From an uncultured Porphyromonadaceae bacterium (lineage in GTDB: Bacteria > Bacteroidota > Bacteroidia > Bacteroidales > Muribaculaceae), in contig CAMWUY010000004.1 in NCBI GenBank assembly GCA_947177615.1, positions 1 through 37,478 of the forward strand: a stretch of 37,478 bases of DNA, read 5' to 3'. The translations under genes and the position numbers were made by a program. The notes under the pieces were generated by a model. The model was not told the DNA's origin, did no database searches, and saw only the letters and a list, made by a program, of their open reading frames with translations. This document shows, one piece after another, positions 1-37,478 of this stretch (position 1 is its first letter; every line of letters begins with the position of its first letter).

Positions 1-133
1 TTTCCTTTGCGATCTTGGCGGTCTTTGCGCGTGATATTTTTCCTCGCGCGAAGCACGCAGAGTCCGCTAAGTTTTTCCTTTGCGTTCTTGGCGCTCTTAG
101 CGCGTGATATTTTGACTCGCGCGAAGTACGCGA
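1..133. repeat. Two-copy imperfect tandem repeat, 73-bp period
   Basis: Copy 1 begins at base 1 (tttcctttgcg...) and copy 2 at base 74. About 60 bases align with only about six mismatches, and both copies share gcgtgatatttt and ctcgcgcgaag blocks. The repeat lies just past the stop codon of the initiating transferase and may continue beyond the left edge. It is GC-rich, encodes nothing convincing, and looks like the dispersed intergenic repeats of Bacteroidales. I infer a non-coding intergenic repeat; any role in transcript end formation is speculative. Confidence 0.6.
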
Positions 134-145
134 TGGGTCGTTTGC

Positions 146-1264
146 TTAGCGCGGGGGATTGGTGTTGCGGAGGCGGATGCGGCGGGTCAGCCAGATGTTG
201 AGGATAATCCAGATGATGACATCGGCCAGGAAGATGAAGGTAATGTTAATGTAGCGTGACAGCCAGATATTGATCGCTGACATTGCAGCCGAAAATGAAA
301 TAATAGTGATCATGGCCAAACGCTGATGCATACCCGCAGCCAAAAGCTTATGATGGATATGATTCTTATCCGGTAAGAAAGGATTACTGCCATTGCGTAT
401 ACGATGCAGATACACACGCACCACATCCAGACAGGGCACCAACAAGGGTGAGAAGGCAACCACACCATAATTGTAATCCACATGCGTGTTAGAGTCCGGC
501 TCATTGGCCAGACGCAGCGCCAGCGCCGATAAAATAATACCCACCGTCAGCGTGCCGGTATCGCCCATGAAGATTTTCTTACGCTTGGTGGCATCGCCAA
601 ACACGTTGAAAGAAAAGAAAGTAATAAGAGCAGCAAAGAGACAGAAAGCTATCTGTGAAAATAAAAATATAAAATTGTCAAAACAGAATATACCATACAC
701 CAGACAAGCTATCAGGCTCAGTCCCGAGGCCAGACCATCGATACCGTCGATCAGATTGATCGCATTAGTGATAAAGACTATCAATAATATAGTAAGCCCG
801 ATAGCGAATACAATGTTGATATTCTGAAGACCGAAAAGGCCATGAAAGTCGTTAAATATCAGATCGGAAGCGACAAGGAGCACCGCAGCGCCGATCTGTA
901 CGGTAAACTTGGCGCGATATCTGACCCCGATCAGGTCGTCCGCTATACCGACGATGAAGAGCGCCAGTCCGCCACAAGCCAGGAATACTCCCTCCTTGAT
1001 CTGATCAATCGGTATCTCCTTAAGCCAGTTGTAGTCATACAGCAATCCGAAACCGATATACAGCATTATGGTGAACAGGATCACCGGCATAAAGGCAATG
1101 CCACCCAGACGCGGTACGGGGAGAGTGTGTATCTTGCGCTCATCCGGTTCATCGAAAAGCTTCTTTTTGAAAGCTATAAGAAGAATTTGAGGTATCAGAA
1201 AGCCCGTCAGTACGGCCACAGTGAGAAACGATGCAAGATCAATAATAATCCAAGTAGTATCCAT
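146..1264 (-). CDS. MraY/WecA-type undecaprenyl-phosphate sugar-1-phosphate transferase
   Basis: This is a polytopic membrane protein of the glycosyltransferase-4 (MraY/WecA) family. It should transfer a HexNAc-1-phosphate-type sugar to undecaprenyl phosphate and so start glycan assembly. Visible family signatures are the cytoplasmic segment DEPDERKIHTLPVPRLGG, the acidic metal-binding stretch NAINLIDGIDGLASG, and the loop FMGDTGTLTVG followed by DKNHIHHKLL. About ten or eleven hydrophobic helices are present, and 372 aa is a normal length. I start it at the ATG at 1264 (MDTTWII) rather than the track start at 1414. The longer version would begin inside a palindrome and read through a good leftward promoter at 1336-1367. 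The gene is divergent from the glycan operon and probably provides its lipid-linked first sugar. The exact sugar cannot be read from the sequence. Confidence 0.9.
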   Translation of the reverse strand: MDTTWIIIDLASFLTVAVLTGFLIPQILLIAFKKKLFDEPDERKIHTLPVPRLGGIAFMPVILFTIMLYIGFGLLYDYNWLKEIPIDQIKEGVFLACGGLALFIVGIADDLIGVRYRAKFTVQIGAAVLLVASDLIFNDFHGLFGLQNINIVFAIGLTILLIVFITNAINLIDGIDGLASGLSLIACLVYGIFCFDNFIFLFSQIAFCLFAALITFFSFNVFGDATKRKKIFMGDTGTLTVGIILSALALRLANEPDSNTHVDYNYGVVAFSPLLVPCLDVVRVYLHRIRNGSNPFLPDKNHIHHKLLAAGMHQRLAMITIISFSAAMSAINIWLSRYINITFIFLADVIIWIILNIWLTRRIRLRNTNPPR

Positions 1265-1335
1265 AAGGTATTTATTACAAGCTCGAGAGGCCAACAAACG
1301 AAGTCGGTCGAGCCTGTCGAAAGGAGATATTTTTG

Positions 1336-1367
1336 CAAATATAGCGAAATAAAACGTCAAAAGCAAA
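1336..1367 (-). promoter_or_regulatory. Bacteroidetes-type promoter for the initiating transferase
   Basis: Read on the minus strand there is TTTG (1364-1367), a 20-nt spacer and TATATTTG (1336-1343), matching the Bacteroidetes sigma-ABfr consensus TTTG-N19-21-TAnnTTTG. A transcript would start near 1330, about 65 nt upstream of the ATG at 1264. This supports the shorter start for the gene. Confidence 0.65.
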
Positions 1368-1393
1368 AAAATGTTAAATAACACAAAATGCAG

Positions 1394-1435
1394 CCACTCC
1401 AAAAAAGTGGTCATTTGACCGTTTTCTTGGAGTGG
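1394..1435. promoter_or_regulatory. 42-nt near-perfect palindrome between divergent promoters
   Basis: The arms run from CCACTCCAA (1394-1402) to TTGGAGTGG (1427-1435), with an inner GGTCA-TT-TGACC core (1409-1420) on the same axis. Of 20 arm pairs, 17 are Watson-Crick, two are G-T and one is mismatched. It sits between the leftward promoter (1336-1367) and the rightward one (1467-1498). It could be an operator, a cruciform or a remnant of a mobile repeat. There is no U tract beside it, so a simple terminator is less likely. Confidence 0.6.
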
Positions 1436-1466
1436 TAACTTGTGGATGGCACAAACAGTTTGTAAA

Positions 1467-1498
1467 ATTGCATAATAGTGTAAAAAATATTATCTTTG
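1467..1498 (+). promoter_or_regulatory. Predicted promoter of the surface-glycan operon
   Basis: The -7 element TATCTTTG (1491-1498) fits TAnnTTTG, with a weaker attg (1467-1470) 20 nt upstream as the -33 element. Transcription would begin near 1505, leaving a leader of about 170 nt before the first operon gene at 1677. The -7 match is exact; the -33 match is partial. Confidence 0.6.
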
Positions 1499-1504
1499 CA
1501 GATA

Positions 1505-1676
1505 TAGAGCGCTGTAAGCCCTATTCAAGTGCTCGAAAACCCAACGCGCTATGACGTTAAAAGAGTTTCAATTAACGCCTTACGCCGGTGATCCCGTGTC
1601 GCCGACGGCGCCGTAGGCATATCCTTATCCCAAATCTATGTATAGTGGCAATTGACATAGAAGATAGTTTAGAATT
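1505..1676 (+). promoter_or_regulatory. Long 5' leader of the glycan operon, with a possible 21-aa uORF
   Basis: This stretch lies between the predicted transcription start and the first gene. It contains a short frame at 1551-1616 (ATG...TAG, MTLKEFQLTPYAGDPVSPTAP), which I list here and not as a gene. A GC-rich patch near 1590-1616 has complementary CGCCG/CGGCG blocks that could form a hairpin. I recognise no known riboswitch. Bacteroides capsule operons usually begin with a UpxY antiterminator gene; none is present here, so attenuation or antitermination by this leader is only a hypothesis. Confidence 0.35.
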
Positions 1677-3488
1677 ATGCAGGCAATAATATTAGCGGCC
1701 GGAATGGGTCGACGATTGGGCGAGTTTACCGCCGACAATACCAAATGTATGCTTAAGGTCAATGGTGTACGTCTCATCGACCGAATGTTAGAGCAACTTG
1801 GCAGCCTTGAACTTTCACGTATCGTCATAGTGACCGGATATGAGGGCGCAAAGTTACAATCATATCTTACCAAGAAATATCCATCACGCTCTTTGGTATT
1901 TGTTGAAAATCCGGTATATGACAAGACCAATAACATCTACTCCTTATGGTTGGCTCGAGGCTATATGGCCGAGGAGGCTACACTGTTGCTTGAGTCTGAT
2001 CTTATATTTGAGGATGCAGTTCTATATTCAGCCGTCCATAATGATTACAAAGACTGTGCCCTTGTCTCCAAATATGAGTCGTGGATGGATGGTACAGTGG
2101 TGAGAATTGATGATGACAACAACATACTAAACTTTATCACCAAGAAGGGTTTTAATTATGCTGACGTAGACTCCTATTATAAGACCGTTAATATTTACAA
2201 ATTCTCCAAAGACTTCATAGTCAATCATTATCTACCCTTTCTTGAAGCTTATATTCGGGTTTTAGGTGAAAATGAATACTATGAGCAGGTGCTCCGTGTC
2301 ATAACACTGATAGACGGCAGCGGTATTAAGGCGTTGCCCATTACAGGTATGCACTGGTATGAGATCGATGACGTGCAGGATCTACGCATCGCAGAGACGA
2401 TCTTTGCCGAACCGGAGGCACGTCTTGAGAAGATACAGCACTCATACGGAGGTTATTGGCGGTACCCGGGTCTGCTTGACTTCTGTTATCTGGTCAATCC
2501 CTACTTCCCGCGTCGCCGCATGATAGAGGAGATGAAGGCCAATTTCGAACCTCTGCTGCGCGACTATCCATCGGGGATGGGTGTCAATTCGCTGTTGGCT
2601 GCGAAATACTTTTCACTGCGCCACGACTATGTAGTGGTTGGTAACGGAGCTGCCGAACTCATAAAGAGTCTGATGGGTTATCTCACCGGCAAGGTTGGTA
2701 TACTATATCCAACATTTGAGGAATATCCCAATCGTCTGGCGTCGGATCGTATAGTGCCCTTTGTGTCTGAAAATGATGATTTCAGCTATACCGCCGATGA
2801 TCTCATTGATTGGTATGACGAGCACCCGGTAGAAAATCTGTTGGTGGTCAATCCGGAAAATCCGTCAGGTAATCTGATAGACCGTGTCGGCTTAGACCGC
2901 CTGATATCTTGGGCCGAGGCGAAAGGAATACGTCTGATCATCGATGAGTCATTCATCGACTTTGCAGACGAGGCAGCCTCCTTGACGCTCTTGCGCAATG
3001 AAGTCCTCTTATCCCATCCTACATTATGTGTGATGAAGTCGATATCGACGTCGTATGGTGTGCCCGGCCTTCGTCTGGGAGTGCTTGCGAGCGGCGACTG
3101 CTCTCTGATAGAGTATATGCGAAAGGATGTAGGAATATGGAATATAAACTCATTTGCCGAATTTTATTTACAGATATACGGTAAGTATGAGAAAGATTAT
3201 GAACGCTCATGCGATAAATTTCGCGAAGAACGTGCAATCTTTTTCGATGAGTTGTCAGCCATACCATATCTGAAAGTCTATCCGTCGCAAGCCAATTACT
3301 TCCTCTGTGAAGTGACCGGAGGGAAGACAGCCCACGAGCTGACTCTACGTCTGCTGACCGACCACAACATCCTCATCAAGGACTGCACCGCCAAAAAAGG
3401 CTTCACCCACGGACGTCAATACATCCGCATCGCCATCCGCGACCGCCACGACAACCACCGCCTCACCGAAGCATTGAAAGCGTATTAA
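1677..3488 (+). CDS. Nucleotidyltransferase / class I-II aminotransferase fusion lacking the expected PLP lysine
   Basis: The two domains are an N-terminal sugar-phosphate or phosphocholine-type nucleotidyltransferase (about 1-235; LAAGMGRRLGEFTADNTK and a later K-x-ML) and a C-terminal HisC/CobD-like fold-type-I aminotransferase (about 260-603). The second domain keeps NPENPSG (from N392), the pyridoxal-binding IIDESF aspartate (D423) and PGLRLG. The Schiff-base lysine expected in the S-K-x-(F/Y)-G motif is replaced by threonine: KSISTSYG, T458 (acg at 3048-3050). NTase/aminotransferase fusions are known for activating phosphonate or phospho-amino-alcohol head groups with CTP. With LicD further down the operon, an NDP-activated substituent donor is the likely product. 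The C-terminal 50 codons are unusually rich in C-ending codons. It is the first operon gene, 12 nt before the next. The fold call is firm; the substrate is unknown. Confidence 0.85.
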   Translation: MQAIILAAGMGRRLGEFTADNTKCMLKVNGVRLIDRMLEQLGSLELSRIVIVTGYEGAKLQSYLTKKYPSRSLVFVENPVYDKTNNIYSLWLARGYMAEEATLLLESDLIFEDAVLYSAVHNDYKDCALVSKYESWMDGTVVRIDDDNNILNFITKKGFNYADVDSYYKTVNIYKFSKDFIVNHYLPFLEAYIRVLGENEYYEQVLRVITLIDGSGIKALPITGMHWYEIDDVQDLRIAETIFAEPEARLEKIQHSYGGYWRYPGLLDFCYLVNPYFPRRRMIEEMKANFEPLLRDYPSGMGVNSLLAAKYFSLRHDYVVVGNGAAELIKSLMGYLTGKVGILYPTFEEYPNRLASDRIVPFVSENDDFSYTADDLIDWYDEHPVENLLVVNPENPSGNLIDRVGLDRLISWAEAKGIRLIIDESFIDFADEAASLTLLRNEVLLSHPTLCVMKSISTSYGVPGLRLGVLASGDCSLIEYMRKDVGIWNINSFAEFYLQIYGKYEKDYERSCDKFREERAIFFDELSAIPYLKVYPSQANYFLCEVTGGKTAHELTLRLLTDHNILIKDCTAKKGFTHGRQYIRIAIRDRHDNHRLTEALKAY

Positions 3489-3500
3489 AAAAGGAGAAAA

Positions 3501-4502
3501 ATGACTATTTGTATATGCGGAGGAGGGGGATTAGGATTGGTTTGCGCAGGTGTATTCCTGTCGCGAGGTGTTAAGGTCAGACTTATGACCGGACACCCGG
3601 CCGACTGGTCACGCCATATCAAGGTATACGATAAGAGTGGAAAAGAATATAGTGGAGAATTATCACAAATATCATCCGACCCACAGGATGTAATACCCGG
3701 TTCGGACATAATATTCCTTACACTACCCGGCTATCTGATTCAAGAGACCTTAGAGCACATCCGCCCATATCTTGACGCGCATGCGAGTGTAGGAACAGTA
3801 GTTAGCAGTACCGGATTCTTCTTCGCAGCTCATGAAGTTCTCCACGATAAATATACTTTATTCGGATTCCAAAGGGTACCTTATATTGCCCGTGCCCGTA
3901 AATACGGCGAAATTGGAGATTTGTTGGGATATAAGGATAGCCTGAAAGTAGCAATTGAGAATTGCCCGGAAGCTGAAGAATTACGACAGAAATTGGAATG
4001 GCTGTTTGACACACCTGTAACGCATTTGAATAACTTTTACGAAGCATCGCTGACAAATAGTAATCCTATCTTGCACACCGGCCGGATGTATGCCATGTGG
4101 CGAAACTGTCAGAATGAGAAGTATGACAGACAGTCATATTTCTATTCAGATTGGGACAATGAATCATCCGAATATATCATAAGTATGGATGAGGAATTTC
4201 AGAAACTATTACGTACACTCGGCATAAAGGAGGGGGTAATTCCACCTCTGTTAAACTATTACGAATCCGCCGACGCTGAGAGTCTGACCCGAAAAATTAA
4301 AAGCATCCCGGCCTTTCAGTCCATAATGTCCCCGATGAAGCAGGAAGGCGATATATGGGTGCCGGACTTCACAAGCCGCTATTTCACCGAGGACTTCCCC
4401 TACGGACTACGCTTTATCAAGGAGTTGGCTGCGCAACACTCGGTTGCGACCCCCGTTATTGACGAAGTCTATGACTGGGGCATGAGCATGATTGGCCAAT
4501 AG
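3501..4502 (+). CDS. NAD(P)-dependent opine (octopine/nopaline) dehydrogenase-like protein
   Basis: The 333-aa protein opens with a Rossmann dinucleotide-binding motif (CGGGGLGLVCAGVFLSRG) and continues in the pattern of the octopine/nopaline dehydrogenase family: an N-terminal NAD(P) domain, then a helical domain with NSNPILHTGRMYAM at about residues 186-199. Family members reductively couple an alpha-keto acid to an amino group. It starts 12 nt after the NTase/aminotransferase fusion, so the two probably act in one pathway. I infer synthesis of an N-(carboxyalkyl)amino or related substituent for the glycan; opine-type groups are known on some bacterial O-antigens. The substrate cannot be told from sequence. 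ATG at 3501 follows an AAGGAG element. Confidence 0.75.
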   Translation: MTICICGGGGLGLVCAGVFLSRGVKVRLMTGHPADWSRHIKVYDKSGKEYSGELSQISSDPQDVIPGSDIIFLTLPGYLIQETLEHIRPYLDAHASVGTVVSSTGFFFAAHEVLHDKYTLFGFQRVPYIARARKYGEIGDLLGYKDSLKVAIENCPEAEELRQKLEWLFDTPVTHLNNFYEASLTNSNPILHTGRMYAMWRNCQNEKYDRQSYFYSDWDNESSEYIISMDEEFQKLLRTLGIKEGVIPPLLNYYESADAESLTRKIKSIPAFQSIMSPMKQEGDIWVPDFTSRYFTEDFPYGLRFIKELAAQHSVATPVIDEVYDWGMSMIGQ

Positions 4503-4544
4503 AAAAACAGATAGAATTTAAATCAAATTATTATAACAACTTTA

Positions 4545-5357
4545 ATGGAGCTACCATTTCCACATATTGAGGAGCATAAGAAATATCCATCTACATTTTT
4601 GATAAATGTAGAGTGGCGTTTACATTTCAACATCAATAATACCGATAGCTCTTATGATAAATTCTACGGATTTATTAAAGACACCTTTGGTCTGGAATTA
4701 AGACGCGAGGACTACAATGCTATGGGGATATTGCCACTGCGATATAGCCAAAGCGAAGACGCTGCGAATATCAAGATATCAAACAAATTTGCAGAATTCA
4801 GCTTTAATTCCAACGGCTATACATCCTTTGGGGATTCTGCAAGGGATATTCTTGTATCGTTCGTACGATTGATATATCAGTGTGAGGGGAGCGTAAATCA
4901 TATCATGTGTAATAAGAAAAATCTTGTGACCATGCAACGCAACTTCGAGTGTGATGAGTCCGAGATATTATCTATCGTCTTCAGTGATTCGCTGATTGAA
5001 GCGCCCTCACAATTGGTGCGTCCCGCCGACTTCACCAGAGACACTGTTCCTTCAACTCACTTCTATACCGTATCTGCCTATGATTTGATAATACAGGCAT
5101 TATATGGGGTGTATGGAAAACCGGGTACTACTGAATATAACGGCATGGCGATGTACGAATATGGAGCGATGCTTGAATCACAATGTGATTGTCCGGTCTC
5201 CACTAACGCAGCCGATGAATGTATCCGACGTATCGATTCGATTAATGATGTCATGTATGATTTTATTCATTGGGCATTATCTCCCCATATATTTAGAATA
5301 ATGGAGACAGAAAACCAGAATGGTGAATCTGAATTCGATGTTATAGAAATTGAGTGA
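4545..5357 (+). CDS. Unrecognised 270-aa protein, first of a three-gene cassette
   Basis: I do not recognise this protein with confidence. It has no signal peptide and no membrane segment, it is rich in aromatic and acidic residues, and it ends in an acidic tail (ESEFDVIEIE). Its size, the opening beta-type segment (FLINVEWRLHF) and the helical end (INDVMYDFIHWALSPHIF) faintly recall the sporadically distributed TIGR04255 family, which I cannot verify. It lies 42 nt after the opine dehydrogenase gene and 1 nt before the next gene. Neither it nor its two partners resembles a glycan enzyme, so the cassette looks inserted into the operon. It is more AT-rich than the export genes, like its neighbours. 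Confidence 0.65.
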   Translation: MELPFPHIEEHKKYPSTFLINVEWRLHFNINNTDSSYDKFYGFIKDTFGLELRREDYNAMGILPLRYSQSEDAANIKISNKFAEFSFNSNGYTSFGDSARDILVSFVRLIYQCEGSVNHIMCNKKNLVTMQRNFECDESEILSIVFSDSLIEAPSQLVRPADFTRDTVPSTHFYTVSAYDLIIQALYGVYGKPGTTEYNGMAMYEYGAMLESQCDCPVSTNAADECIRRIDSINDVMYDFIHWALSPHIFRIMETENQNGESEFDVIEIE

Positions 5358-5358
5358 A

Positions 5359-5943
5359 ATGAGCAGCATATCATTACAGATAAAAGACTCTTCGACCGGT
5401 TTTCAGTCCGGATGGAAGAAGTATGACGCTATTTCGTCACATTGCTCCGGTGAATATGACACTGTTAAAGTCGGTAATACATTAATGAAAGTTTACCGTA
5501 ACGACAGCGACCACGCAATATTCCTATGGAATAACATCGCCAAGTCACGACAGCACTTGTATCTGAAATCTTTAGACAAACCGGCGGCAACAATATCTTT
5601 AGTTTCCACAAAATGGCCTGTTAAGCGGATTGAATTATTATCTATCGAACAATTGGCCGAATTGAATAAACTCAACTTCGGACTCAATATCTCCCCTGAG
5701 CGCCTTATCTTCGGAGAAGTATCCGACAATCAGACTACTTGTATAGCCCTCGACTTGGGATATGGTATACGCGTACGCATCACAGCCTATTATGGTGACT
5801 TCGACACATATTATCTCTCATTCTTCGAGGGAGACGATATAATCCGTCAGGAGCATTTGGACTTGGACAACACCATTGCCGGCATAAACAACGTATTGAG
5901 AGAATTACATCGCGAGGCTGCTCGTAGGAATGTCACAATCTAA
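5359..5943 (+). CDS. Unrecognised 194-aa protein, second of a three-gene cassette
   Basis: No family is recognised. The track start at 5350 is a TTG overlapping the previous stop. I prefer the ATG at 5359 (MSSISLQI), one base after that stop, which gives 194 aa. The protein is predicted soluble with alternating beta strands (CIALDLGYGIRVRITAYYG) and a basic helical C-terminus (VLRELHREAARRNV). Its 3' end overlaps the next gene by 14 nt, which suggests translational coupling of the trio. It carries no catalytic motif that I can identify. Confidence 0.6.
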   Translation: MSSISLQIKDSSTGFQSGWKKYDAISSHCSGEYDTVKVGNTLMKVYRNDSDHAIFLWNNIAKSRQHLYLKSLDKPAATISLVSTKWPVKRIELLSIEQLAELNKLNFGLNISPERLIFGEVSDNQTTCIALDLGYGIRVRITAYYGDFDTYYLSFFEGDDIIRQEHLDLDNTIAGINNVLRELHREAARRNVTI

Positions 5944-6742
5944 GAAAATGACTGTACACGATAATCCGGCTTATCCGGTAGAGTTGCTACCCTCCGCGTC
6001 ACACATATATCCCCTGGAGGCTGACTCATTTACAGACACAGACAAAACCATAATGCACCGTCGCAGTGATATTGGATATGAAGAATGTTTCTACAACGGC
6101 GTCATCGACCGGTTACACTTCCGGACTGAATGCTCGTCAGAGATTTTCAAACATCCTTACAACCTCTCTCTAAATCTTTTAGGCGGACAATTCATAGCTG
6201 ACCGACACGCTATATGGCGTCAGACCAAACCGGGTAACGACTATTGGCTCGGTGGCACGGATATCAATCTTTCCGACTATTCCGCTTGTTACTCTCAACA
6301 TAATACGGCATATCCTGACTTCTATTTCAAAGTCTCGGACTTGCACGATAAGCCGATAAAATATCCTCGGACTTTCAACCGACAATCTGAAAGTTGGCCA
6401 TATAAAGCGGTTGTAACCGGATTGCGGATAATCGACCATAAAAGTGGTGATAAGAAGATAAAAGGACAGGTGACTGAAGATGTAAAAGGTGTTTTAAAGC
6501 TGAAGCATCGACCCACTAACCTGAATTACTGGCACTGGCAACTCGAGGCAGCGACTTTGAGAAAGGTAACTGTCGGCAACAAGGAGATAACGATTTTAGA
6601 ACCACTCCTCGAAAAGCAAAAATCCTCTGGGTGGGGTAAAAAATTATTATCGGCACAGCGAGAACACCTCTTGTCAGTAATAATGTTCCAATGTCCCGAC
6701 TTCAACACTATTCCGAAAGAGTTCTATCTTCTTCCGGATTAA
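5930..6742 (+). CDS. Unrecognised 270-aa protein, third of a three-gene cassette
   Basis: No family is recognised. The start ATG at 5930 lies inside the preceding gene (14-nt overlap); a second ATG at 5948 is possible. The protein appears soluble, rich in Tyr, His and Trp (for example NDYWLGGTDINLSDYSACYS and NLNYWHWQLEA), without a signal peptide or transmembrane helix. A 154-nt gap follows before the acyl carrier protein, one of the longest gaps in the operon, so the cassette may end here as a unit. The function is unknown. Structural comparison would be more useful than motif reading. Confidence 0.6.
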   Translation: MSQSKKMTVHDNPAYPVELLPSASHIYPLEADSFTDTDKTIMHRRSDIGYEECFYNGVIDRLHFRTECSSEIFKHPYNLSLNLLGGQFIADRHAIWRQTKPGNDYWLGGTDINLSDYSACYSQHNTAYPDFYFKVSDLHDKPIKYPRTFNRQSESWPYKAVVTGLRIIDHKSGDKKIKGQVTEDVKGVLKLKHRPTNLNYWHWQLEAATLRKVTVGNKEITILEPLLEKQKSSGWGKKLLSAQREHLLSVIMFQCPDFNTIPKEFYLLPD

Positions 6743-6896
6743 GAGTCAGGACCCAACTCGAATATCTCCTCAAAAGAAACGACATCAAAAGCTCAAATAA
6801 TATCGCTGCCCCCCTCTCCTAAATCACACACTACCGGTGAATATACAGATACTTGATAATTTATACTATCCACCAGACTTAAGATTTAGATAAAAT

Positions 6897-7124
6897 ATGG
6901 AAGAAAAAATAATCAATACTATCGCTTCAATTTTAGAAGTTGAACCATCTGAAATCGAACTCGATACTGCCGTCGGTGATTTGCCCGAATGGGATTCCAT
7001 GCACCACATTCAGATAATTGCAGCCTTGGAAAAGGCTTATGGAATAAAATATGCAGCAGAAGACCTCGCTGAAATCGAGGATGTCGCTGACCTGATATCC
7101 TTAACACAAGAGACAATAGGCTGA
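6897..7124 (+). CDS. Acyl carrier protein
   Basis: This is a 75-aa acidic carrier protein with the 4'-phosphopantetheine attachment motif EWDSMHH; the modified serine is S34. Length and helical pattern are standard for ACP/PCP domains. It lies 1 nt before an adenylating ligase, a pairing that usually loads an acyl or aminoacyl group onto the carrier as a thioester. In a glycan operon it is likely a dedicated donor for acylation or aminoacylation of a sugar rather than the fatty-acid synthesis ACP. The receiving transferase is not certain; the hexapeptide domain encoded two genes downstream is a candidate. Confidence 0.9.
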   Translation: MEEKIINTIASILEVEPSEIELDTAVGDLPEWDSMHHIQIIAALEKAYGIKYAAEDLAEIEDVADLISLTQETIG

Positions 7125-7125
7125 T

Positions 7126-8586
7126 ATGCAATCCGTAGAACAGGATATATGGCGAAATGCGTCTGTTAATCCGGAAAAGGTCGCCGTTAAAAGCGGAAAA
7201 GAGATAGTTACGTACGCTGAGCTGACAGCTCGAATAGTCGTAGCCATGGAGAAGCTGCAACAACTACCCGACTACGCACCCGGGAAGTGTATCATTGTCG
7301 GGGCAAGCAAACAGATTGAATTCGTCTATATCTATTTCGGGGCGCATTTGGCCGGACTTACTGTCGCGCCTATCGACACGGAAACCAATCCCGACCGATT
7401 TGCGTATATTTCAAATACGTTACACCCGATATGTGTTATCGGACTTGACAGGATTACCACAGAGACTCCCATATTGAGTCTTAAAGAATTCAAAAGCCTT
7501 AATAATATATCCGGGAACACGGTCAGTGACGAAATAAAATTTCCACCCGCAGATAGCATTGCAGATATTCTGTTCACTACAGGCACGACCGGCACTCCCA
7601 AGGGTGTACCTCTGACATATCTCAACGAAGCCGCCGCTGTAAGGAATATCAATAGTTTCATCCGGAACAGCACTGACGATGTCGAACTCTTGGCACTTCC
7701 CGTCTCACATTCATTCGGATTGGGGAGACTAAGATGTTGTCTTGCCAATGGGCAGACAATAATCTTATTAGGTTCATTCGTCAATCTGAAAAAATTCTTC
7801 CGCACTATCGAGGAGGAAAATGTAACCGGTCTTACTATGGTGCCGGCATCATGGAAGTTTATAGAAAAGATGTCCGGAGAGAAGCTCGCAGAATATTCTC
7901 CACAACTCCGCTATATCGAAATGGGGTCAGCGTTTTTCTCTGCGGAAGACAAGCGTCGTCTGGCTGAACTGTTCCCTGTAACACGGGTCACAATGCACTA
8001 TGGTCTCACAGAGGCCAGCAGAAGTGCCTTTATGGAATTTCATGAAGACATCTCCCATATTGATTCAGTAGGCAAGGCGAGTCCTTATACAGATATCAAA
8101 ATATATTCAGAACAAGGTCGGCCACTGGACACTAATGAGGAGGGAGAAATATGTATAAAAGGAGAGCATGTCACCAAAGGTTACGCCTACATTGATAATG
8201 ATAATACCTTTTACGATAGTTATTTCCGGACCGGAGACTATGGTATGATTGACGTTGACGGATATATATATCTTAAGTCCCGGATTAAAGAACTAATCAA
8301 TGTCGGGGGTAAGAAAGTATCACCATCCGAAGTTGATGAACAGATATTGAAAATTGACGGAATTGAGGACTGCGCATGTGTAGGCATCCCGGACCCCGAG
8401 GGCATCATGGGTGAACTTGTTAAAGCCTATATTGTCAAGTCAGCCGGAAGCTCACTAACCATTGAAGAAATCAGAAAAGCGCTGACGGGCAAATTAGAGA
8501 GTTACAAGCTGCCTGTTGAATATGAATGGATCGAGGCCATACCTAAAACGCAGAATGGCAAAATTCAACGCAATCTTCTCAAATAA
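7126..8586 (+). CDS. AMP-forming acyl/aminoacyl-ACP ligase (ANL superfamily)
   Basis: The 486-aa adenylate-forming enzyme has the P-loop-like motif FTTGTTGTPKGVP (about residues 150-162), the YGLTEASRS motif, the TGDYG aspartate, the hinge/NVGGKKVSP region and a C-terminal lysine in PKTQNGKIQRN. It should activate a carboxylic acid with ATP and load it on the ACP encoded just upstream (1-nt gap). Length is typical of single-module ligases. Which acid it uses (fatty, hydroxy or amino acid) cannot be deduced here. It is 5 nt before the FrhB/acyltransferase fusion gene and co-transcribed with the glycan genes. Confidence 0.88.
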   Translation: MQSVEQDIWRNASVNPEKVAVKSGKEIVTYAELTARIVVAMEKLQQLPDYAPGKCIIVGASKQIEFVYIYFGAHLAGLTVAPIDTETNPDRFAYISNTLHPICVIGLDRITTETPILSLKEFKSLNNISGNTVSDEIKFPPADSIADILFTTGTTGTPKGVPLTYLNEAAAVRNINSFIRNSTDDVELLALPVSHSFGLGRLRCCLANGQTIILLGSFVNLKKFFRTIEEENVTGLTMVPASWKFIEKMSGEKLAEYSPQLRYIEMGSAFFSAEDKRRLAELFPVTRVTMHYGLTEASRSAFMEFHEDISHIDSVGKASPYTDIKIYSEQGRPLDTNEEGEICIKGEHVTKGYAYIDNDNTFYDSYFRTGDYGMIDVDGYIYLKSRIKELINVGGKKVSPSEVDEQILKIDGIEDCACVGIPDPEGIMGELVKAYIVKSAGSSLTIEEIRKALTGKLESYKLPVEYEWIEAIPKTQNGKIQRNLLK

Positions 8587-8591
8587 ATCAT

Positions 8592-10388
8592 ATGATACAT
8601 ATTACCGACAAGACCGAATGTTGCGGATGTAATGCATGTGGCGACATCTGTCCGACACAAGCCATAAGTTTTCACAACGATAATGAAGGTTTCTGGTATC
8701 CTGAGGTAGACCGGAACAAATGTATCAATTGCGGACTATGTGACAAATCCTGTCCGATGCTACACACCGACACATTGCACTCTCACGGACAACGAGAACC
8801 TAAGGTATATGGGGGGTATCACAAGAATATATCAATCCGTTTTGACTCAACATCCGGAGGAGCATTCTCCGCTTTGGCAAACGCAATGTATAAGCAAGGA
8901 GGATATGTCAGCGGTGCAGTATTCAATCCTGATTGGACAGTCTCCAACTATATTTCCAATAATAAGAAAGACCTCTCGCGTCTGAGGTCAAGCAAATACG
9001 TTGAAAGTAACGCCGAGGGACTATATAAGGAGATTAAACGTCTGCTTAAAGAGGGTGAAAAGGTCTTGGCTTGTGGCTCTCCGTGTCAGATGGCCGGACT
9101 GCGTACATTTCTTGGGAAAGACTACGACAACCTGATTATCGTTGACTTTCTATGTCGTGCCACCAACTCTCCCAAGGCCTATCGGCGATATCTTGAATAT
9201 CTTGAAGATGTCTACGGAGGAAAGATAGTTTCTATCAAAGCCAAGAATAAAGACCATGGGTGGCGTTCATTGGCTCGCAAGGTCGTTTTTGACAATGGTA
9301 AAGTATATTATGGTGAGGGTCACGAGGACCCGTACCGCCGTGGCTATCATCTGAACTACTTTGAACGCCCCTGTTGTTATAATTGCAAATTCAAGGGCTT
9401 ACCACGTATCGCCGACATCTCTTTAGCTGACTTCTGGGGCATCGAGAACATTGACAAATCCATCGACGGCAATCTCGGCACATCAATGATTATGATTAAT
9501 ACCGAAAAAGGAGAGAAATTTTTTGACGGTATCAAGAGCAAAATGGTCTTGAAGGAATTTGACGCCCAGAGAGCTTTCAGAGGAAATTTCAGCGTTGTAA
9601 TGGGAGACTGCTGTCATGCGCCCAAAGGTTATGATAGAGAACAAATGTTCAAAGATATGGACGCAATGCGATTTGACGCTCTGGCCGATAAGTACTTCCC
9701 GTATCGTCCGGCATCCGGGATTCGCTCTATCAAATCATTGATTAAAAAACTTCTTAAATTCGGATATAACACGTTACGCAATCCCTCTCAGTTATTACGG
9801 AATATAAAATGGAGTGTATCGCCACATATTGACGGCAAAGTAATCTTTAGAAGCCATTGTGCGGTAGACCTGAGGGATGGAGCAAAAATCATGGTAAACA
9901 AAGGCGGAGTACTGAATTTCGGAGATAAAAGAAATCTGAAATCTAAATTTGAATCCCGTCTTCTGTTGGAAAGAAATTCCCGGCTTATCATAAATGGCAA
10001 CCGTAATATCATGTACGACTGCGACATCCAGATATTCGAAGGAGCGAACCTCACATTCGGCTCGGGACGCTGTAATTCCGGGCTGAAGATTGTATGTGCC
10101 GAGAGCATCATAATCGGTGATAATGTGAACATCGGCCGTGATGTCTGGATTAGAGACAATAACGGAGGACATTTTATCATTCAGACAGGTTACACCGACA
10201 GAGCTGCCGTCATTATCAACGATAACGTATGGATAGGCTCCAATGTTGTCATCATGAAAGGTGTCACAATCGGAGAGGGTGCTGTTGTCGCAGCCAATAG
10301 TGTCGTAACCTCCAATGTCCCGGCGGGGTCAATGGTAAGTGGTAATCCCGCCAAGGTCGTTTCTGAAAATGTAATATGGGTAAAGTAA
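8592..10388 (+). CDS. FrhB-like iron-sulfur protein fused to a hexapeptide-repeat acyltransferase
   Basis: This 598-aa fusion has three parts. Two 4Fe-4S motifs come first (C10/C13/C16/C20-P and C44/C47/C50/C54-P). A coenzyme F420 hydrogenase beta-subunit-like domain follows to about residue 370 (ACGSPCQMAGLRTFLG; RPCCYNCKFKG). Last is a left-handed beta-helix acyltransferase (about 430-598) with isoleucine-rich hexapeptides ending INDNVWIGSNVVIMKG and SGNPAKVV. FrhB-like proteins are common partners of pyruvyl transferases in Bacteroidales glycan loci, and one lies downstream at 14936, but the redox role is not established. The trimeric LbH domain should O- or N-acylate a sugar. Fusion of the two is unusual; they are normally separate genes. 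The 3' end overlaps the next gene by 13 nt. There is no frameshift and the reading frame is continuous. Confidence 0.85.
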   Translation: MIHITDKTECCGCNACGDICPTQAISFHNDNEGFWYPEVDRNKCINCGLCDKSCPMLHTDTLHSHGQREPKVYGGYHKNISIRFDSTSGGAFSALANAMYKQGGYVSGAVFNPDWTVSNYISNNKKDLSRLRSSKYVESNAEGLYKEIKRLLKEGEKVLACGSPCQMAGLRTFLGKDYDNLIIVDFLCRATNSPKAYRRYLEYLEDVYGGKIVSIKAKNKDHGWRSLARKVVFDNGKVYYGEGHEDPYRRGYHLNYFERPCCYNCKFKGLPRIADISLADFWGIENIDKSIDGNLGTSMIMINTEKGEKFFDGIKSKMVLKEFDAQRAFRGNFSVVMGDCCHAPKGYDREQMFKDMDAMRFDALADKYFPYRPASGIRSIKSLIKKLLKFGYNTLRNPSQLLRNIKWSVSPHIDGKVIFRSHCAVDLRDGAKIMVNKGGVLNFGDKRNLKSKFESRLLLERNSRLIINGNRNIMYDCDIQIFEGANLTFGSGRCNSGLKIVCAESIIIGDNVNIGRDVWIRDNNGGHFIIQTGYTDRAAVIINDNVWIGSNVVIMKGVTIGEGAVVAANSVVTSNVPAGSMVSGNPAKVVSENVIWVK

Positions 10389-11512
10389 ACGGTATGATAC
10401 GGTCTATCCTCAGAAAACTCGGCATAACACATTTTGTCAGACGTAGATTATTGCTTGGACGGATTAATAGAGAGAGAAGAAATGAGAGCAATCTAATAAC
10501 TTCCGGCATTCCATCTTCATACTTTGAACCACTGACCCCGGGAGAACGAAATCAAATCATCGAACTATGGGGAGGAATTGACGAGATTAAAGATATCAAC
10601 TTCCGTGAGTTTGAAATGTTCAAGAGAATGAACGGATTTGATGCCCGCTACCTCACACACGATATTTACCTGCCTGTCATTGCCCGGTTACTTAACGATT
10701 ATCGATACACCACTATCTTTGATGATAAAGGATTAGCCGGATATATTAAACCTACTCACATCAGATTCCCATATTGCTATGCACGCAGGATTAATTCCGA
10801 CTACTATGACAACGAAATGCGGCAAATCCCGCTTGAAAAAGTCCTGGAGTTATGCATACATCAAAATGCAATATTCATTAAACCCTCCAAGAATACATCC
10901 GGTGGTCACGGAGCCAAGCTGATTAGGTTTGGGCAGTACCCTATTTCAGAAAGAGAGCGAATACTGTTGGAAGAGATAAATCGACGAAATTATGACTACG
11001 TCATACAGGAATGCATTAATCAGCATCCTGTGATGGCTCAATTCAATCCGTCTTCTGTCAATACCCTGCGTATTACCACTCTTATGCTAAACGGCAGATA
11101 TTCTCTCTGTTCCGTAATATTGAGATGTGGCAAAGAGGGTTTACACGTTGACAACTGGGGCGCCGGCGGACTTCTGGTTCCGGTGACTTCCGACGGTAAA
11201 GTCACCGAAACCGGACTTGACAACCGTCTGAACCAATATACTTCATCGGGCAAGTGCGTATTTGAGAAATGTCAGATACCTCAACTTCCTGAGATACTTA
11301 AATTAGTGGAACGCTGTCATAGGGAGGACTTCGCAATTTGCAAACTCATAGGTTGGGATATTACAATCGACAGTACCGGAAATCCGGTTATAATCGAGCT
11401 CAACAGCTCCCAGCCGGGTGTTATAGGAGAACAACTTCTCCAACAACCGATATTCGGAGACAGGACGCAGGAAGTTATCGAATATTGCAAATCTAAAATA
11501 TTCTCATATTGA
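10376..11512 (+). CDS. Sugar-transfer-associated ATP-grasp protein
   Basis: The 378-aa protein resembles the sugar-transfer-associated ATP-grasp family (PF14397). Visible blocks are the nucleotide-binding strand IFIKPSKNTSGGHGAKLIRF (about 164-183), YVIQECINQHPVMAQFNPSSVNTLR and the metal-binding end WDITIDSTGNPVIIELNSS (about 322-340). ATP-grasp enzymes join a carboxylate to an amine or thiol via acyl-phosphate, so this one may attach an amino acid or peptide-like group to the glycan. The start at 10376 overlaps the previous gene by 13 nt; MIRSIL at 10394 would remove the overlap and is equally possible. It ends in a TGATG overlap with the flippase gene. Confidence 0.82.
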   Translation: MGKVNGMIRSILRKLGITHFVRRRLLLGRINRERRNESNLITSGIPSSYFEPLTPGERNQIIELWGGIDEIKDINFREFEMFKRMNGFDARYLTHDIYLPVIARLLNDYRYTTIFDDKGLAGYIKPTHIRFPYCYARRINSDYYDNEMRQIPLEKVLELCIHQNAIFIKPSKNTSGGHGAKLIRFGQYPISERERILLEEINRRNYDYVIQECINQHPVMAQFNPSSVNTLRITTLMLNGRYSLCSVILRCGKEGLHVDNWGAGGLLVPVTSDGKVTETGLDNRLNQYTSSGKCVFEKCQIPQLPEILKLVERCHREDFAICKLIGWDITIDSTGNPVIIELNSSQPGVIGEQLLQQPIFGDRTQEVIEYCKSKIFSY

Positions 11513-13047
11513 TGGCTGAAAGCAGCTCCAATAAGAAAATAGCCAAGAACAGTATTTTTCTGTATATGCGGTCATTCCTGATAATGGCCGTCAGCCTATA
11601 TTCGTCCCGAATCATTCTTGAAGCTATCGGAATCGCCGATTATGGCCTATACGGAGCTATTGGCAGTCTTGTCGCAATGTTCGTTATGATAAATGGAGTT
11701 CTGGCCGCCGGTACGAGTCGTTTTATGACATACGAATTAGGCCGGGGAAATCAGGAGCGACTTGCCAAGACATTCAGTGCCTCCTTTATTCTTCATGTAG
11801 GATTGGCTGTCATTCTTTTGATTTTACTCGAGACGATAGGATTGTGGTTTGTCAATCATAAGCTTAACATCCCGGAGGGAAGAACCTTTGCAGCTAACGT
11901 AGTTTATCAGCTTTCTGTATTCACATCCATTTTCTCGCTGACTCAGGTGCCATATACAGCAAGTATCATAGCGCATGAGAAGATGCATGTCTACGCATAC
12001 GTCGGTATTGCTGAGGTCACATTCAAATTGGCACTTATATTCCTTCTGCTCTACTGCCCGTTTGCAGACAATCTTATCGCATACGCTATTATATTGGCTA
12101 TATGGACATTAGGGCTTCAGATATGGTATCGTTATTATTGCCATCGTCATTTCAAAGAGAGTCATCTTAAGATAGTACATGACGGGGATATTTATAAAAA
12201 TATGCTCTCGTATTCAGCCTGGGACTTTATTGGTCAATTTTGCGCAACCGGTAATAGTCAGGGGCTGAACATACTGCTAAATATCTTTTTTGGCGTCACT
12301 ATCAATGCTGCACGTGCTGTGGCATATCAGGTGGAAAATGCGGTCACTCAGTTCTCGACTAACTTCCTGACCGCTGTCAATCCACAGATTACCAAAGCAT
12401 ACGCACAAACGGACCATGACAGGTTTATTATGCTTATAAAGGAGTCATCCAAGTTTGCATTCTTTCTACTGTTTATGATTTCCATGCCGGCATTTATCGA
12501 AGCTCCTTATCTACTGAAGATTTGGCTTGCTAAGGTTCCGGATACCTCGGTATCATTTCTGAGGTTTGCCTTATTCTTTGGAGTTTTCAGAATAATCACA
12601 CGTCCCGTCATCACCGGCACACATGCAACCGGCAATATAAAATACCTCAACCTGACAAGCGGTCTATATTCCGCACTGACATTCCTTTCGGTAATATACA
12701 TTGCCTACAAGCTTGGTGCCCCATATTGGATTTGCTTTATCGTCAATTTCATTAACGGTATTATCGTTACAATTTTTGAAATTAGATCCTTACATCGTAA
12801 TGTCCCGTTTAACATACGTAAATTTGTACCCGAAATAATCATAAAGCCTTGGGTGATTTGCTTGTTAGCCACTATCCCTGCGGTCATAATCCATCATTTC
12901 ATGCACGAATCATTTCTGAAGCTATGTGCCGTGTCCCTCTGTTCAATCGTGTGCATCGGGAGCGCTACATATCTGTTCGGATTGAGCAAATCACAGAGAG
13001 AATGGGTTAAATCGTTAATCGGTTCACAATTCAATAGAAAAGGATAG
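11512..13047 (+). CDS. wzx: Wzx-type polysaccharide flippase (MATE/MOP superfamily)
   Basis: This 511-aa integral membrane protein has 12-14 hydrophobic helices. The typical opening is KNSIFLYMRSFLIMAVSLYSS, followed by IGIADYGLYGAIGS, the usual Wzx/MOP N-terminal repeat. It should flip the undecaprenyl-linked repeat unit across the inner membrane before polymerisation. The track start (TTG at 11509) is one codon early; the ATG at 11512 overlaps the preceding TGA by one base. It works with the EpsG/Wzy-like polymerase at 16822. Confidence 0.9.
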   Translation: MAESSSNKKIAKNSIFLYMRSFLIMAVSLYSSRIILEAIGIADYGLYGAIGSLVAMFVMINGVLAAGTSRFMTYELGRGNQERLAKTFSASFILHVGLAVILLILLETIGLWFVNHKLNIPEGRTFAANVVYQLSVFTSIFSLTQVPYTASIIAHEKMHVYAYVGIAEVTFKLALIFLLLYCPFADNLIAYAIILAIWTLGLQIWYRYYCHRHFKESHLKIVHDGDIYKNMLSYSAWDFIGQFCATGNSQGLNILLNIFFGVTINAARAVAYQVENAVTQFSTNFLTAVNPQITKAYAQTDHDRFIMLIKESSKFAFFLLFMISMPAFIEAPYLLKIWLAKVPDTSVSFLRFALFFGVFRIITRPVITGTHATGNIKYLNLTSGLYSALTFLSVIYIAYKLGAPYWICFIVNFINGIIVTIFEIRSLHRNVPFNIRKFVPEIIIKPWVICLLATIPAVIIHHFMHESFLKLCAVSLCSIVCIGSATYLFGLSKSQREWVKSLIGSQFNRKG

Positions 13048-13058
13048 TATAAACCACT

Positions 13059-13895
13059 ATGCACACGATAAAATTAAGCAACGATATCGAGATGCCCGCT
13101 ATTATAATGTCTACCAACTGGATGGACTATCCGACAATGAAAAAAGTCGTGACAGCAGGGCTACAAACCGGTTATCGCGCTTTCGATACTGCCAGAGACT
13201 ACGGCAACGAACACATAGTAGGCAAAGTACTCAAAGAGTGTCTCGAAGAGCAAGGACTAAAGCGTGAAGATATATTTATCACGACCAAAATCGGGAATAG
13301 CCAGCAACGCGTGGGAAATATCGACGAGCAGATAGACATATCGCTGAAAAATCTTAAAACAGATTATGTCGACTGCTGGATGATGCATTGGCCATATCCC
13401 AACTATTACATAGAGACATACCACAAAATGGAGAAAGTCTATAACAGTGGTAAAGCACGTGCTATCGGAATGGCTAACTATCACGTCCGCCACTTCAACA
13501 AACTTTTGGAGGCAGGAATTGAGATTGAACCACATTGTGTTCAATTTGAACATCATCCTATGCGTACGGCCGACGATATTGTTCAATTTTGTAATGACAG
13601 AAAGATTACAATTCAGGCTTATTCCCCCTTGTGCCGTATGATTGAGCCTATCAGGAATTCCGAGATTTTACATGCTATAGCAAAACGCTACGGTAAGACT
13701 GTCGGCCAAGTTATTCTTCGATGGCACATTCAGCATGGTTCAGTGCCCTGTTTTAAATCAGTCAACCCTGAGAGGCTCAAAGAGAATTTTGATATCTGGG
13801 ACTTCAAACTTACCGATGAAGAGATGAAAGAGATATCCTCTATGGATTGTGACTATAAATATCATCTGGAGTCAGCAAGTTGTCCGGGTTTCTAA
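13059..13895 (+). CDS. Aldo/keto reductase
   Basis: The 278-aa AKR-fold oxidoreductase retains the full catalytic tetrad in order: Asp in RAFDTARDYGNE, Tyr in the same segment, Lys in FITTKIGN, and His in CWMMHWPYP. The C-terminal NADPH-binding region includes CFKSVNPERLKENFDIWDF, in the style of family 2-5 enzymes. It reduces an aldehyde or ketone with NAD(P)H. Lying inside the glycan operon (11 nt after wzx), it may prepare an unusual sugar, polyol or keto precursor, possibly the LicD or opine pathway substrate. No member-specific substrate can be assigned. Confidence 0.88.
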   Translation: MHTIKLSNDIEMPAIIMSTNWMDYPTMKKVVTAGLQTGYRAFDTARDYGNEHIVGKVLKECLEEQGLKREDIFITTKIGNSQQRVGNIDEQIDISLKNLKTDYVDCWMMHWPYPNYYIETYHKMEKVYNSGKARAIGMANYHVRHFNKLLEAGIEIEPHCVQFEHHPMRTADDIVQFCNDRKITIQAYSPLCRMIEPIRNSEILHAIAKRYGKTVGQVILRWHIQHGSVPCFKSVNPERLKENFDIWDFKLTDEEMKEISSMDCDYKYHLESASCPGF

Positions 13896-13908
13896 ATTCG
13901 GTAAACAT

Positions 13909-14934
13909 ATGATAAACATAAAAACTCTATCAAAAAAAATAATACGGAAATCTCTGTATTATCTATTGTTATCACCGGTTTTAAAAAGGACGAACTGGTA
14001 CAGGAATATGTTTGTAGAAAACATATATCCGAGCAATTCCTGGTATCGACAAAATCCGGAGCGAAACTTTGATTTGGTCGTTTTGGGGAGTAGTAGTGCC
14101 AAATGGGCATTTGACTTTACAAATTCGGGAATTAAAGCTATGAACTGGGCTCAGCAACCACAGACACTCATTGAAGACTATAATCTGTTCAGAAATTTTC
14201 ATAGTATCTTGCGTAAAGGAGGGGTCGTTTTAATTACAGTCATGCCGTTTACCGGGCTAAATAAGCAGACAGGATTATACGATGCTTTGAAATATCTACA
14301 TGTTGATGCCCATGAACCAATTCAGCCACATTTGTATCGAAAAGCGGCTCTTATCTCACAGATACCCCTCCTGTTAGGGTTGCCGGCTCTCAAAGCATTG
14401 GTAAAATATTGTATCGGTAAGGATGCTCCTTTAAAGTCCAACAAAAATGCCATGGTCAATGAAAATCACATGGATGAAGCACAGTTAATTCAGAATGCAC
14501 TTAATTATATCAATGGTTGGAAGATGCAATTCGGTATAAAAGATTTAAGTAATCCATTGACACCCGGCAATCTCAAGGGGCGTGAATACAGAATTAATTT
14601 AATGCGGACTATTATTGACTTCTGTAAGGAGCGAAACTATTGTCCGATATTTGTAATACCTCCAATGACTGAATATTTAAAGCGGCATTTGACACCTGAA
14701 TTTGAAGAGCTTTATATCTACAGCTTTTTGAGAGAGGTCAATAGAGATATTCCCACATTGGATTACAGTCGAAACGAGACATTCCGGAATCCGAATCTCT
14801 ATTTCAACAGCTTTTTTCTAAATAACAGAGGGAGAAAACTTTTCACACATCAGGTTCTTTCTGACATAGCATCTTTGGATAGCTCAATAATTAGTCCCTC
14901 TCAAAGGGAGTCACTAATCGCTCAAACACATTGA
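13909..14934 (+). CDS. SGNH-hydrolase-like protein with degenerate active site
   Basis: The 341-aa protein begins at ATG 13909 (MINIKTLS); the track start at 13849 is a GTG inside the aldo/keto reductase gene. After a weakly hydrophobic N-terminus it has FDLVVLGSSSAKWAF (G60-S63), which resembles block I of DltD-like SGNH proteins, and a core strand GGVVLITVMPFTG. The C-terminal block YFNSFFLNNRGRKLFT resembles the DltD-type ending (D-H-L-N-x-x-G-x-x-x-F), but the catalytic Asp and His are replaced by Phe-Phe. It may be a non-catalytic or altered acyl-transfer partner. It sits 1 nt before the pyruvyl transferase gene. The family call is tentative. Confidence 0.6.
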   Translation: MINIKTLSKKIIRKSLYYLLLSPVLKRTNWYRNMFVENIYPSNSWYRQNPERNFDLVVLGSSSAKWAFDFTNSGIKAMNWAQQPQTLIEDYNLFRNFHSILRKGGVVLITVMPFTGLNKQTGLYDALKYLHVDAHEPIQPHLYRKAALISQIPLLLGLPALKALVKYCIGKDAPLKSNKNAMVNENHMDEAQLIQNALNYINGWKMQFGIKDLSNPLTPGNLKGREYRINLMRTIIDFCKERNYCPIFVIPPMTEYLKRHLTPEFEELYIYSFLREVNRDIPTLDYSRNETFRNPNLYFNSFFLNNRGRKLFTHQVLSDIASLDSSIISPSQRESLIAQTH

Positions 14935-14935
14935 A

Positions 14936-16021
14936 ATGATAATCGGGATAGTTACGCAGCCACTACTGTCCAACTATGGTGGTATTTTACAGAATTTCGC
15001 ACTTCAACAAGTGTTGAAGTCTATGGGTCATGAACCTGTTACCTTGGATTTTATCCCGGGTTTCTCAGGCTGGAAGGGAATATATTGGACTGCAAGGAGG
15101 TTTGCCGGATATGTGCTTGGAAAACTACCGGATATAAAATCAGTAATTTCCATTTTTGAACCACACCGGACCAATAAATTCATTGATGAATTTGTCAGGA
15201 GATATATAGTTTGCACACCCACATTCTGGGATAATTATTCCACGAAGATAATTGAAAAGGTAGCACCCGAAGCAGTTATCGTAGGAAGCGACCAGACATG
15301 GCGACCTATGTACAATCCCCATTTTTTAAACTCAATGTTCCTTGATTTTGTAAAAGATGATAACATCACGAAATTAGCTTATGCCGCCTCATTCGGCACT
15401 TCAGAGTTTGAATTTACAGAACAACAAGTCAAAGAGATAACTCCTTTGCTAAATCAATTTTCTTCAATATCAGTACGTGAAAAGTCCGGCATGGATATTG
15501 TCAAAAGGCTCGGTGGAGACGCAGTATGCGTTTTGGACCCTACACTGCTGTTAGGTCGAGACGGGTTTGAAAAACTTCTTCCATCGACAAAGAAAAAAAA
15601 CGTATTGGGAGCGTACATTCTGGATGAATCAGATGAAATATCCTCTTTATTAGTTCGTGTTAAGGCTGCAGAAGGATGTGATAATATTCATCGGTTTACA
15701 AAAGGGGAACAGAATATGGGACCGCTTGAATGGATTGATACCATCAGAACTTCAAAATTCGTTGTCACGGATTCATTTCATGGAACAATTTTCTGTCTTT
15801 TGTTTCATATCCCTTTCCTCACAATTGTAAATACCGCCCGCGGAGGTGACAGATTTTACTCTTTATTGGAGCCATTAGGATTGGAAAACCGTTTGATTGA
15901 ATCCTCACTATCTTATGAAAAGCATCCTCATTCTGTAATCGATTGGGAGAAAGTTGATGACATTATTGAAGTAGCACGCAAGAAATCATTCGCTTTTCTT
16001 AAAGACAGTCTTAAAAAATGA
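14936..16021 (+). CDS. Polysaccharide pyruvyl transferase family protein
   Basis: The 361-aa protein matches the PF04230 pattern: N-terminal IGIVTQPLLSNYGGILQNFALQQ, SDQTWRPMYNP near residue 120, LAYAASFG, ISVREKSG, LDPTLLLGRD and the C-terminal VTDSFHGTIFCLLFHIPF signature. Members usually add a pyruvate ketal from PEP to a sugar, giving the polymer negative charge. Some Bacteroidales members occur beside FrhB-like proteins, as here (8592-10388). It is probably cytoplasmic, acting on the lipid-linked repeat unit. ATG at 14936 follows the previous stop by one base; a 53-nt gap separates it from licD. Confidence 0.9.
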   Translation: MIIGIVTQPLLSNYGGILQNFALQQVLKSMGHEPVTLDFIPGFSGWKGIYWTARRFAGYVLGKLPDIKSVISIFEPHRTNKFIDEFVRRYIVCTPTFWDNYSTKIIEKVAPEAVIVGSDQTWRPMYNPHFLNSMFLDFVKDDNITKLAYAASFGTSEFEFTEQQVKEITPLLNQFSSISVREKSGMDIVKRLGGDAVCVLDPTLLLGRDGFEKLLPSTKKKNVLGAYILDESDEISSLLVRVKAAEGCDNIHRFTKGEQNMGPLEWIDTIRTSKFVVTDSFHGTIFCLLFHIPFLTIVNTARGGDRFYSLLEPLGLENRLIESSLSYEKHPHSVIDWEKVDDIIEVARKKSFAFLKDSLKK

Positions 16022-16074
16022 TATCTCGATTATGAACTTTTACCGGAAGACATAATCAAATAAAATATGAAACA

Positions 16075-16812
16075 ATGAATTCAAAACAACTGAGAAAGAT
16101 TTTCCACCCGTTTACCAAGATACCGGGTGTTCGACCCTTATTGGGAGGACTATATAGGAAATTAATCTATGGTCCCGCAAGAAAAAAAGAAATTGAGACT
16201 TTCCAGAAAAATGGTCTCAGAGTGTTACAGGAATTTGACACCATCCTGAGAAGTCTTGATGTCCCGTACTGTCTAATGTGGGGTTCACTCATTGGGGCAG
16301 TCCGCGAAAAGGGCTTTATCAAACATGATTTTGACATTGATGTGGCGATGTGGCGCGAGGATTACTCCGATGCGATGGATAAGGCTTTACTTGATGCCGG
16401 ATTCCGCCACGTTCAGCGATTTCTGATAGATGGCGGTGAAAATGGTATGGAGGACACCTATGAAAAGGAGGGGGTTGCCATAGACATATTCTATTTTGTT
16501 ACGGACTCCAAAACGGGAAGGTCATTCTGCTGTAGTCTTGATTACATCAACGGTGAGGTGACATGGGAAGATTGCTTTAGAAAATATGGCACTACCATCC
16601 TGTTCCGCGATGAGATACCATTACCTCGCAAGTTCGTTTACACACCTTTCGAAACTATTGAACTCCCAATTCCGGAGAACTACGATTTTATCCTTAGACG
16701 AGTATATGGAGATAATTACATGACTCCCGACCCGAATTGGACACGAGAAATTTCCCCGTACATTTGTGAATTTAAGGGTCGTAAGATTGAATATCTAATT
16801 TACGACAAGTAA
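16075..16812 (+). CDS. LicD-family phosphotransferase
   Basis: The 245-aa protein has the LicD (PF04991) nucleotidyltransferase-fold core WGSLIGAVREKGFIKHDFDID, with G70-S71 and metal-binding acidic residues D85, D87 and D89, followed by a third acidic strand VAIDIFYF. LicD proteins move phosphocholine or similar phospho-groups from a CDP-activated donor to a glycan. The NTase half of the first operon gene could make such a donor. No choline kinase or choline transporter is present, so the head group is unlikely to be ordinary choline taken from the medium. It is 9 nt before the polymerase gene. Confidence 0.9.
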   Translation: MNSKQLRKIFHPFTKIPGVRPLLGGLYRKLIYGPARKKEIETFQKNGLRVLQEFDTILRSLDVPYCLMWGSLIGAVREKGFIKHDFDIDVAMWREDYSDAMDKALLDAGFRHVQRFLIDGGENGMEDTYEKEGVAIDIFYFVTDSKTGRSFCCSLDYINGEVTWEDCFRKYGTTILFRDEIPLPRKFVYTPFETIELPIPENYDFILRRVYGDNYMTPDPNWTREISPYICEFKGRKIEYLIYDK

Positions 16813-16821
16813 ACAAGAGCA

Positions 16822-17928
16822 GTGCCTACATTCTTACAATCCTTATACTGCCTGCTATATTACCTGTTTGTCGGGCTCATCGGTTACAACGGTAATATGA
16901 ACCGCAGAATCAGAAGGGAGCCGAATCCCAATCTGACTCTGTTTATGATTCTTGCTACCTTTATATACGTTCTGACATATTTTATCGACACGGATTACTT
17001 CCATTATGAGAGAATAATAGATGAACTTTCACAACGTATTGAGGTAACTCATATTGAGGAGATATACACATGGATAGGGCAGGCTGTATTTTACAACTAT
17101 ATTTTATTTCGAATTGTAGTTTGGGGTAGCGCCCTATTTCTGTTCTGTAAGACCGTTAAAATTTCGCATACCAATCTCAACCATGCTCTATACACACTGT
17201 TCATTATATTCATAGGTATATTTGCATACGCGCGTGCAACGTTGGGGATGGCATTTGCATATTGTGGTCTTGCACTAATCGTTCAAAATCCTCCGGGGAT
17301 TAAGAAAATATTCGGATTCGGTCTCTTGCTCTGCTCGATTATCTTTCATAATTCGATGGCATTGATTATAGGAGTCGCTATCATATCCCTTATAATGCCG
17401 TTGAATAAAAAGACACTTCTTATTTCATTGATCGGCACCGTTATCGGTTCCGTGGCAATCACCGGATTATTCATATCAATTTTGACAGACAATCAATTAG
17501 GGGATGCTTATGTGATGTCGAAATTATCTACTTATACCTCGGGTAATATGGAGGATGACCCGACCACTATGTTAGGTAAAATAAGATATTTTCTGGCTGC
17601 CGCTGCATATTATTTGGGAGTTTTCTTCTGCATACAGAGTATATTTAAACTTAAAGCCAAAGGTATGAAAGTGTCAAAACTACAGGAGGTCTTTACAAAA
17701 TGTGCCCTGTTAATCATATTGATATCCACCCTACTGCTGTTCTTACCTTTAGGCGTAAATGTGTTCGCATACCGAATCAGATATATGGCGATGATTCCAA
17801 TATGTATATGTCTGACTTCAATGACAGATAAGGATCTGGTATCATTTAAAAGATATAGGCTGTGTATGGGTGTCGGAGCCGCCGCCATGCTAATGGCTCT
17901 GTTGTACAATGTTAAAGATACTTTATGA
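16822..17928 (+). CDS. EpsG/Wzy-like repeat-unit polymerase
   Basis: This 368-aa protein has about ten hydrophobic segments. The early YFIDTDYFHYERI motif and a charged periplasmic-type loop fit the EpsG family of O-antigen/exopolysaccharide polymerases. It should polymerise flipped repeat units in the periplasm. The start is a GTG at 16822, 9 nt after licD. The only nearby ATG (residue 26) would remove the first helix, so GTG is favoured. Its stop overlaps the next start (ATGA). Confidence 0.85.
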   Translation: MPTFLQSLYCLLYYLFVGLIGYNGNMNRRIRREPNPNLTLFMILATFIYVLTYFIDTDYFHYERIIDELSQRIEVTHIEEIYTWIGQAVFYNYILFRIVVWGSALFLFCKTVKISHTNLNHALYTLFIIFIGIFAYARATLGMAFAYCGLALIVQNPPGIKKIFGFGLLLCSIIFHNSMALIIGVAIISLIMPLNKKTLLISLIGTVIGSVAITGLFISILTDNQLGDAYVMSKLSTYTSGNMEDDPTTMLGKIRYFLAAAAYYLGVFFCIQSIFKLKAKGMKVSKLQEVFTKCALLIILISTLLLFLPLGVNVFAYRIRYMAMIPICICLTSMTDKDLVSFKRYRLCMGVGAAAMLMALLYNVKDTL

Positions 17929-19043
17929 AGATAGCATATACCATATCGGGACTGTTCAATTCCGGAGGAATGGAGAATATTCTGACTCAGAAAGCGAACT
18001 ATCTCGCTGACCGGCTCGGATATGATGTGACAATTATCACTACAGACCAGAAAGGACGAGAGGGTTATTTCCCTTTATCAGACAAGGTTAAACGTGTCGA
18101 TTTAGGAGTCAATTATTGCGACTTTAAAGATTCAAAACTCTGGCAAATCAAAAAGGAACTTCTAAAAAAGAGACACCGTGCGCGCCTCTCTGAAGTCTTG
18201 GATGCCGAAAAGTTTGATGTATGTATCTCGCTGATGGATTTTGATTTTGACTTCCTGTACAAAATCAATGACGGCAGTCGCAAGATGATTGAGTCACACT
18301 TCTCACGCTATGCAAAAGTATTAGCTACTCCAAATCGACTGATGCAGTTTGCCCAAAAAGTACGGACATTTTCATGGAAAAACCGCATCAGTAAGTACGA
18401 CCGATTTGTGGTACTCACGCACGAAGATAAAGCTCAATGGGGAGACTTGCCGAATATTGAGGTAATCCCCAACTTTATCAATACCGATCCCACTAACTTT
18501 GCGTCCCAGGATTCCAAAAAAATAATCTCTGTGGGACGCATGGATTATCAGAAAGGTTACGATATGCTTCTGAATGCATGGAAAATTGCACAAAAAAAGC
18601 TTCCCGGCTGGCAACTTGACATTTTCGGAGGGGGTGATAAAAAACCATTTATGGATATTATTGAGACGGAGAACATCAAAGCTGTTACTTTCCATAATCC
18701 GACATCCGAAATAGGCAAGAAATATGCAGAGAGCAGTTTTTATGTGATGAGTTCCAGATACGAGGGATTACCACTTGTGCTGCTTGAGGCGATGAGTTGC
18801 GGACTCCCCGTGGTGTCGTTTCAATGCCCCTGCGGACCGGCTGATATCATAAAGGATAAGTTTGGAATACTCGTACCTCCCGGAGATACTGAGACGCTTG
18901 CCGATGCGATTGTACGATGTGCCGAAAATCAATCCTGGAGAGAATCTGCATCGCAGAATGCAAGGGCTGAAGCACGCAACTATTCAAAAGATGCGATTAT
19001 GAAGAGATGGCAAGACTTATTTCAGGCTTTAAACCATAAATAA
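17925..19043 (+). CDS. Glycosyltransferase family 4
   Basis: The 372-aa GT-B glycosyltransferase has an N-terminal GG-MENILTQK acceptor loop. The C-terminal half carries ISVGRMDYQKGYDMLLNAW, a GGGDKK segment and the retaining E-x7-E motif in SSRYEGLPLVLLEAMSCG. It transfers a sugar from a nucleotide donor to the growing lipid-linked repeat unit on the cytoplasmic face. It overlaps the polymerase by 4 nt. Linkage and donor cannot be deduced. Confidence 0.92.
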   Translation: MKIAYTISGLFNSGGMENILTQKANYLADRLGYDVTIITTDQKGREGYFPLSDKVKRVDLGVNYCDFKDSKLWQIKKELLKKRHRARLSEVLDAEKFDVCISLMDFDFDFLYKINDGSRKMIESHFSRYAKVLATPNRLMQFAQKVRTFSWKNRISKYDRFVVLTHEDKAQWGDLPNIEVIPNFINTDPTNFASQDSKKIISVGRMDYQKGYDMLLNAWKIAQKKLPGWQLDIFGGGDKKPFMDIIETENIKAVTFHNPTSEIGKKYAESSFYVMSSRYEGLPLVLLEAMSCGLPVVSFQCPCGPADIIKDKFGILVPPGDTETLADAIVRCAENQSWRESASQNARAEARNYSKDAIMKRWQDLFQALNHK

Positions 19044-19056
19044 TAATGTTATTGCA

Positions 19057-19965
19057 ATGATAAGTGTTATTATCCCTGTATATAATGGTTTGGCATTCAT
19101 TACAAGATGCTATAAGTCATTGACAGACCAGACTTTTTCAGACTGGGAGGCTATTTTCATTGATGACGGGAGTACGGATGACTCATACGAACGACTGATG
19201 AAATTGGCCGCACAGGATTCGCGCGTAAAAGTCATCAGAAAAGTCAATGAAGGTGTAGCTATCGCAAGGGAAGTCGGTATAAAGTCTGCCACCCGCGAAT
19301 TTCTCACATTTCTTGATGTGGATGATACACTCGTTGATACCGCACTACAACAGTTTGTAACCAACTTCCATTCGGACAACTCGGACATAGTGATAGGGGG
19401 TATAAACCTTGTCTCCGAAAACGGGGCCATCATCAGCCGCATATACTATACGCCCATGTTAATAAGCGGGAAAAACGCTGGGGAGTACATGTGTACCGGC
19501 ACCCTACGTTGGCAACTTTGTGGCAAAGCATTCAGAAGAAGTGTACTGAACGGCACAAAAACGCCGATAGGTATAAGAAGTGCCGAGGATATGGCAGTCT
19601 GTATTCAGGCTTCAGTATTGGCTCGTGAAGTGGTAGTTCTGGACACATGTCTATACAATTATGTGCAGGTTCAGACATCAGTTACCCATTCCAAAGCAAA
19701 AGAGATATCTTACGATGCTCTTAAAGCTGTGGACTTTGTTAATAACGCGGTCGGAGACAGAATAAAGCCGGCCATGATTGATGCTCTTTATCTGATGATA
19801 ATATCGACCGCATTAAGAGCCGGAATTCCCTCAAATGATATGACATTTCGCAGGGCAGTCAGGGAACATGGAAAAATAAAATCAATTCTTCGTATCCCCT
19901 CCCACAAAGCACTGAACGTCGCTTTCTACAAATACTGTCACCTCAACCTCGCCCGATACCGCTAA
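19057..19965 (+). CDS. Glycosyltransferase family 2
   Basis: The 302-aa GT-A inverting-type glycosyltransferase opens with MISVIIPVYNGLAFITRCY and FIDDGSTDDS, followed by FLDVDDTLVD as the DxD-type metal site. A later RSAEDMAVCIQAS block holds the likely catalytic acidic pair. Its last codons are rich in C-ending codons and its TAA stop forms the start of the heptamer array that follows. Confidence 0.92.
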   Translation: MISVIIPVYNGLAFITRCYKSLTDQTFSDWEAIFIDDGSTDDSYERLMKLAAQDSRVKVIRKVNEGVAIAREVGIKSATREFLTFLDVDDTLVDTALQQFVTNFHSDNSDIVIGGINLVSENGAIISRIYYTPMLISGKNAGEYMCTGTLRWQLCGKAFRRSVLNGTKTPIGIRSAEDMAVCIQASVLAREVVVLDTCLYNYVQVQTSVTHSKAKEISYDALKAVDFVNNAVGDRIKPAMIDALYLMIISTALRAGIPSNDMTFRRAVREHGKIKSILRIPSHKALNVAFYKYCHLNLARYR

Positions 19966-20050
19966 CACCTAATCACTAATAACTAATAACTAATAACTAA
20001 TCACTAATAACTAATCACTCGTCACTAATAACTCGTCACTCGTCACTAAT
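19963..20050 (+). repeat. Heptamer tandem array (TAATMAC/TCGTCAC) filling the whole gap between two genes
   Basis: Eleven consecutive 7-bp units occupy 19970-20046: TAATCAC, TAATAAC x3, TAATCAC, TAATAAC, TAATCAC, TCGTCAC, TAATAAC, TCGTCAC x2. The GT2 stop codon lies in a degenerate unit TAACACC (19963-19969), and a last partial unit TAAT touches the next ATG (20051). Stop codons occur in all frames. The array replaces any normal ribosome-binding region of the next gene. Confidence 0.9.
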
Positions 20051-20863
20051 ATGGCATTTTCAGTTCTATTATCATTATATTATAAGGAGAATCCTGAATA
20101 TCTGAGGCAGAGCCTCGACAGCGTTTTCAGTCAGACTCTCAGACCGGATGAAGTCATACTGGTGGAGGACGGACCACTCACCCCTGAACTTAATGCGGTT
20201 CTTGACGAGTCTGAGAAAAAATATCCGGAATTGTATCGAGTAAAACTACCGGAGAACGGTGGATTAGGCAAAGCACTCAATGAAGGTCTCAAATATTGCT
20301 CATACGATTTGGTAATTCGCACGGATACGGATGACATCTGTTTTCCTGACAGATTTGAGAAACAAGTATCATTCATGGACAATCATCCGGACATATCAGC
20401 ATCAAGCGGGTGGATAGTAGAGTTTGAAGGTAATACTGATAACCGTATTTCGATAAAAAAAGTTCCTGAAGATAACGATGAGATAATAAAGTATGGATCT
20501 TATCGTAATCCAATGAATCATCCGGCCACCATATTCAGAAAAAAAGATGTTGAAGAAGTTGGGGGATATAAGCATTTCCCACTGTTTGAAGATTGGTTTC
20601 TGTGGGCGAGACTGATGGCAAAGGGATATAAATTATGTAATCTCCAGTCCCCTCTGCTATACTTCAGGACAAGTCCGGATATGTATAAAAGACGAGGAGG
20701 AATAAAGTATGCTTACGATAGTTTCAGATTTCAGCTGATGTTGCATAAATTAGGCCTCATAACATACTTACATGCATTTAAAGCCGGAATACTCAGGGGA
20801 ACTGTCTATATTATGCCAAACTTTATCAGAAAAAGCATTTATCAAAATATATTACGTAGATAA
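20051..20863 (+). CDS. Glycosyltransferase family 2 (AmsE-like)
   Basis: The 270-aa GT-A enzyme has FSVLLSLYYKENPEYLRQSL, VEDGPLT, the LIRTDTDDIC acidic metal site and the NPMNHPATIFRK/GGYKHFPLFEDW region typical of AmsE-like GT2 transferases. It adds one sugar to the repeat unit. The ATG immediately follows the heptamer array, so translation may depend on it. It is 4 nt before the epimerase gene. Confidence 0.9.
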   Translation: MAFSVLLSLYYKENPEYLRQSLDSVFSQTLRPDEVILVEDGPLTPELNAVLDESEKKYPELYRVKLPENGGLGKALNEGLKYCSYDLVIRTDTDDICFPDRFEKQVSFMDNHPDISASSGWIVEFEGNTDNRISIKKVPEDNDEIIKYGSYRNPMNHPATIFRKKDVEEVGGYKHFPLFEDWFLWARLMAKGYKLCNLQSPLLYFRTSPDMYKRRGGIKYAYDSFRFQLMLHKLGLITYLHAFKAGILRGTVYIMPNFIRKSIYQNILRR

Positions 20864-20867
20864 TCAA

Positions 20868-21863
20868 ATGAAGATAGCGATGATTGGTGCCAGTGGTTTC
20901 GTTGGCACAAGACTACTTGATTTACTGGGTGAAAATCCACAGAAATATGAATGTAAAAATATAGATCTCCTTCCGAGTCATTTCTTCAATGACATAACAG
21001 TTATCGGCGATGTCCGTGATCAACAGCAGATGGATGAGAAACTTAAAGGTGCTGATATCGTAATTCTCCTTGCTGCCCAACATCGTGATGACGTGACTCC
21101 GGTATCTTTATATTATGATACCAACGTCGGAGGTATGGAAGTGACGCTCCGCGCAATGGAGAAGAACGGTATCAAACGTATCATATTCTTTTCGTCTGTG
21201 GCAGTATATGGTCTGAATAAGCATAATCCCGACGAAACACATCCCGCTGACCCATTTAATCATTATGGCAAATCCAAGTGGCAGGCTGAACAGGTATTGC
21301 AGAAATGGTATGAGTCACACCCTGACTGGAACATTGATATTATTCGTCCTACAGTCATCTTTGGCGAACGCAACCGTGGGAACGTATATAATCTGCTGAA
21401 ACAAATATCTTCCGGTAAATTCCTTATGGTAGGTAACGGTGAGAATAAAAAATCAATGGCTTACGTCGGCAATATTGTAGCTTTTGTGAAATATATGATT
21501 GATAATGTTACCGAAGGATACAATGTATTCAATTACATAGACAAGCCCGATAATAATATGAATCAACTTGTTTCACATGTCAGTCGGGTGCTCGGCAAAC
21601 ATATTCCCGCTACTCATTTCCCGTTCTGGTTAGGTATGTTGGGAGGATATTGCTTTGATATTATTGCTAAAATCACCGGCAAAAAACTTACCGTATCCTC
21701 CGTAAGAGTCAAGAAATTCTGCGCGACAACAGAATTTGACTCTACCAAGGCTCACAACTCCGGTTTTAATCCACCTTATACACTTGACGAAGGTCTGGCT
21801 CGCACTCTCGAATTTGAATTTGTGCATCCTCGGACAGATGATATCCAGTTTGTGAGCGAGTAA
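20868..21863 (+). CDS. NAD-dependent epimerase/dehydratase (extended SDR)
   Basis: The 331-aa sugar-nucleotide-modifying enzyme has the Rossmann motif IGASGFVGTRLLDLL, the catalytic Ser in FFSSVAVYG and Tyr/Lys in HYGKSKWQAE. The start is the ATG at 20868 (MKIAMIGAS), four bases after the GT2 stop; the track ORF begins in the upstream gene. It probably epimerises or reduces a UDP- or dTDP-linked sugar for the repeat unit. It is the last gene of the operon, followed by a bidirectional hairpin terminator. Confidence 0.9.
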   Translation: MKIAMIGASGFVGTRLLDLLGENPQKYECKNIDLLPSHFFNDITVIGDVRDQQQMDEKLKGADIVILLAAQHRDDVTPVSLYYDTNVGGMEVTLRAMEKNGIKRIIFFSSVAVYGLNKHNPDETHPADPFNHYGKSKWQAEQVLQKWYESHPDWNIDIIRPTVIFGERNRGNVYNLLKQISSGKFLMVGNGENKKSMAYVGNIVAFVKYMIDNVTEGYNVFNYIDKPDNNMNQLVSHVSRVLGKHIPATHFPFWLGMLGGYCFDIIAKITGKKLTVSSVRVKKFCATTEFDSTKAHNSGFNPPYTLDEGLARTLEFEFVHPRTDDIQFVSE

Positions 21864-21890
21864 TAACAATTTTAAGAAAATTCAGATAAA

Positions 21891-21926
21891 GAACCCCATT
21901 CATGAGATTTATCACGGATGGGGTTC
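21891..21926. terminator. Bidirectional hairpin between converging operons
   Basis: GAACCCCAT (21891-21899) pairs perfectly with ATGGGGTTC (21918-21926) around an 18-nt loop. It lies between the end of the rightward operon (21863) and the end of the leftward GT2 gene (21948). U-rich tails are modest on both sides, so termination is inferred from hairpin and position. Confidence 0.65.
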
Positions 21927-21947
21927 GTTATTGTCGATAGGCTGATG

Positions 21948-22976
21948 CTATCTGACAATCCTGTAATTTCGTCTGACTTTGAAACTCACTAAATATATTA
22001 GTATGGAGGCTGTTCTGAATTGCCGTTTTAACATCAATGACAATATCAGGTCTTTTACTTTAGAATCTGTATGCGCTCCTTGAAGTACATCGCTATACTG
22101 ACCGTACCGATTCGATAATTCTTTAGTGAGCGAACTGTCAAACGGAGTTTTGCTATCATATATCGCGAGGGATGTCGTCCATGTGAAGATATCTCGCGCG
22201 ATATAATTTTTCCAATTCGCAAGAGTAGCTTCCCCTATTGGCTCACGCAAATTCAATCGTTCCAACAGCTGATATTTTGCATACCACGCCCTGAAAAGGG
22301 CCTCGGGTTTATGAAGTTTGAAAGAGGCGGACTGCTGATTTTCTATATAATAATATTCATTTTCAGGAATAAACGTCACGCTATGAGTATAATATATATA
22401 ATCAAGTACAAAACATAAATCCTCAGCGAGTGTCATCTTCTCGTCAAAGCGGATAGAATGTTGCTCTATTAAAGCCCGGTCATACAATTTGCTGCATGCG
22501 AATCCTCTGATATGGTCTAAAATATCAGTCATGGACGAGGTAGTAAGAGCATGTTGCACACATTTTATATCAGTTACGACAGTACCGCTAACTCGCTTAA
22601 GACCACATTGTACAAGAGAGTCCGGATGTATATACTTAACCAATTTAGAAAGATACTCCCGACCGATATAATCGTCAGAGTCAATAAAGGTTATATACCG
22701 ACCCTGAGCATGAGAGAGACCCAGATTTCTGGCTGAACTTACACCACCGTTTTTCTTGGGGAAATATCTGAAACGTTCATCCTTATCGACATATTCCAGA
22801 CATATCTGCTCCGAATCGTCGGTACTGCCGTCATTAATCAGGAGCACTTCAAAGTCCGTATACTTCTGACCGATAATACTATCCAGACATTTTCTCAAGG
22901 AACTGCTGCAATTGTATATCGGAATTATAATACTTACAGATACTCTTTTTTTATCATTCTCCATTTGAGTCCGCAT
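21948..22976 (-). CDS. Glycosyltransferase family 2
   Basis: The 342-aa GT-A glycosyltransferase has VSIIIPIYNCSSSLRKCLDS, INDGSTDDS, FIDSDDYIGREYL (DxD) and the TLAEDLCFVLDYIYY catalytic block. It starts at ATG 22976; a second ATG at 22964 (MENDKK) is also possible. The gene is convergent with the main operon and follows an acyltransferase gene by 17 nt, so the two form a small accessory glycan-modification unit downstream of the nuclease/ATPase pair. Confidence 0.9.
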   Translation of the reverse strand: MRTQMENDKKRVSVSIIIPIYNCSSSLRKCLDSIIGQKYTDFEVLLINDGSTDDSEQICLEYVDKDERFRYFPKKNGGVSSARNLGLSHAQGRYITFIDSDDYIGREYLSKLVKYIHPDSLVQCGLKRVSGTVVTDIKCVQHALTTSSMTDILDHIRGFACSKLYDRALIEQHSIRFDEKMTLAEDLCFVLDYIYYTHSVTFIPENEYYYIENQQSASFKLHKPEALFRAWYAKYQLLERLNLREPIGEATLANWKNYIARDIFTWTTSLAIYDSKTPFDSSLTKELSNRYGQYSDVLQGAHTDSKVKDLILSLMLKRQFRTASILIYLVSFKVRRNYRIVR

Positions 22977-22993
22977 GATACTGTATGAATGCG

Positions 22994-24028
22994 TTATTTG
23001 ACAAAAAATTTATTCTGAAGATACCGCCACAGGAATTTTCTGGGTTGGTCAAGGATGACCGCTGCTATAAATATCACCAATACGGCCGAAAGCATAACTA
23101 TAAGACAAACTATACCCGAATAATCTCTGTATAGAGTCCGCATAGACGGAGCAAATACAATTTTCATGAACAGAGAATTATAATGCAATAGATATGCGGC
23201 GAAACAGGATGCACTGACAAAATTGATGAATTTATTGATCCTTATTCTGATGCTGTTAAAATATAGCACCAATCCTAAAGCACCAATAATGTTTAAGGGA
23301 TTATCGTAAGCTGTCAGCCCAAGATGTATATCGGTATAATATTGTGAGACAAAAAGCAATATATTAATCACGCAACATGAGATAAATATTGTCCCGCCGA
23401 CTCTGTGAATTTTAGAATCTTGACAATACAACCTGACGTATCGCGCCAACAGATACAGACAGATAAATGCCCATATTGAATATCCTTTCTTTAAGGTCGG
23501 CATAAGTCCGGTATAGCCAAATATTACCTCGAAGACTAATGCAGATAACAAAACAACCAGAATTTTTCTACGCGATGCGGTCTCTACAAACGAATTTAAC
23601 ACCGGTGAGAGTATATAAAGTCCTATATATGTTTTGATAAACCACTCTTTTTTACCTCCGAAAGTGAAGATGGTAAGAATATTTCCTGCTGACAAATCGG
23701 CATACCCCGACAGGATAAACAGGACATATATGATACAGTAAAAGTACAGACATTGAAAAATAAAGTTACAGAACCCCTTCAACGTACTTCTTATACCGAA
23801 CCATCCGGAAATCAGGATAAAGACATTTACGGCAACTATGGCAATAAACTCAATACCAATCCTTGTCAATGATGAAACAGGGGTTGCAAAATAATCTTCG
23901 GGAGTGGGAATCTCATTGACAAAAAAGTCCGCATGAAGTATCAATACAAACAACATTGAGACTATACGCAACAATTCAAAGTTGGATTGTCTCGGACCTT
24001 TGGTTATGGATGATATCATTTTATTCAT
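22994..24028 (-). CDS. Acyltransferase family 3 (OafA/YiaH-like) membrane protein
   Basis: The 344-aa polytopic protein has the acyltransferase-3 (PF01757) opening RQSNFELLRIVSMLFVLILHAD, which contains the conserved His, then FILISGWFGI and about ten helices. It should O-acetylate (or acylate) a surface glycan sugar from acetyl-CoA. ATG at 24028. It lies 74 nt downstream of the putative nuclease gene and may be co-transcribed with it by read-through. It may decorate the polymer made by the main operon. Confidence 0.9.
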   Translation of the reverse strand: MNKMISSITKGPRQSNFELLRIVSMLFVLILHADFFVNEIPTPEDYFATPVSSLTRIGIEFIAIVAVNVFILISGWFGIRSTLKGFCNFIFQCLYFYCIIYVLFILSGYADLSAGNILTIFTFGGKKEWFIKTYIGLYILSPVLNSFVETASRRKILVVLLSALVFEVIFGYTGLMPTLKKGYSIWAFICLYLLARYVRLYCQDSKIHRVGGTIFISCCVINILLFVSQYYTDIHLGLTAYDNPLNIIGALGLVLYFNSIRIRINKFINFVSASCFAAYLLHYNSLFMKIVFAPSMRTLYRDYSGIVCLIVMLSAVLVIFIAAVILDQPRKFLWRYLQNKFFVK

Positions 24029-24102
24029 TGTTTAAATAAGAGGGAGTTGAAATTTAAATATCTGCTCTATTACCCGGATGTTTTATATAGATTCAATTTC
24101 TG

Positions 24103-24783
24103 TCAGAGACTGTATGTCAGCTCTTTGTCATTCGGGTCGGGTGTGGTCATTATCTTGAATAAGACACTCTTGTCGAGAATCTCATCTTGCATAGCGCCAA
24201 GCAACGGCCTCATGACGGGCAAATCCTTGATGGCACAAGACCAGTCATTCTTACCGTACAACAGACTTTTCAGAATATAATTCTTATAGTCCATGTCGTT
24301 GGCCTCCTCCTGCGCTACAAGGTTGGATTTGATGGATGCAAGTCCGGCCTCATCACATATTCTGCAAGCTATATGAAACTCTATTGAATAGTCGCTCAAC
24401 ACGTAGTCCTTACATAATGACATCATCGTATGCAGTTTAAAAAAGGTAAACAGATGCTGACTTATGGCTTTCTTTATGTTATTGCCACTCAGACTCGTCT
24501 TCAACTCCAAAAAGATAATGCGCTTGTCCGCACCATTATTATAGAAAATAACACCATCGGAGTCACTGTCCCGAAGATGACTGCTACGGTCGGTCGTTAT
24601 ATGTGTCATCCCTTTATAAAAAGGATTTTTCAGAATGCCGACATCTCCGGTCGGTATCGTAATCTGTACCTTCTTCAGATCTGCATTTCTTGAAGTCTCG
24701 ATAACGGGCACCGACCCGCACTTTACATCGCAATGACCGGCGTGCTTGTCGAATATCTGCTGAAGTTGTTCAATCGTCCGCAT
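24103..24783 (-). CDS. PD-(D/E)XK nuclease-like protein, putative defence effector
   Basis: This 226-aa protein starts at ATG 24783; the track's TTG at 24789 adds two residues. The segment around D76 (SDSDGVIFY), followed after a strand by E93-L-K95 in IIFLELKTSL, matches the D...(E)xK core of restriction-type nucleases, with K95 followed by a Ser/Thr-rich turn and a helix containing KKAISQ. The family is unrecognised otherwise. The start overlaps the upstream ATPase gene by 14 nt, a sign of tight coupling. I infer a nuclease or nucleic-acid-cleaving subunit of an ATPase-driven system. No signal peptide or membrane helix is present. Confidence 0.6.
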   Translation of the reverse strand: MRTIEQLQQIFDKHAGHCDVKCGSVPVIETSRNADLKKVQITIPTGDVGILKNPFYKGMTHITTDRSSHLRDSDSDGVIFYNNGADKRIIFLELKTSLSGNNIKKAISQHLFTFFKLHTMMSLCKDYVLSDYSIEFHIACRICDEAGLASIKSNLVAQEEANDMDYKNYILKSLLYGKNDWSCAIKDLPVMRPLLGAMQDEILDKSVLFKIMTTPDPNDKELTYSL

Positions 24784-26062
24784 CCTCAAAAAGCTCCTCT
24801 AATTTTGATTTGATTCGCAGACTGTCGTCCAATGCCTTATGAAATGATGAGAACGGTACCCCCCGGTCTATATTTTGCTTGATAACAACAGAACGGTTAT
24901 CCTCCGTTCTTTTCAACAGATATGCCGATACTTTAGAGGGGTCGAGCACAAGATTGGGATTGTCATGCAAATACTCACACAACGCGACATATTGTGAGTA
25001 ATCGTTCTTCTCTTTCAAATCGTCTCTCAACTCATATTTCAACACCAACTCATTTATACGTCTCAGAAAGTAGTCACTGTGGGTTGTGACCTGCACACAG
25101 CTCCCCGCCTGAATCATGCACGACAATATGTCAGCCATCATCCTTTGCTTCAATGGATGCAGATGAGCCTCCGGCTCATCTATCATCAGCGACATTGTCG
25201 ATATATCGGTATTATTTACCAGAAACTCCAGCGATGCCAGTTCTCTGACGGAGGCAGCCGCCGCACTCAACGGCATTTCCTCTCCATTGGTCGAATATAT
25301 ATACTGACCTTCACGCCTCTCGACATGTCCGTCCAGCACGTCGCGTATCAATGCTGTCAATTCATCAGGCAGTTTCAACTTATTAGGCTTAGCCATCAAC
25401 ATGGTCTGTATCGCTTTCTGAAACTCGGCATACATACCTGTTATCGGAATAACTGACTCCGTAAGCATCATGCCTCGTGACGGAGGTAATACGTATGACT
25501 CCGTCAGATCTGTAAACTTACCGAATATTTCCTGGATTAAATAGAAACGGAACAGGTATGCGAATGGGGATTCTTCAGCCATACCATTGGCATCCTTAAT
25601 CTTATACGACAGACCCGGAACCTGAATATTGATATAGGTCTCCACATTATCACCGATTTCCACTATTTCATCCGCGACCTTGCATATTATCATATCCGGA
25701 ACAGAGGCAGGCAACTTAATCGTCACTTTTCCATTCAGGTTGTTAGCCTTGACCATATAGCTGAGCCATGTGACGGCATCTTCCGACAACCATTTCTCAA
25801 ATTCGGATTTGGATATTCCCAACTCCAAGGGACCATCCTTAAGATCCTTATGAATGCGGTCAATATCAAATTCTTGCGAATTGAAATAACCCGATATTCT
25901 TTTGGTATCGAGCAATACTGAGAATATATAATGACAGATGATGGATATATAACTCTTGCCGAGTCCCGATTCTCCGGAAAAAATCATGAAGTTGTTGAGA
26001 ATAATCTCATCAGATTCGTCTATCATTCCCAACTTGTGGATTTTAATACTGACCGGTTTCAT
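24770..26062 (-). CDS. ABC/SMC-type AAA ATPase, putative defence ATPase
   Basis: The 430-aa ATPase has Walker A FSGESGLGKS (G30-S37), a signature-like PLSAAAASVREL (about 265-275), Walker B SLMIDEPEAHLHP (D295-E296) and a downstream VTTHSDYFL His loop. This is the AAA_15/AAA_21 class found in OLD-, RloA/PrrC- and Septu-like defence ATPases. It has no TOPRIM nuclease domain, so the nuclease activity may reside in the overlapping downstream gene. The start at ATG 26062 (MKPVSIKI) is chosen; the track's TTG start adds 12 residues. It is divergent from the HEPN-like gene across about 130 nt of AT-rich DNA. Confidence 0.88.
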   Translation of the reverse strand: MKPVSIKIHKLGMIDESDEIILNNFMIFSGESGLGKSYISIICHYIFSVLLDTKRISGYFNSQEFDIDRIHKDLKDGPLELGISKSEFEKWLSEDAVTWLSYMVKANNLNGKVTIKLPASVPDMIICKVADEIVEIGDNVETYINIQVPGLSYKIKDANGMAEESPFAYLFRFYLIQEIFGKFTDLTESYVLPPSRGMMLTESVIPITGMYAEFQKAIQTMLMAKPNKLKLPDELTALIRDVLDGHVERREGQYIYSTNGEEMPLSAAAASVRELASLEFLVNNTDISTMSLMIDEPEAHLHPLKQRMMADILSCMIQAGSCVQVTTHSDYFLRRINELVLKYELRDDLKEKNDYSQYVALCEYLHDNPNLVLDPSKVSAYLLKRTEDNRSVVIKQNIDRGVPFSSFHKALDDSLRIKSKLEELFEDADD

Positions 26063-26095
26063 ATTATAACATATATGTGATGTGGATATACATTG

Positions 26096-26103
26096 CAAAA
26101 ATA
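26096..26103 (-). promoter_or_regulatory. Candidate -7 element for the ATPase/nuclease genes
   Basis: On the minus strand TATTTTTG (26096-26103) fits TAnnTTTG, about 33 nt upstream of the ATPase ATG (26062). A matching -33 box is not clear, so this is a weak call. Confidence 0.35.
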
Positions 26104-26136
26104 ATAATTATAATTTATATTAAGAGCGCGTTCAGA

Positions 26137-26165
26137 TTGATTTACATACAATTTTATTATATTTG
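26137..26165 (+). promoter_or_regulatory. Predicted promoter of the HEPN-like gene
   Basis: TTG (26137-26139), an 18-nt spacer and TATATTTG (26158-26165) form a Bacteroidetes-type promoter about 25 nt before the ATG at 26191. Together with the leftward -7 element it makes a divergent control region for the three-gene module. Confidence 0.5.
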
Positions 26166-26190
26166 AAATAAACTAAATTATTTGAAGCAG

Positions 26191-28308
26191 ATGATGACTA
26201 CTAACATATATGAGGATAAGATAGCACTATGTTTCCGGGAGATTATACTCTGCCGGAAGGTTCTCAACACAAAGAGGGCGGACGAGGTAAGCGCGCGATT
26301 GGTCGCGATTTACATTCTGCTCAGAACTGATGACATCACCAAGTTATGGTGTCATTCATTTCCCAAAGAGAGCATTGAGCGCGTACTGGCTGACGAAGCC
26401 AAGAATAAATATAATGCCGGGTTCCGACAGGTGCGTGACAAAATCGGTGCTCATTATCAATCGGCGGATGCCACCAAATCCGCCGATATATTAGCAAGTT
26501 CACAATTATTTTACAGCTTCGACCTCACTGACATCGACAACCTTGTCGATGAACTTATGGCAGCGCGTGACCTCCTCGAAAATACAGAACACACCTATGA
26601 GGATGTCGTGTCCATTCAGGATTTTGCCGAAATACTCCGAATTCTGGATGAGATTCATGATGGTGACAAAGCCTGTTTAACCACCTCGTCCATCGAGCTG
26701 TTCGGGATAAACCGCGGCGGACTGATTTCATGTTCCAAAGAGCAGAGAAAGGGACAGTTCCTGCGCAGTATCGAGCTGATGGTCAGCTATGCCAAAGCGC
26801 TTGCTGAAGGGAGTTACCGCCAGCCTGAAGTCAAGCGTATGTTCACACGTCTTTGGGCATCACTCATATACAGTTACCACGACAACCTCTTCACCCGCAC
26901 GGACATCTCACCGAAAGCATCTCAATACGAAGAAGGGTTTGACCGAATGTATATGAAACTTGTATCCTCCCGTGATGACCCATCCAAGCTCGAAAATATA
27001 TTCACGGAGTTTGACAATCTGCACCATACTTCCGAGTTCTTCCGTCGCAACAGAGACGTAAGAGACCACGCATGCGCACACCTCGATGAGAAAAGTAGTG
27101 TCAGCGATATTGACTCTCAGCTCAACGGCCTTCCGATAGATGAGCTGTATCGGCAGTATGACAATATGTTGAACCTGTTCAACTACCTTTGCCGCAACAT
27201 TTTCTGTCTAACATTCCTGAGCATTGAACCGCGCTCTCCTCTCCCCGGCGCAAGATTTGAAACCATTGTCGGCAATCGGGACTTTTATGGCCGTGAACCC
27301 GTTGAATGTGAACAACCGCAAAATATGTCTCCGGATGAAATCTTGCGGTCTCTGCGTAAGAACGACTCCAATCGTGAATTGGCCGAAACTCTGTTGATTG
27401 AAAGATTACGTTCACAAAACGATGAGCTTTTCTACCCTATGATTGAGGCGATAACACACCGTTTTGAGGGGATGAATACGATTGAGTGTGATTTATGCCC
27501 AATCTTTATTGCGCTGCACAATGCAAGGAGATGTTTCCCGGAACGGTTGCAGGACTCCCTGCTCATACTCCTGACCAATAATAACATATCTGATTACCTC
27601 AGACTATATATCCTCCGCGAGATAGCGTCATTGGCCCGAAGAGCCCGGGATTATGATTTATGGTCAGACCTGACACTATGGATGCAAAGCGAATACTATC
27701 CGATACAGGCTTTCGGCTTTCTTGCAGGACTGCACTTTCTGATGTCTGACAGCACGCTGAATCCTACACCCAAGACTAAACCCCTTGCCGTCAATACGGA
27801 TTATGCCAATCTGCTTGATGATGTCACCGATCCTATCAAAAAACTCGGCATCATACTTCTGCTGAATCAGCACTGGCGTTTCGGAGATGAATATCAGCAT
27901 ATAAGAAACAAAGAGACTGATTATGACAGTTGGCTGAAAGATAGCTTAAACAAAGACATCAGCAAGTATGCCGACTATATCCATTTGAACAATCAGGAGA
28001 TACGTGACTTATGGAGTAAGTATGATAAAGGAGGGTTCTATTTATGCCTGCTTCATAACCTTATCATATCTGAAAAGGAGAGGAACGCTGACCCGAACAT
28101 GTTTCTTGAGCTGTGGAGATGGAACGCTTTCATACGCTATCGGCCGGACAAATATGAGGCTCTGAGTGTTGCACTTATGGACGAACTGAACGGAAATATT
28201 GATGTAGCCCGCGACTTGTTCATACAAATTGCAGCCGACAATCCGGCTGATGCCTGCGTTTATCAGATGCTCCGCGACTTCAACCGGAGAAACAAACCGA
28301 ACCGCTGA
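26191..28308 (+). CDS. Large protein with two HEPN-like R-x5-H motifs
   Basis: The 705-aa protein starts at ATG 26191; the track's TTG at 26182 adds three residues. Two regions carry R-D-x4-A-H style motifs: RQVRDKIGAHYQ (R82...H88) and RDVRDHACAHLDE (R291...H297). Both sit at the end of helical segments and look like AbiU2/AbiV-type HEPN active-site motifs. HEPN proteins often act as RNases in abortive infection. The C-terminal half is helical and repeat-like (for example LRLYILREIASLARRARDYDLW), suggesting a HEAT/TPR-type scaffold. No membrane segment is seen. Its divergent position next to an ABC-type ATPase and a PD-(D/E)XK-like nuclease suggests a defence module. The family is otherwise unrecognised. 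Confidence 0.65.
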   Translation: MMTTNIYEDKIALCFREIILCRKVLNTKRADEVSARLVAIYILLRTDDITKLWCHSFPKESIERVLADEAKNKYNAGFRQVRDKIGAHYQSADATKSADILASSQLFYSFDLTDIDNLVDELMAARDLLENTEHTYEDVVSIQDFAEILRILDEIHDGDKACLTTSSIELFGINRGGLISCSKEQRKGQFLRSIELMVSYAKALAEGSYRQPEVKRMFTRLWASLIYSYHDNLFTRTDISPKASQYEEGFDRMYMKLVSSRDDPSKLENIFTEFDNLHHTSEFFRRNRDVRDHACAHLDEKSSVSDIDSQLNGLPIDELYRQYDNMLNLFNYLCRNIFCLTFLSIEPRSPLPGARFETIVGNRDFYGREPVECEQPQNMSPDEILRSLRKNDSNRELAETLLIERLRSQNDELFYPMIEAITHRFEGMNTIECDLCPIFIALHNARRCFPERLQDSLLILLTNNNISDYLRLYILREIASLARRARDYDLWSDLTLWMQSEYYPIQAFGFLAGLHFLMSDSTLNPTPKTKPLAVNTDYANLLDDVTDPIKKLGIILLLNQHWRFGDEYQHIRNKETDYDSWLKDSLNKDISKYADYIHLNNQEIRDLWSKYDKGGFYLCLLHNLIISEKERNADPNMFLELWRWNAFIRYRPDKYEALSVALMDELNGNIDVARDLFIQIAADNPADACVYQMLRDFNRRNKPNR

Positions 28309-28371
28309 CTATCTGTGTGAAATGAACAGATGCTGCTTTTTCTGCAACAAATAACATTAGTGTACTGAATT

Positions 28372-28403
28372 TTTGGGAGTTCGGTGATTTTGTATTAATT
28401 TTG
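28372..28403 (+). promoter_or_regulatory. Predicted promoter of the export genes
   Basis: TTTG (28372-28375), a 20-nt spacer and TAATTTTG (28396-28403) match the Bacteroidetes consensus well. Transcription would start near 28410, about 85 nt before the ATG at 28495. The rest of the 28309-28494 gap shows no other structure. Confidence 0.7.
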
Positions 28404-28494
28404 TGATTATGGATGGGTTAGGACCTTTATCTAATTTTTTTGTATTAATAAAAGTCGGGATGGCGCAAGCCCTTGACTAACAGATATTGAAACG

Positions 28495-28641
28495 ATGAAG
28501 TTTACTCTTAAGGCAAAGGTGTGGATGACTGCGGCGTTTGTGGCCGTGGCGATGACTGCATGGGCGATGACCGATGATGAGGTTATATCCGTGCACAGTC
28601 GGCTGCCGGCAAGTCCAATCAGGATATCGGTAAGGAACTGA
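28495..28641 (+). pseudogene. Frameshifted N-terminus and signal peptide of the Wza-like exporter
   Basis: From the ATG at 28495 the frame encodes a signal peptide (MKFTLKAKVWMTAAFVAVAM...) and TDDEVIS, then loses the family pattern (VHSRLPASP) and stops at TGA 28639-28641. In the frame of the large downstream ORF the same DNA reads SAAGKSNQDIGKELMARG, the conserved N-terminal segment of Bacteroidales SLBB exporters. A net shift (an extra CA in gtgcacag near 28591-28598, or a missing base) therefore separates signal peptide and body. The stop overlaps the next ATG as TGATG. Confidence 0.75.
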
Positions 28642-30905
28642 TGGCTCGCGGTGTGCCGTCAAGTCAGATACAGCGTATACGTACAAAGTATAATAACGGA
28701 GGATCCAACACAGTAGGGACTATGGTGGAGGCACAATCGGCAGCCATAGTAGATAATGGACGTGATATGCCTGTGGAGACTGCCATTGTAAATACCGAAA
28801 GTGTCGTTGATGTTTTCACTCCCGATGAGGGCAAAGCTGCTCGTGAGGTATATGGACATGATCTTTTCAACTCCCGTAATCTTAATTTTGAGCCGAATAA
28901 AAATATGGCTACTCCCCGTGACTATCGTCTCGGACCCGGCGATGAGGTGATCATCGACGTATGGGGCGCGGCCGAGGAGCATTTGCGTGAGACAATCTCA
29001 CCTGAAGGAAGTATTATGATAGCCCGTCTCGGTCCGGTTCATCTCAATGGCAAGACTATCGAGGAGGCAAATACATATATCAAAAACCTTTTCGCCCGCA
29101 AATATGCCGGTGTCAGCAGTGACCAGACCGATATCAGTGTCAATCTCGGTGATCTGCGTTCGATCCAGATTGACATCATGGGTGAGGTGGATACTCCGGG
29201 AACATTCCGGATGTCACCGTTCTCCAGTGTCTTTCATGCGCTATATAGTGCCGGTGGTATCAACAATATCGGTTCGATGCGTAACATTACCGTGCTGCGC
29301 AACGGTAAGCGTGTGGCCAATGTCGATATCTACGACTATCTCTTCAAAGGCAAACAGACCGGCAATATCCGTCTGCAGGAGGGGGATGTCATAATAGTGC
29401 CCCCTTACGATCAGATAGTCAATATTTCGGGCAATGTGAAGCGACCGATGTATTATGAGATCAAGCCGGGTGAGACTATCGCCTCCCTTCTGGAGTATGC
29501 CGGCGGTTTCTCAGGAGATGCCTATTCGGGTATGGTACGCGTGTCGCGTCAGAATGGTGAGGATAATGACCTTTACAATATTGACAAGGGTGAGTTCGCG
29601 AGTTATCGTCTGCAGGATGGTGACGTGGTGACGGTCGGTAATGTCCTGGATCGCTACAGCAATCGTGTGGAGCTCAAGGGTGCGGTCAACCGTCCCGGCC
29701 TGTATGCGCTGGGCAATAAAGCATCAACGCTTAGCGAGATGATCAGCCTGGCTGACGGACTGACTGATGACGCATACAGGGGTCGTGCCTTGATATATCG
29801 TCAGGGCCCTGACATGACACTGCAAGTCATTCCGGTAGACCTCAATGCCGTACTCGGAGGATATGCCGAGGATATAGTGCTGCAGAAGAATGATGTGATC
29901 GAGATCGCCAGTGTGCAGCTCATAGAGGAGAAGGGTGACTTCCTGATAGATGGCTGGGTGGCAAATCCGGGTGATTATTCATACATGGACAATACATCGG
30001 TGCAGGATCTGATATTGCGTGCCGGCGGTCTGTTGGATGGAGCCTCGACAGTGCGTTGCGAGATCTCCCGCCGTATCGATGATCCGACAGCGCTTACTGA
30101 CTCACAACTGTTGGGCGAATTTTATACCGTAACCCTCGATGGCGGACTTGATACACGCAACCGTGCATCGGAGTTTATTTTGAAACCATACGATAGGGTG
30201 GTGGTGCGTAAATCTCCGCGCTATGTAGAGCAGAAACTTGTAACAGTCGATGGTCAGATCGTCTTCCCGGGAGCTTATACCATCACTAAGCGCAACGAGC
30301 GCCTCTCTGACCTCGTAGAGCGAGCCGGGGGCACGGCTGAAGGTGCATATCTCAAGGGTGCATATCTCAAACGGAGGATGACGGATGATGAATATGAGGA
30401 ACGACAGAATGTGATACGTCTGGCGATGTATAATCAGAATACCCAGGACTCCATTTCGACAACTAAATTAAGTATCGACAGGACGTACAGCGTCGGTATA
30501 GACCTTGTAGCCGCGTTGGACAATCCGGGGAGCTCACAGGATGTAGTGCTGCAGCCCGGTGATGCACTGTTTATTCCGGAGCAACAGAGCACAGTCAAGG
30601 TGTCGGGTGATGTGATGTATCCGAACTCGGTGGTATTTACCGAGGGTAAGAAGGCTTCCTATTATATAGATCAGGCCGGTGGATATGGTCTGACAGCCAA
30701 GAAGAACAGATCGTATATCATCTATATGAATGGTATGGTCGCTAAGGTGAATAGAAAAACCCCGATAGAGCCGGGATCACATATTATCGTGCCCTCCAAG
30801 TCTATGGAAAAGAAGAATGTATGGGAGACTATACTGCCTATGATCTCCGGTATAGGCTCGGTAGCTACAATGGCGGCCGCCGTCGCTTCGCTCTTCCGAA
30901 AATAA
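28641..30905 (+). CDS. wza: Wza-type polysaccharide export protein with multiple SLBB domains (body of a frameshifted gene)
   Basis: The 754-aa ORF holds a poly-export domain (RDYRLGPGDEVIIDVWG, about residues 92-108) and several SLBB repeats (for example VNISGNVKRPMYYEIKPGE and VKVSGDVMYPNSVVF). A C-terminal hydrophobic segment (ILPMISGIGSVATMAAAV) precedes a basic end. It should form the outer-membrane export channel for the polysaccharide. The ORF begins at an internal Met. The true N-terminus with signal peptide lies at 28495 in another reading frame, so as written the protein would not be secreted. The export genes lie 3' of the defence-like module and have their own promoter. Confidence 0.88.
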   Translation: MARGVPSSQIQRIRTKYNNGGSNTVGTMVEAQSAAIVDNGRDMPVETAIVNTESVVDVFTPDEGKAAREVYGHDLFNSRNLNFEPNKNMATPRDYRLGPGDEVIIDVWGAAEEHLRETISPEGSIMIARLGPVHLNGKTIEEANTYIKNLFARKYAGVSSDQTDISVNLGDLRSIQIDIMGEVDTPGTFRMSPFSSVFHALYSAGGINNIGSMRNITVLRNGKRVANVDIYDYLFKGKQTGNIRLQEGDVIIVPPYDQIVNISGNVKRPMYYEIKPGETIASLLEYAGGFSGDAYSGMVRVSRQNGEDNDLYNIDKGEFASYRLQDGDVVTVGNVLDRYSNRVELKGAVNRPGLYALGNKASTLSEMISLADGLTDDAYRGRALIYRQGPDMTLQVIPVDLNAVLGGYAEDIVLQKNDVIEIASVQLIEEKGDFLIDGWVANPGDYSYMDNTSVQDLILRAGGLLDGASTVRCEISRRIDDPTALTDSQLLGEFYTVTLDGGLDTRNRASEFILKPYDRVVVRKSPRYVEQKLVTVDGQIVFPGAYTITKRNERLSDLVERAGGTAEGAYLKGAYLKRRMTDDEYEERQNVIRLAMYNQNTQDSISTTKLSIDRTYSVGIDLVAALDNPGSSQDVVLQPGDALFIPEQQSTVKVSGDVMYPNSVVFTEGKKASYYIDQAGGYGLTAKKNRSYIIYMNGMVAKVNRKTPIEPGSHIIVPSKSMEKKNVWETILPMISGIGSVATMAAAVASLFRK

Positions 30906-30983
30906 TGGCGGGGGCATGGCTTGCCATGTCTTGCCATCTCTTGGTGATCAAAATATAATCGTACTAACAATCGGCATTAATCC

Positions 30984-32108
30984 ATGTCAGAGATAGATAT
31001 AGAAGTCAGAGACGACAATTCCGATAACGGGAAAAGTAATGAGATAGACCTCGTGGCAATTGCTAAAAAGCTATGGAGCGAGCGTAAACGTATCATAATA
31101 TGGAGTGTATGCGGTGCTGTGATAGGTCTTATCGTGGCCTTCAGCATTCCGCGTGAATATACTACCAATGTCAAGTTGGTGCCGGAGTCTGGAGATAGTC
31201 CTTCCGGAAATGCACTCGGCGGATTGGCTGCAATGGCGGGGATCAATTTGGGCGCTGATGGCGATGATGCGCTTTCTCCAAACTTGTATCCGGATGTAAT
31301 AAGCTCGGTGCCGTTTGAACTATCGCTGCTTGAAATACCTCTGACTGATCAATCGGGAAATGAGAAATTTACTCTCGAGCAGTATATTACGGAGGATGTG
31401 CGTAGCCCGTGGTGGAGTGCCGTCATGTCAGCTCCCGGTGCGATATTGTCGTTATTCAGGTCAGGTAATGAGGATAAAGAGACTGAGGTAAGCACAGGTG
31501 ATGATAACGGACCGCTTCGTATCACAATGGAGCAGGCGGGGATGATAAGCTTTCTGCGTGGTGCCGTGGTCTCGGATGTGGACAAGAAGACCGGGGTGAT
31601 CTCCATATCGGTGACGATGCAGGATCCGGTTGTTTCAGCGACATTGGCAGATACAGTTGCTCATCGCCTCCAGGAGTTTATTACAGGTTATCGTACACAG
31701 AAGGCGCGGCAGGATCTGGAGTTTGTCGAGAAGCTTAACAATGAGGCGAAAGATAAATATTACGAAGCGCAGCAGAAGTATGCCAACTATCTCGACAGTC
31801 ACCAAGGATTGGTATTATTTTCGGCTCAGACTATGCGTGATCGTCTGGAAAACGAGGCTACATTAGCATTTAATGTTTATAATCAGACGGCTCAGAAACT
31901 GGAACTGGCGAAGGCAAAGGTGCAGGAGCAGACACCTGTGTACGCTACTATAGAGCCTCCTACAGTGCCTATCATCCCCTCAAAGCCTCGCAAGGTCGTA
32001 TTACTCTTCGGTTTCACCTTTCTCGGTTTTGCAGCATCTTGTGCGTGGATTATCTTTGGGCAACCTTTGATCAATGCATTCCGCAAGGATGAGGGAATGG
32101 AGAGTTAA
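30984..32108 (+). CDS. Wzz-type chain-length/export regulator without kinase domain
   Basis: The 374-aa inner-membrane protein has two transmembrane helices, IIIWSVCGAVIGLIVAF (about 39-55) and VVLLFGFTFLGFAASCAWII (about 336-355). They flank a periplasmic domain with a long coiled coil (KLNNEAKDKYYEAQQKYANYL) and the conserved P-rich PPTVPIIPSKPRK before helix two. It sets polymer length and couples to Wza. There is no C-terminal BY-kinase (Wzc) domain and none elsewhere in the window. It follows wza by 78 nt and is probably in the same transcript. Confidence 0.9.
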   Translation: MSEIDIEVRDDNSDNGKSNEIDLVAIAKKLWSERKRIIIWSVCGAVIGLIVAFSIPREYTTNVKLVPESGDSPSGNALGGLAAMAGINLGADGDDALSPNLYPDVISSVPFELSLLEIPLTDQSGNEKFTLEQYITEDVRSPWWSAVMSAPGAILSLFRSGNEDKETEVSTGDDNGPLRITMEQAGMISFLRGAVVSDVDKKTGVISISVTMQDPVVSATLADTVAHRLQEFITGYRTQKARQDLEFVEKLNNEAKDKYYEAQQKYANYLDSHQGLVLFSAQTMRDRLENEATLAFNVYNQTAQKLELAKAKVQEQTPVYATIEPPTVPIIPSKPRKVVLLFGFTFLGFAASCAWIIFGQPLINAFRKDEGMES

Positions 32109-32117
32109 CAGCCGGGA

Positions 32118-32210
32118 GTGAGCAGTCGACAAGGAGTGTAGGCTTTAGCCTACGCAGTAGTCGACAAGGAGTGAGCAGTCGACAAGGAGTGTAGGCTTTA
32201 GCCTACGCAA
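32118..32210. repeat. 40-bp perfect direct repeat carrying a hairpin, two copies
   Basis: An identical 40-bp unit occurs at 32118-32157 and 32171-32210. Each ends in the inverted repeat GTAGGCT-TT-AGCCTAC (7-bp stem). A shorter block, gtcgacaaggagt, appears three times. It occupies the gap between the wzz-like and peptidase genes. There are no spacers of CRISPR type. It looks like a dispersed intergenic repeat and may act as an attenuator. Confidence 0.85.
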
Positions 32211-32254
32211 CAATCGAGAATTGATAATCGAGTGCAGAGAGATTAGATTTAATA

Positions 32255-33253
32255 ATGGAATTGAAAAGGATATTATCAATAGTGACGATAGTGATAGCCG
32301 GTGCCACAACGCCGGCTGTCGCTCAATCGGACCTTAATGATATTCTATCCGGAGTCCTTGACGTAATGGACAAGGCCGCGGCACCGCTCAATAGCGGTGA
32401 TGATATTGACGACAGCATGTTGGCCTCCGTGGCGGAGAGTATGTCAGTAAGCGGGACTCTCGACTATCTGTATGAAGTATATAACACACCCACGAAGTCA
32501 TCATATACACATTACAGAACACAGAATTATGGCGGTATGAGATACAATTCGCGACATCAGAATAATAACGGCACCTCCGGCGGTCAGCGTAATTATGCCT
32601 ACCTGATACCGTCCACAGCGGTAAGTCCTGTTGTCGGGCGTGTGACTTCGCGCTATGGATACCGTCCGCAATTCGGGCGTATGCATCATGGGACGGATAT
32701 AGCGGTCAATATCGGTGACACGATTCGGGCCGCAATAGATGGTGTCGTGCTTCGTGTATCTAATGATGCTCACGGCTATGGGGTATTCGTGTGTCTGCAG
32801 CATAACGGTGGACTTGAGACTCGGTATGCGCACCTCAGTGGAGTTCTGGTGGCACCGGGGATGCGTGTGTCCGCCGGTGACCCTATCGCGTTAGGTGGTA
32901 ATACCGGTAACTCTACAGGCCCGCATCTTCACTTTGAGACTCGTGTTGATGGTAAGGCTGTTGACCTCAGCTATATGTTCAATTTCTCGCAACCGGTATC
33001 GACTTATCCTAAGGCCAAATCCTCGGCTTACAGCTATGATGCTGCAGATATCGGTATTATCGCCGGTACGGGCTCGACAGCTGTCTCAGGTACGAAGAGT
33101 GTGTCCGCACGCTCCACATACGTAGTCAAAGTTGGGGATACGATAGAAACAATAGCGCGAAAGAACGGTCTAAGCGTAATTAAGCTATGCAATCTCAATA
33201 TGCTGACCCTAACAGATCAGCTCCTCCCCGGCCGAATGCTTAAGCTGCGCTAA
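32255..33253 (+). CDS. Secreted M23 metallopeptidase with C-terminal LysM domain
   Basis: The 332-aa protein has a signal peptide (MELKRILSIVTIVIAGATTPAVAQ) and a low-complexity linker with Asn/Gly/Tyr. The M23/lysostaphin domain (about 125-250) keeps its zinc ligands in HHGTDIA and GPHLHFE. The LysM repeat (about 288-332; VKVGDTIETIARKNGLS) binds peptidoglycan. It should cleave or remodel cell-wall cross-links, possibly making room for the export machine. It is convergent with comF; the 38 nt between them hold no clear terminator. Confidence 0.92.
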   Translation: MELKRILSIVTIVIAGATTPAVAQSDLNDILSGVLDVMDKAAAPLNSGDDIDDSMLASVAESMSVSGTLDYLYEVYNTPTKSSYTHYRTQNYGGMRYNSRHQNNNGTSGGQRNYAYLIPSTAVSPVVGRVTSRYGYRPQFGRMHHGTDIAVNIGDTIRAAIDGVVLRVSNDAHGYGVFVCLQHNGGLETRYAHLSGVLVAPGMRVSAGDPIALGGNTGNSTGPHLHFETRVDGKAVDLSYMFNFSQPVSTYPKAKSSAYSYDAADIGIIAGTGSTAVSGTKSVSARSTYVVKVGDTIETIARKNGLSVIKLCNLNMLTLTDQLLPGRMLKLR

Positions 33254-33291
33254 AATCAATACAGAATTTTTAGTTATTGTAATTGTGGAGG

Positions 33292-33975
33292 TCAGATGGT
33301 GGAGGCGAGGGTCAGGATTGATAGGCGGGCGGTAGGTGCGGCGGTATGAAGGGCGGTGCATGCTTCGATGAGGGTCGCTCCGGTCGTGCAGACGTCGTCG
33401 ATGACGAGGATATGACTGTCTGACAGTTGGTCGGGATGGTGTACGCTGAATGAGCCTGTCGGATTGGCTCGGCGTTCGGCAAGGCTGAAGGCGGTCTGTG
33501 AGCGGTGACGTCTGGCAGCGTAAAGGTTGTCAAGGACCGGCAGATCGGTGACTTCGGATATGCCGTCGGCAAGGTATTCGGTCTGGTTGTAGCCTCGGTG
33601 CATGCGGCGTGTCCAGTGCTGTGGCACAGGCATAATATAGTCGATATCATAGAAATAGCCGTTCATGGTCATCTCTTCGGCCATGAGGGCGCCGATGCGT
33701 CGTGCTAACTGTGGCTGACGGTGGTACTTGAATGTATGTATGATGTGGGAGGTGATATTGCCGTGTATGTAGTATAACCATGAGGTGGCTCGCTCGAAGG
33801 GGAAGATACCGGCGAAACGGTCTATCATCGGATTGGATTCGGGCTGCAGATAATAAAGAGTACGTGGCAAGTCAGAGATACACTGCAGGCATATATAGTC
33901 CTCGCCGGCAAGCAGATATGAGCCGCACCCTACGCATCGTGGCGGGAAGAGAGTATCGATCAGCAATCGGAACAT
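33292..33975 (-). CDS. comF: ComF family phosphoribosyltransferase-like protein
   Basis: The 227-aa protein has an N-terminal double-CxxC zinc-finger-like region (C14, C17, C29, C32), the VPQHWTRRMHRGYNQTEYLA segment typical of ComF, and the PRPP-binding loop ILVIDDVCTTGATL near the C-terminus. ComF homologues take part in natural transformation and possibly in DNA metabolism. It overlaps recX by 16 nt in a leftward housekeeping cluster. Confidence 0.93.
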   Translation of the reverse strand: MFRLLIDTLFPPRCVGCGSYLLAGEDYICLQCISDLPRTLYYLQPESNPMIDRFAGIFPFERATSWLYYIHGNITSHIIHTFKYHRQPQLARRIGALMAEEMTMNGYFYDIDYIMPVPQHWTRRMHRGYNQTEYLADGISEVTDLPVLDNLYAARRHRSQTAFSLAERRANPTGSFSVHHPDQLSDSHILVIDDVCTTGATLIEACTALHTAAPTARLSILTLASTI

Positions 33976-34457
33976 AAGGCTGTTAAAGCGGAGGAAATGA
34001 GACCCGGTTCGTAGCCGCGTGAGGCCATCGAACGAAAGAATTTCTGGCGTTGACGGTAGTCGCCGAGGTCGAGTCCCCGGGCTTTGCTCCGTGCAACACG
34101 CATCAGCGAGGCGTTGTATTCGTCATCATCTATCCCGTCGAAGGCGAGGCGGATGTCGCTCTCGGAGATACGTTTGGCGAGCAGAGCCGCCCGTATCTTC
34201 ATACGTCCCCATCCGGCGAAACGGACCTTATCGTTGGTGAGAGCGCGTGCATAACGAGCGTCATCGATAAACTTCTGACTGCGCAGGTCGTCGATGATCT
34301 GCATCATCTGCGCAGCTGATGCACCGGCGCGGCGTAACTTCAGGGCTATGTCATACGAGCATTGCTCCGAACGTGCGCATAGATCGGCCATGCGCAGGCG
34401 AAGCTTGTCAATGTCTATACTTCTATCGGTATCGTTGTCTCTGTCGTTTATCATCAT
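33960..34457 (-). CDS. recX: Regulatory protein RecX
   Basis: The 165-aa helical protein has the RecX pattern: CARSEQCSYDIALKLRRAG, FIDDARYARALTNDKVRFAGWG and MKIRAALLAKRIS. RecX modulates RecA filaments. It overlaps comF at its 3' end and prmC by 4 nt at its 5' end, which indicates one transcript. Confidence 0.92.
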   Translation of the reverse strand: MMINDRDNDTDRSIDIDKLRLRMADLCARSEQCSYDIALKLRRAGASAAQMMQIIDDLRSQKFIDDARYARALTNDKVRFAGWGRMKIRAALLAKRISESDIRLAFDGIDDDEYNASLMRVARSKARGLDLGDYRQRQKFFRSMASRGYEPGLISSALTALCSDC

Positions 34458-35344
34458 TTTTGCGGCTTGATGCGTGCTGATATCATGCGTGGACGATGTG
34501 AGATATCATTGACGGTGAGAATATCAACATATCCCTTTGCTTGCAGCATTTGCTCTATCTCACCACAGTACAGGGGGTTGATCTCAAAATAGAGTGTTCC
34601 GTCGTCAGCCAATATCCGAAGGGCGATATCCGATATGGCATTGTAAAAGAGGAGCGGGTCGTTATCCGGAACAAAGAGGGCGACGGAGGGTTCGTAATCG
34701 AGGACGTTGGGCTCCATTTCAGCCTTCTCCCTGTCGCATATATACGGAGGATTACTGACTATAATATCGTATCTGCCGGTGGCTGACAGCGTGGCGGAGG
34801 GAGCGGTGAGTATATCCAGTTGCATAAATCGTATCCCGGCGTGCAATGCTTTCGCATTCTCGCGTGCCACAGCGAGTGCATCAGACGAGATGTCGATTGC
34901 CGTGACCTGTGAGAAAGGAAGGTGACGTGCCAGGGCAATAGCTATACACCCTGAACCGGTACCTATGTCGAGAACGCGCAGATCTTTGTGATCGCGGTAA
35001 CGGTCAAGGATGAGATCGATCAGTTCCTCAGTCTCGGGACGGGGTATGAGGGTGCTCTCGTTGACCTTGAGATCCATACCGTAAAATCGTGTCTGTCCGA
35101 GGATATACTGGATAGGGCGGTGAGTCTGCAGCTCCCGAAGTATCCGGTCTATCTCACCGAGGGTGAAGGGTGAAAGTTCAGTATTGGCGTGTATCAGCAA
35201 GTCAGTGACGCTCCACCCCTTGAGCGCGGCGAAGATGAGGCGTGTCATTGCCTCAGCCTCGCCGCTGCCATGCGTGGGTGTAAGTCGCCGGCGTATCTGT
35301 CGCCGTATGCTGTCTACCGTATTGTGGCCGGAGTCTGTTGTCAT
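34454..35344 (-). CDS. prmC: Release factor glutamine N5-methyltransferase
   Basis: The 296-aa Class I SAM-dependent methyltransferase has the SAM motif VLDIGTGSGCIAIALA and the glutamine-binding NPPY motif (IIVSNPPYICDREKAEM). An N-terminal helical domain precedes PRPETEELIDLIL. It methylates the GGQ glutamine of peptide release factors. It starts 9 nt downstream of the carB stop and overlaps recX by 4 nt. Confidence 0.95.
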   Translation of the reverse strand: MTTDSGHNTVDSIRRQIRRRLTPTHGSGEAEAMTRLIFAALKGWSVTDLLIHANTELSPFTLGEIDRILRELQTHRPIQYILGQTRFYGMDLKVNESTLIPRPETEELIDLILDRYRDHKDLRVLDIGTGSGCIAIALARHLPFSQVTAIDISSDALAVARENAKALHAGIRFMQLDILTAPSATLSATGRYDIIVSNPPYICDREKAEMEPNVLDYEPSVALFVPDNDPLLFYNAISDIALRILADDGTLYFEINPLYCGEIEQMLQAKGYVDILTVNDISHRPRMISARIKPQK

Positions 35345-35353
35345 TGAGTAGAC

Positions 35354-37478
35354 TTAATACTCATCCCAGGCGCGGATCTCTACCTCAGTGGGTTTGAGTT
35401 CGGTGAAAGCTGAGATAAATGCCTCGGCGAGCCGCGTATTGGTGAGCAATGGTATATTGAGGTCAATGGCCGCGCGCCGCAGTAAATAGCCGTCGCTCAG
35501 CTCCTTGGGGGTAAGGTTTTTAGGAACATTGACCATCAGGTCGATCTCGTGATTATGCAGGAGGGTGAGCACCTGTGGCTGCATATCCTTCTCGGACGGG
35601 GTGAAGACGCGTACGGCCGGTATGCCATTCTCGGAGAGGAATGCGTGGGTGCCGCGTGTGGCATAGAGGGTGTATCCGGCCTTATGGAGCAGTTTGGCAC
35701 TATCGAGCATGGCGGCCTTATGGCGGTATGAACCGGTCGACAGAAGCACACCCTTGCGCGGTATGCGATGACCGACAGCCATCAGGGCTTTGAGCACAGC
35801 CTCGCCGGTGTCCTGACCCAGACAGCCTACCTCGCCGGTAGAGCTCATATCTACACCGAGCACCGGGTCGGAACCCTGCAGGCGTGAGAAGGAGAACTGG
35901 GAGGCCTTGATGCCGACATAGTCGAGGTCGAACGCGCTCTTGTTGGGTTTCTCCACCGGGATGCCGAGCATGATCTTGGTGGCAAGATCGATAAAGTTGA
36001 TCTTGAGGACTTTGCTGACGAACGGGAAGGAACGTGAGGCGCGCAGGTTGCACTCTATGACCTTGATATCATTGTTCTTGGCGAGATACTGTATGTTGAA
36101 CGGTCCGGAGATGTTGAGCGCCCTGGCGATCTGTCCGGATATCTTCTTGATACGTCTCACTGTCTCGACGTAGAGCTTCTGCGGTGGAAACTGAATGGTA
36201 GCGTCACCGGAGTGTACTCCCGCAAACTCGATATGTTCCGAAATGGCGTATGCCTTGATCTCGCCATCCTGAGCGACAGCATCCATCTCTATCTCTTTGG
36301 CATCCTGGATAAACTCGGTTACGACGACTGGATGCTGCTTGCTGACGTTGGCCGCCAGACGGAGGAAACGTTCGAGTTCCTCGTGATTGCTGCAAACGTT
36401 CATCGCGGCACCTGAGAGTACGTAGCTCGGGCGGACGAGAACCGGGAAACCGACCTCGTCGATAAATGAGTTGATATCATCCATATTGGTGAGCTCGCGC
36501 CAGCGTGGCTGGTCGATACCCAGACGGTCGAGCATGGATGAGAATTTGTGGCGGTCCTCTGCGTTATCGATACTGCGGGCTGATGTGCCGAGGATATTTA
36601 CACCCTGCTCGTCAAGGCGCATTGCCAGATTGTTGGGGATCTGGCCGCCTACACTCAATATAGTGCCGTGAGGTTGCTCAAGGTCAAGGATATCCATGAC
36701 ACGCTCGAAGGTGAGCTCGTCAAAGTAGAGACGGTCACACATATCATAATCGGTGGAGACTGTCTCCGGGTTATAGTTGATCATGACGGAGCGCCAGCCT
36801 TCCTTCTTGACAGTGAGCAGGGCATTGACCGAACACCAGTCAAACTCCACACTTGAGCCGATACGGTAGGCTCCGGAGCCGAGCACGACAACCGACTTGT
36901 GATCTCCCTCGTATCTGATATCGTTTTCCGAACCGTTGTATGTGATATACAGATAGTTGGTCTGTGCGGGATATTCGGCGGCGAGAGTGTCGATCTGTTT
37001 TACCACCGGAGTGATGCCACGGCTCTTACGATGACGGCGCACCTGAAGGCTGATCTCCTCGGCGGTGCCGCCGGTGTGGCCTAATACCGAGCGAGCGATC
37101 TGAAAATCGCTGAACCCCTGCTGCTTGGCCTGACGCAACAGCTCGTCGGGGAGAGTGTCAAGACTCTTGTATCGCTCGAGCTCGCGGGAGGTATTGATGA
37201 TATTCTGAAGTTTATACAGAAACCAACGGTCTATCTTGGTGAGCTCGTGTATGCGGTCTACGCTGTAACCCTCGTTCATGGCCTTGGCAATGACGAAGAT
37301 ACGATTGTCAGTCGGTTGAGCCAAAGCTGCATCTATATCGTTGATGCGGAAGTCCTTGTTTTCGACAAATCCGTGCATGCCGCGTCCGATCATGCGGAGA
37401 CCCTTCTGCATAGCCTCCTCAAATGTGCGTCCGATAGCCATCACTTCGCCGACAGACTTCATGGATGAGCCGATTTCG
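35354..37478 (-). CDS. carB: Carbamoyl-phosphate synthase large subunit, partial (C-terminal about 707 residues)
   Basis: The frame is open to the right edge, so this is the C-terminal two thirds of a protein normally about 1,075 aa. The M at 37462 (MKSVGEVMAIGRTFEEA) is an internal residue, not the start; upstream codons read EIGSS. It contains the oligomerisation region, the second ATP-grasp domain (VVLGSGAYRIGSSVEFDW; IKVIECNLRASRSFPFVSK) and the C-terminal MGS-like allosteric domain (GVLLSTGSYRHKAAML). It makes carbamoyl phosphate for arginine and pyrimidine synthesis. prmC follows 9 nt downstream. Confidence 0.97.
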   Translation of the reverse strand, partial: EIGSSMKSVGEVMAIGRTFEEAMQKGLRMIGRGMHGFVENKDFRINDIDAALAQPTDNRIFVIAKAMNEGYSVDRIHELTKIDRWFLYKLQNIINTSRELERYKSLDTLPDELLRQAKQQGFSDFQIARSVLGHTGGTAEEISLQVRRHRKSRGITPVVKQIDTLAAEYPAQTNYLYITYNGSENDIRYEGDHKSVVVLGSGAYRIGSSVEFDWCSVNALLTVKKEGWRSVMINYNPETVSTDYDMCDRLYFDELTFERVMDILDLEQPHGTILSVGGQIPNNLAMRLDEQGVNILGTSARSIDNAEDRHKFSSMLDRLGIDQPRWRELTNMDDINSFIDEVGFPVLVRPSYVLSGAAMNVCSNHEELERFLRLAANVSKQHPVVVTEFIQDAKEIEMDAVAQDGEIKAYAISEHIEFAGVHSGDATIQFPPQKLYVETVRRIKKISGQIARALNISGPFNIQYLAKNNDIKVIECNLRASRSFPFVSKVLKINFIDLATKIMLGIPVEKPNKSAFDLDYVGIKASQFSFSRLQGSDPVLGVDMSSTGEVGCLGQDTGEAVLKALMAVGHRIPRKGVLLSTGSYRHKAAMLDSAKLLHKAGYTLYATRGTHAFLSENGIPAVRVFTPSEKDMQPQVLTLLHNHEIDLMVNVPKNLTPKELSDGYLLRRAAIDLNIPLLTNTRLAEAFISAFTELKPTEVEIRAWDEY

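Follow-up and report, generated by a model that had tools for sequence, protein, structure and literature searches.

A threonine at the Schiff-base lysine position of a CobD-like domain fused to a nucleotidyltransferase in a Bacteroidales polysaccharide locus

The stretch of DNA analysed here (the window, 37,478 nucleotides) encodes a two-domain fusion protein in which threonine occupies the position of the catalytic Schiff-base lysine. This change, K458T, is a singleton, since lysine was found at the site elsewhere in the family, and in the genus and order samples. Because the relatives all keep the lysine and the rest of the protein is undecayed, a recent one-off mutation or a sequencing error is likelier than a new kind of enzyme. 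By a narrow balance of probability, we regard K458T as a real, recent inactivating change in a protein that is otherwise typical of its Bacteroidales fusion family.

The reading frame of the fusion gene was uninterrupted and contained VMKSISTSYGVPGLRLG (Table 1). Pfam recognized an NTP-transferase domain at residues 3–156 (PF12804, NTP_transf_3, and PF00483) and Aminotran_1_2 at residues 309–600 (PF00155, class I/II), the CobD-like fold-type-I PLP domain as a whole comprising residues about 260–603. The N-terminal domain had the fold and the signature of LicC/PntC-type cytidylyltransferases, by the same two Pfam models and by sequence matches to 6pd1 and 1jyk, and its substrates would be CTP and an aminoalkyl phosphate or phosphonate. 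The top NCBIfam model was threonine-phosphate decarboxylase CobD (TIGR01140), with 168.3 bits, under the cut-off of 290.55 bits, and the C-terminal domain likely represents a subfamily distinct from the curated CobD. The structure was modelled with AlphaFold2 (mean pLDDT 88) and compared by Foldseek. The term “aminotransferase domain”, used in an earlier note on this DNA, is not precise enough: among characterised proteins, the closest are two decarboxylases, SMUL_1544 and CobD, and the domain is better read as serine/threonine-phosphate-decarboxylase-like.

Table 1 Features of the fusion gene and its locus (positions in the window).
Feature	Position	Strand	Basis
LicC-like nucleotidyltransferase + CobD-like fold-type-I PLP fusion, 603 aa	1677..3488	+	Pfam, NCBIfam, AlphaFold2, Foldseek
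N-terminal nucleotidyltransferase domain, residues 1–240	1677..2396	+	Pfam, invariant columns
PLP-site loop NPENPSG, residues 392–398; family norm NPDNPSG	2850..2870	+	Family alignment
D423, conserved Asp, intact	2943..2945	+	Invariant column
K454, Lys in 87/87, column separate from Schiff-base lysine	3036..3038	+	Family alignment
T458 (ACG) at Schiff-base lysine position; relatives AAG or AAA	3048..3050	+	Family alignment, motif searches
Octopine/nopaline-dehydrogenase-family protein, 333 aa; usual partner directly downstream	3501..4502	+	Pfam PF02317, synteny
LicD-family protein, candidate transferase for activated headgroup	16075..16812	+	Pfam PF04991

In pairwise phmmer alignments, with no gaps nearby, T458 fell on the Schiff-base lysine of SMUL_1544 (6oux, KSLSKDFG) and of CobD (1lc5, RSLTKFYA). 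Translation and alignment thus uphold the earlier assignment of this threonine to the lysine position, where the (K/R)S-x-(S/T)-K motif of CobD-like enzymes ends in T458 instead. The codon is a single transversion away from AAG. The other PLP-site motifs of CobD-like enzymes, NPxNP(S/T)G, D423 and PGLRLG, were found together with the fold, D394E aside; D423 presumably pairs with the PLP ring nitrogen. The earlier note had called NPENPSG, D423 and PGLRLG intact. All three are indeed present, but NPENPSG itself departs from the family norm by D394E, a unique and conservative change inside the PLP loop. It had also named K454 as a possible conserved substitute, and a shifted alignment could have made K454 the true Schiff-base lysine. 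This is out, as K454 and the lysine column are separately conserved, both being invariant in the family.

The 80 top-ranking loci from a scan of 84,980 species genomes, almost all of them full length, supplied the relatives, and a genus search added others. The window protein belonged to this family with 57–80% identity along about 600 aa and shared synteny, and all full-length relatives fetched had the same two-domain layout. The homologue alignment at residue 458, proposed earlier as a check, gave lysine in 86 of the 86 other full-length members (54 AAG and 32 AAA codons) and threonine in the window protein only. By degenerate-DNA search, the Thr-codon version of the motif occurred in one of 397 family genomes, that of the window. 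Among genomes with the motif, any codon being allowed at this site, AAR was found in 31 of 32 from the genus and in 10 of 11 from the order sample, the exception being both times the window genome. No clade sharing threonine at codon 458 was found across the genus, family and order samples.

The window genome assembly is fragmented (213 contigs, 82% complete). A second intact copy of the gene was not found in it, the sole other match being a weak one to a nucleotidyltransferase fragment, and there was no copy from another strain among viral contigs and plasmids. The contig of the closest sister genome, G093, whose carB is 94% identical to that of the window genome, begins inside the fusion gene, 3' of codon 458, and holds only the last 42 codons.

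For constraint on the rest of the protein, we counted departures from columns that were unvarying in all other family members. Two of 140 such columns departed in the window protein, D394E and K458T, with a family mean of 0.31 per sequence and a maximum of 4. All 68 invariant columns before residue 250, in the nucleotidyltransferase domain, were kept, and 70 of the 72 invariant codons of the PLP domain were unchanged. The gene had no stops or frameshifts, and no excess change in the PLP domain. On a fixed maximum-likelihood tree, the terminal branch measured 0.244 for the nucleotidyltransferase domain and 0.240 for the PLP domain, a ratio ranking 32 of 87; the PLP domain is not evolving faster than its partner. 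Four-fold sites were used because pairwise dS was saturated, and 63% of them differed between the window gene and its closest full-length relative. Neutral evolution of the PLP domain over as little as 10% of the branch would be expected to give ~11 hits at the 72 invariant codons; two were seen (P of two or fewer, about 0.001). Invariant columns, branch lengths and the four-fold-site expectation together rule out a domain-specific decay, and a long-past loss of PLP-domain function is excluded.

These results bear directly on the idea that the C-terminal domain has been non-catalytic since long ago and survives in a structural or regulatory role, appended to the nucleotidyltransferase. The intact nucleotidyltransferase domain and the layout common to the full-length relatives would suit such a role; the retention of nearly all invariant PLP-domain codons over a long branch is incompatible with long neutral evolution, and the rate of the domain, no higher than that of its partner, also speaks against it. 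We find this idea hardly credible. With old decay excluded, three cases are left: a very recent loss of the lysine, a wrong base, or full constraint in the absence of the lysine.

A wrong base would have arisen in consensus calling or assembly, the genome being a fragmented metagenome-type assembly, and the organism's own enzyme would have the lysine. We consider this quite possible, if short of probable. The change is a singleton from an incomplete genome and lies one base off the universal AAR, in a protein with no other decay. Moreover, the reading of many sequence windows turns up errors in catalytic codons by selection. Against this, short-read consensus bases are usually correct, and the fusion gene, the octopine-dehydrogenase-family gene and carB were free of frameshifts, stops and excess odd residues, so errors are not frequent locally. 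Of 356 invariant carB columns, two showed conservative departures in the incomplete window copy, a count comparable to those of its relatives, and the octopine-dehydrogenase-family neighbour had none in 29. Since both genes are clean, the contig is not error-rich; one single error is still compatible with these counts. A high local error rate was rejected, the carB departures resembling those of relatives. Six other fold-type-I enzymes of the window genome with a readable site (L134, L136, L138, L139, L140 and L141) keep the lysine; L135, L137, L142 and L143, where the search pattern gave no reading, are outside this count. On balance we lean towards a genuine strain-level mutation, the capsule locus being a variable one, rather than an error in the consensus.

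carB itself (35354–37478) is broken off by the window end, and a carB-matching frame, probably its other half, lies on contig G000:C53. As the gene is probably split across contigs, the window is apparently bounded by a contig end.

The third possibility is a functional enzyme without the lysine, its domain adapted to non-covalent PLP or PMP with altered chemistry. Fold-type-I enzymes with the lysine mutated normally lose most of their activity. Threonine stands at the site in no relative, D394E is the sole accompanying change in an invariant column and a conservative one, and there is neither a His replacement nor another trait of the known PMP-dependent dehydratases. For such an enzyme speak the conservation of all other PLP-site residues, the lack of acceleration in the PLP domain, the position of the second unique residue, D394E, in the PLP loop, and the existence of active fold-type-I enzymes with non-covalent PLP (PMC6697681). 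We judge this reading improbable, and very improbable in its more specific form, in which the CobD-like domain recently switched to lysine-independent PLP/PMP chemistry through K458T and D394E while a selected capsule-decoration function was kept. The earlier note had offered three options, a dead domain, use of PLP or PMP without a lysine, and an error or recent mutation. Of these, the alignment backs a domain killed by a recent change, or an error; a lineage of lysine-less enzymes is disfavoured, because no other genome shares K458T.

The fusion gene forms part of a polysaccharide locus that also contains genes for a family-4 glycosyltransferase, a pyruvyl transferase, an ATP-grasp protein and a LicD-family protein. 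LicD relatives were found in 20 of 100 loci, within the fetched flanks. The locus also encodes a 598-aa single chain (8592–10388) combining ferredoxin (4Fe-4S), FrhB/FdhB-type and hexapeptide-acyltransferase domains. Within 1.5 kb downstream of the fusion gene, 87 distinct loci carried an octopine-dehydrogenase-family gene (44 loci), an ornithine-cyclodeaminase/mu-crystallin-family gene (35) or neither (8). A dehydrogenase neighbour of either type was therefore present in 79 of 87 loci, the window having the octopine-dehydrogenase type. This suggests that the two gene families are interchangeable, as alternative dehydrogenases for the same amine intermediate of capsule decoration. Dehydrogenase positions were 3501–4502 in the window, L001:5883–6785 and L103:904–1812.

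Three adjacent ORFs with no Pfam match (4545–6742) were present in G093 and absent from all other fetched loci. The G093 locus (L103) was mosaic relative to window positions 3356–6588: the 3'-terminal 126 bases of the fusion gene were 95% identical, the octopine-dehydrogenase-family gene was replaced by other genes, diverged hypotheticals followed, and the sequences were near-identical from about window position 5730. This mosaic looks like the result of cassettes having been exchanged within the capsule locus. In L103, genes for a nucleotidyltransferase-domain protein and, after it, a HEPN-domain protein (L103:175–893), resembling an MNT/HEPN toxin-antitoxin pair, separate the fusion gene from the ornithine-cyclodeaminase-family gene.

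Gene content and domain assignments suggest that the fusion gene and the neighbouring dehydrogenase may form a pathway that decorates the capsule with a group of the aminoethyl-phosphate type, activated on a nucleotide. The ancestral C-terminal domain would carry out PLP-dependent decarboxylation of an amino-acid phosphate of the serine- or threonine-phosphate type. The product would be activated by the N-terminal domain as a nucleotide conjugate, with CTP as the probable donor of CMP; the downstream dehydrogenase of either type would reductively modify the amine, and a LicD-type transferase would place the headgroup on the capsule glycan. A literature search gave no paper on such a fusion paired with an opine-type dehydrogenase at capsule loci, nor one describing this chemistry.

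Loss of the Schiff-base lysine removes both the internal aldimine and the general acid/base at this position, so that decarboxylation should fail or proceed very slowly. For the window copy we predict that the nucleotidyltransferase is intact and still works, as all N-terminal invariant residues are kept, and that the PLP domain is dead or crippled: with no internal aldimine, it should have no activity or a rate lower by orders of magnitude. The cell would then lose the decoration or need the amine phosphate from another source. Taken alone, K458T carries little general weight, being a single inactivating change or error in a capsule gene that looks dispensable. If proved, a working lysine-less CobD-like enzyme would let the contribution of the Schiff-base lysine be tested cleanly in a natural protein. 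The family is of wider interest: its fusion gene is widespread in Bacteroidales and nearly always lies beside a gene of one of two dehydrogenase families, which makes the proposed pathway, for an unusual amine-phosphate decoration on capsules of gut bacteria, testable.

Among known systems, the best PDB sequence matches to the C-terminal domain were SMUL_1544 (6oux, a decarboxylase of Sulfurospirillum multivorans) and CobD, with E-values of 5e-39 and 2e-29. SMUL_1544 and CobD (L-threonine-O-3-phosphate decarboxylase; 1lc5, 1lc7 and 1lc8) were also the best fold matches outside fusions, with target TM-scores of 0.79–0.84. Both are single-domain proteins with the Schiff-base lysine present, whereas the window protein has threonine and a fused nucleotidyltransferase in front.

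The PMP-dependent dehydratases of the ColD and E1/RfbH type are likewise fold-type-I enzymes without the Schiff-base lysine. They form a separate branch of the fold (DegT/sugar-aminotransferase) and have His at the lysine position. The window protein has threonine there, not His, and belongs to a CobD/HisC-like family; the likeness to PMP-dependent sugar dehydratases raised in the earlier note therefore finds no sequence support.

The same domain order, a LicC-like cytidylyltransferase followed by a fold-type-I domain, is found in Tde1415 (PntC-AEPT; 6pd1 and 6pd2). It was the top whole-chain Foldseek match to the window protein, yet with low TM-scores of 0.34–0.38. Its C-terminal domain is a 2-aminoethylphosphonate transaminase, of class V according to the PDB entry, whereas that of the window protein is CobD-like (PF00155) and not an AEP transaminase, the phmmer match to 6pd1 covering the nucleotidyltransferase domain only. 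Tde1415 had non-covalent PLP in the crystal; aminotransferase activity was shown and the requisite active-site features were described (PMC6697681). Finally, Cj1436 of Campylobacter jejuni is a serine-phosphate decarboxylase that supplies ethanolamine phosphate for the capsule (PMC12409886) and may, by analogy, be a functional counterpart of the C-terminal domain.
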